From Acidobacteriota bacterium (GTDB taxonomy: Bacteria; Acidobacteriota; UBA6911): DNA of 52,788 bases. The stretch lies in the NCBI GenBank assembly GCA_012719455.1, contig JAAYAJ010000040.1, forward strand, positions 1-52,788, in the 5' to 3' direction. Numbering within the stretch: the first letter of the stretch is position 1; every line of letters starts with the position of its first letter. This document shows, piece by piece, positions 1 to 52,788 of this stretch. The translations under genes and the position numbers were made by a program. A model generated the notes under the pieces. It had not been told where the DNA came from, did not search any database, and saw only the letters and a program-made list of their open reading frames with translations.

Positions 1-1087
1 CGAAACTCTCCAGGCGCACCTGGATCCCCATCTGGACGAAAAAGATCGGGACCAGGACGGCGGAGATCGGCTTGATCAGGCGGAAGATGTCGACATCCTC
101 CCGGAATTCCCGGAAATGGACCTTTTCCAGCAACAGCCCCGCGGCAAAGGCGCCGACGATGCCGGCCAGTCCCGCCAGCCCCGCCAGGTAGGAGAGCAGA
201 AAAGCGAGGAGCAGCGAGGAGAGGAGCATGACCCCGGCCGTGCGCAGCTTCGCCAGCAGCTTCATTATCCTGGGGATGACGAAAGTCCCGACGGTCAGGG
301 ATCCGCCGAGGAAGAGAACGGCGACCGCGACGAGCCGGAAGATCGATCCCAGCTGGATCGACTGCCCCGCCTGGGCGGCGGTGATGACGCTCGAGACGAC
401 CGCGAGCACGATCAGTCCCAGCACGTCGTCGATGACCGCGGCGCCGAGGATGATCTGGGCTTCCCGGGTGTGGAGTCGCCCGAGGTCCTGGAATACCCTG
501 GCCGTGATCCCGACGCTGGTGGCGCACAGCACGCTCCCCACGAACAGGTGGACGTAGTGGAGGCTGAAGCCGGGGGGCATGCTCGCCGCGATCTGGGTCG
601 GCATTTCGCGGATGAACATCCAGCTGACTCCGTACCCCAGGATGAACGGGGCGATGACCCCGACGACGGCGACGATCAGGGAGGATGCCCCCACCTTCAT
701 CATCCCCTTCATGCTCGATTCCAGCCCGACCTCGAACAGGAGGATGATGACGCCGAGGCGCGCCAGCCCGTCGATGATCACGGCCCAGTGGACTTCCAAA
801 ACCTGGGCGCGCAGCGGTTCGAAGAAGCCCCACGCGGGGTTGATGAGGACCAGGTTGCCCAGGACGATGCCGCCGACGAGTTCCCCGAGCACCGCCGGCA
901 TATGGAGCCGCTCGAAAAGCTCGCCCGCCCCCTTGGCGGTCGCGAGGATGAGGATCAGGGCCAGCAGCAGCGGGGCGACGGGATCTTCGTGGGCCCCCGC
1001 GCCCGACGCCATTAGGTCGGGGACGAAAAGGGCCAGGCACAGGCCGGGGATGAGGAAGGGTTTCAGGGGGGAAAATCCGCGGGCCAT
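1..1087 (-). CDS. Cation:proton antiporter, CPA2/KefB type (3' end outside window)
   Basis: Membrane antiporter that exchanges monovalent cations for protons. The minus-strand frame is open from the ATG at 1087 to the left edge: 362 codons are visible and the C-terminus is missing. The protein begins with a hydrophobic signal-like stretch (residues 8-30), then a periodic series of membrane segments. The motif AAVIDDVLGL near residues 216-224 carries the paired aspartates that bind the ion in this family, and LLFEVGLE (residues 116-123) is also typical of KefB/NapA-type proteins. Divergent from the CPA1-DUF389 antiporter at 1258, with a shared 170-bp control region holding a palindrome at 1160-1172. 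Which cation is moved, and whether a TrkA-N regulatory domain follows, cannot be seen. Confidence 0.85.
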   Translation of the reverse strand, partial: MARGFSPLKPFLIPGLCLALFVPDLMASGAGAHEDPVAPLLLALILILATAKGAGELFERLHMPAVLGELVGGIVLGNLVLINPAWGFFEPLRAQVLEVHWAVIIDGLARLGVIILLFEVGLESSMKGMMKVGASSLIVAVVGVIAPFILGYGVSWMFIREMPTQIAASMPPGFSLHYVHLFVGSVLCATSVGITARVFQDLGRLHTREAQIILGAAVIDDVLGLIVLAVVSSVITAAQAGQSIQLGSIFRLVAVAVLFLGGSLTVGTFVIPRIMKLLAKLRTAGVMLLSSLLLAFLLSYLAGLAGLAGIVGAFAAGLLLEKVHFREFREDVDIFRLIKPISAVLVPIFFVQMGIQVRLESF

Positions 1088-1159
1088 AGGAATTCCATTT
1101 GCCGGAACGAGCGCTCCCGCCGCCTACGGCAATGCCGCCTGGGCAGGGCGTGGAATAAA

Positions 1160-1172
1160 GTTACAAGGTAAC
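1160..1172. promoter_or_regulatory. Palindrome between divergent antiporter genes
   Basis: GTTACAAGGTAAC is a perfect 5-3-5 inverted repeat placed between the two divergent antiporter genes. A second imperfect inverted repeat, TTCCG-N7-CGGAA, lies at 1206-1222. Both have the size of a dimeric repressor site. No regulator gene is adjacent, so the assignment as an operator is inference. Confidence 0.3.
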
Positions 1173-1257
1173 ATGAACGATCGGAATACAAAACAAAAGT
1201 TGCAATTCCGGCCCCGGCGGAAACCATGTTATCCTTGCCCCGTCCTGGGGGAATTCT

Positions 1258-4200
1258 ATGACGGTGGCCGTGGCATTCGCATTCATCGGCGGGGTGATCC
1301 TGATCAGTTTCCTCGCCCACATCCTCTTCAAGGTCACGAAGATTCCCAGTGTTCTGCTCCTGATCGGGATCGGCGTTGTCCTGGGCCCTGTCACCGGATG
1401 GATAACGTCCGATTCCCTGGTCGCCATCGCGCCCATTTTCGGGACCCTCGCGCTGCTGATCATCCTGTTCGAGGGGGGACTGGGCCTGGACGTGGCGAGC
1501 GTCCGAAAGCAGGCGCCCAAGGCCCTCATCCTGGCCCTGCTCGGCTTCCTTTTTTCGTTCGTCGCCGTGGGGGCCCTCGCCCTCTTCGCGCTGGGCATGG
1601 GCGTGATCCAATCCCTGCTGCTGGCCTCGGTGCTGGGCGCCGCCAGTCCCGCCATCGTCATTCCCCTGGTTTCCGGCCTGAGCGTCTCGCAGGAGATCCG
1701 GACGCTGTTAAAGCTCGAAACGGCGCTCGGGGACGTGCTGCTGATCGTAGCCGTCCTGTTTCTCCTCGACGCCTACGCGACCGGCGAGCAGAGCGTCCCC
1801 GGAATCGCGCTCGCGCTCTTCCTGTCCATCGCGGTGGCCTTCGTCGTCTCTTCGGTAGCCGGGGCCCTGTGGGCACGGCTGATCGGCTGGATGGGGAAGG
1901 AGCCGCTCGCCTACATGCTGACGCTCGGGTTCGTCTTCCTGCTCTATTTCGTGGTCGATGAACTGGGCGGCAGCGCGGCGCTCGCGGTTCTGATGTTCGG
2001 GATGGTGCTTGAAAACATGCACGTGGTCGTCGACCGGATCAGCCCGCAGATCCGTGATTTTTTCGGCGTCGAGCTGCGCGCCGAACAGTTCGCCCTCCAG
2101 GAGTTCATGAAGAACATCACGGAGGAGCTGTCGTTTCTCATCCGGACCTTCTTCTTCGTCTACCTGGGGTTGCTCCTCGATTTCCGCGCCCTGACCCCCG
2201 GCATAGCCCTTTCCGGCGTCGCCATGGTCCTTCTCCTCCTCCTCGCCCGGTACCTGGCGGTACGCATCGTCCTCAGGAAGAACTCCTATACCACGGGAGA
2301 GCGGCAGATCGTTCTTTCGATGCTTCCGCGCGGGCTCGTGACGGCGGTCATGGCTCTTCTCCCGGTCCAACAGGGGGTCCCCGGGACGGAACTGTTCCCC
2401 GTCTATGCCTTCCTCGTGATCGTGGTGAGCAACCTTTGCATGACCGGGGGAGTGATCTTTGCCGAGCGCCAGCTGGGGCGGGAACGGCCTGCGTCGGCGA
2501 CTCCGGTCCCGGAGGTTACGGTCCAGGAGGCTCCGGCCCCGGAGGTTACAGCGCCGGTCCCGGATGCGATCCGGGAGCGCGTGGCGGCGGAAATCCTTCC
2601 CGAGGAGCCGGAGCCCCCGGCGACGGAGGCCGGGGGCTCCGGGGGGCGGAAGAGGGATACCTTTACCGGGTGGATGATGCGGTTTCTGGGGATCCGGCCC
2701 GGGGAACGGGAATCGCAGTACCTGCAGGCGATGAGGAACGCGTCTATGGCGCCCGGGATCTTCTGGGTGCAGATCCTGCTGGCGTCGGTGCTGACGGCGC
2801 TGGGCCTGGTGCTCGACCAGAGCTCCATCATCATCGGGGCCGCCCTCATCGTGCCTATCGGCTGGCCCGTGCTGGCGGCGGGCCTGGCCCTGGTGGTGGG
2901 GGACATCTACCTCCTGCTGAAGCTGCTCTTGAAGCTGCTGCTCGTCGTCGTCCTGGTCGCCGCCCTCTCGGCGTTGTTCAGCGAGCTGTTGCCGTTCAAT
3001 GCCATGACTGCCGAGATCGGGTCCCGCACCCGGCCCACGATCCTCGATTTCCTGGTCGCGCTCTTTTCCGGCATGGCGGGCGCCGTCCTGGCATTCTCCC
3101 GCCGGCGACTGCTGCATCATTTCCCGGGGGCGCTGCTGGGACTTGCACTGATGCCGCCGCTGGCCGTCCTCGGTTTCGGCCTGGGCAGGGAATTCAGCAC
3201 GGAAATCTTCCAGGGGGCGGCGCTGCTTTTCGTCACCAACCTTTTTGCCGCCATCCTGGGCGCCGCGGTGGTCTACTCGGCCGTCGGCATGCCCGCGGCA
3301 GCCGCCCTGGAGACGGTCCGGGCCTGGAAACGGCGGGAGATGCGCCAGCCGTTCGTCCGGTTCCTGTTCGAACGGCTCCGGCTCGGAGGCATCATCGGAC
3401 GGGCGGGGAGCGCACGGGCCCGACTGATGGTCATCGTCGTCTTCCTCCTCGCGCTGCTCATCCCCCTGCAGATGGCGCTGGACCAGCTGGGCAAGGAATT
3501 CCGGGCGCGCCAGGCGGTTTCCGCCGTGGAAAAGATGTTCGACCAGCCGGGGCGTTCCGCCATCATCAACTCGGCCGCCACGATCGGGGAGGAGGGGATT
3601 TTCGTCCGCGTCCAGGTGGCGACCAATGCCTTTTTCACCTCGGATGACATCCGGCGTTTCGAGGAGCGGGTGGCGGACCGGACGGGAGTCGCGGCGCGCC
3701 TCGACCTCGTGCAGAGCCTGAGCGACGTCGGCGAGGGCCGGAAGCTGATGGGCATGCTGGCGCCGTCAGCGCCCGTTCCCGCGGCTCACGTCCCGGGTGT
3801 CCGGGAATCGGCCCGGAACCTGCGCGACGCCTTCGCCCGGGAGTTGAGGGGCCTGGATCTGCCCGAAACCCTCGCTGTCGTGGGCGCCGGCGCCGAACTC
3901 GGCATGGACGGGGCGCCCCCGTCCTTCAGGGTCGAATACCTCTCTGCGTCCCCCCTGAGCGATGACGCGCGCGAGCTGCTGGCGGGGCTGATGCGGCAGC
4001 GGATGGGGCTGGAGCCGGAAAGGCTCTCCTTTCTTCACATCCTTTCCAGGTTCGAATTCCCGCTGCAGGCCGGGGGGGCGCTCCGGCCCGGCCGGGCCCA
4101 GGGACTCCGGCAGGTCCAGGAAACCCTCGAGCGCTATCCGCAGGTGCACGCCCAGGTGGAGACCCCGGCGGGGCTGAGCCCGACGGGCGGGCAGGAACTC

Positions 4201-4311
4201 GAGCGGCGGCTCGCGGAGGAGGCGCCCCTGCTTGCCCTCCCCACGCGCGCCTCGTTCATTGAGGACCCGGAACTCAAAGGGGGGGTGAGGATCACGCTCC
4301 GTTCCCGGTGA
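1258..4311 (+). CDS. Na+/H+ antiporter (CPA1/NhaP-like) fused to DUF389 membrane domain
   Basis: 1017-residue integral membrane protein. Residues about 1-400 form an NhaP-like antiporter: many membrane segments, an acidic segment LETALGDVLL in the region of the CPA1 ion-binding motif, and LPRGLVTAVMA late in the domain. Residues about 405-475 are a Pro/Val/Ala-rich cytoplasmic linker with repeated PEVT units. Residues about 490-690 match the DUF389 hydrophobic family (QSSIIIGAALIVPIGWPVLA is its signature-like stretch), followed by a soluble tail of some 300 residues starting with another membrane segment. A GGGGG stretch sits 6 bases before the ATG. Normal NhaP proteins are 400-550 residues, so this is about twice the usual length. 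The stop overlaps the convergent YihY-family gene by 20 bases. Fusion is directly visible; function of the DUF389 half is unknown. Confidence 0.85.
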   Translation: MTVAVAFAFIGGVILISFLAHILFKVTKIPSVLLLIGIGVVLGPVTGWITSDSLVAIAPIFGTLALLIILFEGGLGLDVASVRKQAPKALILALLGFLFSFVAVGALALFALGMGVIQSLLLASVLGAASPAIVIPLVSGLSVSQEIRTLLKLETALGDVLLIVAVLFLLDAYATGEQSVPGIALALFLSIAVAFVVSSVAGALWARLIGWMGKEPLAYMLTLGFVFLLYFVVDELGGSAALAVLMFGMVLENMHVVVDRISPQIRDFFGVELRAEQFALQEFMKNITEELSFLIRTFFFVYLGLLLDFRALTPGIALSGVAMVLLLLLARYLAVRIVLRKNSYTTGERQIVLSMLPRGLVTAVMALLPVQQGVPGTELFPVYAFLVIVVSNLCMTGGVIFAERQLGRERPASATPVPEVTVQEAPAPEVTAPVPDAIRERVAAEILPEEPEPPATEAGGSGGRKRDTFTGWMMRFLGIRPGERESQYLQAMRNASMAPGIFWVQILLASVLTALGLVLDQSSIIIGAALIVPIGWPVLAAGLALVVGDIYLLLKLLLKLLLVVVLVAALSALFSELLPFNAMTAEIGSRTRPTILDFLVALFSGMAGAVLAFSRRRLLHHFPGALLGLALMPPLAVLGFGLGREFSTEIFQGAALLFVTNLFAAILGAAVVYSAVGMPAAAALETVRAWKRREMRQPFVRFLFERLRLGGIIGRAGSARARLMVIVVFLLALLIPLQMALDQLGKEFRARQAVSAVEKMFDQPGRSAIINSAATIGEEGIFVRVQVATNAFFTSDDIRRFEERVADRTGVAARLDLVQSLSDVGEGRKLMGMLAPSAPVPAAHVPGVRESARNLRDAFARELRGLDLPETLAVVGAGAELGMDGAPPSFRVEYLSASPLSDDARELLAGLMRQRMGLEPERLSFLHILSRFEFPLQAGGALRPGRAQGLRQVQETLERYPQVHAQVETPAGLSPTGGQELERRLAEEAPLLALPTRASFIEDPELKGGVRITLRSR

Positions 4312-5161
4312 GGCGTGGCGTCTCCTTTGCTCCTCCCCTGCGCCGGCGCCTGAGAACGACATTGATTTGCGCCCCGGCCAGGATGACGATGCTCACCAGG
4401 TAGAGCCAGAGCATGAGGACGATCACGGCCCCCAGGCTGCCGTACATGGCGCGGTAATTTCCGATGTGGGTGATGTAGACCTGGAATCCCATCGACACAA
4501 CGGAGATCAACACCACGGCCGCCATCCCGCCCGCGGAGAACGGGAGGAACCTCCCGCGTCCCCCCCTCCCGAGGTAATACAGGAGTTCCAGCACCGTCAG
4601 CAGGAGCAGGGCGAGGATCGCCCTGCGCAGGATCGCGAACCCCCACTGCAGCGGCGCTCCCCATTCGAGCGCGGCCGCCATCCGGTCCTGGATCATGCCG
4701 CCGAAGATCAGGAGCGAGAGGGTGCCGAAGAGGAGGCAGACGAGAAGGAACATCAGGACCACGGCCGTCATGCGCGCCTTCCAGAACCACCGCGGTATCC
4801 TGGCGAAGTGGGTGCGGGCGATCTGCTTCATGGCCGCATACAGGCCCATGGAGGCGGACCAGAGGGTCAGCGCCAGGCCCAGGGTCAGCATCCCCCCCTC
4901 TCTTTCGGCCAGGACCTGCCCGACTATCCTCTCCAGGAGGACGGCCGCCTGGTCGGGAAGCGCATGGTGGATCAGGGCCATGACGGCCCGCGGCAGATCG
5001 GGGATCGGGAGAAAGGGGAGGAGGGAAAGGGTGAAAATGGTCGCCGGGAAGATGGAAAGGAGGAGGAAGAAGGCGACGGCGGCGGCGCTGGTCAGCACGT
5101 CGTCCTCCTTGAACTTCCGCCACAGTTGCAGGGCGAATTGCGCGGCCGGGATCAGGCTCAT
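4292..5161 (-). CDS. YihY/virulence factor BrkB family membrane protein
   Basis: 289-residue inner-membrane protein of the YihY/UPF0761 family (once called ribonuclease BN). It starts with an amphipathic stretch, then TSAAAVAFFLLLSIFPATI, the characteristic first membrane segment in which the AxAxxFFxLLSxFP pattern is kept, and about six membrane helices in all. The late motif LPFSAGGMAAVVLISVVSMGF and the helix GSLGAVIVLMLWLYLVSIVILAGAQIN are typical of the family end. Start chosen at the ATG at 5161 because AGGAAGG lies 9 bases upstream; the frame stays open a further 66 codons upstream but has no ribosome site and no family similarity. Role in the cell is not established for the family. 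Confidence 0.88.
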   Translation of the reverse strand: MSLIPAAQFALQLWRKFKEDDVLTSAAAVAFFLLLSIFPATIFTLSLLPFLPIPDLPRAVMALIHHALPDQAAVLLERIVGQVLAEREGGMLTLGLALTLWSASMGLYAAMKQIARTHFARIPRWFWKARMTAVVLMFLLVCLLFGTLSLLIFGGMIQDRMAAALEWGAPLQWGFAILRRAILALLLLTVLELLYYLGRGGRGRFLPFSAGGMAAVVLISVVSMGFQVYITHIGNYRAMYGSLGAVIVLMLWLYLVSIVILAGAQINVVLRRRRRGGAKETPRLTGNGA

Positions 5162-5344
5162 CCAGGATATCCTTCCTGATTTCCACCGGCGGTCCGTCCG
5201 GGGCGGCGGTGGAAATCGTTTTATCCGGGTGATGGATAGCGTAGTATGGAGCCGGGATTTTGACAAGCGCGGGCGTCCGAGGGCGTTCCGCGCGGGGGCG
5301 GGTGTCGGGGTGCCCTCCGGTGCGGTCATCGAGGGGAGCGGCGC

Positions 5345-6223
5345 GTGGAACTGAGACATTTAAGATATTTCGTGGCCGTCGCCGAGCAACTCCATTTCCG
5401 CCACGCGGCCAAGATCGTCAACGTGACCCAGCCCGCCCTGAGCCAGCAGATCCGGCAGTTGGAGAAGGAGCTGGGGGTCGTCCTGCTCGAACGGTCCCGC
5501 CACCAGGTGCGGCTGACCCCCGCAGGTAAGGTGTTTTACGAGAACGCGCTCGGAGTGCTCCGCCAGGTGGACCTGGCGGCGGCGAAGGCGCGCAAGGTGG
5601 ACAGCGGGGACGCCGGCACGATCCGGATCGGCTTCATCAGCACGGCGGCTATCCGGGTGCTCCCCGACGGGGTGAAGCGGCTGCAGAAACAGGTTCCCGC
5701 GGCCGAGGTTGAACTGAGCGAACTCGCGTCCGGGGAACAGATCGACGGGCTGTACCGGGAGCAGCTGGATATCGGGTTCGTCCATGCCAAGTTGACGCGC
5801 GACGTCCTCGGCACGAGGATCGTCGCGCGCGACCGGCTGATCGCGGCTGTGCCCGAATCCGGCGCCCTGGCCCGGTGCCGGCGCGTGGACATCCGGGACC
5901 TTGCCTGCTGGCCGACGATCATGCCGGCCAGCCACTCGAGTTCCGGGTTCCACGAACAGGTGCGCATGGCGTACCAGATGGCGGGGGTGCGGCCGGAGCA
6001 GGTGCACTACACGCGCCTGCTGCAGACCGGACTCCTGCTGGTGGCGGCCGGAGTGGGGGTTTCGCTCGTGCCGGAATCGTTCCAACTGATGCACGTCCGG
6101 GGGGTCGCCTACAGGAGGCTGCGGGTGGACCCGCCGCTGTGCGAGATGGTTGCCGTGTGGCGCCGGGACAATGCCTTGCCGCTGCTCGCGCGCTTTATCC
6201 GGTGCCTGCCGGAATTGGGTTGA
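5345..6223 (+). CDS. LysR family transcriptional regulator
   Basis: 292-residue LTTR. Residues 1-60 are the winged helix-turn-helix, with the hallmark LRYFVAVAEQLHF, AA, VTQPALSQQIRQLEKELG and LERSRHQVRLTPAG. Residues 90-290 form the periplasmic-binding-protein-like effector domain. GAGGGGAGCGGCGCGTG lies just before the ATG. Divergent from the YihY-type gene (starts 5161) and followed by a convergent alpha/beta hydrolase, so no obvious target operon is fixed by context; the 183-bp divergent region is the natural place for its site. Effector unknown. Similar in layout to BenM/CatM/CynR-type LTTRs. Confidence 0.92.
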   Translation: MELRHLRYFVAVAEQLHFRHAAKIVNVTQPALSQQIRQLEKELGVVLLERSRHQVRLTPAGKVFYENALGVLRQVDLAAAKARKVDSGDAGTIRIGFISTAAIRVLPDGVKRLQKQVPAAEVELSELASGEQIDGLYREQLDIGFVHAKLTRDVLGTRIVARDRLIAAVPESGALARCRRVDIRDLACWPTIMPASHSSSGFHEQVRMAYQMAGVRPEQVHYTRLLQTGLLLVAAGVGVSLVPESFQLMHVRGVAYRRLRVDPPLCEMVAVWRRDNALPLLARFIRCLPELG

Positions 6224-6304
6224 GACTCCTAATAATTATTTCTTATCACCAGGGCACGATCTTACTATTGGACGGGGCGCCGCCGCCGGGGTAATATAAT
6301 AGCA

Positions 6305-6967
6305 TCAAGATAATAAGGACCCGAGCCAGCCGGAAAGATCCAGAAGGCTCTGCCGGCCGACACGGTGTGGGGTAGGGTACTCCCGGTAGGTCAGTTCCGC
6401 GGAACTTTTGTGGATGAGGTCCCGGGCACGGCGGGCGAATTCCACGGGAACGACCGTGTCGGCGGTGCCGTGGGCCAGGAACAGGGAAAGCCCTTCCAAG
6501 CGGTCCCACGTGAACTCGAGCGACGTGTTCTCGGGGACGTAGCCGCTGTGGGCGACGACGCCGCGCACCTCACCGGGAGCCGTCAGGGACAAGGCTAAGG
6601 CCATGACGCTCCCCATGCTGAAGCCGAGCAGGAACACCTTCCGGTGGTCCACCGGGTAGCCGGTTTTTACGTCGCGGACGAACAGCCGCAGCCGGCACAG
6701 GCTCTCGGCGAACTGCTCCGGGTGGGGGGTGAAGGGGGCCGGGATGTCGTACCAGGTGCAGGCGCCCGGTTGCCGCCCGTAGGGGAAGGGGGCACGCACG
6801 CTCAGGATAAAGAAGCGCGGGTCGAGGTGGGGCGCGAGCCTCAAAAGGGTGTCTTCGCGGGCTCCCTGCCCGTGCAGCAGGATCAGGGCCGGGGGTGCGC
6901 CGGCGCCGGCCCGGGCGGGCGGCAGGAGCCTGTGAACGAGCGTCGACGATATCGGGTTGGTTTCCAT
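6305..6967 (-). CDS. Alpha/beta hydrolase, phospholipase/carboxylesterase family
   Basis: 220-residue cytoplasmic esterase of the phospholipase/carboxylesterase (YpfH/EstB-like) group. LILLHGQGA forms the oxyanion-hole loop, GFSMGS gives the nucleophile Ser117, HGTADTVVP the acid Asp170, and PTPHRVG the base His201, so the triad is complete and in the right order. No signal peptide. The ATG at 6967 was chosen because the family similarity begins there; a GGGAGG lies 12 bases upstream, a little far. The frame is open upstream to 7078 but that part looks like untranslated upstream DNA. Faces the LysR gene tail to tail. Substrate unknown. Confidence 0.85.
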   Translation of the reverse strand: METNPISSTLVHRLLPPARAGAGAPPALILLHGQGAREDTLLRLAPHLDPRFFILSVRAPFPYGRQPGACTWYDIPAPFTPHPEQFAESLCRLRLFVRDVKTGYPVDHRKVFLLGFSMGSVMALALSLTAPGEVRGVVAHSGYVPENTSLEFTWDRLEGLSLFLAHGTADTVVPVEFARRARDLIHKSSAELTYREYPTPHRVGRQSLLDLSGWLGSLLS

Positions 6968-7176
6968 GAGCTTTGAGGCCCTCCCCCGCGCCCGGAAGGC
7001 CGCAATAGTGTGCCATCCGGAGCGGCGTTTGTCGAGAATCGGGGCCGCTTGGCCCGGTGTGGAGCCCTGGGTTCGCAACCGGTGCGAAATGGGGCATTAT
7101 GGGATTTCATCATGCGGAGCGGACCGGGGAACGGGGTTCGCTCCGGACGTTTACGATCGCAAGGGAAAGAGGAATC

Positions 7177-8367
7177 ATGGCTAAGGCATTGGAAGGCGTC
7201 AGGGTGCTAGATTTTACGCAGTATCTGTCCGGCCCGCATTGCACGGCGGTGCTCAGCGAACTGGGGGCCGAGGTTATCAAGGTGGAGATGCCGGTCCGCG
7301 GCGAACCGGAACGGGTGGCCATGCCCAAGACCCCGAAGAAGGAATCCTACCAGTTCCTCTCCTACAACCGGGGCAAGAAGAGCGTCACCCTGAACCTGAA
7401 GGCCCCGCGCGGGATTGAAATCGCCCGGCAGCTGGCGGCCAAGGCCGATATCCTCGTGGAGAACTTCGCTCCCGGGGTCCTGGAACGGCTGGGCCTCGGG
7501 TACGAGGAGGCGAAGAAGATCAACCCTTCGATCATCTACGCCTCCATCTCCGGTTTCGGCCAGACCGGCCCCCGCCGCAACGACGTGTGTTACGACGTGG
7601 TGGCGCAGGCGATGGGCGGGCTGATGAGCGTGACGGGGTATCCCGACGGCGAGCCCCTCAAGGCCGGGATCTCGCTCGGCGACTACATGGGGGGCTACAA
7701 TGGCGCCATCGCCATCCTGGCGGCCCTCTACCACCGGAAAATGACGGGGGAGGGGCAGTCGATCGACATCTCGATGCAGGACGGCATTTGGGCGATGGTG
7801 TTTCCGGACCGCGCCAATTACTTCGACACGCTCGAGGTCCCGAAGCGGTTCGGGAACAAGCTGAGCAGTTCGGCCCCCTTCGGCGCCTTCAACGCCAAGG
7901 ACGGGTACGTGGTGATCTGCACGATCACCGACGCCCAGTGGCAAAAGGTGCTGCAGGCCATGGGGCGCGAGGACCTCGCGGGGGAGGAACGCTTCGCCAC
8001 GCGCGAACTCCGGACCCGGCACATGGTCGAGGTCGACCGCCTGGTCGAGGAGTGGTTGAAGGAGAAAACGGTCGACGAGGCCATCGCCGAGCTGAAGAAA
8101 TACCAAGTCCCCTGCTCCCCGCTTCCCACCTTCGACCAGGTGGCTTCCGACCCTCACCTGCTCGAGCGGGAGATGATCGTGGAAGTCGATCAGCCGGTGT
8201 CCGGGAAGGTGAAGCTGATCGGATCGGTGTACAAGATGTCCCGCACGCCGGGGGACCGCACCATGCGGGCGCCCGAAGTCGGCGAGCATAACGAGGAGAT
8301 CTTCGGCGGGCTTTTGGGCATCGATGCCGCGGAACTGGAAAAACTTGGGGAGGAGAAGGTCATCTGA
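7177..8367 (+). CDS. Class III (CaiB/BaiF) CoA-transferase
   Basis: 396-residue class III acyl-CoA transferase, which moves CoA between carboxylic acids through a glutamyl/aspartyl-CoA anhydride. MAKALEGVRVLDFTQYLSGP is the classic N-terminus. The catalytic Asp is seen in SLGDYMGG at residue 169, the same position as in formyl-CoA transferase. VENFAPGVLERLGLGYE and SGFGQTGP are further family signatures. Length is normal. AAGAGGAATC precedes the ATG at 7177; upstream in-frame codons to 7057 are not supported. Followed by its own promoterless gap and then a flavin nitroreductase with a separate promoter. The acid substrate cannot be told from sequence. Confidence 0.92.
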   Translation: MAKALEGVRVLDFTQYLSGPHCTAVLSELGAEVIKVEMPVRGEPERVAMPKTPKKESYQFLSYNRGKKSVTLNLKAPRGIEIARQLAAKADILVENFAPGVLERLGLGYEEAKKINPSIIYASISGFGQTGPRRNDVCYDVVAQAMGGLMSVTGYPDGEPLKAGISLGDYMGGYNGAIAILAALYHRKMTGEGQSIDISMQDGIWAMVFPDRANYFDTLEVPKRFGNKLSSSAPFGAFNAKDGYVVICTITDAQWQKVLQAMGREDLAGEERFATRELRTRHMVEVDRLVEEWLKEKTVDEAIAELKKYQVPCSPLPTFDQVASDPHLLEREMIVEVDQPVSGKVKLIGSVYKMSRTPGDRTMRAPEVGEHNEEIFGGLLGIDAAELEKLGEEKVI

Positions 8368-8400
8368 GCCCCGGCGCCCGCGCGTCCGCGGCGGTTTTCG

Positions 8401-8430
8401 TTGACAAAGCGGGGTGTTTCAATGTAATAA
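8401..8430 (+). promoter_or_regulatory. Sigma-70 promoter for nitroreductase operon
   Basis: TTGACA (8401-8406), 18-base spacer, TAATAA (8425-8430). An exact -35 with a fair -10, about 100 bases before the nitroreductase start, in the only A/T-rich stretch of the gap. Confidence 0.55.
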
Positions 8431-8530
8431 AAGTGCCCTTTGTTGGTTGCCCGAACTCTGGAATCATCCTGCGCAGGGCGATGGTTGCGCCGGCACTTAA
8501 ACTTTTTTGCAAGCCTGGAGGTAAATCCAT

Positions 8531-9202
8531 ATGATGAAAGGTCAAGAGTTTTTGGATGTACTCACATCGAGAAAGAGCATCCGCAGGTACAAGCCCGATC
8601 CGGTACCGGACGAGATGATCGACATGATCCTCGAGGCCGCCCGCTGGGCGCCGACGGGGGAAAACTACCAGCCGTGGAGGTTCATCGTGATCCGCGACCA
8701 GGAAACGCGGAACAAGATCGGTGATCTCTCCAAGCAGGGGAGTGGTTCGCGCATGACCGCCTGGTACTGCCTCAACGAGCTCCAGCAGAGGTTCGAGGGG
8801 ATCGAGGATCCCGAGAAGCGGGCGGGCGTGCTGGAATTCATGTATTCCGGGAGAGTGTCCGAGTTCTGCAAGCAGGCGCCCGTCGTCATCGCCGTGATCG
8901 GCGACCTGCGCGTCGGCAGCGTGGATGTTCCCTACGACCTCTGCGCCGCCATGGAGAACATGATTCTCCAGGCGCACGCCATGGGTCTGGGCACCTGCTG
9001 GGTCTACGGCCCGGTGGCCAGCACGCGCGACGCCATCCGGTTCAAGGACATCCTGGGCATTCCGCAGGGGATGGGCAAGTACAAGGTGCTCTCCTACCTC
9101 GCGGTCGGTTATCCCCTTGAAAAGCGCAAGCATCCAAGGCCCAAGATAGACCTCAAGGAGATGGTGTACTGGGAAAAATACGGAAACAAGGAGAGGATCT
9201 AA
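8531..9202 (+). CDS. Nitroreductase-family flavoprotein
   Basis: 223-residue FMN-dependent nitroreductase-fold enzyme, likely an NAD(P)H or ferredoxin-linked reductase. The N-terminus FLDVLTSRKSIRRYKPDPVPDEMIDMILEAARWAPTGENYQPWRF has the SRRSxRxF-like FMN phosphate-binding motif and the AxxAPTxxNxQPW motif. LQAHAMGLGTCWVY is the conserved third motif near the C-terminal third. GGAGG is 9 bases before the ATG. The stop codon is followed directly, with no gap, by the ATG of the next gene, so the two are translationally coupled. An inserted segment of about 40 residues (83-125) is longer than in small nitroreductases. Physiological substrate unknown. Confidence 0.88.
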   Translation: MMKGQEFLDVLTSRKSIRRYKPDPVPDEMIDMILEAARWAPTGENYQPWRFIVIRDQETRNKIGDLSKQGSGSRMTAWYCLNELQQRFEGIEDPEKRAGVLEFMYSGRVSEFCKQAPVVIAVIGDLRVGSVDVPYDLCAAMENMILQAHAMGLGTCWVYGPVASTRDAIRFKDILGIPQGMGKYKVLSYLAVGYPLEKRKHPRPKIDLKEMVYWEKYGNKERI

Positions 9203-9754
9203 ATGGATACCATTAAATATTGTAATCAGTTAGTTGCTAGGCTTGAAACTCTCATGTTTCAGGAACTCTCCGGCATGGCCTACTGGAAGTGCGAGTTCGT
9301 GGGCCCCGACTTCATCCGTGCCCAGAACATCCAGGGGAAAACGGTGCCTGAAATCGTCGAATCCTGCACCAAGGCGATGAAGGAAGCGGGGATCGTGGCC
9401 GACATCTCCTACAAGACCGGCGGCGAGGGGCTCATGCTCAAGCTGAAGGTCAAGGGCTGCATGCACCATGAAAAGGAAGCGCTGGTCAAGGCGGAAGGGG
9501 TGGCCCCCTACATCTGCCCGGTCGCCAACATGGTGCTGGACCAGATCCACGAAAAGCTGAAGTACGAAACCAGCTACCTGTCCAAGATCGCCATCGATCC
9601 GGACCGGAACCTGTGCCTCCTCTACCTGGCCCTGTACGAGACCGCCGACAAGATCGGTTGCGTTTCCGACTGGCTCAAGGATGACGAGGACGCCGAGTGG
9701 CTGAAGGCGCAGCCTTCGCAGATTCTGGCCGCCGAGGACAGGAAAAAGAAGTAG
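9203..9754 (+). CDS. Small Cys-containing protein of unknown function, possibly V4R-like
   Basis: 183 residues, soluble, no signal peptide. I do not recognise it with confidence. Residues 105-125 carry KVKGCMHHEKEAL and YICPVANMVLDQI, a spaced Cys/His arrangement that recalls the C-terminal sensor part of V4R (4-vinyl reductase-like) hydrocarbon-binding domains, but the match is loose. The C-terminus is acidic then lysine-rich. It starts on the base after the nitroreductase stop (AGAGGATC serves as ribosome site inside that gene) and is followed 21 bases later by a strong terminator, so it is the last gene of a two-gene unit and probably works with the flavoprotein. Confidence 0.6.
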   Translation: MDTIKYCNQLVARLETLMFQELSGMAYWKCEFVGPDFIRAQNIQGKTVPEIVESCTKAMKEAGIVADISYKTGGEGLMLKLKVKGCMHHEKEALVKAEGVAPYICPVANMVLDQIHEKLKYETSYLSKIAIDPDRNLCLLYLALYETADKIGCVSDWLKDDEDAEWLKAQPSQILAAEDRKKK

Positions 9755-9775
9755 GCAAATCCCGGTTGGCTTTTG

Positions 9776-9831
9776 GGAGCCTTCCGCGGCGCGCCCGGGA
9801 AGGGTGTGGCGGCGGAAGGCTCCTTTTTTTT
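9776..9831 (+). terminator. Intrinsic terminator after nitroreductase operon
   Basis: Perfect 12-bp stem GGAGCCTTCCGC (9776-9787) with GCGGAAGGCTCC (9812-9823), 24-base loop, followed by eight T residues. Lies between convergent genes; no T run on the minus side, so it acts for the plus strand only. Confidence 0.93.
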
Positions 9832-9843
9832 GGTGTGCCCGAT

Positions 9844-10806
9844 CTAGGCGGACGGCCGGCGCATGACGGCCCGGATCGCCTTGACGATCTTCGCCCGGTC
9901 GGGAAGGACGTACTTCTCCAGCGGCGGGCTGAAGGGGATGGGGACGTCCAGCCCGCACACCCGCGCCGGGGCCGCTTTGAGCCGGGCGAAGGTCGTGCGG
10001 TCCGACGACGCCAGGGCTACGATCTCCGACGCCGCGCTGCAGGTCCGGCAGGCCTCGTCGACTACCACTAGGCGCCCCGTTTTGCGGACCGAGCGGAGGA
10101 TGGCCTGCCGGTCGAGCGGAACCAGCGTCCGGGGGTCGATCACCTCCGTGGATATTTTCCCCTCCAGTTCCACCGCCGCCTCCAGGGCCACGTGCGCCAT
10201 TCGGCCCAGGGCCACCACGGTCACGTCCGACCCCCGCTTGCGGACCGCCGCCTTGCCGAAGGGGAGGAAATACTCCTCCTCCGGCACCTCGCCCTCGCTC
10301 CGGCCCAGCAGGAAAGGCTCGAAGGAGATGACGGGATTAGGGTCGACCAGGGCCGTTTTGAGGAGCCCCTTGACGTCGTAAGGCGTCGTCGGCAGGAGGA
10401 TTTTCAGCCCCGGTACGTTCATGAACATGGAGTAGGGGCTGATGGAGTGTTGCGCGCCCCCGGAAAAGCCCGCGCCCACCGTCATGCGGATCAGGACGGG
10501 GAGCTTCGCCTGGCCGCCGAACATGTAGGTGAGCTTGGCGGCGTGGTTCATGATCTGGTCCAGGGCGACAAAGCCGAAGGTGGCCATCCGGAGGTTGACC
10601 ACCGCTCGGAACCCCGATCCCGCCAGCCCGATGGCCGTACCCACGAAACTGTTTTCCGCGATCGGCGTGACCCTCACCCGTTCCGTCCCGAATTCCTCCG
10701 TGAGGTCGGCCGCCAGGTCGGTGGAGAGGTGGACGCAGCGCGGGTTCTTGCGGAATTCTTCCTGGATGGCCTCGTTCGCCGCCTGGTCATAGGTGATCTT
10801 GCGCAT
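9844..10806 (-). CDS. Thiamine-diphosphate dehydrogenase E1 component, beta subunit
   Basis: 320-residue beta subunit of a 2-oxoacid or acetoin dehydrogenase E1 (PdhB/AcoB type). MRKITYDQAANEAIQEEFRKNP is a standard N-terminus; ENSFVGTAIGLAGSGFRAV, the MFGGQAKLPVLIRMTVGAG loop, SAQHSIS-like GGAQHSIS, and the C-terminal transketolase domain with EVIDPRTLVPLD are all present. GAGGGAAGC precedes the ATG at 10806. Sixteen bases separate it from the alpha subunit stop. No E2 or E3 gene follows: it is the last gene of the minus-strand unit and the next gene is convergent. Confidence 0.92.
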   Translation of the reverse strand: MRKITYDQAANEAIQEEFRKNPRCVHLSTDLAADLTEEFGTERVRVTPIAENSFVGTAIGLAGSGFRAVVNLRMATFGFVALDQIMNHAAKLTYMFGGQAKLPVLIRMTVGAGFSGGAQHSISPYSMFMNVPGLKILLPTTPYDVKGLLKTALVDPNPVISFEPFLLGRSEGEVPEEEYFLPFGKAAVRKRGSDVTVVALGRMAHVALEAAVELEGKISTEVIDPRTLVPLDRQAILRSVRKTGRLVVVDEACRTCSAASEIVALASSDRTTFARLKAAPARVCGLDVPIPFSPPLEKYVLPDRAKIVKAIRAVMRRPSA

Positions 10807-10822
10807 GCTTCCCTCGCTCGGT

Positions 10823-11788
10823 TTAAGAGGAATAGACGTCGTGTAACGCGTCCTGCGGTTGCGGGTAGGGGCTGCTGAGGGCGAAATCATGTGCCGCGTC
10901 GACCTGCCGCATGATCTTTTCGTCGATCGCGCGGAGCTTCGCGGGTGAGAGCACGCCGCGGTTGCGCAGCTTCTTCTCCATGGCCGCCACCGGGCATTTC
11001 CTCTTCCACTCCTCCAGTTCCCCGGCGGGGCGGAGGTCCTCCAGCTGCTGCGAAAGGAAATGCTTGTGCCAGCGATAGGTGCGGCATTCCAGGAAGAAGG
11101 GGCCCTCCCCCTTGCGGATCCCGGCGACGGCGGCGCCCGCGGCGCGGTAGACCTCCTCCACGTCGTTGCCGAAAATCACCCGGGCGGGGATGTTGTGCGC
11201 CTTGGGGATCCGGGAGATCTCCCCGGCGGCCATGGCGTAGGCGGCCGGGGTGTTGACCCCGTACTGGTTGTTCTCGCACACGAACAGGAGCGGCAGCTTC
11301 CAGATCCCCGCCAGGTTCAGGGCTTCGTGGAATTCCCCCTCGTTGCAGGCCCCGTCACCGAAGAACACCGCGGCGATGTCCCCTTTCCCCTCCAGTTGTG
11401 CGGCGAAAGCGGCCCCGGTGGAGATCGGCAAGCCGGCGCCCACGATGCCGTCCGCCCCCAGCATCCCCACGCTGAAGTCGGCGATGTGCATCGATCCCCC
11501 CTTCCCCTTGCAGTACCCGGTCTTCTTGCCGTAGATTTCGGCCATCATCCGCTTCAGGTCGGCCCCCTTGGCGATGCAGTGGCCGTGCCCTCGGTGGTGG
11601 CTGACGATGCGGTCCCGCCGCCTCAGGTGCCGGCACACGCCGGCGGCGATGGCCTCCTGCCCTATGTAGGAGTGGACGAATCCCGGGATATTCCCGGCGG
11701 AAACCTCCCGGACGAGGCGCTCCTCGAAGCGGCGGATCGTCAGCATGGTGGTGTAGAGTTCGATCAGGACCTTGTCGTCGGGCTGCAC
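10823..11788 (-). CDS. Thiamine-diphosphate dehydrogenase E1 component, alpha subunit
   Basis: 321-residue E1 alpha subunit (PdhA/AcoA type), which binds thiamine diphosphate and decarboxylates a 2-oxoacid or cleaves acetoin. Residues 8-30 TTMLTIRRFEERL and 40-60 SYIGQEAIAAGVC are signatures. GDGACNEGEFHEALNLAGIWKLPLLFVCENNQYG contains the GDG...NN thiamine-diphosphate/Mg motif with normal spacing (stated here in pieces: GDGACNEG then CENNQYG). Starts with GTG at 11788, with GGGGAG six bases upstream. Length matches acetoin-type E1 alpha rather than long mitochondrial-type forms. The upstream TIM-barrel gene ends 14 bases before. Confidence 0.92.
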   Translation of the reverse strand: MQPDDKVLIELYTTMLTIRRFEERLVREVSAGNIPGFVHSYIGQEAIAAGVCRHLRRRDRIVSHHRGHGHCIAKGADLKRMMAEIYGKKTGYCKGKGGSMHIADFSVGMLGADGIVGAGLPISTGAAFAAQLEGKGDIAAVFFGDGACNEGEFHEALNLAGIWKLPLLFVCENNQYGVNTPAAYAMAAGEISRIPKAHNIPARVIFGNDVEEVYRAAGAAVAGIRKGEGPFFLECRTYRWHKHFLSQQLEDLRPAGELEEWKRKCPVAAMEKKLRNRGVLSPAKLRAIDEKIMRQVDAAHDFALSSPYPQPQDALHDVYSS

Positions 11789-11802
11789 GGAATCTCCCCT
11801 TT

Positions 11803-12645
11803 TCAGAAATGCGCGATCGTGGTGTCGAAGGCGCGCGCCGCCGCCTCTTCGAGGGGCAGGGCCCGCATTTCATGGCTCAGGACCTCGATCCCCCAGGGGC
11901 CGTCGTACCCCGCCGCGAGGATCCGGCGGATGAATCCCCTGATGTCGAATTCCCCCTCCCCGCAAAGCCTGCGGTGGTTGATGGTGTCCTCGTGCAGGCT
12001 CCAGGGGCAGGTGAGCGTCCCGTCGTTGATCTCGACCCCCAGGAGAAAGCGGGAGGGGATACGGGCGACCTTCTCGTAGGGGATCCCCAGCTTGACGATG
12101 TGCCACAGGTCGATCATGATGCCGCCGTTCTCCCGGTCCGCTCCCGTGACCATCTCCAGGGTTTCGGGCAGCGTCTTGATCATGGCGTCGACGATGAGCT
12201 CGAACAGGATGCGGGTCCCGTAGTCGCGCGCGTCGTCGCACAGGGCGGCAAAGGATTCGATCAGCCGGGGCATGGGCGTAACCTGGGAATCGAAGTCACC
12301 CGCCTTGATGTGGCGGGCGCCCAGCGCCTCCGCAGCCTCGAGCAGCAGGTGCTTGACCCGGTCCGACTCCTTTTTCTTTTCTCCCTCCAGGAACCAGTCG
12401 GAAATGAACTCCAGCTCGACGTGGCGGATGTTGTTGTCGTCGAGGATATGCCGCATTTCCCGGAGCGAGCGGCGCTCGAGGGTGTGCTCGAGGTCCGCCT
12501 CCTTCAGGCCGATCCCCGCGAACCCCGCCCGCGCCGCGGCTTCCACCCGGTCCCGGAAATCGAAGGGGCTGAATTCCTGCTCCGAATGGGGATGAACGTT
12601 CCCTGCGATCGTCCAGTAGGACGCGATTAGATCGACCTTTCCCAT
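11803..12645 (-). CDS. Sugar phosphate isomerase/epimerase-like TIM barrel
   Basis: 280-residue AP-endonuclease-2-type TIM barrel (IolE/hydroxypyruvate-isomerase superfamily). FRDRVEAAARAGFAGIGLKEADLEH is the typical first strand-helix; metal ligands are suggested by ELEFISDWF, HIKAGDFDSQ, IMIDLWHIVKLG and GVEINDG. AAGGAGAG stands eight bases before the ATG at 12645. Upstream in-frame codons to 12879 have no ribosome site. Followed at 14 bases by the E1 alpha gene, so its product may supply or use the E1 substrate. Precise reaction not recognisable. Confidence 0.85.
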   Translation of the reverse strand: MGKVDLIASYWTIAGNVHPHSEQEFSPFDFRDRVEAAARAGFAGIGLKEADLEHTLERRSLREMRHILDDNNIRHVELEFISDWFLEGEKKKESDRVKHLLLEAAEALGARHIKAGDFDSQVTPMPRLIESFAALCDDARDYGTRILFELIVDAMIKTLPETLEMVTGADRENGGIMIDLWHIVKLGIPYEKVARIPSRFLLGVEINDGTLTCPWSLHEDTINHRRLCGEGEFDIRGFIRRILAAGYDGPWGIEVLSHEMRALPLEEAAARAFDTTIAHF

Positions 12646-12770
12646 GCGCGCACTCTCCTTGCCAAACCCGCCCCATCCTATGCGAACGCGCCCCGGGGAG
12701 TCAATTGCGTTGGGGGCGGCCCCGGTCCGGGAGCCGCGTTGCCAGGCGTCGTCCAAGGCGGGGGTGTGAG

Positions 12771-14069
12771 TCAGGGGCAGCGCAGCACGCCCCGGGCCCA
12801 CAGGCAATGGCCGCACACGGGGAACGGGTTGCCGTGGCAATCGGTCTCGTTCCCCTCGGCGAATTCGCATCCACAGCAATCGATGCAGGGTGAAAACTCG
12901 AAAGTCCTCACCCGCTGCCTGAAAGCGGCGTAATCGGGCTGGCGCCAGATCGACCCCAGGGAGTGTTCCGCCAGGTTCCCGTATTCGCAGCGCCGGAAAG
13001 TCTTTTTCCAGTCCCGGATGTAACAGGTATAGGAGTGCAGCAGCGGCGGGCAGGGGCTGACCCCGCCGTGGCAGGATACCGCCAGGCTCCCGGGCCGGAT
13101 GAAGGGGCAGTAGTTATTGCGCTGGCCCAGGTTGAGGTCGAGGTAGCTCAGGTTCGCCTGCTGGCGGGCCACGGCGGCCACGGCTTCTAGGGTTTCCCGG
13201 CTCCAGTCCATCCGGGGGAGAATCCAGAGCGGGTTGCGCGGGTCCCCCCCGGACTCGTGGCTGGTGGGGGACAGGTCGTAGAGGACCTGGTCCTGGAGTT
13301 CGGGCGCGTAGGGCAGCACGTTCGAGACCAGGATGAAGGAAGCCCTGATCTTTTTGGCGATCTCCTGGAGCCCGGGCAGTTCGTGGATGTTGCTCTTCAT
13401 CGCCACGAACTCGATCCCGATCCGCACCGGCGCCGGCGGCATGGAATCGAGCACGTCCTCCAGGGGGTAGATGTAATCCGCCATCTCGATGGGGGGCGAG
13501 GGCTCCCCGGCCACTTCCCGGAGCCACGCCATGGTTTCCTCTTTCACCCCCCTTCCGGCGCCGGGGGGCGTGGTGTGCTTCACCAGGCTCCAGAGGTAGA
13601 GGGTGCGGACATTGCCCACGATCCGGTCGAGTGACGCCCCGGGCCGGATGGCGCCGTGCGAAGGGTCCGAGGTCCCGTCAATGGAGACGGTGACCTGGTC
13701 CAGGCCGGCATCCACCAGTTGTTCCGCCAGCGCCGAGGTCAGGAGCATCGCGTTGGTCGTCATCTCCGTCCGCAATCCGCTGTCGTGGGCCAGCCGGATC
13801 ATGTCGGGGAAGCGGGGGTGCAGGAGCGGCTCCCCGAAGCCGGCGAAGGCGATCGTTTCCGCCTCCGGGAAGTCAGCCAGCCCCTCGATCAGGTTCCGGT
13901 ATGCGGGCCAGGACAAATCCTCGAACGATTCGTCCCAGGAGTGGCGGATGCAAGTGACGCAACTGAGGTTGCAGCGGTTGGTGGGTTCTACGTAGATCTT
14001 GGTCAGGGGATCGGAGGCGCGGTCCGCCGGGGCGGGGGGCGCGGCGCCGCCGGGTCTCTCGTCGTTCAT
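12771..14069 (-). CDS. Radical SAM/SPASM protein, likely tungsten-cofactor oxidoreductase maturase
   Basis: 432-residue radical SAM enzyme. EPTNRCNLSCVTC gives the CxxxCxxC cluster motif at Cys33, Cys37 and Cys40, and AFAGFGEPLLHP is the GGE-equivalent SAM motif. The C-terminal third is rich in Cys (SCHGGVSPCPPLLHSYTCYI, then SPCIDCCGCEFAEGNETDC and CGHC), as in SPASM auxiliary-cluster domains. Position next to an AOR-family oxidoreductase and a MoaD-like protein matches the known family of radical SAM maturases linked to tungsten-cofactor oxidoreductases; that link is from context plus family resemblance. Has 103 bases after the MoaD-like gene. A short Ala/Pro-rich N-terminal extension (residues 1-20) precedes the core. 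Confidence 0.85.
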   Translation of the reverse strand: MNDERPGGAAPPAPADRASDPLTKIYVEPTNRCNLSCVTCIRHSWDESFEDLSWPAYRNLIEGLADFPEAETIAFAGFGEPLLHPRFPDMIRLAHDSGLRTEMTTNAMLLTSALAEQLVDAGLDQVTVSIDGTSDPSHGAIRPGASLDRIVGNVRTLYLWSLVKHTTPPGAGRGVKEETMAWLREVAGEPSPPIEMADYIYPLEDVLDSMPPAPVRIGIEFVAMKSNIHELPGLQEIAKKIRASFILVSNVLPYAPELQDQVLYDLSPTSHESGGDPRNPLWILPRMDWSRETLEAVAAVARQQANLSYLDLNLGQRNNYCPFIRPGSLAVSCHGGVSPCPPLLHSYTCYIRDWKKTFRRCEYGNLAEHSLGSIWRQPDYAAFRQRVRTFEFSPCIDCCGCEFAEGNETDCHGNPFPVCGHCLWARGVLRCP

Positions 14070-14172
14070 CTCTTTGTGGGTTCCTTCGGTGGATGGCGGA
14101 CAATCCGCCCGGACGGGCCCCGTTCGGGCCGCTTCCCGTCGGCAGGACCGGCGAAAAGCGGCCCACGGAGGG

Positions 14173-14397
14173 TCAGCCCCCCTCCATGTGGGGGTAGAGC
14201 TGGACGAAGTCGCCGTCCCTGACGACGCTGTCCAGGGGGGCCCAGACGCCGTTGATGAGCAGCATACCCACGCTGTCGGGGGGGAAGCCGAGCCGGGCTT
14301 CGAGCTCCGGCAGGGTCAGGGATGCGCCGATATCGAGCGTTTCCCGGTTCTTGCCCGCCATTTCCGCCAGCATCAGGTTGTATTCCAACTCGATCAT
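14173..14397 (-). CDS. MoaD/ThiS-like sulfur carrier
   Basis: 74-residue beta-grasp protein of the MoaD/ThiS family. MIELEYNLMLAEMAGK resembles the first strand, LLINGVWAPLDSVVRDGDFVQLYPHMEGG the end, and the mature C-terminal Gly-Gly is intact, so it can be adenylated by an E1-like enzyme and carry thiocarboxylate. It sits 10 bases after the AOR-family gene and upstream of the radical SAM maturase; together with the MoeB/ThiF-like gene at 16191 it suggests a dedicated pterin-cofactor supply for this one enzyme. Length is normal. Confidence 0.88.
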   Translation of the reverse strand: MIELEYNLMLAEMAGKNRETLDIGASLTLPELEARLGFPPDSVGMLLINGVWAPLDSVVRDGDFVQLYPHMEGG

Positions 14398-14407
14398 CGA
14401 GGTTTCC

Positions 14408-16123
14408 CTAGCGCAGTACCCCCTTCTGCATCTCCGCGTCGGAGAGATCGAACACCGAATTGTTGGGAGGCAATGGAATACGGTACATGTACTCCGGCAG
14501 CTTGTCCTGGGAAGGAGCGATGCCGGCCTTGACGTTGAACTCGTACTCCAGGCGCGCGGTCTCGTGCCCCTGCTCCCAGAACTCCTCCACCGTCATCTTG
14601 TCACCGCAGATGCCGTAGATGAACCGGGGGAAGAGCTCCGGTTTCTTGAACAGGTAGGACCGGACGAAGATGCAGAAGCCCGTGGTCTCGAGCCCCGCCA
14701 TCTGCAGCTGGGTCTTGCGGGACAGGTCCCCCTGGCCTTCGGTGGCCAGGGGCGGCATGGTGGCGCGCGCCCCGTAGAGGTTGCCCATGGTGTGGTCGGC
14801 CCCCATGGGGTTCATGGCGAAGGTGACGCCGTTCCCCTTCAGGGCGCGGGGGTCGTAGGCGGGCATCGCCTGCCCCTTGGTCATCGGCAGGTCGTTGATC
14901 CCAAGCACTTCCCCCGTGATCTTGACGCCGTTGCCGATTACGCGTCCCAGCGGCGTGGCGGCTTCGACCTCGGCCAGCAGCTTCATGAAGCTCTCTTCGT
15001 TGCCGAACTCGGCCAGGCCCGCTTCCGCGGCCACTCCCAGGGCGGCCCCGATCTCGATGGCGTCCTGCCCCAGGTCGTTCACCTTGTCGTTGAGGTGGGC
15101 GATACTGTCGAGGCTCCCGAGGCACAGGTTGGAGCCGAGGAGCGACAGGTTTTCGTACTGGAGGGTGGAGCAGATGGCATTGCCGTTCTCGTCGGGGAAG
15201 ACCGAGAGGCACTTGATCATGCAGCCGTTCATGCACGACTGGCCGGTTTTGCCGTCGCCGCCGCGGGCGCGGATGAGTTCGACCAACTTCTCGCCGCCGA
15301 TTTCAGTGTGAAAGTCGAAGGCTCCCAGGGTGAAATTGCGTGTAGGGCACAGGCCCAGCTCGTTGACGATCTTGAACATGCCGGAGGTGCCGTAGGTCTG
15401 GTTGGACTTCTTGATGGTGGGCATGGCGTCGATGAGCATCTGGTGGAAGTCCTTGGCGGCCTCGTTGAAGGCGGCCTTGTCGAAGTATTCCACCTTGGAA
15501 ATCTTGGCCGGGACGATGACGATGGCCTTCAGCCGCTTGCTCCCCATCACGGCGCCCATGCCGCCGCGCGCCGCGAAGCGCATCTCCCCGCGTGGGGCGG
15601 CGACGGCGACGCCGGCGCCGCGCATCAAGCGTTCGCCGGTGGGGCCGTTGCAGATGACGCCGGCCTTTTCGCCGAAGCGCGCCCGCAGCGTCTTGAAGGT
15701 GTCGCGCACCCCCAGGTACTCGAGCTCGTTCATGGCTTCGAGCCGGATTCCCTCGTCGGAAATCACCAGCACGTAGCTGTTGCGGTCGTCAGCGGCGGGC
15801 AGCCGTTCAATGATGACGGCCCGGATGTTGTGGCGCGCCAGGTCGTTCCCCGCCGTGCCGCCCGCGTTGGCTTCCTTGATCCCCTGGGTGAGCGGGCTCT
15901 TTCCCCCCACGGAGAGCCGGCCGGAGCTGGAGAGCAGGGTGCCGCCCAGCAGGCCGGTGCAGAAGATGAGCTTGTTGTGGATCCCAAGGGGCTCGCAGGT
16001 CGGGTCGACCTCGTCGGTGAGAAAGCGGGCGATAAAAGCGCGGCCGCCGTAGCGGTTGTATTTCCCGGCGTCCTCCTGGGTGATTTCCTTGGTTTCCATG
16101 TCGACTCTGATGATTTTCGTCAT
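14408..16123 (-). CDS. aor: Aldehyde:ferredoxin oxidoreductase family (tungsten/molybdenum bis-pterin enzyme)
   Basis: 571-residue AOR-family enzyme, cytoplasmic, oxidising aldehydes to acids with ferredoxin (or a related reaction). The N-terminal domain shows YGGRAFIARFL, GLLGGTLLSSSGRLSVGGKSP and GNDLARHNIRAVII, all AOR-N signatures, and RFAARGGMGAVMGSKRLKAI. The 4Fe-4S ligands appear as CMNGCMIKC near the middle and a Cys in the TTGFCIF segment; NPMGADHTMGN resembles the (D)PxGADHT pterin motif. Start taken at the ATG at 16123 with GGAG 11 bases before; a TTG six codons upstream is possible. Family includes BamB-type benzoyl-CoA reductase subunits, but the lack of partner subunits and the presence of the maturation set favour a simple AOR. 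Substrate unknown. Confidence 0.9.
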   Translation of the reverse strand: MTKIIRVDMETKEITQEDAGKYNRYGGRAFIARFLTDEVDPTCEPLGIHNKLIFCTGLLGGTLLSSSGRLSVGGKSPLTQGIKEANAGGTAGNDLARHNIRAVIIERLPAADDRNSYVLVISDEGIRLEAMNELEYLGVRDTFKTLRARFGEKAGVICNGPTGERLMRGAGVAVAAPRGEMRFAARGGMGAVMGSKRLKAIVIVPAKISKVEYFDKAAFNEAAKDFHQMLIDAMPTIKKSNQTYGTSGMFKIVNELGLCPTRNFTLGAFDFHTEIGGEKLVELIRARGGDGKTGQSCMNGCMIKCLSVFPDENGNAICSTLQYENLSLLGSNLCLGSLDSIAHLNDKVNDLGQDAIEIGAALGVAAEAGLAEFGNEESFMKLLAEVEAATPLGRVIGNGVKITGEVLGINDLPMTKGQAMPAYDPRALKGNGVTFAMNPMGADHTMGNLYGARATMPPLATEGQGDLSRKTQLQMAGLETTGFCIFVRSYLFKKPELFPRFIYGICGDKMTVEEFWEQGHETARLEYEFNVKAGIAPSQDKLPEYMYRIPLPPNNSVFDLSDAEMQKGVLR

Positions 16124-16190
16124 AAAGGATGTCTCCAACAAAGAAATGATTCCGGTATGGACACGATCGCTTCACGGCCTCCGTCAGCCC

Positions 16191-16928
16191 TCAGGATGAC
16201 GCGGCCTCCCCGCGGTTTCCGCACGTGGGGCAATCGGGACGCCGCCCTGCGACCAGGGGCGACAGCGTCCATGCGGAGCCGTCAAACAACATCAATCTCC
16301 CCGCCGGGCCCGGGCGTCCCAGCAACATCTGGAGCACCGCCAGGGCCTCCATGGAGCCTATGACGCCCGCCATGGGGCCCAGGGACACCGGCGCCCTTCC
16401 TCCGGGCTTCCGCTTTTCGAACCAGCACGAAAGGCAGGGCGTACTGCCCGGCACAACGGTTGTGACATACCCGCCCCAGCCGTCGATGCCGCCGTCCACC
16501 AGCGGTCTGCCCGCCGCGACACAGAGGCGGTTGGCCAGCAGCCGGGTTTCCCGGTTGTCCAGGGCCAGCGCCACGAGGTCGCTCCCGGCCACCAGCGCCG
16601 GGCCGTTCTCCCCGGTGAAACGCGCCGCGATGGGCGTCAGCCGCACCGTGCGGTTCAGCGCCGCGAGCCGCTCCGCCGCTTGCCCGGCCTTCGGGCGACA
16701 CAGGTCATTCTCCGCGTAGAGGATCTGGCGGTTCAGGTTGCTTTCCGCCACCCGGTCCTCGTCCACGAAGGTCAGGGTCCCGACTCCGGCTGCAGCCAGG
16801 TAGAAGAGCAGGGGGGAACCCAACCCCCCGGCGCCCACCACCAGGACCCGGGCGCGCGCGAGCTTTTCCTGGCCCTCCGCCCCAAGCAGCGCGAGCTGCC
16901 TGGCGTAGCGTTCCCCGCTCTGCGTCAT
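16191..16928 (-). CDS. MoeB/ThiF/HesA-family E1-like adenylyltransferase
   Basis: 245 residues, ATP-dependent activation of a ubiquitin-like sulfur carrier. VLVVGAGGLGSPLLFYLAAAG is the nucleotide-binding loop, FVDEDRVAESNLNRQILY the second conserved segment, and LALDNRETR the third. The zinc CxxC pairs are CLSCW and CPTCG near the C-terminus. A rhodanese domain, as seen in some MoeBR-type E1s, is absent. First gene of the probable AOR operon; 67 bases before the AOR start. The likely partner is the MoaD-like protein at 14173. GTGAGG lies just upstream of the ATG. Confidence 0.9.
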   Translation of the reverse strand: MTQSGERYARQLALLGAEGQEKLARARVLVVGAGGLGSPLLFYLAAAGVGTLTFVDEDRVAESNLNRQILYAENDLCRPKAGQAAERLAALNRTVRLTPIAARFTGENGPALVAGSDLVALALDNRETRLLANRLCVAAGRPLVDGGIDGWGGYVTTVVPGSTPCLSCWFEKRKPGGRAPVSLGPMAGVIGSMEALAVLQMLLGRPGPAGRLMLFDGSAWTLSPLVAGRRPDCPTCGNRGEAASS

Positions 16929-16962
16929 AGCCTCACGCCCACCGCGACCTCACGAACTTACC

Positions 16963-16990
16963 ATTATAACTCAGGTTCCGCTATATGCCA
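16963..16990 (-). promoter_or_regulatory. Sigma-70 promoter for the AOR maturation operon
   Basis: On the minus strand TATAAT (16968-16963) is a consensus -10; TGGCAT (16990-16985) is a weak -35 with a 16-base spacer. It is 35 bases upstream of the MoeB-like ATG, in an otherwise G/C-rich area. Confidence 0.55.
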
Positions 16991-17078
16991 TGCCAATAGC
17001 TTCCCTACTGGATTGGTTTTTGGGTGTTGGTGCCGCTGCCGGACGGATGTGAGTGCATGGAGTGGATGACCCCGGGAT

Positions 17079-17873
17079 CTACCTGACGGGGCGGGACTTG
17101 GAGACGATGGTGGCAAGGGAGGCTTCGCCCACCTCCTGGGAGATGTCGTGCGTCAGCTGCATGATCGCTTCCCCCATCTCCGGGAGCCGGTTCCGGGAGA
17201 GCCGGAAGGAGGGACCTACGATGGCGATCGAGGCGATCGGGTTATGATCGGCGTCGAACAGCGGGGCGGCGACGGCGTTGATGTCCGGTTCGTATTCCTC
17301 TTCCGCGATGGCGTAGCCGCGTTCCCTGATTTCCCCCAGGCTGGCGAGCATCTCGGGAATGGTCCGCTTGACCAGGGAGTTCCCTTCGGCGAGGTTTTTT
17401 TCCAGGATCGGCAGGACCGTTTTTTGGGGGAGAAAGGCCAGGATCGCCTTGCCGCTCGCCGTGAAATAGGCCGGCAGGCGCTGGCCGACCGCGGCGGCGA
17501 TCTTGACGCGCTGCGAGCTTTCGATCACCTCCAGGTACATTACGTGCGACCCCTCCAGGATCGACATGTCGACGGTCTCGTCGTATTGGGAGGAGAGGCG
17601 CTGGAGATAGGGGACAGCCCAGCGTTGCAGCTCGATGTCTTGCAGGACCAGGGAGGCCATTTCGATGAGCCGGAACCCGAGCCTGTAGAGCCCGGTGGCC
17701 TTGTCCCGGGTGATGAAGCGCTTGCTCTCGAGGGTGGTCAGGAGGCGGTGGACCGTGGTCTTGGACATCTGGACCGCCTCGGCGATCTGGGTCAGCGACC
17801 GGGTCGGTTCTTCCCGGGAGAAACAGAGCATGATATCCAGGGCCCTTTCGACGGCCCTTACGGATTGGGGCAA
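17079..17873 (-). CDS. IclR family transcriptional regulator
   Basis: 264 residues. Residues 1-70 are the winged helix (ALDIMLCFS, LTQIAEAVQMSKTTVHRLLTTLE, YRLGFRL), residues 80-255 the IclR effector domain with GSHVMYLEVIESSQ, AYFTASGKAILAFLP and a conserved SIAIVGPSFRL end. It starts with TTG, not ATG: a perfect AAGGAGGT ends six bases before the TTG at 17873 and no in-frame ATG fits the family start. It lies between the AOR unit and a catabolic cluster read from a divergent promoter region at 20369-20606 holding palindromes; control of that cluster is inferred. Effector is probably a small carboxylic acid. Confidence 0.92.
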   Translation of the reverse strand: MPQSVRAVERALDIMLCFSREEPTRSLTQIAEAVQMSKTTVHRLLTTLESKRFITRDKATGLYRLGFRLIEMASLVLQDIELQRWAVPYLQRLSSQYDETVDMSILEGSHVMYLEVIESSQRVKIAAAVGQRLPAYFTASGKAILAFLPQKTVLPILEKNLAEGNSLVKRTIPEMLASLGEIRERGYAIAEEEYEPDINAVAAPLFDADHNPIASIAIVGPSFRLSRNRLPEMGEAIMQLTHDISQEVGEASLATIVSKSRPVR

Positions 17874-17907
17874 AACCTACCTCCTTGTGGGGATCTGGCG
17901 AACTGCG

Positions 17908-17956
17908 CGGGGTCCTTGCGCCCCGGCGTGGATACACCCCGGGCGCAAGGACCCCG
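17908..17956. repeat. 16-bp perfect inverted repeat (hairpin) upstream of iclR-type gene
   Basis: CGGGGTCCTTGCGCCC (17908-17923) pairs fully with GGGCGCAAGGACCCCG (17941-17956), 17-base loop. No T run on either side, so it is not a standard intrinsic terminator. It lies 35 bases before the IclR start and 75 bases after the creatininase-family stop on the same strand. It may stop readthrough, stabilise the upstream messenger, or bind a protein. Confidence 0.85.
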
Positions 17957-18031
17957 GGAGCGGATGCGGGGGGGATGCGCCCGAAGAGTTTCCCCGGACA
18001 CATCCCCCGCATGGTTGGAAATCGTTACGGA

Positions 18032-19015
18032 CTATGGGGGATAAGCGACGGTGTAGATGTGCTTTCCGCCGTTGAGCGGTCCCTTCAGGAGATCTTCGAT
18101 CTCCTTGGGGTCGCGCTGCGTGACCATGTCCGCCGGGGGCAGCTTGCCCGCCGGGAACGCGGTCATGATGTCCGTGATCAGCTTGCACATGTAATCCAGC
18201 AGTTCGTTGAGGCCCGCATAGGCCTTTTCCGCACGTGCCAGCGTCGGGCTGCCGATGACGCCTTCCGGATATACATTGACCTCCGAGCCGCTCAAGCCGA
18301 TATGTTCATGTCCCTTGATCGGCCGGTGGTACACCTCGCCCCCGCCGTCCACGTGTCCCTTCGGGATGAACCCGAAGGGTTTGTTGTCCACTGCCAGGCT
18401 CATGTCGCAGAATTCAGGGAAGAGCGCCAGCGAATACGACGCCTCCGCTTCATCCGCGTGAGCGAACGGGGTTTCAAAAGGACCACCGTATTCCTTGGTC
18501 TTCAGGTGGTCGTGAATGACGGTCTCCCAGTGCAGCGAAACCAGGACCGCAGGCACCTGGTACTTCTTCGCCCACTGATGGAGCGCCAGGGGAATGACCT
18601 CCTCCTGGCCATGGCCGTTCAGGAAGATCTGTTTCCTGAAGCCCATGTTCCAGAGGCCGGCGATGATGGCCCGCAGATTGGCCAGGAAGGCGTCCTCGGG
18701 AACGACCACCGTGCCCGGCATGCCGAGATGGTTGAACGGGTGAGACCCGTACCAGACCGGCATGGCGATGGTGCACCCCATCTTCGCCGCGACCTGTTCG
18801 GCCATGCGGGTGACGAGGAAGGTGTCTTCGCCGACGGGTTGCGAGTCCCCGTGACATTCAGTACTCCCGATCGGAACGATGATCAGGTCGTTTGTCTTGA
18901 GGCGCTCGTTGATCTGCGTCATGTTCATGGTCTGGAGATAGACCCCGGGGGTTTCCATTTGACCGCCCTTGGGGGGCAGTTCCCAGGGGCCCCAATCTCC
19001 CCATTTGCTAGCCAT
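18032..19015 (-). CDS. Creatininase-family amidohydrolase
   Basis: 327 residues, a metal-dependent hydrolase of the creatinine amidohydrolase fold. Metal-binding residues are visible: GSTECHGD (Glu53 and His55), VGEDT (Asp64), YGSHPFNHLGMPGTV, and NGHGQEE. Members open cyclic amides or related rings (creatinine, guanidinopropionate-lactams, and a cyclic inosose-type ketone in the thermophile inositol route), so a ring-opening step is a fair inference. AGGAGGAATC precedes the ATG. It follows a U32-like TIM-barrel gene by 43 bases, itself next to a cupin. Substrate not known. Confidence 0.88.
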   Translation of the reverse strand: MASKWGDWGPWELPPKGGQMETPGVYLQTMNMTQINERLKTNDLIIVPIGSTECHGDSQPVGEDTFLVTRMAEQVAAKMGCTIAMPVWYGSHPFNHLGMPGTVVVPEDAFLANLRAIIAGLWNMGFRKQIFLNGHGQEEVIPLALHQWAKKYQVPAVLVSLHWETVIHDHLKTKEYGGPFETPFAHADEAEASYSLALFPEFCDMSLAVDNKPFGFIPKGHVDGGGEVYHRPIKGHEHIGLSGSEVNVYPEGVIGSPTLARAEKAYAGLNELLDYMCKLITDIMTAFPAGKLPPADMVTQRDPKEIEDLLKGPLNGGKHIYTVAYPP

Positions 19016-19058
19016 GATTCCTCCTGTTCTTCGGAATCAGATTCCGCTTATAGATAAC

Positions 19059-19976
19059 TTAAACAACCGGGATGCACATGTCGGCCGCGCGCTTTCCGGA
19101 CTGCTTCATTTCCGGATAGAAGCGCTTCACCATCTCGACGACGATGGCCGCCTGTTCTGCCATTCTCTTCCCTTCCGTGGCGCCGGTCATTTCGCCGTGG
19201 CCGCCGATGACGGAGTTGCCGGTCTTGAGGTGTACCGGGGCCGCCACGCGGACGATCTCGGGGGCTTCGTACACGCGGATGAATCCGCCTGAGCCCGGAG
19301 GGTTGTCGGTGTGCACGTCAAGCGGGGTGTCCACTGCCTGGCGCAGGGCCGCGTGCATCGGGATCTGCAGGTCGCGGATCGGGTTGATGCTGTCGGCGCC
19401 GAGGTCGCTCAGCAGTTTCACGGACGCCGGGTTGCAATGGCCGAGGTGGGCCGAGGTCTTGAAGTGGATGTCCTTGGGGAGGTCGCCGTTCTTGCGCATC
19501 TCGTTGACGACCCAGAGGAAACCTTCGTCATAGGCCAGGAAGCCGCGGCAGCCCAGCTCGTAGCCGCGCTTGATGTCTTCGATGGCGCGCAGAACCTGTT
19601 CCATGCCGCGCAGGCGGTAGCTGACGCGAACGCCCTGGGGGGACAGAACCGTGGCGCCGGTGTCGTAGGTGGCGCGGGGGCCGGTGGAGAGAAGGAGCTC
19701 GCAACCGTATTCATTGCAAAGTTTGCAGTATTCCTTGATCTCCTGTGCGGTGTGACGGAACATGCCGAAGGTTTCGGTGATCCGGTTGATCGTGATTCCC
19801 AGTTCGGTGGACCTGTCGAGGAGCGCGGCAACGGTTGTCGAGGAGTTGACCGTCGGGCATTCGATGCGGAAGTGCGCCCCGTCGGGGAAGCGCTTGGTTG
19901 AAGTGGGCAAATCGAAGGCGTCGCCCTCGGGCAGCCCAAGTCTTTTCATGGCTTTGCGTGTCTGTTCAAAAATCAT
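19059..19976 (-). CDS. TIM-barrel-like protein, U32-peptidase-like, function unknown
   Basis: 305 residues, cytoplasmic. It resembles proteins loosely labelled U32 peptidases: FRIECPTVNS near residue 37, repeated strand-helix units, LAYDEGFLWVVNEMR, HFKTSAHLGHCNPASVKLL and DLGADSINPIRDL. I do not see the true U32 collagenase signature, so protease activity is doubtful. More likely a barrel enzyme acting on a small molecule. AAGGAG lies 10 bases before the ATG at 19976. It overlaps no gene and lies in order after a cupin and before a creatininase-family hydrolase, suggesting the three act on one substrate. Confidence 0.6.
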   Translation of the reverse strand: MIFEQTRKAMKRLGLPEGDAFDLPTSTKRFPDGAHFRIECPTVNSSTTVAALLDRSTELGITINRITETFGMFRHTAQEIKEYCKLCNEYGCELLLSTGPRATYDTGATVLSPQGVRVSYRLRGMEQVLRAIEDIKRGYELGCRGFLAYDEGFLWVVNEMRKNGDLPKDIHFKTSAHLGHCNPASVKLLSDLGADSINPIRDLQIPMHAALRQAVDTPLDVHTDNPPGSGGFIRVYEAPEIVRVAAPVHLKTGNSVIGGHGEMTGATEGKRMAEQAAIVVEMVKRFYPEMKQSGKRAADMCIPVV

Positions 19977-20005
19977 GACTGCGTTCTCCTTTTTAGTTGC
20001 TGAAA

Positions 20006-20368
20006 TTAACTGCAGTGGGACGGCAGGGGGGGGCAATAAACCCAAACGATCTTCAGCGGTTCATCGCCGATATTTTCCACGCGATGCTTCACTCCGAGCG
20101 GCGAATAGAAAGCGGTTTCGGGACCGATCTCCCAGGAGCCCACGCCTTCCAGCACGATCCGGGCGCGACCGCTTATCAGGAACAGGACTTCTTCCGATTC
20201 CTCATGCGTGTGGTCGGGGATCTGGCTGCCGACTTCGGTGATGTTCATGCCCATGGAACAATTTTTGACCTGGCCGAACTTGGGGGCCAGGAGAAGTTTG
20301 GACGTGCGGGGAGGAGTCTTGAACTCGCCCTTGACGTCAGCTGCTTTTACAAATGGCAAAGGATTCAT
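20006..20368 (-). CDS. Single-domain cupin protein
   Basis: 120 residues. Both cupin motifs are complete: GSQIPDHTHEESEEVLFLISG supplies His53, His55 and Glu60 (given here in pieces: HTHEESEE), and PLGVKHRVENIG the second His. This is enough to bind one metal and catalyse isomerisation, dioxygenation or a lyase step on a small organic acid or sugar, or to act as a sensor. Start ATG at 20368 with GGAG eight bases upstream. It is the first gene after the minus-strand promoter at 20415-20443. It ends 29 bases before the U32-like gene. Confidence 0.88.
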   Translation of the reverse strand: MNPLPFVKAADVKGEFKTPPRTSKLLLAPKFGQVKNCSMGMNITEVGSQIPDHTHEESEEVLFLISGRARIVLEGVGSWEIGPETAFYSPLGVKHRVENIGDEPLKIVWVYCPPLPSHCS

Positions 20369-20390
20369 ACGATGTCTCCAATCTGTTCTG

Positions 20391-20405
20391 TTCCATTACA
20401 CGGAA
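20391..20405. promoter_or_regulatory. Palindrome just downstream of minus-strand start site
   Basis: TTCCATTACACGGAA (TTCC-N7-GGAA) lies at about +3 to +17 of the minus-strand transcript predicted from the promoter at 20415-20443. Spacing matches the palindrome that overlaps the plus-strand start. Confidence 0.35.
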
Positions 20406-20414
20406 TTGAGTTTC

Positions 20415-20443
20415 ATTCTACAACGCATTCCATTTAGTGTCAA
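20415..20443 (-). promoter_or_regulatory. Sigma-70 promoter for cupin/creatininase operon
   Basis: Minus strand TTGACA (20443-20438), 17-base spacer, TAGAAT (20420-20415). Exact -35, near-consensus -10, ideal spacing, 47 bases before the cupin ATG. The spacer contains the half-site TGGAAT also found in the palindrome at 20518. Confidence 0.8.
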
Positions 20444-20447
20444 TCGA

Positions 20448-20462
20448 TTTCACGGATTGAAA
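20448..20462. promoter_or_regulatory. Central palindrome between divergent promoters
   Basis: TTTCACGGATTGAAA (TTTCA-N5-TGAAA) is centred between the two -35 boxes, a position suitable for control of both promoters. Confidence 0.3.
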
Positions 20463-20482
20463 CTCGTTTCCTTCTCACCGAA

Positions 20483-20511
20483 TTGACAACCGTCCCAAGG
20501 CGAACTATTCT
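20483..20511 (+). promoter_or_regulatory. Sigma-70 promoter for glcF-glcD-ldh operon
   Basis: TTGACA (20483-20488), 17-base spacer, TATTCT (20506-20511). Back-to-back with the minus-strand promoter; the two -35 boxes are 39 bases apart. Confidence 0.75.
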
Positions 20512-20517
20512 GCGGTG

Positions 20518-20532
20518 TGGAATAAAATTCCA
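20518..20532. promoter_or_regulatory. Probable IclR-type operator over the plus-strand start site
   Basis: TGGAATAAAATTCCA is a perfect 6-3-6 palindrome covering about +1 to +15 of the plus-strand transcript. It is close to the TGGAAAT-N-ATTTCCA type bound by IclR-family proteins, and an IclR gene lies 2.6 kb away. A repressor here would block initiation. Confidence 0.6.
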
Positions 20533-20606
20533 TTATGCGAAACTGGCCCCCGCGAAGATCGTGGATTTATTTGCGATGACAGGGGTTATCACGAAATAAG
20601 GCGGCC

Positions 20607-21947
20607 ATGGACCCGACCGCCCGGCGCTGGTCCCCTCCCCGTCCGGGCCGTAAACCGCAAACCGGGAACCCGATTTTGAAAGAAGCCAAGCCGAAGGAAT
20701 CCGATTACCTCCACTGCATCCGTTGCGGTCTCTGCCTGGCTTCCTGTCCCACCTACCGGGAAGTCGGGACGGAGACGGCGTCGCCGCGCGGGCGGGTAGC
20801 GCTGACGCGCAAGGGGCTCGAGGGGGAACTCGAACTCAGCCCCAACCTGATCGAGCAGATGTACGGGTGCTTCGCCTGCATGGCCTGCGACGCCGCCTGC
20901 CCGGTGGGGATCCGCCCCGCCGATTTGGCGCTCTCCATGCGCCAGGTCGGGGAGGGGATCCGCCCGGCCCGGTGGAAACAGTGGCTTTTCGGCGGCCTCC
21001 TGTCCCACGCCGGCCGCATGGAACTGGCGCTGCTCCCGCTGCGGCTCTACGAGAGGCTGGGAGTCCGCCGGCTGGTCTACCTGTTGGGCCTCAACCGCCT
21101 GCTGCCGGCGAAGATCCGGGACCTGGAGGCGATGCTCCCCCGTATCCCGCTGCGCCCCCTGCGCCGCGTTCTCCCCGAGGTGACCCCGGCGCGGGGCGGG
21201 GAGCGGCACCGGGTCGGCTTTTTTCTGGGGTGTGCCCAGAGCCTCCTCTTCGCCGACCAGAGCGCCGCCACGCTGCGCGTCCTGGCGCGCAACGGCTGTA
21301 CCGTCATCACCCCGAAGGAGGTCGTGTGCTGCGGGATGCCGGCGCGCGGGTACGGCCGAATGGACCTTGTCAGGGAGCAGGCGCGGCGTAATATTGAACT
21401 CTTCGAGCGTTGCCGGGTGGAGCGGATCGTCACCGATTGCGCCACCTGCGGGTCGACTTTGAAGGAATACGGCGCGTTCTTTGCCGGGGAGCCCGGGTGG
21501 GAAGCGAGGGCCCGGGCTTTCGCTGACAAGGTCCGGGATATCAGCGAGTATCTCCTGGAGATCCCGCTGGCCAGGCCTACGGGGCGCGTGGAGGCCGTTG
21601 TGACCTACCACGATCCCTGTCACCTCCGCCGGGGCCAGCAGCTGTGGCGTGAACCGCGCCGGCTGCTCGGTCTCATCGACGGCCTCCAACTGGTGGAACT
21701 GCCGGAGGCGGACTGGTGTTGCGGTTCGGCCGGCAGCCAGTTGATCACGCATCATGCTCTGTCCCGGAGGGTGCTCGACCGGAAGCTCGACAATATCGCC
21801 GGGACCGGGGCGCGGATCCTGGCCTCCGGCTGCCCCGGCTGCCAGATGCAGCTGAATACGGGGCTGCGGCGGCGCGGGCTGCCTGTGCGGGTGGTGCAAC
21901 CGGTGACCCTGCTCGACGAGGCCTACGGGGGTAAAGATGCAGAGTAA
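20607..21947 (+). CDS. glcF: Glycolate oxidase-type iron-sulfur subunit
   Basis: 446 residues. Two ferredoxin-like motifs, CIRCGLCLASCPTYR (residues 37-51) and CFACMACDAACPVG (residues 88-101), bind two 4Fe-4S clusters. Two CCG domains follow, with CCGMPARGYGR and WCCGSAGS plus ASGCPGCQMQLNTG. This is the GlcF/heterodisulfide-reductase-D-like electron-transfer partner of a flavin D-2-hydroxyacid dehydrogenase. The first 30 residues are basic and Pro-rich, longer than in the E. coli protein; a later start is not excluded. The last 11 bases overlap the glcD start (ATGCAGAGTAA), so translation is coupled. Electrons probably pass to quinone or another carrier. Confidence 0.9.
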   Translation: MDPTARRWSPPRPGRKPQTGNPILKEAKPKESDYLHCIRCGLCLASCPTYREVGTETASPRGRVALTRKGLEGELELSPNLIEQMYGCFACMACDAACPVGIRPADLALSMRQVGEGIRPARWKQWLFGGLLSHAGRMELALLPLRLYERLGVRRLVYLLGLNRLLPAKIRDLEAMLPRIPLRPLRRVLPEVTPARGGERHRVGFFLGCAQSLLFADQSAATLRVLARNGCTVITPKEVVCCGMPARGYGRMDLVREQARRNIELFERCRVERIVTDCATCGSTLKEYGAFFAGEPGWEARARAFADKVRDISEYLLEIPLARPTGRVEAVVTYHDPCHLRRGQQLWREPRRLLGLIDGLQLVELPEADWCCGSAGSQLITHHALSRRVLDRKLDNIAGTGARILASGCPGCQMQLNTGLRRRGLPVRVVQPVTLLDEAYGGKDAE

Positions 21948-23325
21948 GGTGATCGACGCGTTCATCCGGGTTGCCGGCAGGGACGGGGTGCTCTTGACGC
22001 CCGAGGACCTGGCCGTCTACAGCTACGACGGCACCTTCGCCGAGGGGGTTCCCGAGGTGGTGGTCCTGCCCCGGTCAACCGCACAGGTGGTCGGGGTGGT
22101 TGAGATCGCCGCCGAAAACCGCCTCCCGGTGATCGCGCGCGGCATGGGATCGGGACTGGCCGCGGGTTCGATCCCCTGCCGCGCCGGCGGGGTCGTAGTT
22201 TGTTTCACCCGCATGAACCGGATCATCGAGATCGACGAGGCCAACTCGACGGTACGGGCGGAGGCGGGGGTGGTGACCGCCGACCTGCAGGCGGAGGTCG
22301 AAAAGCGGGGCATGTTCTACCCCCCCGACCCTTCCAGCATCCGCCATTCCACCATCGGGGGGAACATCGCCTGCAACGCCGGCGGGCCCCGCTGCCTGAA
22401 GTACGGGGTGACGGGCAACTACGTCCTGGGGCTCGAGGTGGTGCTGGCCGACGGGCGCGTCCTCAACACCGGAGGGAAGCCGATCAAGGACGTCACGGGC
22501 TACAATTTGACCGGGCTGTTCACCTCCTCCGAAGGCACCCTCGGGCTGATCACCGGGGCGCTGCTGCGGCTGGTGGCCCGCCCGCGCTTTGCGAAGACGG
22601 CGCTGGCCGAGTTTGACCGCCTCGAGGACGCCTCCCGGGCGGTCAACGCGGTGCTGGGGGAAGGGATCGTCCCCGCCAGCCTGGAGCTGATGGACCGGAC
22701 CGCCATCGGCTGTATCGAGGAAGCGATGCACCTCGGTCTCGACACCGGGGTGGAGGCTGCGCTGATAGTGGAAACGGACGGCGCCGACGAGGGCACGGTG
22801 GCACGCGAGGTGGAAAGCGCGGGCCGGATCTGCCGGGAAATCGGCGCCCGCACGGTGAAGGTGGCCCGCACGGAAGAGGAGCGGGCGGAGCTGTGGCGGG
22901 CGCGGCGGTCGATCTCCCCTGCGCTTGCGCGCAAGGCGCCCAACAAGCTGGGGGAGGACATCACCGTTCCCCGCAGCGCGATTCCCGAGGTAGTCCGGCG
23001 GCTGCGGGAGATCAGTGCGCGGCACGGGCTGCCGATCGTGATTTTCGGGCACGCCGGGGACGGCAACCTGCACCCGAACATCCTCTTCGACAAGCGCAAA
23101 CCCGGGGAGTGGGAGAGGGTCGGACGGATGGTGGGCGAGATTTTCGCCGCCGCCCTGGCCGTGGGCGGAACCCTTTCCGGGGAGCATGGGGTGGGGGTGC
23201 TGAAGCGCCCCTGGTTCGAACGGGCGCTGGGGCCGGTGTCGGTGGAGGTGCAGCGGCGCATCAAGCAGGCGCTCGACCCGCTGAATATCCTGAATCCAGG
23301 CAAGATGTTTGAGGACGAGGTTTAA
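21937..23325 (+). CDS. glcD: FAD-linked D-2-hydroxyacid oxidase/dehydrogenase (GlcD-like)
   Basis: 462 residues. N-terminal FAD-binding type 4 domain with VVLPRSTAQVVGVV, ARGMGSGLAAGSIP, YPPDPSS and TIGGNIACNAGGPRCLKYGVT, and a C-terminal FAD-oxidase domain ending in HAGDGNLHPNILFD and GGTLSGEHGVGVLKR, the metal/substrate-site motifs of the GlcD/D-lactate dehydrogenase group. Substrate is glycolate, D-lactate or another D-2-hydroxy acid. It overlaps glcF by 11 bases and precedes the Ldh_2 gene by 24 bases. A D-specific flavoenzyme next to an NAD-dependent enzyme that usually acts on L-2-hydroxyacids is notable. Confidence 0.92.
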   Translation: MQSKVIDAFIRVAGRDGVLLTPEDLAVYSYDGTFAEGVPEVVVLPRSTAQVVGVVEIAAENRLPVIARGMGSGLAAGSIPCRAGGVVVCFTRMNRIIEIDEANSTVRAEAGVVTADLQAEVEKRGMFYPPDPSSIRHSTIGGNIACNAGGPRCLKYGVTGNYVLGLEVVLADGRVLNTGGKPIKDVTGYNLTGLFTSSEGTLGLITGALLRLVARPRFAKTALAEFDRLEDASRAVNAVLGEGIVPASLELMDRTAIGCIEEAMHLGLDTGVEAALIVETDGADEGTVAREVESAGRICREIGARTVKVARTEEERAELWRARRSISPALARKAPNKLGEDITVPRSAIPEVVRRLREISARHGLPIVIFGHAGDGNLHPNILFDKRKPGEWERVGRMVGEIFAAALAVGGTLSGEHGVGVLKRPWFERALGPVSVEVQRRIKQALDPLNILNPGKMFEDEV

Positions 23326-23349
23326 ATTCACAAATACGGAGTTATAAAA

Positions 23350-24456
23350 ATGGCTGAAGAAAATGTTTATCTACCGGTGAAGAAAGCGACGGCGTTCATG
23401 ATCGACGCCCTGCTCAAGATGGGCGTTCCGCAGGCTGACGCCGAAATCGTGGCCGACGTGCTGCTGGCCTCCGACCTGGTCGGAGTCCGGTCCCACGGGA
23501 TCGCCCACCTGAAGATGTACTACGATAGGATGAAGCAGGGGCTGCAGCAGCCCGTGACCCGGTGGGACATCGTCCACGAGACCCCGACCACGGCTGTCGT
23601 CGACGGCGGCAACGGGATGGGGATGGTGGTCGGCCACCACTCGATGAAAATCGCCATCGATAAGGCGCGCAAGATGGGGCTGGGGGCCGTCGCGGTGCGT
23701 AACTCGAGCCACTATGGCATCGCGGGATATTACGCGACCATGGCGGCCAGAGAAGGGATGGTGGGGATGAGCGTCACCAACGCGCATCCCTCCATCGCAC
23801 CCACCTTCGGTGTCGAGCCGATGCTGGGGACCAACCCCATCGCTTTCAGCGCCCCGACCGACGAGTCTTTCCCCTTCCGCTTTGACGCGGCGACGTCCAT
23901 CGCCCCGCGCGGCAAGATTGAGGTGGCCTCCCGCGCCGGCGAGCCGATCCCGGCCGGGTGGGTGATCCGCAAGGACGGTTCGCTCGTCACCGACAGCACC
24001 AACCTGATCGAGGAGATGGACGACTGCAAGGCGGCGCTCCTTCCCATCGGCGGCAGCGGCGAACTGATGGGGGGGCACAAGGGATACGGCCTGGCCACCG
24101 TGGTCGAGATCCTGTCGGCCGCCTTCCAGGACGGCGCTTTCCTCTCCGAGCTCCACGATACCGACCATGAGGGGAACATCCACCCCCTGCGCATCGGCCA
24201 CTTCTTCCTGGCGATCAACATCGAAAGCTTCCTGCCGCTCGAGCGGTTCAAGAAGACGGCGGGCGACATCGTGCGTGAACTGCGCGAATCGCCGAAAGCG
24301 CCCGGGGAAAAGCGGATCTATTCCGCCGGCGAGAAGGCCGACGCCATCAGCCGGCGCGTGGCCGCAGAGGGGATCGAGATCCCCCCGGGACTGCAGAAGA
24401 ACCTGAACGCGCTGCGCGCGGAGCTCGACCTCACCGGCCACGATCTCGGGTTCTAG
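23350..24456 (+). CDS. Malate/L-lactate/ureidoglycolate/sulfolactate dehydrogenase, Ldh_2 family
   Basis: 368 residues. NAD(P)-dependent 2-hydroxyacid dehydrogenase of the Ldh_2 (AllD/ComC/YbiC) fold. VGVRSHGIAHL is the catalytic His segment, AVRNSSHYGIAGYY the second signature, and GTNPIAFSAPT and GGHKGYGLATVVEIL further family motifs. Length is normal. It is the third gene of the glcF-glcD unit and is followed by a 32-bp perfect palindrome. Substrate may be sulfolactate, ureidoglycolate, malate or a sugar-derived hydroxyacid: context does not decide. Confidence 0.9.
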   Translation: MAEENVYLPVKKATAFMIDALLKMGVPQADAEIVADVLLASDLVGVRSHGIAHLKMYYDRMKQGLQQPVTRWDIVHETPTTAVVDGGNGMGMVVGHHSMKIAIDKARKMGLGAVAVRNSSHYGIAGYYATMAAREGMVGMSVTNAHPSIAPTFGVEPMLGTNPIAFSAPTDESFPFRFDAATSIAPRGKIEVASRAGEPIPAGWVIRKDGSLVTDSTNLIEEMDDCKAALLPIGGSGELMGGHKGYGLATVVEILSAAFQDGAFLSELHDTDHEGNIHPLRIGHFFLAINIESFLPLERFKKTAGDIVRELRESPKAPGEKRIYSAGEKADAISRRVAAEGIEIPPGLQKNLNALRAELDLTGHDLGF

Positions 24457-24477
24457 GAATCCGGTCCCGCCGGCTGA

Positions 24478-24509
24478 GGCGCGGCACGGCCCGCGGGCCG
24501 TGCCGCGCC
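24478..24509. repeat. 32-bp perfect palindrome after Ldh_2 gene
   Basis: Two 16-base arms with no loop, centred between 24493 and 24494, beginning GGCGCGGCACGG, 21 bases after the Ldh_2 stop. All G/C but for two A/T pairs, so it would form a very stable hairpin in RNA. No T run follows (next bases CACCACGCGCC), so it may act as a mRNA 3' end stabiliser or a Rho-aided terminator. Confidence 0.85.
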
Positions 24510-24644
24510 CACCACGCGCCTCCCCCATCCCGATACCTCTTTATAAACTCGACCTTCTATTGCACAATCGGTGGAGGCCGAACCTTACCTTTCGGCCCCC
24601 GCGGGCCGGGGACCGGTCCCCCGTGACGAACCAAAGAGGAGATC

Positions 24645-26954
24645 ATGCCAAAACCGAAAAGCAAGAAACCGGGAATGCCGCCCTACCGGAACGCGCGCCT
24701 GTCGGCCGAGCGCCGCACGCGGGACCTGCTCGGGCGCATGACGCTCGAGGAAAAGGGGGCGCAGATGCGGTGCGTCTGGGAGCGCAAGGCGGAAACCCTC
24801 GTCGACGGGAAGGGGCGGTTCGACCCGGCCAAGGCGGCGCGCCATTTCCGGGATCGCCTGGGGCTCGGGCAGGTGGGCCGCCCCAGCGACGCCGGCGGCG
24901 GGCTCGACGCGCGGGAAAACGCCGAACTGACCAACGCCATCCAGAAATTCTTCATCGAAGAGAGCCGGCTGGGGATTCCGGTGATCTTTCACGAGGAGTG
25001 CCTGCACGGCCAGGCGGCTCCCGGCGCCACCAGTTTTCCCCAGCCGATCGGCCTGGGGGCAACCTTCGACCCGGAACTGGTGGAAAGGGTTTTCGAGGCG
25101 ACGGCGGCTGAAGCGCGCGCCCGCGGGACGCACCAGGCGCTGACCCCGGTCGTGGACGTGGCCCGCGACCCGCGCTGGGGACGGGTGGAGGAGACCTACG
25201 GGGAAGATCCATACCTCGCGGCCTCCATGGGGGTGGCAGCCGTGCGGGGTTTCCAGGGGGACGCCCGCTTCCGGAACAAAACGCGCGTCATCGCCACGCT
25301 GAAGCATTTCGCCGCCCACGGCCAGCCCGAATCGGGGACCAACTGCGCCCCGGTCAATGTCTCCCGGCGCCTCTTGCGCGAAGTCCACCTCCACCCTTTC
25401 AAGGAGGCGATCCGGAAAGGGAAGGCCGTCAGCGTGATGGCGTCCTACAACGAGATCGACGGAGTCCCGTCGCACGCCAACCGGTGGCTTCTCCGGGACG
25501 TGCTCCGCAAGGAATGGGGGTTCAAGGGATACGTGGTCAGCGACTATTACGCCATCCGAGAGCTCGCCGAGCGTCCGGGGTTGTTCGGCAACCACGTGGC
25601 CGAGGACGGGCGCCAGGCGGCGGCCCTGGCCGCTAAGGCCGGGGTGAATATCGAGCTTCCCGAGCCCGACTGCTACCTCCACCTCGTGGAACTGGTCCGC
25701 AAGGGGGTTCTCAAGGAGTCGCTGCTCGACGAGCTGGTGGCGCCGCTGCTGTTCTGGAAATTCAAGCTGGGGCTGTTCGACGACCCTTACACGGACCCGG
25801 AGGAAGCGGAGCGGATCTCGGGCTGCGAGGCGCACCGCGCGCTGGCGCTCGAAGCCGCCCGGAAAACGATCACGCTCCTGAAGAACGACAAGCGCACCGT
25901 TCCCCTCAACCCGCGCCGGGTGCGGACCCTGGCCGTGATCGGGCCGAACGCCGACCGGGTGCTGCTCGGCGGCTACAGCGGGCGGCCCAAGCATTTCGTC
26001 ACCCTCCTCGAGGGGATCCGTGCGCGGGCGGGCGGGATCCGGGTGCTCCACCACGAGGGCTGCCGCATCACCGTCGGCGGGTCGTGGCATGAAGACACGG
26101 TCGTCACCCCCGACCCGGCCGAAGAGCGGAAAAGGATCGCGGCCGCCGTCCGGGTCGCCCGGAAGGCCGACGCGGTGGTTCTGGCCCTCGGGGGGAATGA
26201 ACAGACTTCGCGCGAGGCCTGGGGGCGCAACCACCTGGGGGACCGGGCTTCGCTCGACCTGGTCGGGCTGCAGGACGACCTGGTCAACGCCGTCGCCGCC
26301 ACGGGCAAACCCATCGTCGCCTTCCTCTTCAACGGCCGGCCGTTGTCGATCCGGAATCTCGCCGACAAGGCGCAGGCGATTTTCGAGTGCTGGTACCTGG
26401 GGCAGGAAGCGGGGCGGGCCGCGGCCGAGGTTCTCTTCGGCGACGTCAACCCCGGGGGGAAGCTCCCCATCACCATCCCGCGGTCGGTGGGGCACATCCC
26501 CTCCTTCTATAACCACAAGCCGGCCGCGCGCCGGGGCTACCTATTCGACGATGTCGGACCGCTTTATCCCTTCGGTTTCGGGCTCAGCTATACCACCTTC
26601 AGCTTCGGCCCGCCGCGCCTGGAGAAACGGTCGATCCGGCGCGGGGAGTCGACGGTGGTGAGGGTGGACGTCACCAACACCGGGCGGGTGGCCGGCGAGG
26701 AGGTGGTGCAGCTGTACATCCGCGACCGGGTGAGCTCCGTCACGCGCCCGGTGAAGGAGCTGAAGGGGTTCGGACGGATTCCGCTCGCGCCGGGACAGAC
26801 CGAGACCGTGGTGTTCGAGATCACCCCCGAGCGCCTCGCGTTCTACGACATCGACATGAAATTCCGGGTGGAGCCGGGGGAATTCGAGATCATGACCGGC
26901 AACTCCTCCCGCGACGGGGACCTGCAGAAGACGGTCCTGACCGTGAAGAAATAG
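24645..26954 (+). CDS. Beta-glucosidase-type glycoside hydrolase family 3
   Basis: 769 residues, no signal peptide, so likely cytoplasmic. Domain 1 (residues about 20-340) is the GH3 barrel with RMTLEEKGAQM, PVIFHEECLHG, TLKHFAAHGQPESG and the nucleophile Asp300 in VVSDYYA. Domain 2 (about 400-620) is the alpha/beta sandwich containing GGNEQTSREAW, which should supply the acid/base Glu. The last 130 residues are the fibronectin III-like domain (VRVDVTNTGRVAGEEVVQLYIRD). AGAGGAGATC precedes the ATG. Beta-glucosidase or beta-xylosidase action on imported oligosaccharides is likely; a GPH symporter lies downstream, with an MFS gene between in the opposite orientation. Confidence 0.92.
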   Translation: MPKPKSKKPGMPPYRNARLSAERRTRDLLGRMTLEEKGAQMRCVWERKAETLVDGKGRFDPAKAARHFRDRLGLGQVGRPSDAGGGLDARENAELTNAIQKFFIEESRLGIPVIFHEECLHGQAAPGATSFPQPIGLGATFDPELVERVFEATAAEARARGTHQALTPVVDVARDPRWGRVEETYGEDPYLAASMGVAAVRGFQGDARFRNKTRVIATLKHFAAHGQPESGTNCAPVNVSRRLLREVHLHPFKEAIRKGKAVSVMASYNEIDGVPSHANRWLLRDVLRKEWGFKGYVVSDYYAIRELAERPGLFGNHVAEDGRQAAALAAKAGVNIELPEPDCYLHLVELVRKGVLKESLLDELVAPLLFWKFKLGLFDDPYTDPEEAERISGCEAHRALALEAARKTITLLKNDKRTVPLNPRRVRTLAVIGPNADRVLLGGYSGRPKHFVTLLEGIRARAGGIRVLHHEGCRITVGGSWHEDTVVTPDPAEERKRIAAAVRVARKADAVVLALGGNEQTSREAWGRNHLGDRASLDLVGLQDDLVNAVAATGKPIVAFLFNGRPLSIRNLADKAQAIFECWYLGQEAGRAAAEVLFGDVNPGGKLPITIPRSVGHIPSFYNHKPAARRGYLFDDVGPLYPFGFGLSYTTFSFGPPRLEKRSIRRGESTVVRVDVTNTGRVAGEEVVQLYIRDRVSSVTRPVKELKGFGRIPLAPGQTETVVFEITPERLAFYDIDMKFRVEPGEFEIMTGNSSRDGDLQKTVLTVKK

Positions 26955-26998
26955 TAAGGACATCCGGACGGGGAAGAAAGGCGGGGAAGCGCGGGGGG

Positions 26999-28405
26999 TC
27001 AGGGCCCGGCGGCCGCGCGCGCGGTGTCGCGCTCGAGGTGGCGGGCGCCCGCCAGCCAGCAAACGCCGGCCACGAGAAACATCGCGCCGACGACGAGGAA
27101 GGACTTGTTCATGTCGCCGTAGCGGTCGTTGAGCAGCCCCACGATGACTGGGGAGATGACGTCCCCGAGGGCGTGGATGACGAAGATGTTCACCGCGTAG
27201 CCGATGGCGCGCATGGAGGGGCGGGTGACGTTGGCCAGGATGGTGTTGGTCGGGCCGGTATTGAAGAACAGGCAGAAGCAGGCGAGAAAGACCAGGACCC
27301 AGAGCGCCCGGGGACCGGGGGCGTGCAGCGCGGCCAGGAAGAGCGGGAATCCCGCCAGCATGGCGGCGCCGGACACTAGGAAGTAGGAGCTGGGGAAGCG
27401 GGAGCGGAGTCGGTCCCCGGCCATCCCGCCGAGGAGGGTGGCGCTGAGGCCGGCCACGGCGGTGATGGCGCCGAACACGATCGTGGAGTTGCCCGGCGCG
27501 CCCAGGCGGGTTTCCAGGTAGTAGGGCATCCAGAAGGCGATGCCGCCGATGGCGAACGTCATCGCCGTCATCCCCAGGGTGCAGAAAACATAGGAGGGGG
27601 TGCGCGCGAGCACCCAGTATTCCCGCCAGGGGACCTGGGCCTTCCCCCCGGGCCGGGCCGCGCCGGTGCGCGGCGGCTCCTTCATCCGGAAGCACTGCAC
27701 CCCCAGGAGGATTCCCGGGATGGTCACGAGAAAAAAGACCCAGCGCCAGCTTTCGTGCACGATCCCGAACAGGCTCGAGCCCCAGGCGCCGATGCCGCTT
27801 CCGGCGATCCACCCGCCGAGCACGTATCCCAGGGCGCTCCCGACGGGGATGGCTACGTAGAACCAGGCCAGCACCCTTCCGCGCGTCCGGATCGGGTACA
27901 TGTCGGCGATCATGGCGGGGGCGACGGGCCCGTAGGCCGCCTCGCCCACCCCCACGAAGCACCGCGTCAGCAGCAGGACGATGAAGGTGCCCGCCAGCCC
28001 CGAGGCGCCGCTGGCCAGGCTCCAGAGGATCACCCCGATTCCCACGATCTTCCAGCGGGAATGATTCCCCGCCAGGCGGGCGAACATGGGGGCTCCCACC
28101 ATGTAGACCAGCATGAAGGCGGTGCCGAGCAGCCCCATCAGCGCATCCTCGGGCTTGAACCCGAGCTGCCCCTGCAGCCAGCGGATGATCGCGTTCAGGT
28201 TCTCGCTCCCCACGGCGAGTTCCCCGTTGCCGGCGAAGAAGGTGCGCTTGATGGGGCCCACCACGGCGGCCAGGACCTGCCGGTCGATGTAGTTGAACAT
28301 GTTGATGACCAGGAGCAGGGCGAGCGCCCGCCGGGTGCCGGGGTAGACGCCGGTATCCGCTGTAGTGCGTTTCATGAAATCGCGCAAGGCGTCCATGGGC
28401 CTCAT
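26999..28405 (-). CDS. Major facilitator superfamily transporter, Spinster/hexuronate-like
   Basis: About 468 residues, 12 membrane segments. ALLLVINMFNYIDRQVLAAV is the standard first helix with the YxDRQ motif, and SWRWVFFLV, RGRVLAWFYVAIPVGSALGYVLGGW and GVGEAAYGP are Spinster-like features. The start may be the ATG at 28405 (GGA 6-7 bases upstream) or the one at 28396; the frame continues upstream to 28588 without support. Divergent from the GPH symporter at 28539, so the pair may share control. Substrate unknown: lipids, acids and sugars are all moved by this group. Confidence 0.85.
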   Translation of the reverse strand: MRPMDALRDFMKRTTADTGVYPGTRRALALLLVINMFNYIDRQVLAAVVGPIKRTFFAGNGELAVGSENLNAIIRWLQGQLGFKPEDALMGLLGTAFMLVYMVGAPMFARLAGNHSRWKIVGIGVILWSLASGASGLAGTFIVLLLTRCFVGVGEAAYGPVAPAMIADMYPIRTRGRVLAWFYVAIPVGSALGYVLGGWIAGSGIGAWGSSLFGIVHESWRWVFFLVTIPGILLGVQCFRMKEPPRTGAARPGGKAQVPWREYWVLARTPSYVFCTLGMTAMTFAIGGIAFWMPYYLETRLGAPGNSTIVFGAITAVAGLSATLLGGMAGDRLRSRFPSSYFLVSGAAMLAGFPLFLAALHAPGPRALWVLVFLACFCLFFNTGPTNTILANVTRPSMRAIGYAVNIFVIHALGDVISPVIVGLLNDRYGDMNKSFLVVGAMFLVAGVCWLAGARHLERDTARAAAGP

Positions 28406-28538
28406 CTTAATCCGGCGCCCGCCCGGGGGCAAAGAAATGTTCCTTCCCGGCGTGTCCGTAGTACAATGGCCGCGCATTTTCCCGAACCCGGCGAAGCGCG
28501 GCGCAGCAGGCCGGGATACCGTCCGACAGAGGTGAAAG

Positions 28539-29948
28539 ATGACGAGCCACAGCAGTGCGGGTGTTTCCCCCGCGGCGAAACTGTCCATCAGGGAAAAGAT
28601 CGGCTACAGCCTGGGAGACGCCGCATCCAATCTCTTTTTCCAGACCTTCATCCTGTATCTCCCCTTTTTCTACACCGATGTCTTTGGACTGCCGGCCGCG
28701 GCCATGGGGACCATGTTCCTGGTCACCCGGATCTGGGATGCGATCAACGACCCGATCATGGGGGCGATCGCCGACCGGACGAACACGCGCTGGGGGAAGT
28801 TCCGCCCCTACATCCTGATCATGGGGCCGCCGCTGGCACTCGGGGGGCTCCTCACCTTCACGACCCCCGATCTCGGGACCGGGGGGAAGATCCTCTATGC
28901 CTACCTGACCTACACCCTTTTGACGATGCTCTACACCGCCATCAACGTTCCCTACTCGGCGCTGATGGGGGTCATGAGCCCCAACTCGCTCGAGCGGGCC
29001 AGCGTCTCGCAGTACCGCTTCGTCGCCGCGTTCGTCGGGCAGATGATCGTGTCGGGGGCCACCCTCTACCTGGTCGGCCGACTGGGCGGAGGGGACGCCC
29101 AGGTCGGGTGGCAGCGGACGATGGGCGCCTTCGGGCTGCTGGCCGCGGTCCTGTTCTCCATCACCTTCTTCACCACCCGGGAGCGGGTCTTCCCTCCCAA
29201 GGGGCAGAAGGCGGATACCCGTCAGGATCTCCGGGACCTGGTGCGGAACAAGCCCTGGATCCTGATCGCCGTCGCCACGGTGTTCCAGCTCCTGTACGCC
29301 GTCATGCGCGGCTCCTCCACTCCCTATTTTTTCAAATACTACGTCCTGGGGCAGGAACTACGGATCTTCTCCTGGAAAGTCCAGCTCGGAGTCGACGCCT
29401 TTACCTCGGCCTTTGCCATGGTCGGAAACCTGGCCACCCTGGTAGGCGCCCTCCTGGCCATCCTGTTCGCGAAGATCCTGGACAAGAAGAACACCTATTC
29501 CGGCTTCCTGATCGCGAGCGCCGTGATCTCATGCGGCTTCTATTTCCTCCAGCCGCACAACGTCCTGCTGATCTTCGGGCTCAACGTCGTGGTCTCCTTC
29601 TTCGTCGGGGCGGTGTCGGTGCTCCAGTGGGCCATCTACACCGACACCGCCGACTTCGGGGAGTGGAAGTTCGGGCGCCGCGCCACCGGCCTCGTCATGG
29701 CCGCGTCGCTCTTCGCCCTGAAGCTCGGGCTGGCCTTCGGCGGGACCTTCGTGGGGTGGATCCTCGACTGGCACGGGTTCGTATCCAATGCCGTGCAGAC
29801 CGAGTCCGCCCTGCACGGCATCCGGCTGCTCATGAGCTTCTACCCCGCCGTCTTCGGGGTGATCGGCGGCCTGGTCATGATCTTCTACCCGCTCAAAAAC
29901 CGGGTGATGCTCGAGATCGAGCAGGATCTCCGGACCCGGCGCGGCTGA
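28539..29948 (+). CDS. GPH-family glycoside/pentoside/hexuronide:cation symporter
   Basis: 469 residues, MelB-like. LSIREKIGYSLGDAASNLFFQ gives the GYGxGDxxxN motif; DAINDPIMGAIADRTNTRWGKFRPYIL is the family signature loop, and the central loop before residue 225 is basic. Twelve membrane segments. GAGGTGAAAG precedes the ATG. A weak -10 (TACAAT, 28462-28467) lies in the divergent region. With the GH3 enzyme 1.6 kb away it fits uptake and cleavage of beta-glycosides. Coupling ion not known. Confidence 0.92.
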   Translation: MTSHSSAGVSPAAKLSIREKIGYSLGDAASNLFFQTFILYLPFFYTDVFGLPAAAMGTMFLVTRIWDAINDPIMGAIADRTNTRWGKFRPYILIMGPPLALGGLLTFTTPDLGTGGKILYAYLTYTLLTMLYTAINVPYSALMGVMSPNSLERASVSQYRFVAAFVGQMIVSGATLYLVGRLGGGDAQVGWQRTMGAFGLLAAVLFSITFFTTRERVFPPKGQKADTRQDLRDLVRNKPWILIAVATVFQLLYAVMRGSSTPYFFKYYVLGQELRIFSWKVQLGVDAFTSAFAMVGNLATLVGALLAILFAKILDKKNTYSGFLIASAVISCGFYFLQPHNVLLIFGLNVVVSFFVGAVSVLQWAIYTDTADFGEWKFGRRATGLVMAASLFALKLGLAFGGTFVGWILDWHGFVSNAVQTESALHGIRLLMSFYPAVFGVIGGLVMIFYPLKNRVMLEIEQDLRTRRG

Positions 29949-30001
29949 GCCGGGCCGGGTCCGGATTCGAGGCTGTCGAGGGGGCGGGGCATCTTCCCGG
30001 A

Positions 30002-30466
30002 TCAGAAGGTGTAGCCTATGGTGAATTTGAATTCCGGGCTGTCGATCATCCCCACCTTGATCTCTCCCATCAGCCCGTTGGGGCGCTCGATCCCCACCAG
30101 GATGTTGAAGCCGCCCCCGGCGTCGGTGCTGCCATCCTGGACGCGGGATGCCCCGATGCGGTAGATGTTGAGCGCCGGTCCGGCTCCGATGTAGAACGCG
30201 AGGTCGCGCTTCGGGATCGGTATCCCGTAGGCGACCTCGAAGTTGGCGGCGAGGGTGGTGATGCCGCTCCCGACCCCGATTTCCAGGTTGGGCCGGAAGG
30301 TGAGGTTGGCCAGCAGGGGTGCGGAGACCATGTGGCCGCCGAAATGAAACTGGTTGGGGTCGATACTTGCGCCGGCGCGCACGCCGAACCGGGTCTCCGC
30401 CTGCGCCCCGGCCGCGGCAATAAACATCAGTATTCCCAGCAACAGGAACATTCTCTTCTTGATCAT
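30002..30466 (-). CDS. Small outer-membrane beta-barrel protein
   Basis: 154 residues. MIKKRMFLLLGILMFIAAAGAQA is a type I signal peptide with an AQA cleavage site near residue 23. The rest alternates polar and non-polar residues in roughly eight strands and ends in YTF, the C-terminal aromatic that BAM recognises. AAGGAG lies 10 bases before the ATG. A/T content is higher than in its neighbours. Not matched to a named porin. Confidence 0.75.
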   Translation of the reverse strand: MIKKRMFLLLGILMFIAAAGAQAETRFGVRAGASIDPNQFHFGGHMVSAPLLANLTFRPNLEIGVGSGITTLAANFEVAYGIPIPKRDLAFYIGAGPALNIYRIGASRVQDGSTDAGGGFNILVGIERPNGLMGEIKVGMIDSPEFKFTIGYTF

Positions 30467-30844
30467 CGAATTTCAACTCCTTGGTAACGGTCCGCCGTTA
30501 TGGCGACGCCTTCATGGGAAGCAATTCAGGTTCCAGTGTCCGCGCCGCCCATTCAGGGAGGAAAATATTGCATAACAGGCACTTCCCCCTCAAGTGGTTG
30601 TGTCCCGACGGGACGGGAGCGGGAAAATCTCCCTGTTCCCGCTCCCTTGAATTGTAGACGGCGCGGGGGGATGTGACCAGTCCGAAGCGCGGCCGCGGGA
30701 TGGCGGCGATCCCCCGCGCCTTGATCCGGAGCGGGGGATCCTGACCCTGAACCTCGCGGAAATTCTCCCGGTCCGGCAAATCCCGCTGTTACAGATTCCC
30801 CCGGCTGTGCAACAATGAAAAAAAGAGCAGACAGGGGAGGGGGC
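30467..30844. other. 378-bp non-coding divergent region with two strong hairpins
   Basis: Between the outer-membrane gene and the aromatic fusion gene. It holds a hairpin with GGGAGCGGGAA (30615-30625) and TTCCCGCTCCC (30636-30646), preceded by GTCCCG-A-CGGGAC, and a second hairpin of GATCCCCCGC (30708-30717) with GCGGGGGATC (30731-30740). Neither is followed by T runs, and I find no Phe/Tyr-rich leader peptide here, unlike the region at 33637. No supported gene. Confidence 0.6.
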
Positions 30845-32851
30845 ATGGAGGAACTGGAAAAGATTCGAAGCGAAATCAACCGGGTGGACGAGGCCATTCT
30901 CGAAGCGCTTGCGGCACGGAGGACCCTTTCCCGGCGGGTCATCGAGGCCAAGGACAGGAGCGGGGCGCCCATCCGCGACGCGGCGCGCGAGGAGATGTTG
31001 CTCTCCGACCTCATCTCCAAGGGGCGCGGCCGCGGGCTCGACGCCCACCTCGTCACCCGGGTCTTCCAGGAGATCATCGACGATTCGGTCCGGTCCCAGC
31101 AGTTGCACCTGCAGGGCTACGCGCAATCGGACCTGAAGCGGGTGGTGTTCCAGGGGATCGAGGGCGCCTACGGCGACCTGGCGGCGCGCAAATACTTCGC
31201 CCCGTACCTCGACCGGACCTTCTTTGAGGGGGTCCCCGGGTTGAGGCAGGTGATCGGCGCGGTGGAGGACGGGGACGCCGACTACGCCCTCGTCCCGGTC
31301 GAGAACACCGCGGCGGGGAGCATCAACGAGGTGTACGATCTCCTGTCGGTTTCCCAACTCTCCATCGTGGGGGAGGAGGTGCTGCGGATCGAACACTGCC
31401 TGCTGGGCCTGCCGGAGGCCCAGCTCGCCGGGATCCGCAGGATCTACTCGCACCCCCAGGCCCTGGCCGAGTGCGTGAAGTTCGTCGCCCGGCTCCCCGA
31501 CTGCCAGGCGATCCCCTGGCCCGACGCCGCCATGGCGGTTCGGAAAGTGGGCGAAGACAGGGACCCATCGGTCGCGGCCGTCGGCAGCGAGGAAGCGGGC
31601 CGGCTCTACGGGTTGAAGGTCCTGCAGCGCAACATCGAGGACCAGCCGCACAACTTCACCCGCTTCCTGGTCCTGGCTCGGAAGCCGGCGAAGGTGGACC
31701 GGCGCATCCCCTGCAAGACATCCCTGATCATGGCCACCTCGCACGAGGAGGGATCGCTCCTGAAGGCGCTGAGCATCCTGTACGAGCACGGGATCAACCT
31801 GCTGAAACTGGAAAGCCGTCCCATCCCCGGAATGCCGTTCCAGTACCTCTTCTACCTGGACTTCGAGGGGAATGCGGCCGAGGAGCGGGTGGCCGGGGCG
31901 CTGGAGAAGCTGCACTCGGCCACCACCTCGATGAAGTTCCTCGGGTCCTACCCCATGCAGCAGCGCCCGCGCACCGCGCCGAGGATCGAGACCCTGGCGG
32001 CCGGCGGACCGCGGGAGGAAGGGGAACAGACCGAGCCGATCCCGGAAAAGAAGGAGAAGAGCGGGCTCCGGCTCGTGGGCAGGGACGCCAGGCCGGAGGA
32101 TACGGTCATCGCGGTCGGCGGAGCCCGGATCGGGGGGGACGGCTTCGTCGTCATAGGCGGACCCTGCGCCGTGGAGTCCCGGGAACAGATCCTTCAATGC
32201 GCCCGCTTTGTGAAGGAGTGCGGGGGACAGCTGCTGCGGGGTGGGTGCTTCAAGCCGCGCACCTCCCCATACAGCTTCCAGGGGCTGGGGTTCGAGGCGC
32301 TGGAGATGCTGGCCGAGGCGGGGCGCGAATACGATCTGCCGGTGGTCACCGAGGTGCTGTCCCCCTCGGACGTGGAGCCGGTGGCGCGCCTTGCCGACAT
32401 TTTGCAGATCGGCGCGCGCAACATGCAGAATTTCAGCCTGCTGGCCGAGGTGGGGAGGTCGAACCGGCCGGTGCTGCTCAAGCGCGGCATGATGTCGACC
32501 CTGGACGAGTTCCTCAATGCGGCCGAGTACATCATGGCCGGCGGCAACCACCGCGTGATCCTGTGCGAACGAGGGATCCGCACCTTCGAGACCGCCACGC
32601 GCAACACCCTGGACCTCGGGTCGATCCCCATCCTCAGGCGCATGACGCACCTGCCGATCCTGGTGGACCCGTCGCACGCGGCCGGCCGGCGGGACCTGGT
32701 GATCCCGCTCGCCCTGGCGGCCCGCGCCGTCGGGCCTCACGGGCTCATCGTTGAAATGCACCCGGACCCGGACCACGCCATGAGCGACGGGCCCCAGTCG
32801 CTCCATTTCCACGAGTTCGCCGACCTCATGAGCCGCCTCTACGGGGGGTAG
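30845..32851 (+). CDS. pheA: Fused chorismate mutase - prephenate dehydratase - ACT - DAHP synthase
   Basis: 668-residue cytoplasmic protein with four domains. Residues 1-85: AroQ chorismate mutase ([34 protein letters not shown]). Residues 98-280: prephenate dehydratase with [28 protein letters not shown] and the catalytic NFTRF (Thr272). Residues 290-372: ACT domain, with [11 protein letters not shown] and the Phe-binding ESRP at 323-326. Residues 413-668: type I-beta DAHP synthase with [50 protein letters not shown] (in part) and SDGPQSL. The first and the branch steps of Phe synthesis are thus joined. A Glu/Arg-rich linker (374-410) separates PheA and DAHP synthase. Start at 30845, not 30815, because GGGGAGGGGGC precedes it. 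Standard PheA is about 360-390 residues. Confidence 0.93.
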
Positions 32852-32867
32852 GGGCGGGGCGCGCCCG

Positions 32868-33500
32868 TCAGGCGCGGATCACGGCGTTGGTGCGTTTTTC
32901 CTCCCCCACGGTGGAGGTGGGGCGTCCGGCGTAGTTGTGCCCCGGCAGGATGACCGTGTCCTCGGGGAGGGTATAGATCTTCTCCCGGATCGAGCGCTCG
33001 AGCTCTTCCCAGGACCCGCCCGGGAAATCGGTCCGCCCGGTCGATCCCACGAAGAGGGTGTCCCCGGTGAAGAGCACCCCCTCGGCGTGGAGACAGATGC
33101 ATCCCGGGGTGTGGCCCGGGGTGTGGAGCACCCTCAGGGCCACGTTCCCCACCCGGATCAGGTCCCCGTCTTTGACCAGCAGGTCTGCGGGCGGGGACGC
33201 TTCCGCCCGGAACATCTGGAGCATGTCCTGGGGGGTGTCGAGGAGGCCCGGGGCGTCAGCTTCGTGAATGACGATCCTGGCCCCCGTCCGGCGCACCATT
33301 TCCCGGTTGCCCATCGTGTGGTCGATATGGTTGTGGGTGTTGACGATGTATTTGACCGTAAGGCCGTGGGCCTCGGCCTCCGCGAGCAGCCGGTCGTGGT
33401 CGTCGGACGGGTCGATGAAGAGCCCTTCGCGCGCCTCCTCGTCCCCCACCAGGTAACTGAAAATGTTGAAATGACCCACTTCGAATTGACGTATCAGCAC
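32868..33500 (-). CDS. Metallo-beta-lactamase-fold hydrolase (glyoxalase II-like)
   Basis: 210 residues. THNHIDHTMGN is the HxHxDH zinc motif; HTPGHTPGCICL, GDTLFVGSTGRTDFPGG and LPGHNYAG supply the remaining ligands. Matches the YcbL/glyoxalase II-like group that hydrolyses thioesters or related substrates. Start set at the GTG at 33500 with GGGGGACCT in front; an upstream TTG frame to 33560 has no ribosome site. Convergent with the fused aromatic gene (16 bases apart) and divergent from the attenuator-controlled operon. Confidence 0.87.
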   Translation of the reverse strand: MLIRQFEVGHFNIFSYLVGDEEAREGLFIDPSDDHDRLLAEAEAHGLTVKYIVNTHNHIDHTMGNREMVRRTGARIVIHEADAPGLLDTPQDMLQMFRAEASPPADLLVKDGDLIRVGNVALRVLHTPGHTPGCICLHAEGVLFTGDTLFVGSTGRTDFPGGSWEELERSIREKIYTLPEDTVILPGHNYAGRPTSTVGEEKRTNAVIRA

Positions 33501-33636
33501 AGGTCCCCCGCTGCGAAAATTGGCGCCGCCATCATAACCGATCCCGGCCTGTTCCGACAAAAAGAAATGGCCCCGCCCGGTACGCCGGGATGGGATATCC
33601 GGGTCGAATATTGTCGCTATTGACCGGGGCGGTTTC

Positions 33637-33645
33637 TGCTACACT
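33637..33645 (+). promoter_or_regulatory. Extended -10 promoter of the aroF-tyrA operon
   Basis: TGCTACACT contains TG-N-TACACT, an extended -10. A TTGACC lies upstream at 33620-33625, but with only 14 bases between; the extended -10 may compensate. Transcript would start near 33652, 14 bases before the leader peptide. Confidence 0.5.
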
Positions 33646-33665
33646 GGCACGGAAGGGATAAAGTC

Positions 33666-33716
33666 ATGACTGTCCGTTATTTTTATTGCCGAGCCTATTT
33701 CAAGACCGACCCCTGA
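33666..33716 (+). CDS. Phe/Tyr-rich leader peptide of an attenuator
   Basis: 16-codon reading frame MTVRYFYCRAYFKTDP ending in TGA. Tyr-Phe-Tyr at codons 5-7 and Tyr-Phe at codons 11-12 make five aromatic codons of 16, far above chance. GAAGGGA is placed seven bases before the ATG, so it should be translated. It is followed by a hairpin overlapping its end (33705-33723) and an intrinsic terminator (33755-33791), then DAHP synthase. This is the arrangement of classical pheA/pheST/trp leaders: ribosome stalling at Tyr/Phe codons would prevent termination. The reading of the sequence is direct; the regulatory role is inferred. Confidence 0.8.
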   Translation: MTVRYFYCRAYFKTDP

Positions 33717-33723
33717 GGGCGGT
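33705..33723 (+). promoter_or_regulatory. Attenuator hairpin overlapping leader peptide stop
   Basis: ACCG-A-CCC pairs with GGG-CGGT around a CTGA loop, seven base pairs with one bulged A. It spans the last codons and stop of the leader peptide, the position of the 1:2 pause hairpin. A ribosome stalled at the last Phe codon (33699-33701) would cover its 5' side. Confidence 0.55.
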
Positions 33724-33754
33724 GGTTTCCTTTCTTCGCAAGGCATCGGAAGAA

Positions 33755-33791
33755 AAAAGCGGCCCCCGGGACAAACCGGCGGGCCGTTTTT
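33755..33791 (+). terminator. Intrinsic terminator (attenuator) before DAHP synthase
   Basis: AAAAGCGGCCC (33755-33765) pairs with GGGCCGTTTTT (33781-33791), with a further CCGG/CCGG inner stem; the 3' arm ends in a T run. It stands 18 bases before the DAHP synthase ATG, a place where a terminator makes sense only as a conditional one. TTTCTTC (33731-33737) can pair with GAAGAAA (33749-33755), touching the terminator's 5' arm, a possible anti-terminator. Confidence 0.8.
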
Positions 33792-33808
33792 GATTGTAGG
33801 AGGTTTCC

Positions 33809-34837
33809 ATGATCATCATCTGTGAGGCCAAGGCTACGGAGGCGCAGATCGGCGAGCTCGAGCGCACCATTCGGGGCGCGGGGCTGGATATCCATCGCTC
33901 CGACGGGGAGGAGTACACGATCCTGGGGGTCATCGGGGACCGCAACCGGCTCGACATGGGGACCGTCACGCTGATGCCCGGGGTCCGCGAAGTGGTGCTG
34001 GTGACCAGCCCCTATAAGCTCGCGAGCCGGGAGTTTCATCCAGACGATACGGTGGTGCGTGTCGGGGAGACGTGCCTCGTCGGCGGCATGGAGGTCGCCG
34101 TGATGGCCGGCCCCTGCGCGGTCGAGGGGGAGGAGCAGATCGAGGCCTGCGCCCGGGCCGCGGCGGCGGGTGGGGCGCAGATCCTCCGGGGGGGCGCCTA
34201 CAAGCCCCGCTCCTCACCCTATTCCTACCAGGGGCTGGGGCTCGAGGGGCTGAAGATGATGCGCCGGGCGGCCGACCGCTACGGGCTGGCCGTGGTCACG
34301 GAGGTCATGACGATCGAACTGATCGACACGGTGGCCCAGTACGCCGACCTGTTGCAGGTGGGCGCGCGCAACATGCAGAACTACCCGCTGCTGACCGCCC
34401 TGGGGAAAGCGGGCAAGCCGGTGTTCCTCAAGCGAGGCATGTCGGCCACGATCCAGGAGTGGCTGATGAGCGCCGAGTACATCCTCAGCGAGGGGAATCC
34501 CGACGTCATCCTGTGCGAACGCGGGATCCGCACCTTCGAGACCGCCACGCGCAACACCCTGGACCTGTCGGCCATCCCCGTCATCAAGCACCTTTCGCAC
34601 CTCCCGATCATCGCCGATCCGAGCCACGGGGTCGGCACCCGCCGCTTCGTCGCCCCGATGGCCCGGGCGGCGGTGGCCGCCGGGGCCGACGGGATCATGG
34701 TGGAAATCCACCCCAATCCCGACAAGGCCATGTCCGACGGCCCGCAGTCGCTCACTCTCGAGGAGTTCGGGCTCCTGATGAACCGGTGCCGCATCATCGC
34801 GACCACCATTGGACGGCGTCTGGGAAAGACGCGCTGA
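33809..34837 (+). CDS. aroF: 3-deoxy-7-phosphoheptulonate synthase, type I-beta
   Basis: 342 residues. Catalyses phosphoenolpyruvate plus erythrose 4-phosphate to DAHP, the first step of the shikimate pathway. Residues 1-66 are the ferredoxin-like N-terminal domain seen in the Thermotoga enzyme, where it gives Tyr/Phe feedback. The core holds [62 protein letters not shown] and SDGPQSL. AGGAGG is seven bases before the ATG. It is the second DAHP synthase within 3 kb and is closely similar to the C-terminal domain of the fusion at 30845. Preceded by an attenuator; 10 bases before tyrA. Confidence 0.95.
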
Positions 34838-34847
34838 AAGGACGACC

Positions 34848-35975
34848 ATGAAGATGACGATTGTGGGCTGCGGCCTGATCGGGGGCTCGATCGCCCTGGC
34901 CCTCAAGCACCGCCGGCCGGAATGGGCCGTCGCCTGCATTGACCTCGCCGAGCGCCTGTCGGCGCTCGAGGAAGCCGGCGTGTCGGAGCATCTTGGGACG
35001 ATGGACGACGTCGGGACCCACGTTCCCGACAGCGACCTGGTGCTGGTGGCGACCCCGGTCCAGTCCGTCGCCGGGACCCTCGGCCGACTGGCCCCCTTCC
35101 TGCGCCCGGGCGCCGTCGTCTCCGATGTCGGGAGCACCAAGCGGCGGATCATGGCTGAAGCCCCGGGGCTCCTCCCCCGGGGTGTCCACTTCGTCGGCGG
35201 GCATCCCATGGCGGGGTCGGAGCGCTCCGGGGTGGAGGCGGCGGACCCGCTCCTTTTCAACGGCCGGGTCTACGCCCTCTGCCCCTATCCCGACACCCCG
35301 CCCGAAGCTCTGCTGATCCTGATCGAACTGGTGGAGACCCTCCGGGCGATCCCGGTGACGATCGACCCGGAGGAACACGACCGGATCATGGCCATGGTCA
35401 GCCACCTGCCGCACCTGATCTCCGTCGCCCTCATGCACTCGGCCGCCGCCGGGGACGCCGAGCACGCGATGCTTCCCACCCTCGCGGGGCGCGGATTCCT
35501 CGACATGACGCGCCTGGCGGCCTCGGATTACGGCATCTGGAAGGGGATCCTCGAGACCAACGCCGAAGCGATCGGGGAGGCGGCGGCGCGGTTCGGGGAG
35601 AGCCTCGCGTTCCTGGTCTCCGGGATGCCGGGGAACGAAGCGGCCGCGGCCTGGGAGGCGGCGGCGAAGCTGAGACGGAAGATGGGGCCCGAAACCCTTG
35701 CCCGGCCGCGCAAGCAGGACCTGCGCAGCGTCATCGACCGCTACGACCGCCAGATCCTCACGGCGCTCGGGCACCGCATCGACATCGCGCGCCGGATCGG
35801 CCGGCTCAAGAAGCGCCAGTCGATCCCGGTGACCGACAGCGAGCGGGAAAAACGGATGATGTTCGAGCGCCGGGACTGGGGGCAGTCGCTGGGGCTGCCC
35901 GAGGAACTGGTCGACGAGCTTTTCGCCGTCATCATCCGGCACAGCGTCCGCATCCAGTCGGATTCCGTGGAATAG
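34848..35975 (+). CDS. tyrA: Prephenate dehydrogenase fused to C-terminal chorismate mutase
   Basis: 375 residues. Residues 1-285 are prephenate dehydrogenase: GCGLIGGS (7-14) binds NAD(P), SDVGSTKRRIM and GGHPMAGSERSG (117-128) are substrate motifs, and SHLPHL carries a conserved His. Residues 290-370 are an AroQ-type chorismate mutase: LRSVIDRYDRQILTALGHR, IARRIGRLKKR, TDSEREKRM. In the enteric TyrA the mutase is N-terminal; here the order is reversed. AAGGA lies six bases before the ATG at 34848. Same operon as DAHP synthase, hence under the same attenuator. Product 4-hydroxyphenylpyruvate goes to tyrosine. Confidence 0.93.
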   Translation: MKMTIVGCGLIGGSIALALKHRRPEWAVACIDLAERLSALEEAGVSEHLGTMDDVGTHVPDSDLVLVATPVQSVAGTLGRLAPFLRPGAVVSDVGSTKRRIMAEAPGLLPRGVHFVGGHPMAGSERSGVEAADPLLFNGRVYALCPYPDTPPEALLILIELVETLRAIPVTIDPEEHDRIMAMVSHLPHLISVALMHSAAAGDAEHAMLPTLAGRGFLDMTRLAASDYGIWKGILETNAEAIGEAAARFGESLAFLVSGMPGNEAAAAWEAAAKLRRKMGPETLARPRKQDLRSVIDRYDRQILTALGHRIDIARRIGRLKKRQSIPVTDSEREKRMMFERRDWGQSLGLPEELVDELFAVIIRHSVRIQSDSVE

Positions 35976-36085
35976 CCGATGGCGATTTTCCCGCCGATCG
36001 ATTCCGCTTTTGTTGTAACATGATGCGTATCTTGCCGCAGCGGTCGTTTTCGCGCATTTTTCAATAGATACAGGAGCGGTCGGGC

Positions 36086-37405
36086 ATGGACGAAAAAGTG
36101 ACGTCGGAACAGAAACGGGAAGCGAGGTTTGCGCGGTGGCTGGACGCGCCGGGGGTGCATTTCGACAATCCGGCGGCGCAGAAGGCCTACCGGGACCGGG
36201 TGACGCGCTTCATCCGGGTGTTCAGCCTCGAGAAGCCGGACCGGGTGCCCCTGGTCCTGCCCGCGGGCAATTTCCCAATTTATCACGCCGGGTTTACGCT
36301 CAAGGAAGCGATGGAGGACAACGGGAAGCTGTGCGCGGCGTTCCGGAAGTTCCTGCGCGAGTTTGAATCGGACACCTTCGCCTCACCCATGATGGTGCCT
36401 TCGGCGGCGGCCGGGACCATCATCCGCACGGTGAACACCCGGTGGCCGGGATACGGACTTCCCGACACCGCCTCGATGTTGCAGTTCGTCGAAGGCGAGT
36501 ACATGAAAGCCGACGATTACGACCTGTTCCTCGAGGACCTGACCGATTTCTGCCTGCGCCGGTACCTGCCGCGCAGCCTCGGGGCCCTGGCCCCCTTCGC
36601 CGATTTCCCCCCCACCCCCTTCATCCTCGGGATGCCGAACCGGTTTCTGACCCCCGCCATGGCGCCGGAAGTGCGCGCTGCCTACCAGGCCATCATCGAT
36701 TACGGGGAAGAATGCGCGCGCTGGATGGAGCCGGTCCAGGAGTTCCACCGGGACGCGATGGCGGCCGGCTACCCGACCATATTCGGGGGGCAGGCCCACG
36801 CTCCCTTCGACATCCTGGCCGACACCCTGCGCGGGACCAAGGGCGTCATCATGGACATGTACCGTCAGCCGGACAAGCTGCTGGCCGCGATGGACCGGGT
36901 GACGCAGATGAACATCGACTGCGGCGTCGCCGGCGCCAACATGACGGGCAACCCCGTCGTCTTCTTCGCCCTGCACAAGGGGGACGACACCTTCATGTCC
37001 AACGGGCAGTACGAAAAGTTCTACTGGCCCACCTTCCGGAAGGTCATCCTGGGGCTCGTCGAGGAGGGGATCGTGCCGATGCTCTTCGCGGAGGGGCGCT
37101 ACGACAACCGCCTGGAGATCATCCGGGACCTCCCCCCGGGGCGGGTGGTCTGGCACTTCGACCGGACCGATATCTTCCGGGCGAAGAAGATCCTGGGGGA
37201 CAACGCCTGCATCGCCGGGAACGTCCCCGCGTCCCTGCTCTGCACCGGGACGGCGGACGAGGTCAGGGATTACTGCCGCAGGCTCATCGAGGTGGTCGGC
37301 GAGGGGGGCGGGTTCATCCTGACCGGCGGGGCCAGCATCGACAAGGGGCCGGCCGAAAACATGCGCGCCATGACCGAGGCCGTCATGGAATACGGGGTGT
37401 ACTGA
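36086..37405 (+). CDS. Uroporphyrinogen decarboxylase-family protein (not HemE)
   Basis: 439 residues. URO-D fold, seen in SLEKPDRVPLVLPAG, MLFAEGRYDNRLEIIRDLPPGRV and a C-terminal region with ILTGGASIDKGPAENMRAMTEAV. It is about 90 residues longer than HemE, and the HemE N-terminal signature RPVWxMRQAGR is absent, so it belongs to the methyltransferase-like branch of the superfamily (MtaA/MtbA/CmuA relatives) or to an unassigned group. No corrinoid protein partner is adjacent. TACAGGAGCGG precedes the ATG. The next gene starts five bases after the stop. Substrate unknown. Confidence 0.8.
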   Translation: MDEKVTSEQKREARFARWLDAPGVHFDNPAAQKAYRDRVTRFIRVFSLEKPDRVPLVLPAGNFPIYHAGFTLKEAMEDNGKLCAAFRKFLREFESDTFASPMMVPSAAAGTIIRTVNTRWPGYGLPDTASMLQFVEGEYMKADDYDLFLEDLTDFCLRRYLPRSLGALAPFADFPPTPFILGMPNRFLTPAMAPEVRAAYQAIIDYGEECARWMEPVQEFHRDAMAAGYPTIFGGQAHAPFDILADTLRGTKGVIMDMYRQPDKLLAAMDRVTQMNIDCGVAGANMTGNPVVFFALHKGDDTFMSNGQYEKFYWPTFRKVILGLVEEGIVPMLFAEGRYDNRLEIIRDLPPGRVVWHFDRTDIFRAKKILGDNACIAGNVPASLLCTGTADEVRDYCRRLIEVVGEGGGFILTGGASIDKGPAENMRAMTEAVMEYGVY

Positions 37406-37410
37406 CCGGC

Positions 37411-38343
37411 ATGACCGAATCGACGCAGCTGACGGAAGCGGGACTCGACCGGGAACTGCGCGTAGGGGCCCAGTACCTGGCGCAGTGCCTCAACCCCGAG
37501 TCGGGCGCCATTCCACGCATCCCCAACGTCGACATCTACGGGATCTCGATCCCCTACAACGGAATCGCCGGGGGGGACCTGATCACCTACGTCGATTTCT
37601 CGGACCGCTATGACCTGGACGCGCGCATCGCGCGGGCCGAGGCGCAGGGGAGGGGAGAGGTCGCGCAGAAGCTCCAGCGGCTGAAGCGCAAGGGGGGTGT
37701 CCTGGTAGCCGACGTGGCCGGGCACGAATACGCCGATGCCATGAGGGCGTTGCTCCTGCACCAGATCTTCCATACCTCGGCACTGTACGAGCTCGATCTG
37801 CACGGGGAGATCACGGCCCACCTGTTCGAACAGATCAACCAGCGCTTCTTCAAGTCCACCACCCTGCACAAGCTTGCGGGGGAGCGGGGCGCCCTGAGTT
37901 TCATCACCCTGATTTACGGCGAGATCTCCTCCACGGGGCGCTTCCGCTTCATCTGCGCCGGGCACCCGCAGCCCCTGGTGTTCTCGCGGGAGTACGACCG
38001 CTTCGTCGAGATCAGCCCCGACCGGCTGGTGAGTTTCCCCCCCATCGGGCTCCAGTTGAGCGAGGATGACGACGACGTGCGGATGTTCCCCCGGGTGCTG
38101 GGGTACAAGAAGCGGTACACGGTCAACGAACTGAACCTGATGGGGCGGGGGGACGTGCTCCTGCTCTATTCGGACGGGCTGGTGGACCCCTTCTCCCCCT
38201 ATTCCCAGGATCGACTCGAGCGTGCCGTCTCCGCGGCGCGGGACGGTTCCGCCGAGGATATCTGCCGGGGGATCCTGGCCGACCGCCACAACGCCGCCCG
38301 GCCGGACGACGACCTCAGCCTCGTGGTCATCAAGTACCAGTGA
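37411..38343 (+). CDS. SpoIIE/PP2C-type serine phosphatase
   Basis: 310 residues. PPM phosphatase of the SpoIIE/RsbU type: GGDLITYVDFS and VLVADVAGHEYADAM bear metal-binding aspartates, FRFICAGHPQPLVF, LLLYSDGLVD and the final DDDLSLVVIKY complete the motif set. Residues 70-95 form an Arg/Lys-rich coiled insert. No sensor, CBS or membrane domain is attached. It begins five bases after the URO-D-like gene without a ribosome site of its own, so it is likely co-translated. Target is probably an anti-sigma antagonist-type phosphoprotein, but none lies in this window. Confidence 0.9.
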   Translation: MTESTQLTEAGLDRELRVGAQYLAQCLNPESGAIPRIPNVDIYGISIPYNGIAGGDLITYVDFSDRYDLDARIARAEAQGRGEVAQKLQRLKRKGGVLVADVAGHEYADAMRALLLHQIFHTSALYELDLHGEITAHLFEQINQRFFKSTTLHKLAGERGALSFITLIYGEISSTGRFRFICAGHPQPLVFSREYDRFVEISPDRLVSFPPIGLQLSEDDDDVRMFPRVLGYKKRYTVNELNLMGRGDVLLLYSDGLVDPFSPYSQDRLERAVSAARDGSAEDICRGILADRHNAARPDDDLSLVVIKYQ

Positions 38344-38405
38344 CGGCCGCCGGGCGGGGACTCCCGGTGGTGGCCTGCGGCGTCCCGATCTGATACATTT
38401 CCTGC

Positions 38406-39803
38406 ATGAAACTGGACATCACCCTCGAGGGGGAAACGCTCGATCTCGGCGCGGAGCTGCTCGACCGCTACAACGTGCCGGGGCCCCGCTACACCAGCTA
38501 CCCGACCGCGCCCGAGTGGGACGACGCCTTCGGCCCCGCGGACTACGAACACGAACTGGGGGAGTCGAACGCATCGGGCAGGCCGCTGTCGCTGTACATG
38601 CACCTCCCTTTCTGCGAGAGCCTCTGCCTGTTCTGCGGCTGCAACGTCGTGATCCGCAAAAACCACGACGACGCCCTCCCCTACCTGGAAACCCTTAGAA
38701 GGGAGATCGCCCAGGTGGCGCTGCATGTCGACCGCGCGCGGCCGGTGGTGCAGTTCCACTGGGGGGGCGGGAGCCCGACCTATTTTTCGGCCGACCAGCT
38801 CGAAGACCTGTTCACCTACGTGCGCGGGCTCTTCACCTTTTCCCCGGACGCGGAGATCGGCGTGGAGGTCGACCCGCGCGTCACCACCCCCGGGCACCTC
38901 GACACGCTGCGGCGCCTGGGGTTCAACCGGATTTCCATGGGGGTCCAGGATTTCAACCCCGAGGTCCAGAAGGCGGTCCGGCGTGTCCAGCCCTATGAAC
39001 AGACCCGGGTCCTCTACGACCGCTGCCGAGCCCTCGGCTTCGATTCGATCAACATCGACCTGATGTACGGCCTCCCGCTGCAGACGCCCGCAAGCTTTGG
39101 GGCCACGGTGGACCGGGTGATCGGGATGGGGCCCGACCGGGTGGCCATGTTCAGCTACGCCCACGTCCCCTGGCTCAAGAAGCAGCAGGGGGCGATTGCC
39201 CGGCTGATTCCCCTGGGCATGGACAAGTTCCAGATCTTCCGGACCGGGATCGGGCTGTTCACCGCCGCCGGGTACCGCTATATCGGCATGGATCATTTCG
39301 CGCGCCCGGACGACGAGCTGTGCGTCGCGCAGCACAACCGCACCCTCCACCGCAATTTCCAGGGGTACACCACCAAGGCCGGTTCCGACCTCCTCGGCCT
39401 GGGGGTGAGTTCGATCAGCGGCCTGGACCGCGCCTACGCCCAGAACCACCGGGACCTGGAAGGGTACTGCGCCGCCGTCGGGAGGGGGACGCTGCCTACC
39501 ATGCGCGGGGTCCGGCTCGGCGGGGACGACGTGGTGCGGCGGGCGGCCATCGGCCGGATCCTGTGCCACTGCGTGCTGGTCAAGGGGGAATTCGAGTCGG
39601 AATTCGGCATCCGGTTCGACGACTATTTCAATCCCGAGCTTGCGCGGCTCCGGGAGCTGGAGCGGGACGGGCTGGTCAGGCTCGAACCGGATGCGATCCG
39701 AGTGACCCCCCTGGGGCGCATCTTCCTGCGTAACGTGGGGATGGTATTCGACCGGTACCTTTCCCAACCGAAGGACCGGCCGGTTTTCTCCAAAACGCTG
39801 TAG
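38406..39803 (+). CDS. hemN: Oxygen-independent coproporphyrinogen III dehydrogenase
   Basis: 465 residues. Radical SAM enzyme that decarboxylates coproporphyrinogen III to protoporphyrinogen IX without oxygen. RYNVPGPRYTSYPTA is the HemN-specific N-terminus, and YMHLPFCESLCLFCGCN gives the CxxxCxxC motif plus the extra Cys. QFHWGGGSPTYF is the SAM/GGG motif. The tail (IRFDDYFNPELARLRELERDGLVRLEPDAIRVTP) is also HemN-like, which separates it from HemW. Followed by ferrochelatase 26 bases later. Normal length. Confidence 0.95.
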   Translation: MKLDITLEGETLDLGAELLDRYNVPGPRYTSYPTAPEWDDAFGPADYEHELGESNASGRPLSLYMHLPFCESLCLFCGCNVVIRKNHDDALPYLETLRREIAQVALHVDRARPVVQFHWGGGSPTYFSADQLEDLFTYVRGLFTFSPDAEIGVEVDPRVTTPGHLDTLRRLGFNRISMGVQDFNPEVQKAVRRVQPYEQTRVLYDRCRALGFDSINIDLMYGLPLQTPASFGATVDRVIGMGPDRVAMFSYAHVPWLKKQQGAIARLIPLGMDKFQIFRTGIGLFTAAGYRYIGMDHFARPDDELCVAQHNRTLHRNFQGYTTKAGSDLLGLGVSSISGLDRAYAQNHRDLEGYCAAVGRGTLPTMRGVRLGGDDVVRRAAIGRILCHCVLVKGEFESEFGIRFDDYFNPELARLRELERDGLVRLEPDAIRVTPLGRIFLRNVGMVFDRYLSQPKDRPVFSKTL

Positions 39804-39829
39804 CCCGGCCTGGGCTCGGGGGTGACAGG

Positions 39830-40816
39830 ATGCATTCGGAAGGGGAGCGCGGAGTCCTGCTGCTGAACCTGGGGGGACCGGAAACGCCCGCGGAGGTCCG
39901 CCCCTTCCTCTACAACCTGTTCTCCGACCCGGACATCATCCGCATCCGAAACGGGGCGCTCCGCAAGACGCTGGCGTGGGCCATCGCGACCATGCGCCAG
40001 GGGAAATCGCGGGCGCTGTACCGGAAGATCGGCGGCGGGTCGCCGCTCCGGCGCATCACGGAGGAGCAGGCCGCGGCGCTCGAGTTCGCCCTCGCGGCGC
40101 GGGGGACGACCGCCCGGGTCTATGTCGGAATGCGCTGTTGGAAGCCCTCCATCGACGAGGCCGTCGACCGGATCCGGCGCGACGGCATCCGCCGCCTGCT
40201 CCTGCTGCCGCTCTTTCCCCAGTACTCGGAAACCACCACCGGTTCCTGCTTCCGCCGCTTCCGGACCCTCGCCGAACGGCGTTCGCTCTCCGCGGAGATG
40301 CACATTTCATGCGTGAACGAATGGTTCGGGGAGCCGCTGTATCTCGAGGCGATGGCGGAGCTGATCCGCGCGGGGCTTGAACGGTTTCCGGCCGATGCGC
40401 GCGACGAGGTCCACCTGCTCTACAGCGCGCACTCGCTCCCCGCGCGCTACATCCGCGAGGGGGACCCCTATCTCGACCAGACCCGGAAATGCGTCGAGCT
40501 CATAAACCGGCGGCTGGGCACGGGCAACCGCTCGACACTTGCCTTCCAGAGCAAGGTGGGGCCGGTCGAATGGATCGGTCCCTCGACGCGCGCCGTCCTC
40601 GGCGACCTGGCCCGGAACGGCGTCGGCCAGGTGCTGGTGGTCCCGGTCAGCTTCGTTTCGGACCATATCGAAACGCTCGAGGAGATCGACATCGAGTGCC
40701 GGCAACTGGCGGCGGAGCTCGGGATCGGCCGGTTCCACCGTGCGGACGCGCCCAACGTGCACCCCCGGTTCATCGCGGCCCTCGCCGCCGTCGTCCTCCG
40801 GGAGTGGGAGACGTAG
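39830..40816 (+). CDS. hemH: Ferrochelatase
   Basis: 328 residues. Inserts ferrous iron into protoporphyrin IX (or copper-free coproporphyrin in some lineages). GVLLLNLGGPETPAEVRPFLYNLFSDPDII is the standard N-terminus; VGMRCWKPSIDEAV replaces the usual MRY motif, LLPLFPQYSETTTGSC and LLYSAHSLPARYI (active-site His in SAHS) and FVSDHIETLEEIDIE (Glu side) are conserved. No membrane helix at the C-terminus. Ends four bases from the convergent SPFH gene. Confidence 0.95.
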   Translation: MHSEGERGVLLLNLGGPETPAEVRPFLYNLFSDPDIIRIRNGALRKTLAWAIATMRQGKSRALYRKIGGGSPLRRITEEQAAALEFALAARGTTARVYVGMRCWKPSIDEAVDRIRRDGIRRLLLLPLFPQYSETTTGSCFRRFRTLAERRSLSAEMHISCVNEWFGEPLYLEAMAELIRAGLERFPADARDEVHLLYSAHSLPARYIREGDPYLDQTRKCVELINRRLGTGNRSTLAFQSKVGPVEWIGPSTRAVLGDLARNGVGQVLVVPVSFVSDHIETLEEIDIECRQLAAELGIGRFHRADAPNVHPRFIAALAAVVLREWET

Positions 40817-40819
40817 GCC

Positions 40820-41926
40820 TCAGGCGCCGGGCGGCAGCGGGGGCGGGACCGCGTCCAGGATCGCGGCCAGGGCGGGGACCTGCCCGGCCGGCGTCCATTG
40901 TTCCATCCCCTGAGACCAGGCGAGGGTCTGCCGAGTCAGGCGCCCCGCGGCCGCCTCGGCGGCGAGCGCCCCCAGGTCGAACGGGCCGGCCTGCTTCCCC
41001 TCCAGCGCCAGGAACCAGGTGGGCGCGGGGAGAGGGGGCGGCGTACTTCCGGGCGCCGCCGGCTGCGGCCGGGCGCCGAGCGCCTGCCCGATCGGCCCGG
41101 CCATTGCCACCCCCATGCCGATCCCGGCCCCGGCCGCGGCCAGCCCGCCGGGATTTTGGGCCGCGTCGGGGATCGAATTGGCGACGTTGAACTGGGTGTA
41201 GGCCGCCAGGTTTCCCACCACCCCCATGCTGGAGCGCTTGTCGAGCGCTTCCTCGACTTCGGGGGGGAGCGAGATGTTCTCCACGAGCAGCTTGGCCAGT
41301 TCGAGCCCGTAGCCCTGGAATTCGGACGCGATTTTTTGGGCCAGGAAGTCGCCCAGGGAGCCGTAGTTGGCGGCCATGTCCAGCACCGGGATCCCGCTCG
41401 AACCGGCGATCTCGGCGAACCGGGAGACGATCAGGTTGCGGAGCTGGTTGACGATCTCGTCGACCGTGAAGTGCCCGTCGGTCCCCACGATCTCGCGGAT
41501 GAGCACGCCGGGCTCGCTGACCTTGACGGCATAGGTGCCGTAGGCGCGCAGCCGGACGGGGCCGAACTCGGCATCCCGCATCATGATCGGGTTCATGGTG
41601 CCCCATTTGAGGTCCGTGAACTGGCGCATGGAGCAGAAATAGACCTCGGCCATGAAGGGGCTGTTGAAGCCGTACTTCCACCCCTGCAGGGTGGAGAGCA
41701 CCGGGAGGTTTTTGGTCTCGAGCGTGTACATCCCGGGGACGAAAACGTCGGCGATCTTCCCCTCGTTGACGAAGACGGCCGTCTGCCCCTCGCGCACGGT
41801 AAGCCGCGCCCCGTACTTGATCTGGTTGTTGTACCGCTCGAAGCGGTAGACCATGGTGTCGTTGGTGTCATCGATCCACTGGACGATATCGATGAGTTCG
41901 CCGCGCAATTTGTTCCAGATGCCCAT
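40820..41926 (-). CDS. SPFH-domain protein with C-terminal GYF-like domain
   Basis: 368 residues. YdjI/virion-core-type SPFH protein: residues 20-230 form the Band-7 fold (RLTVREGQTAVFVNEGKIADVFVPGMYTLETKNLP, FGPVRLRAYGTYAVKV, given in pieces). A Gly/Ala-rich and Pro-rich linker (about 255-305) leads to WFLALEGKQAGPFDLGALAAEAAAGRLTRQTLAWSQGMEQWTPA, a GYF_2-type domain that likely binds proline-rich peptides; the protein's own last residues are PPPLPPG. No zinc-ribbon is seen. GGGAG eight bases before the ATG at 41926. Role in membrane microdomain organisation is only a family expectation. Confidence 0.85.
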   Translation of the reverse strand: MGIWNKLRGELIDIVQWIDDTNDTMVYRFERYNNQIKYGARLTVREGQTAVFVNEGKIADVFVPGMYTLETKNLPVLSTLQGWKYGFNSPFMAEVYFCSMRQFTDLKWGTMNPIMMRDAEFGPVRLRAYGTYAVKVSEPGVLIREIVGTDGHFTVDEIVNQLRNLIVSRFAEIAGSSGIPVLDMAANYGSLGDFLAQKIASEFQGYGLELAKLLVENISLPPEVEEALDKRSSMGVVGNLAAYTQFNVANSIPDAAQNPGGLAAAGAGIGMGVAMAGPIGQALGARPQPAAPGSTPPPLPAPTWFLALEGKQAGPFDLGALAAEAAAGRLTRQTLAWSQGMEQWTPAGQVPALAAILDAVPPPLPPGA

Positions 41927-42154
41927 TTTCCCCGCTCCCTGTTCAGAGTTGTTTCCGCCATTGTACCCCACCACGGGTGCGGTACGGAGGCCTTATCGGA
42001 GCCTGCGGGGGCGCCCCCGGGGACTGCGACCTCCTCCCCTGCCGAAGGCGGTGGAAGAAAAAACAGCGCCGCCTTTGCAAACGCGTATGCATATGTCATA
42101 GACTATAAAGCTTCTGGTGGTCCGACATCAACCTGCAGGTCAAGGAGGCGGGTC

Positions 42155-43072
42155 GTGAAACATTTTGAAAAGTCAGGAAGGTTCCATTTGTGTTGTGCCC
42201 TGGTGATGCTCTTTCTGGCCGGTGCGGTCCCCGCCGGCCTGGCGCAGGCGCCGCCCGCGGGGGTGCCGCCCGCACCGGTGCCCGCGGCCGTGGCCATCGC
42301 GCGCCCCACGGCGGCGGAGGTCCAGGCGGCCGAGCGCGCCCTGGCGCGGTTTCTCGAAACCGCCGATCCCGAAATCAGGGACCTCGACCGGAAGTACCCG
42401 GGACTCATCTCCGTGCGCGTGCCCCCGGCCAACTCCGCCACCATCCCCTTCCTGGCCCCCTTCTTCCAGCAGAAGCACCAGGCCAACCTCGAGGTGGCCC
42501 GCAAGGGGGATAGCGACGTCCTCTTCATGGGGGACTCGATCACCGACTTCTGGCGCAACGCGGACGGGGCGTTTGCGGGCAAGCCGGTGCTGGACAAGTA
42601 TTTCGGAGACCTGAAGGTGGCCAATTTCGGCATCGCCGGGGACACCACGCAGGGGGTGCTCTACCGGCTGCAGAACGGCGAGGGGCGGGGGTTCAGCCCG
42701 CGCGCGGTGATGCTGATGATCGGCACCAACAACACCGGCCGTAACAGCGCCGCCGAGATCGCCGAGGGAGTGGGCGCGGTGGTGCTGGAGCTGCAGAAGA
42801 ATTTCCCGCAGGCCAGGATCCTGCTGCTGGGCATCTTCCCCCGCGGCGCGGCCGACGACCCCGTGCGCGGGACGATCGCGGAGATCAACTCCATCATCTC
42901 CCGGCTCCACGACGGGGAACGGGTGCACTACCTCGATATCGGGGCGAAATTCCTGGATGGGGCGGGGAACATCCCCAAAGACGTGATGAGCGACGCCCTG
43001 CACCCGAGCGGGAAGGGGTACGAGATCTGGGCCGAGGCGGTCAACGACACGCTTAGGAAGCTGATGAAGTAG
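42155..43072 (+). CDS. Secreted SGNH/GDSL hydrolase
   Basis: 305 residues. GTG start with AAGGAGG eight bases upstream. Residues 12-31 are a signal peptide ending ALAQA-like (GLAQA). Catalytic Ser128 in GDSITDF, the oxyanion Gly/Asn in FGIAGDTTQG and MIGTNNTG, and Asp/His in DALHPSGKGY. Resembles PAF-acetylhydrolase beta/gamma-like esterases acting outside the cytoplasm. About 80 residues between signal and GDS are Pro/Ala-rich then helical, an extra N-terminal region. Its stop overlaps the convergent fused gene by 20 bases. Confidence 0.9.
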   Translation: MKHFEKSGRFHLCCALVMLFLAGAVPAGLAQAPPAGVPPAPVPAAVAIARPTAAEVQAAERALARFLETADPEIRDLDRKYPGLISVRVPPANSATIPFLAPFFQQKHQANLEVARKGDSDVLFMGDSITDFWRNADGAFAGKPVLDKYFGDLKVANFGIAGDTTQGVLYRLQNGEGRGFSPRAVMLMIGTNNTGRNSAAEIAEGVGAVVLELQKNFPQARILLLGIFPRGAADDPVRGTIAEINSIISRLHDGERVHYLDIGAKFLDGAGNIPKDVMSDALHPSGKGYEIWAEAVNDTLRKLMK

Positions 43073-45122
43073 GGGGTTGCCCGGGCCCGCCCGCGCGGGG
43101 GACGTCGCCGCCGGCGTGAGCGCGCGCTGCGATCTCCCGCATCGCGTCGGGCAGGGTCCGGGCCGGTTCCCAGGAAAAATCGGAGCGGAACCGGTCGATG
43201 TTCATTCCGAACCGCTGGGAGTTCTCCGCCGGCGCCCGCGTGATCCTCGTTCCGCTCCGGCCGAACGCGCGCGCCTCCGCCACGGCGGCTTCCGCGATCT
43301 CCACGATGCCCATCGAGCCGCCGCTCCCCAGGTTGTAGGTCGGCTTCCAGCCGGCCGGGGAGGAGGCGACGACTTTCTGGATGGCGGCCACGGCGTCTTC
43401 GATATGGAGCAGGTCGAACCGCTGCCCGCCCCCATTGATGACGATCTCCTCCCCCGCGAGCGCCTGGAGCGCGAACCGGTGGGGGAGTTCGGACCAGCGC
43501 ATCCCTTCGGCCGCGCCGTAGAGGCGGGCCAGGCGGAGCGAAGTCGCGAAGCTGGTCCGGTTCAGCCGGCGGATCGAACCGGTCATCGACTCCGACGCCG
43601 CCTTGGCCGTCGCGTAGGGGGTTTCGGGCGCGGGCTCCAGGGATTCGTGCCACAGTGGGGGACTGGAGAGCCCGTACACCGCCTGGCTCGAAACATGAAT
43701 GAATTTCGGGACCTGGAACAGGACCGCATCGGTGACCAGCCGCTGGGTGAGGGCGAGACCGGCCGCGATCGCCGCGGCGCCGTCCGGGGGGCGCCCCGCG
43801 GCGCAATGGACGATGGTATCGATCCGGCCCAGGCTCCAGGAGCCGCGCAGGTACTCTTCCGTCGTGACGATGGCGATCCCGGTTGCTTCCGGGTCTCCCA
43901 GGACCGCAAGCGCCCTGGACCGGTCGCGCACCAGCGCGAAGACGTCATAGCCGCCGTCAAGCGCCAGGCGCCGGGCCAGGTGGCGTCCAAGCCAGCCAGT
44001 GGCCCCGGTGACCAGGACCGCTTCCCGGTTTCCGCGGCCGGCGTAGCCGGGGATATCCCCGGCCCGTTTCGCCAGTGTGGGGAAATGGCGCGGGGAGACG
44101 ATGCGGTCGGCCACCTGGCGCATCCCCACCCGGCCCCGGTTGTGGGTGACGGGTGCAATCGACGGGGCCAGGTCCAGGAAATCCCGGACCAGGGAATCCA
44201 CCTCGTTGAATCCGAGCATGGCACGCAGGCCCGTGATCCCCGTAAACCGGGCGTTCATTTCGAAGAAACGGGGGCCGTCCTCCGTCATTCGTCCCTGGAA
44301 ATTCACCGGCCCCCTCATCCCCTTGCCGCAGAGATAGGGAAAGATTTCGTCGAGCGCCGCCCAGACGCGGTCGTCCTCGATGGGAACGATCTCCACGGGG
44401 ACGCCGTTCTTGAGCCGGTTGTAGCTTGCCATCCGGCCGAGGAGGCGCTGGTCTTTCGAAACGATCCATTGAACCGAGATCTCGGCCTCCTGCCGCAGCC
44501 GGTTGCCGGCGACCGCCGTCCTCAGGTCCGGAAAATGGGGGTCGGTCTCCTCGGGGAAAACAAACGGCTGCAGGAGCAGCTCGGGATCGAGGCCGGCGAG
44601 TTGCCGGCGGTCATTGAGGATTACGACTCCCGCGGAGGCCGAGCCGTCCCGGGGTTTCGCGATCAGGGGGAAATCGACGATTCCGCTGTCTAGGAGCGGA
44701 ACGATTTCGCCGTATTCGAAACAAGGGAGGACGGCGGCGCTGAGTGGACCGAGTTCGCGCGACCAGCGGACCTTGTCGCGGCACAGCCCGATGAAGGCGC
44801 TGTCGGCGACCAGGACCCGGGTCCCGATTTCCTCGAAGAGCCCCCGGGATTCGGCAAGCAGGGGCAGCTCGGAGTCGAGCCCAGGGATGAGCAGGTCGAC
44901 CCGTTCCTCGCGGCAGATCCCGACCAGGTCGGGAACATAGCCGGGATCGGCAATCGGAGGGATGCGGCGCTGCCGGTCGCATTCGAAAGCACCGTACGCC
45001 GTGGCGTTCATGTCGAGCCCGATCAGTTTCAACGGCAGGCGCGAGAGGCGGCATGACTGGACGATCGACTGGCCGATGCCGCTTCCCACGCTGGTGACGG
45101 CGATAGACAGGGGATGTTTCAT
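43053..45122 (-). CDS. Fusion of ATP-grasp (CarB-like) and NAD-dependent epimerase/dehydratase
   Basis: 689 residues. Residues 1-330 are an ATP-grasp ligase: TSVGSGIGQSIVQS opens the pre-ATP-grasp Rossmann unit, FPLIAKPRDGSASAGV is the ATP-binding lysine segment, and FFEMNARFTGITGLR the metal-binding Glu-Asn. Residues 366-670 are an extended short-chain dehydrogenase: VTGATGWLGRHLARR (NAD), HVSSQAVYG, and YATAKAA for YxxxK. Such ATP-grasp parts occur in polysaccharide or peptide-tailoring loci. AAGGAG 11 bases before the ATG. The two halves being joined suggests a shared substrate such as a nucleotide sugar or amino acid derivative. Neither substrate is known. Confidence 0.88.
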   Translation of the reverse strand: MKHPLSIAVTSVGSGIGQSIVQSCRLSRLPLKLIGLDMNATAYGAFECDRQRRIPPIADPGYVPDLVGICREERVDLLIPGLDSELPLLAESRGLFEEIGTRVLVADSAFIGLCRDKVRWSRELGPLSAAVLPCFEYGEIVPLLDSGIVDFPLIAKPRDGSASAGVVILNDRRQLAGLDPELLLQPFVFPEETDPHFPDLRTAVAGNRLRQEAEISVQWIVSKDQRLLGRMASYNRLKNGVPVEIVPIEDDRVWAALDEIFPYLCGKGMRGPVNFQGRMTEDGPRFFEMNARFTGITGLRAMLGFNEVDSLVRDFLDLAPSIAPVTHNRGRVGMRQVADRIVSPRHFPTLAKRAGDIPGYAGRGNREAVLVTGATGWLGRHLARRLALDGGYDVFALVRDRSRALAVLGDPEATGIAIVTTEEYLRGSWSLGRIDTIVHCAAGRPPDGAAAIAAGLALTQRLVTDAVLFQVPKFIHVSSQAVYGLSSPPLWHESLEPAPETPYATAKAASESMTGSIRRLNRTSFATSLRLARLYGAAEGMRWSELPHRFALQALAGEEIVINGGGQRFDLLHIEDAVAAIQKVVASSPAGWKPTYNLGSGGSMGIVEIAEAAVAEARAFGRSGTRITRAPAENSQRFGMNIDRFRSDFSWEPARTLPDAMREIAARAHAGGDVPRAGGPGQPPTSSAS

Positions 45123-45278
45123 TCCAATTCGGTCTCCTTGGGTCCAACGCATCATATACCATTGGCGTCGCCTTTTTGGTGAAATAGCCGCCCTGCGCCC
45201 CAAGCCTCCGGTTTATGGTACATTATGGCGTTTCGGGTGCGGGCGCGGCGAACCCAGGGGATGGAGGGACAGGGCGAC

Positions 45279-46190
45279 ATGGTTGCGAAAGCGGGCGGAA
45301 ACGACTTCCGGTACATCGTCGGCGTCATGCGCCCCAGGTTCCTCCTCCTGGCCGTCGCCTGTGTCTTTCTCGGGCTGGCGGCCGCCGTGTGGGCCGGGTA
45401 TCCCATCAATCCCTGGCACACCCTCCTCTGCTTCGTCGGGGGGGTGCTGGCCCACAGCGGCGTCAACGCCTTCAACGAATACGAGGACATCAAGAGCGGG
45501 CTCGATTTCCGGACCAAGCGCACCCCCTTCAGCGGGGGGAGCGGCACCCTGGTCCCGGCGCCGCACAAGCTCCCCATCGCTCTCTGGACGGGGATCGTGG
45601 CGGCCGCTGTCTGCGTTGCCATCGGGGTGTACTTCTACTCCGTCCACGGGTGGCCGATCCTGGCCGTCGGGGCGCTGGGGCTGTTCGTCATCGTCGCCTA
45701 CACCCCGTGGCTGAACCGGGTCCCACTCCTGTGCCTCGTCGCCCCCGGACTCGGTTTCGGCACCCTGATGGTCAACGGCACCTATTTCGCCCTCACGGGC
45801 GCCTTCTCGTGGACCGCGCTGCTGGTCTCCTGCGTCCCGTTCTTCCTGGTGAACAACCTGCTGCTGCTGAACCAGTTTCCCGACGCGGAAGCGGACCGGA
45901 CCGTCGGGCGCAAGCACCTCCCGATCGCGATCGGCCGGAAGGGGAGCGCGCGCATCTTCGCCCTTTTTGTCGCCGCCACCTACCTGACCATTCTCCTGGG
46001 GGTCGCCCTCGGGCTGACCCCGCCCTGGACCCTGATCAGCCTGGTGTCGCTGGTTTTTGCGCTCCCCGCGGCCCGGGGGGCGCTGGCGCACCCGGACAAC
46101 CTCGCCAAGCTCGGCCCCACCCTGGGGCAGAACGTGCTCGCGAACCTGGCGGGCCCGGTCCTGGTGGGGATCGGCCTGCTTATCGGCTGA
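45279..46190 (+). CDS. UbiA-family prenyltransferase
   Basis: About 303 residues, eight or nine membrane helices. NAFNEYEDIKSGLD matches the first Asp-rich motif (NxxxDxxxD, with a Glu-rich variation), and NQFPDAEADRTVGRKHLPI the second, both needed for Mg-diphosphate binding. Resembles MenA-like 1,4-dihydroxy-2-naphthoate prenyltransferase. No other quinone gene is near. Start set at the ATG at 45279; ATGs at 45225 and 45261 are possible. Divergent from the ATP-grasp fusion. Confidence 0.87.
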   Translation: MVAKAGGNDFRYIVGVMRPRFLLLAVACVFLGLAAAVWAGYPINPWHTLLCFVGGVLAHSGVNAFNEYEDIKSGLDFRTKRTPFSGGSGTLVPAPHKLPIALWTGIVAAAVCVAIGVYFYSVHGWPILAVGALGLFVIVAYTPWLNRVPLLCLVAPGLGFGTLMVNGTYFALTGAFSWTALLVSCVPFFLVNNLLLLNQFPDAEADRTVGRKHLPIAIGRKGSARIFALFVAATYLTILLGVALGLTPPWTLISLVSLVFALPAARGALAHPDNLAKLGPTLGQNVLANLAGPVLVGIGLLIG

Positions 46191-46283
46191 CGCCGGGGGC
46201 GACAAATTCATCCTTCCCTCCGGTCGAGAGTGGTACAATTCTGCGTTCGCGCACCGGTCGAGGGGAGGAGGTCCCCCGGCGCC

Positions 46284-48563
46284 ATGAGCCAGCACGACAC
46301 CGGCAGCCAGTCCCGCGTCATCGTGGCCACGACGGCCATGCTCTCCTTCATCAGCTTCTGGCGCGCCGCGGCCATCGTCCTCAACGACCTCGGCTCCTCG
46401 GCCTACTACGTCGGGGGGATCGCCGAGCACGCGATCGGGAAATCGGCCCCCTGGTTCATCCTCGGGGTCATGCTCTTCTCCATCGCCGTCCGGAGCGTCT
46501 ACATCGAAAGCTCCATCCTCTTCGTCCGCGGCGGCGCCTACCGGGTGGTGAAGGAAGCCATGGGGCCGACGGCGGCCAAGGCCACCGTCTCCGCCCTCAT
46601 CTTCGATTTCCTCCTCACGGCGCCGATCAGCGGCGTCTCGGCCGGGCACTACCTGGTCGGCTTGATCAACGAGCTGGCCGCCTTCGCCGAGATCCCCCTG
46701 GAGCTGCCGCGCGACGTCGGGGCCGCCTTTTTCGCCATTCTCGTCATCCTCTACTTCTGGCGCCTGAACCTGGTCGGGATCGAGGAGTCGAGCTCGAAGG
46801 CCCTCTCCATCATGAAGGTAGCCAGCGTCATGGTGTCGGCCCTCATCTTCTGGGGAGGATGGACGCTGCTGGTGCGCGGGGGGCAGCCCGTTCCGCTCCC
46901 CGACCTCGGGAAGATGGATTTTCACCCCGGGGCGCTCGGGTGGCTCGGCGGCACGGCGCTGCCGGCCGTTCCGCTGGTGGCCCTCTTCATCGGCTTCGGG
47001 CACTCCATCCTGGCCCTGAGCGGCGAGGAGACCCTCGCGCAGGTGTACCGGGAGATCGCCCACCCGAAGTTCGCGAACCTCAAGCGGGCGGCGCTGACGA
47101 TCTTCGTCTTCAGCCTGGTGCTCACCTCGCTGGTGTCCTTCCTCGGCATCGCGCTGATCCCCGACGCCGAGCGCGCGCACTACCACGACAACCTCATCGG
47201 CGGCATCGCCATGAACCTCGCCGGCCCCTTCGCGCTCCGGCTCTGCTTCCACGTCTTCGTGGTGATCATCGGGGTGATGATGCTGGCCGGCGCCTGCAAC
47301 ACGGCCATCATCGGGTCCAACGGGGTGCTCAACCGGCTCAGCGAGGACGGGGTGCTGGTGGACTGGTTCCGGAAGGTGCACCGCGAGTACGGCACCACCT
47401 ACCGCTTCCTGAACCTGATCGTGGGGCTGCAGGTCCTGATCGTGATCGTCAGCCGCGGCGACGTCTTCATCCTGGGGGAGGCCTATGCCTTCGGCGTCAT
47501 CTGGAGCTTCGCCATGAACGCCCTGGCGACCCTAATCCTGCGCTTCAAACGGCCGGAGGCGCGGGAGTGGAAGGTCCCGCTCAATGTCCGCATCCGCGGC
47601 CGGGAGATCCCCGTCGGCCTGGCGTCCGTCACGGCCGTTCTTTTCGCCACCGCCATTGCCAACCTGCTGACCAAAAAGGTCGCCACGGTTTCCGGACTCC
47701 TTTTCACCGCCGTGATGTTCGTCGTCCTGGTCGTTTCGGAGCGGATTGCGACCGCGAAAAAGCTGAGCGAATCGAAGGACATGGAAAAATTCCTGCTCGA
47801 AGACCGGGCCGCCATCACCCGGGAGGCGGTCGACGTCCGCCCGGGCTGCATCGTCGTCGCCGTGCGCAACTACGAAACCCTCTACCCCCTGGAGAAGGTC
47901 CTCCGGAAGGCCAACACCCGGCAGCAGGACATCGTGGTCCTGACCGGTAGGAGGATGCGCGGGGTGCGCCACGACCAGGGGGCCCTGACCTGCGAGCAGA
48001 TCTTCATGAGCTTCGAGCAGAAGCTGTTCTCCCGCGCCGTCGCCATGGCGGAAAGGGAAGGGAAACGCATCAACCTGCTGGTGGTCCCCGGCAACGACAT
48101 CTCCGACATCATCATCCGGTCCGCGCTCCAGCTGAAGGCCTCCAAGGTGGTCGCCGGGATTTCCAACCGGATGCCGATGGAGGAGCAGGCGCGCCGGCTG
48201 GGGGAGGCCTGGGAGGCGGCGGGGCCCCACAGCCGCGGCCTGACGCTCGAACTGATCGACCGCCGGCTGAAGTCCCACTTCTTCGACATCGGCCCCCACC
48301 CCCCGCGCCTCTGGCCGGTGGACATCGGGCGGCTGCACGAGATGTGGCTCCGGCTCTCGCGGGAGAAATTCGGGGCCGAACTGCATCACCGCGACGTCGT
48401 GGGCGTGGCCCTCAAGCGCCTCGACCGGGACCTGGACGACCCCGCCCGCAAGGAGGAGGTCATGCGGGAACTCTGCGCGGAGCTGGTGAGCGACCAGCAC
48501 CGGCGCGAGTTCGCCGGGCGCGACGCCGTCAAAAAGGACCCGGCTTCCGATTCGGAAGAGTGA
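46284..48563 (+). CDS. APC-superfamily permease with large C-terminal soluble domain
   Basis: 759 residues. Residues 10-500 contain about 12-14 membrane helices of the amino acid-polyamine-organocation fold (SFWRAAAIVLNDLGSSAYYVGG, FGHSILALSGEETLAQVYREI). The first helix differs from the usual GxG motif. Residues about 510-759 are soluble, with an alternating alpha/beta pattern (RPGCIVVAVRNYETLYPLEKVL, RINLLVVPGNDISDIIIRSALQLKASKVVAG) that recalls universal-stress-like domains found on some cation/chloride and amino acid carriers. A GGAGG is 15 bases upstream of the ATG. Substrate unknown. Confidence 0.85.
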   Translation: MSQHDTGSQSRVIVATTAMLSFISFWRAAAIVLNDLGSSAYYVGGIAEHAIGKSAPWFILGVMLFSIAVRSVYIESSILFVRGGAYRVVKEAMGPTAAKATVSALIFDFLLTAPISGVSAGHYLVGLINELAAFAEIPLELPRDVGAAFFAILVILYFWRLNLVGIEESSSKALSIMKVASVMVSALIFWGGWTLLVRGGQPVPLPDLGKMDFHPGALGWLGGTALPAVPLVALFIGFGHSILALSGEETLAQVYREIAHPKFANLKRAALTIFVFSLVLTSLVSFLGIALIPDAERAHYHDNLIGGIAMNLAGPFALRLCFHVFVVIIGVMMLAGACNTAIIGSNGVLNRLSEDGVLVDWFRKVHREYGTTYRFLNLIVGLQVLIVIVSRGDVFILGEAYAFGVIWSFAMNALATLILRFKRPEAREWKVPLNVRIRGREIPVGLASVTAVLFATAIANLLTKKVATVSGLLFTAVMFVVLVVSERIATAKKLSESKDMEKFLLEDRAAITREAVDVRPGCIVVAVRNYETLYPLEKVLRKANTRQQDIVVLTGRRMRGVRHDQGALTCEQIFMSFEQKLFSRAVAMAEREGKRINLLVVPGNDISDIIIRSALQLKASKVVAGISNRMPMEEQARRLGEAWEAAGPHSRGLTLELIDRRLKSHFFDIGPHPPRLWPVDIGRLHEMWLRLSREKFGAELHHRDVVGVALKRLDRDLDDPARKEEVMRELCAELVSDQHRREFAGRDAVKKDPASDSEE

Positions 48564-48581
48564 CCGCCGGCGGACCCGGGT

Positions 48582-50324
48582 CTAATGCCGGTGCGGTTTC
48601 GCGCCGGCTTCCAGGCAGGGACCCAGAAAGAGGAGGAAGAGGTCGTTATCCCGGGCCTTCTCGATCACGTCCCGGAATTCCCGGACGTTGGTCCGCACCA
48701 CCTTTTCAAGCCCCGAGTACCCGGCTTCAAAGACGACGGCGGCCGGCGCGTCGGCCGGGTAGGCGGCGCCGAAGAACTCCGACAACTGGGCCAGGTCCTT
48801 CCGTCCCAGGAAGATGCTCAGGGTCGCGCCCCCCCGCGCCGCCTCCCTGAAGAGGACCTCGTTTTCCAGGACCCCCTTGCCGTCGGCGAGGACCATGGCG
48901 CCGCGGCACCCGGTGTGGCGCTCGAGCAGGGCGCTGGCCACGTTGAACGAACTCAGCCCCGCCACGATCTCGTACTCGGCGGGGTCGAGGTTCTCGCGCA
49001 GGTATTCGGTGGCGCCCCATATGGTGGGGTCCCCGTAGTCAAGGAGGGCGACCGTCTTCCCCCGCGCGATTTCGGCCCGGATGGTGTCGGCGATCCCGCG
49101 CCAGGTCTCCTGCATTTTCTCCATGAGCTTCTCACCCGAAAGGTCCGCGTGCTTGCGCGCCAGCTTGGGGGGGAGGAAGTCGTAGAAATCGAGCAGGACG
49201 GGCTTGTCCCCCAGGTACTTGGAAAAGCGCTTCTGGATGTCGGGGGTGCAGATCAGAGTGTCGGTCCGGCCGATGGCGGTGAGCGCCTCCAGGGTGACCA
49301 GGTCGGCGTCCCCGCTCCCGATCCCGATGAAGTAGAGTTGCGGCTTGCGCCGCAGGTCGATCGCCTCGATTTTCTCCAGCGCCTTGATGTCCCGGTCGCT
49401 CATGAGGTCGGCGGCGGGGATGAGGGCGAACTTCCCCCCCCGGTCGAGGAGCTTCCCGTCCTCGGTGTCGGCGATGAGCAGGTCGTTCCCGGCCGACTGC
49501 AGGAAGATCTCCCCGTGGGAGAAGGCGGAGCGGTAGCCGTCGGGGGCGGAAAAGAGGAAGATGTCCGACAGGCGCGAGGCGACGCCCGCCTGTTCGAGGA
49601 CTGCGCGGAGCGGCGCCCCGGCATAGTCGTGAGAACCGTTGTAGCCGCTCCCTTCCCCCATGTGGGCCGAGCGCAGCTCGCGCCGCGGCAGCCCCGCGAG
49701 CGTGTCGATGACGCGCCCCCGCGCGCCGGCCCCGGTCACCGAAAAGGAGGGCGCGAACAGCTTCTCCATCTTTTTCGAACCCACCCCGGGCCGGAGGTTG
49801 ACGACCTCGATCGATACCACGTTTTCGATCGATCGGTCGGCGTAGTCGTCCGCCGCCGCCACCAGCTTGGGGAAGCCGATCTTCCGGTTGAATTGCTCCG
49901 CGTAGCGCTCGGTGGCGTCCGACTTGTGGCGCGGGCGGATCGGGACTGCGGAGGTGGCGATGATGACGTCGGCCGAATTCCGGAAAAAGATTTCTCCCCA
50001 GGAGAAGGCGACCTCCAGCCCCTCGCGGTTGCGCACGACGACGGCGAGGTCGATCATCTTGGCGAAGCCCGAATCCTCCTTTTCCACCAGCGCGGCCTCG
50101 AGCAGGGTCCGGAGCGGCACGCCGTCGAAATGCCACGAGCCGCGGTAGGAGCCGTCCCGCAGGATCTCGTTCTGCTGGACCCGGACGGTTTTGAACACGC
50201 CCAGCTTTTCCGTGGAAAGGTTCAGCGGCTGCTTTACCGAGCCCCCGATGGTGAAGGACGCGCCGAAGAGGCTCGCCCCCGAGAACAAGACCCCGGCCAA
50301 CAATCCCAACATCCTCTTTTTCAT
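48582..50324 (-). CDS. Exported protein: duplicated molybdopterin-oxidoreductase-like domain plus tetrapyrrole methylase
   Basis: 580 residues. Signal peptide 1-22. Two related domains: residues 23-127 (RGSWHFDGVPLRTLLEAA, AFSWGEIFF) and 193-323 (NGSHDYAGAPLRAVLEQA, AFSHGEIFL) look like the sulfite-oxidase fold, but the Cys that ligates molybdenum is not seen in either. Residues 329-570 are a tetrapyrrole (corrin/porphyrin) methylase: YFIGIGSGDADLVTLEAL and LLDYGDPTIWG keep the SAM-binding GxGxGDxxLxT and GDPxxxG motifs, and AGLSSFNVASALL the PG(V)SS segment. An exported SAM-dependent methylase domain is odd because SAM is not normally in the periplasm. His-rich tail (KPHRH). Divergent from a second exported methylase at 50612. 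Confidence 0.85.
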   Translation of the reverse strand: MKKRMLGLLAGVLFSGASLFGASFTIGGSVKQPLNLSTEKLGVFKTVRVQQNEILRDGSYRGSWHFDGVPLRTLLEAALVEKEDSGFAKMIDLAVVVRNREGLEVAFSWGEIFFRNSADVIIATSAVPIRPRHKSDATERYAEQFNRKIGFPKLVAAADDYADRSIENVVSIEVVNLRPGVGSKKMEKLFAPSFSVTGAGARGRVIDTLAGLPRRELRSAHMGEGSGYNGSHDYAGAPLRAVLEQAGVASRLSDIFLFSAPDGYRSAFSHGEIFLQSAGNDLLIADTEDGKLLDRGGKFALIPAADLMSDRDIKALEKIEAIDLRRKPQLYFIGIGSGDADLVTLEALTAIGRTDTLICTPDIQKRFSKYLGDKPVLLDFYDFLPPKLARKHADLSGEKLMEKMQETWRGIADTIRAEIARGKTVALLDYGDPTIWGATEYLRENLDPAEYEIVAGLSSFNVASALLERHTGCRGAMVLADGKGVLENEVLFREAARGGATLSIFLGRKDLAQLSEFFGAAYPADAPAAVVFEAGYSGLEKVVRTNVREFRDVIEKARDNDLFLLFLGPCLEAGAKPHRH

Positions 50325-50385
50325 ACCCCCCCGCCCTTCCGTTGAGACCCCGGTATGCCCGGGGCGTTTTCCGACACAGGGCGAC

Positions 50386-50415
50386 ATTATGCGATTCCTG
50401 GGGCGCTTTTAGCAA
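50386..50415 (-). promoter_or_regulatory. Sigma-70 promoter for the double-domain exported protein
   Basis: Minus strand TTGCTA (50415-50410), 18-base spacer, CATAAT (50391-50386), 62 bases upstream of the start codon. Confidence 0.5.
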
Positions 50416-50506
50416 ATTTTTGCCGCCGGGATCCCGCTGCCGAGGGCAAGCACCGCCGAATTTACGAGCGCTTGCGTCAACCCGCATTCGACCGCCTGCA
50501 AATCCC

Positions 50507-50536
50507 TTGCATTGAAAAACGACTGTCGTGTATAAA
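50507..50536 (+). promoter_or_regulatory. Sigma-70 promoter for exported tetrapyrrole methylase
   Basis: TTGCAT (50507-50512), 18-base spacer, TATAAA (50531-50536), 76 bases before the start. About 90 bases separate the two divergent -35 boxes, enough for a shared regulator. Confidence 0.6.
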
Positions 50537-50611
50537 GAACAACCGTATGCTACAGGCGACGCCACCGGTCGCGGTGGCCGGGAACAATCCAATCTTTACG
50601 GGAGAGTACAC

Positions 50612-51496
50612 ATGAAACGGAGCATGAGATATTTCCTGCCGGTTCTGGTCCTGATGGGGGCCGCCGTTGCCCACGCGGGCCAGGGGAAGTTTTACATTGT
50701 CGGGATGGGAACCGCGAAGGACCTGATCACGGTGCGCGCCCTGGAGGTGATCAAAAGCGCCGATATCATCCTGATGGGAACCGACGGGGAGGATTCCCCT
50801 TGGCAGGAATACCTCAAGGGGAAGGAGGTCTGGCCCCGCCCGATAGCGCTGCGGGTCTTTTACGGCGCCGACCCGGAAAAGATCGCCGACCCCCAACAGC
50901 GCGCCCGGGCCGAAAAGGGGATCAAGGCCAGGAAAGAGCTCGTCGACCGGGTCACCGCGGCGGTCAGGGAAGGCAAAATCGTGGCTGACCTGCAGGGGGG
51001 CGACCCCATGATTTTCGGGCTCACCTTCATGCTCGAGCAGCTTCCGAAGGACATCCCCACCGAGGTGGTCCCGGGAGTGGGCGCTTTCCAGGCGGCCAGC
51101 GCCGCCGTCAAGATGAGCCCTCCCTTCGGCTATGACACCAGCGGCGTCATCCTGACCATGGACGATTGGGAAGGCCGGGTGGACGTCAACGAAAAGCTCA
51201 TGGCCGCCGGCAGCACCATGGTCGTCTATACCATGATGCTCAGATACGAACGCCTGTTCGACCAGTTGAAGAAGCACTATCCGGCCGATACCCCGGTGGC
51301 CGCCGTCATCGACGCGGGCGACCGACAGAACCAGAAGGTGCTTCGCAGCACGGTCGGCCGGTTCATCGACGAAATCGACTACAAAAACCTCCCCAACGAG
51401 CGGCTCATCCTGCTTATCGGCAAATTCCTGGAGGTGGGGATGGCGCGCAAGGACTTCGTCCCCGAAGTTTCCGGCGGTCACGCCCCGCTGCCGTAG
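50612..51496 (+). CDS. Exported tetrapyrrole methylase-family protein
   Basis: 294 residues. MKRSMRYFLPVLVLMGAAVAHAG is a signal peptide with an AHA cleavage site near residue 22. The rest is a tetrapyrrole-methylase fold: FYIVGMGTAKDLITVRALEVIKSADIIL (opening, in pieces), LQGGDPMIFG (127-136) and VVPGVGAFQAASAA (152-165), the sites for S-adenosylmethionine. About 60 residues between the first and second motif are charged and unlike CbiF/CobA. GGGAG nine bases before the ATG. Together with the divergent exported protein at 48582 it forms a pair with the same domain and the same export signal type. Confidence 0.85.
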   Translation: MKRSMRYFLPVLVLMGAAVAHAGQGKFYIVGMGTAKDLITVRALEVIKSADIILMGTDGEDSPWQEYLKGKEVWPRPIALRVFYGADPEKIADPQQRARAEKGIKARKELVDRVTAAVREGKIVADLQGGDPMIFGLTFMLEQLPKDIPTEVVPGVGAFQAASAAVKMSPPFGYDTSGVILTMDDWEGRVDVNEKLMAAGSTMVVYTMMLRYERLFDQLKKHYPADTPVAAVIDAGDRQNQKVLRSTVGRFIDEIDYKNLPNERLILLIGKFLEVGMARKDFVPEVSGGHAPLP

Positions 51497-51730
51497 GCCG
51501 CGCGGTCAAAAGTGTTTCTTGGAGGTCGGACCGGAGACTGGGCAGGGGGGGAAGCGTGTTTTAGGGGCGCGGGATCGGTCGTTCGGGTATACTCTTGTTG
51601 CTCCCTTTCGGGATCTCGATCCGCTGTCTTTCGGCGGCGGCCCGGGAATGTGTTCGCTTTGACAGCCGACCATTCATGAATAACGGTAAGTATGTGCAAC
51701 CCAGCATCAACCTTTGAAAGGTGAAATCCG

Positions 51731-52291
51731 ATGAAACGCTCCCTCCCTGTTCTTTGTCTCCTGCTGGCCCTGCCCCTTTGCGCCGTTTCCGTCAAGGCGC
51801 AATCGACCTCCGCTGGCAAGACCGCCCCGTCCATCAAGGGGGTGTGGTCCATCGTGGAAATGGATATCGGCGCCGGGGACAAGAAGGAAACCACGATGCC
51901 CAAGGCGTTCATGATGTACATCATGGACAAGCACTACAGCTCGATCCGCGACCTGTCGCAGCGGGAGGGCTCCACTTCCAGCGGCGGCGCCTACGGGACC
52001 ACCCGGAGTTTCATGGCCGACGCCGGAACCTACGAATACGACGGGTCCACCCTGGTCGTCCATCACATGGTGTCGATGATGGGCGGGGGTGGGACCTCGA
52101 TGACGTTCAAGGTCCAGATGGAAGGGAACGATACCCTCATTCTCATGCCCCAGTACGACAAGATGGTGATGCCGGCAAAGAGCGCGGCTCCGGCCGCCAA
52201 GGGTCCGGGAATGGGCGCTGCTCCGGCCGCCAAGGGACCGATGACGGGGAGCGGCATGGCCGTCCGCTACAAATTCAAGCGGCTGGAATAG
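51731..52291 (+). CDS. Secreted lipocalin-like protein
   Basis: 186 residues. MKRSLPVLCLLLALPLCAVSVKAQ is a signal peptide with cleavage near VKA-QS. Residues 35-160 are beta-rich (IKGVWSIVEMDI, AGTYEYDGSTLVVHHMVSM, TFKVQMEGNDTLILMP), like the lipocalin-like proteins of unknown function often next to catabolic genes. Between 150 and 172 two copies of APAAKGP form a spacer encoded by a 17-bp direct repeat. A TATACT (51588-51593) about 140 bases upstream may be its -10, without a clear -35. AAAGGTG precedes the ATG. Confidence 0.7.
   Translation: MKRSLPVLCLLLALPLCAVSVKAQSTSAGKTAPSIKGVWSIVEMDIGAGDKKETTMPKAFMMYIMDKHYSSIRDLSQREGSTSSGGAYGTTRSFMADAGTYEYDGSTLVVHHMVSMMGGGGTSMTFKVQMEGNDTLILMPQYDKMVMPAKSAAPAAKGPGMGAAPAAKGPMTGSGMAVRYKFKRLE
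52187..52236 (+). repeat. 17-bp direct repeat within the lipocalin-like gene
   Basis: GCTCCGGCCGCCAAGGG occurs at 52187-52203 and again at 52220-52236, period 33 bases (11 codons). It encodes the APAAKGP spacer units, probably a recent slip duplication. Confidence 0.9.
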
Positions 52292-52341
52292 GCTGATAGC
52301 TCAGGGGCCTGGAAGCCAGGGCGTCGGTCGTCGCTCCCGGG

Positions 52342-52788
52342 CGTGACCCTTCTCGCGGACGGGAACAACGAGCTGTGGCGCATTTCTCCCGCAGGGGAAG
52401 TGGAGGTCGTCCCCAGGGACTACGAGGAGAAGCGGCTGAACGGCATCATCGGCACCCCGGACGGAAGATACCTCTACGTCGCCGATGTCGGCGCCCGCAA
52501 AACCTTCCGCTACGCCATCGGGCCCGACGGGACCCTCTCGGGCAAGAAGCTCTTCTGCGAGATGGGCTCGGACGGGATGACGATCGACAGCGAAGGGAAC
52601 CTCTATCTCACCGGGATGGGAGTGACGGTGTTCAGCCCGCAGGGGGAAAGGATCCAGCACGTTCCCGTACCGTCCTCCTGGACCTCCAACGTCTGCTTCT
52701 GCGGCAAAGACGGGCAAACCCTCGTCATCACCGCCTCCGACAAGCTCTTCGGCCTGCGCATGCGGGTGAAAGGCGTGGGAAGCCAGTA
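52342..52788 (+). pseudogene. Gluconolactonase/SMP-30-like, front half missing (runs off window)
   Basis: The frame from a GTG at 52342 reads through the window edge. LNGIIGTPDGRYLYVADVGARKTFRY, MTIDSEGNLYLTGMGVTVFSPQG and SNVCFCGKDGQTLVITA correspond to the second half of the six-bladed SMP-30/gluconolactonase propeller; full proteins are about 300 residues and have two or three blades and metal ligands before this part. The in-frame stop of the preceding gene (52289-52291) bars a longer N-terminus, and there is no ribosome site. So the gene looks truncated on its 5' side, or its first part was replaced. It may continue to the right. Confidence 0.6.

Follow-up and report, generated by a model that had tools for sequence, protein, structure and literature searches.

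The closest described relatives of the two proteins studied here, A and B, are the precorrin-4 C11-methyltransferase CbiF/CobM and SUMT/CysG/NirE of the tetrapyrrole methylase (TPM) family (PF00590), with which they share the TPM fold, the GDP motif and, in B, the PGV motif. Unlike these enzymes, A and B are predicted to be exported, score far below all NCBIfam equivalog cut-offs, and lack the SUMT substrate motifs. Export of a tetrapyrrole-enzyme fold has a precedent in CbiK-P, the periplasmic cobaltochelatase of Desulfovibrio, which belongs to a chelatase family and not to PF00590. The molybdenum and tungsten (Mo/W) importers WtpABC, TupABC, and ModABC are encoded directly next to B, A, or proteins related to the sulfite oxidase (SUOX)-like half of A in several genomes, but A and B are not PBP-fold binding proteins and would supply a further, periplasmic step linked to a TonB receptor. 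For nickel, DUF4198 is described as a secreted binding protein encoded beside TonB receptors (PMC12537917), and NikK and NikL have been predicted as periplasmic parts of NikMQO (PMC545781). TonB-dependent nickel uptake (DUF4198/NikK-NikL with NikMQO/CbiMQO) likewise links a receptor, a periplasmic metal protein, and an inner-membrane importer, and the passages of the two papers that were consulted contain no mention of a TPM component. DUF4198 and NikK/NikL anchor the nickel/cobalt (Ni/Co) branch of exported TPMs, a sister branch that is included in such operons, whereas the A/B branch is partnered with Mo/W and not Ni/Co genes. PruR is an exported, periplasmic pterin-binding SUOX-fold protein without the Mo-binding cysteine (PMC13259868; structures PDB 7KOS and 7RKB). 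By this definition A resembles PruR (16% identity), judging from its sequence and predicted fold, but in A two such repeats are joined to a TPM domain, and the family of A is partnered with TonB receptors and Mo/W importers, whereas the operon partner of PruR is DcpA.

The window analyzed here (52,788 bp) is the entire contig C13 of an Acidobacteriota genome of 2.79 Mb that is 97% complete. Gene A (48582..50324, minus strand, 580 residues) is supported by its ORF and coding score, Pfam, and an AF2 model, and gene B (50612..51496, plus strand, 294 residues) by PF00590, AF2 and Foldseek, and homologs. They are intact divergent genes, and the codon statistics of both are those of coding sequence. 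The extent of the pair given in a sequence-only reading of this DNA (48582-51496) was correct, and homologs refined the two starts: the ORF of A spans 48582-50387 (minus strand) with a homolog-backed start at 50324 (MKKRMLGLLAGVLFSGASLFGA), and for B the conserved start is 50612 (MKRSMRYFLPVLVLMGAAVAHA), so that the listed GTG start at 50528 lies too far upstream. A comprises a signal peptide, two SUOX-fold repeats (residues ~22-180 and ~190-325), and a TPM domain (~328-573); B has a signal peptide and one TPM domain. The 287-bp intergenic region (50325..50611), read directly from the sequence, bears out the shared divergent promoter region that had been suggested, with opposite-facing sigma70-like sites conserved in sister species. 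The promoter of B (50507..50536, plus strand; TTGCAT - 18 bp - TATAAA) is kept upstream of B in alignments with G006 and G004, and that of A (50386..50415, minus strand; TTGCTA - 18 bp - CATAAT) upstream of A in an alignment with G006. No metal-regulator palindrome was recognized in the intergenic region, and an Rfam search of the window and of A loci L136-L145 gave no match.

Judging from their signal peptides, and without a localization experiment, A and B are sent out of the cytoplasm. The best 11-residue stretches have mean hydropathies of 2.21 (A) and 2.50 (B), compared with at most 1.48 in ten cytoplasmic TPMs, and both N-termini carry a charge of +3 ahead of the hydrophobic core and small residues at positions -3 and -1 of the likely cleavage site. 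The sequence-only reading had inferred these signal peptides, and they are retained across phyla: homologs from Acidobacteria, Spirochaetes, Deltaproteobacteria, Phycisphaerales, and Myxococcales MAGs begin at the same point with a signal peptide or lipobox, so a mis-called start is excluded. Most of these exported homologs have stop codons shortly 5' of the start. That reading would have been refuted by homologs with a long cytoplasmic N-terminus, and none was found. Exported homologs of B are 54-80% identical and occur in several phyla, the closest named kin in the set being Acidobacteria MAGs.

Both proteins are confident PF00590 members (A, E 5.8e-32, 111.8 bits; B, E 6.7e-35, 121.4 bits; cut-off 27.8). 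The best Foldseek match of the B model (AF2, pLDDT 80) is CbiF (2cbf; E 2.8e-16, TM normalized to the target 0.74), and the predicted TPM fold of A aligns with CbiF 4e16 at a VIA Z score of 14.6. The S-adenosylmethionine (SAM) motifs, described beforehand as intact in both proteins, are so only in part: A keeps GxGxGD (GIGSGDADL) and GDP, with AGLSS in place of PGV, and B keeps GDP and PGV, with a first loop shortened by one residue and without GD (GMGTA-KDL). In a profile of exported TPMs, full-length exported members score at least 173 bits and cytoplasmic ones at most 105, which places A and B, by profile score, in a coherent exported group apart from the cytoplasmic SUMT/Cbi/RsmI enzymes. 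The phylogenetic tree contains supported clades for B (13 rows), A (4 rows), and FmdE-linked type-2 proteins (5 rows), together with several more exported clades. Exported and cytoplasmic rows separate in this tree, except for a long cytoplasmic branch of 3 rows that lies inside with weak support, and a single origin of exported TPMs is therefore neither shown nor excluded. Within 347 Acidobacteriota genomes, B was matched at E<1e-25 in 7, some only through type-2 proteins; the exported family is thus sparse in this phylum.

The SUOX-like part of A is barely visible to Pfam (PF00174; one repeat, 25.3 bits against a cut-off of 24) and is clear in the predicted fold. In the AF2 model (pLDDT 83, pTM 0.80), the TPM domain is preceded by two SUOX-fold repeats; repeat 2 superimposes on sulfite oxidase 3hbg (VIA Z 16.1, 138 residues, rmsd 2.4) and on PruR 7kom (VIA Z 15.2, 121 residues, rmsd 2.1), and repeat 1 falls inside sulfite dehydrogenase alignments. 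Residues 1-358 contain no cysteine, so the Mo-binding cysteine is absent from both repeats, as had been claimed. In L152, the genes for WtpA (377 bits, cut-off 355) and a TonB receptor come right after a gene whose stand-alone product shares 47% identity with the SUOX half of A.

The gene neighborhoods carry the functional argument. We surveyed 62 homologous loci and 20 random control loci from the same genomes within 5 kb, using neighbor HMMs built from the same loci and confirming key members with Pfam or NCBIfam. The search of homologous neighborhoods proposed in the sequence-only reading gave a strongly positive result: a TonB-dependent receptor lies within 5 kb at 42/62 homologous loci compared with 0/20 controls (Fisher 2e-8), and WtpA, ModA, ModB, and ModC neighbors exceed curated cut-offs. 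At the nine A loci that were examined, the receptor is on the strand of A, 18-349 bp away. In G007, of the window's genus, A lies downstream of such a receptor. Mo/W genes occur within 5 kb of B at 6/16 loci, of type-2 proteins at 5/5, of A at 6/18, of the N branch at 1/23, and of controls at 0/20, or at 17/39 loci when markers of the A, B, and type-2 branches are pooled. Ni/Co genes (DUF4198, NikL-like, CbiM) are found at 0/39 loci of these three branches, 16/23 of the N branch, and 1/20 controls. On the basis of these neighborhoods, the sister branch serves Ni/Co, and the metal of the A/B branch is most likely Mo/W, which for the species studied here is inferred. No Mo/W neighbor is present within 5 kb at 10/16 B loci, mostly from Acidobacteria, and at 12/18 A/SUOX loci.

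In a Spirochaete, B is directly 3' of wtpABC (L008; WtpA 401 bits, cut-off 355), and B adjoins modABC in G322 and G560 with ModA above its cut-off (L078 and L050). TupA-like proteins accompany B in G349, G604, and G560, scoring below the TupA equivalog cut-off, and A lies beside ModB and ModC, both above cut-off, in L149. A single operon in G483 reads A-APC-TonB receptor-ExbB-ExbD-TonB-B, and in the phylum of G349 A is present in 4/4 genomes with B, compared with 17/395 genomes overall (p 2.4e-6). Many B loci of Acidobacteria have no informative neighbor.

The window's own contig has no TonB receptor or Mo/W transporter. Elsewhere in the genome, contig C40 carries modABC, C33 carries tupABC, two moeA genes, and an HTH-PBP regulator, and on C28 an FmdE-TupA fusion is the neighbor of an exported type-2 TPM. 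The best TonB receptor candidate (G000:C102:32304-34358) belongs to a class that adjoins Mo/W-type binding proteins in sister species (G004 C48, G006 C44, G007 C282, and G008 C4) and gene A in G007. The window itself contains a gene for a tungsten enzyme, AOR (14408-16123), in a cluster with ThiS-like, radical SAM, and ThiF genes; in G008, a TonB receptor and a TupA-like protein are encoded next to AOR, ThiS-like, and radical-SAM genes, with B on the same contig.

From these data we propose, with a probability of roughly 60%, that A and B work in the periplasm, or facing it, as parts of a system for TonB-dependent Mo/W acquisition. The operons of their relatives also encode outer-membrane receptors and importers of molybdate/tungstate (or nickel/cobalt), which makes a metal-scavenging role probable; A, B, and their relatives probably form a hitherto undescribed component of the bacterial scavenging of scarce metals. 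Gene context thus supports the undescribed extracytoplasmic cofactor-handling or metal-acquisition system envisaged earlier; binding of a ligand has not been shown. The functional assignment rests on gene neighborhoods, families, and fold only, with no known ligand or phenotype.

Cytoplasmic cobalamin or siroheme enzymes with mis-called starts would account for the TPM fold and the Pfam family, but signal peptides stand at the true start in several phyla, with stop codons mostly close 5', and this explanation is effectively refuted. No NCBIfam equivalog was reached, the best being TIGR01465 with 93.8 bits against a cut-off of 259.65, and no further methyltransferase of cobalamin or siroheme synthesis is encoded in the genome. 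Its PF00590 members are A, two B-type proteins (in the window and on C6), one type-2 protein (C28), and RsmI, with no others; because four of these are exported and RsmI alone is cytoplasmic, siroheme or corrin synthesis is not the job of the exported TPMs. Genuine methyltransferases at work in the envelope, supplied there with SAM or a similar donor and perhaps modifying a metallophore, would explain why GDP, the PGV of B, the GxGxGD of A, and a CbiF-like fold have been kept. However, the first SAM loop of B is shortened, and the SUMT substrate motifs YDxL and GKxxH, which are present in the SUMT rows, are absent from A, B, the type-2 proteins, and the N consensus, that is, from all exported groups. 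To our knowledge, there is no supply of SAM outside the cytoplasm, which also counts against methylation there, and we consider it very improbable.

The import of whole cofactors deserves more weight, as a possible but unlikely explanation. The TonB receptor would take up intact molybdopterin or tungstopterin, corrinoids, F430, or other tetrapyrroles, which the exported TPM/SUOX proteins would bind, dismantle, or deliver. Tetrapyrroles are natural to the TPM fold and pterins to the SUOX fold, repeat 2 of A matches PruR and Moco enzymes, and a cobalamin riboswitch, the only informative Rfam match, precedes a TonB receptor and double-TPM operon in L053. The partner importers are nevertheless of oxyanion (WtpABC, ModABC, TupA) or Ni/Co ion (CbiMQO, DUF4198) types, and no cofactor importer was seen. 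A redox or heme module is also conceivable, in which A homologs bearing CxxCH, with CcsA/ResB-like neighbors, handle c-type cytochromes and the metal genes are nearby for another reason. Repeat 1 of most A homologs does contain this heme motif, as do FmdE neighbors, and weakly ResB-like membrane pairs lie beside some A genes. The motif is absent, however, from A of the species studied here and from its nearest relative, and TonB receptors, ExbBD, and Mo/W importers recur, which makes a redox role quite improbable.

In the preferred Mo/W acquisition pathway, an outer-membrane TonB-dependent receptor, for which the C102 protein is the best candidate, would import a Mo/W complex. In the periplasm, B, and A through its SUOX repeats, may bind either the whole complex or its organic moiety and assist in freeing the metal, and the oxyanion would then be handed to ModABC or TupABC, both encoded in the genome. 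The TPM fold would be re-used to bind a planar heterocyclic chelate, and the SUOX repeats of A, having lost the Mo cysteine, would be a module for pterin-type binding, as in PruR. The resemblance of these repeats to PruR makes a pterin- or tetrapyrrole-like metal chelate the likeliest ligand, an inference by analogy in the absence of ligand data, and the existence of a Ni/Co sister branch points to the chelate, and not the metal, as what the branches share. This exact mechanism is tentative, as the ligand, binding rather than methylation, metal release, and the use of Mo/W in this species are all inferred.

Many anaerobic enzymes are limited by the supply of Mo/W. With somewhat less than even odds, A and B represent a widespread undescribed periplasmic class in which the TPM fold, with or without PruR-like repeats, is a metal-chelate receptor, giving anaerobes a TonB-dependent route for Mo/W (Ni/Co in the sister branch) via an organic metallophore or a scavenged cofactor. 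Our search of the open-access literature for a tetrapyrrole methylase with tungstate, TonB, or nickel returned nothing relevant and no description of such a protein, and, within the same open literature, no TonB-dependent molybdate/tungstate route was described. What emerges is a family of components that is found in several phyla and divided into Mo/W and Ni/Co branches; many proteins now annotated as cobalamin or siroheme methyltransferases would become metal-uptake proteins. The finding suggests that the fold of a biosynthetic enzyme was recruited for ligand binding beyond the cell membrane.

An APC permease is part of the operon at 19/62 homologous loci, where it could recycle an amino-acid-like ligand, although this is an inference and the APC permease of the window belongs to another subfamily. 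A part for the latter (46284-48563) in the system is unsupported: it is distant from the operon subfamily (E 0.001) and convergent with A. Its synteny with A is kept in sister species.

Downstream of B, the exported tetrapyrrole-methylase (TPM) protein, the window encodes a small exported protein (51731-52291, forward strand), whose Lipocalin_8 match falls below the cut-off, and an SMP-30/gluconolactonase (52343-52786, forward strand) left incomplete where the contig stops. In the sister species G004, homologues of these two proteins are likewise located downstream of B. A PEP-CTERM-like ORF of 58 residues (loci L038 1032-1205; L042 4143-4316) adjoins B in G004 and, in the sister species G006, lies between B and A, the exported fusion of two sulfite-oxidase-fold repeats and a TPM domain; the window has no such gene call. 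Paired membrane proteins adjoin A-type genes in loci L039, L140, L144, L145, L147, L149, and L150. They appear CcsA-like by eye, and the ResB match is weak (15.4 bits in L144).

A single region on the reverse strand of the window (12771-16928) contains genes for an AOR-family tungsten enzyme (AFOR_N and AFOR_C domains) and for ThiS-like, radical SAM/SPASM, and ThiF-family proteins. AOR, ThiS-like, and radical-SAM genes are present again in contig G008:C4, where a TonB receptor gene and one for a TupA-like protein adjoin them. Contig C28 of the window's genome (L105/L037, about 4680-6964) encodes a type-2 (FmdE-linked) exported TPM, and in the single adjoining gene an FmdE domain with a CxxCH motif is fused to a TupA-like binding protein. 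Genes of these three kinds (FmdE, TPM, TupA-like) are grouped recurrently in G007 (the window's own genus), G008, G009, and G386.

Proteins with HTH_17 and PBP_like (PF12727) domains adjoin exported-TPM-family loci (L008 3716-4633; L137 7532-8449; L154 4220-5098; L186 6082-6981), and a similar protein adjoins tupABC in the window's genome. We consider these proteins a candidate Mo/W-responsive regulator.

In the window's genus, the TonB receptors (L180, L182, L183, L184, L187, and L039) have in common an unusual N-terminal extension, approximately 100 residues long (TKQ..W..DL...), ahead of the plug. In L053 (7157-11369), a cobalamin riboswitch lies upstream of genes for a TonB receptor and for an exported protein that carries two TPM domains in tandem.
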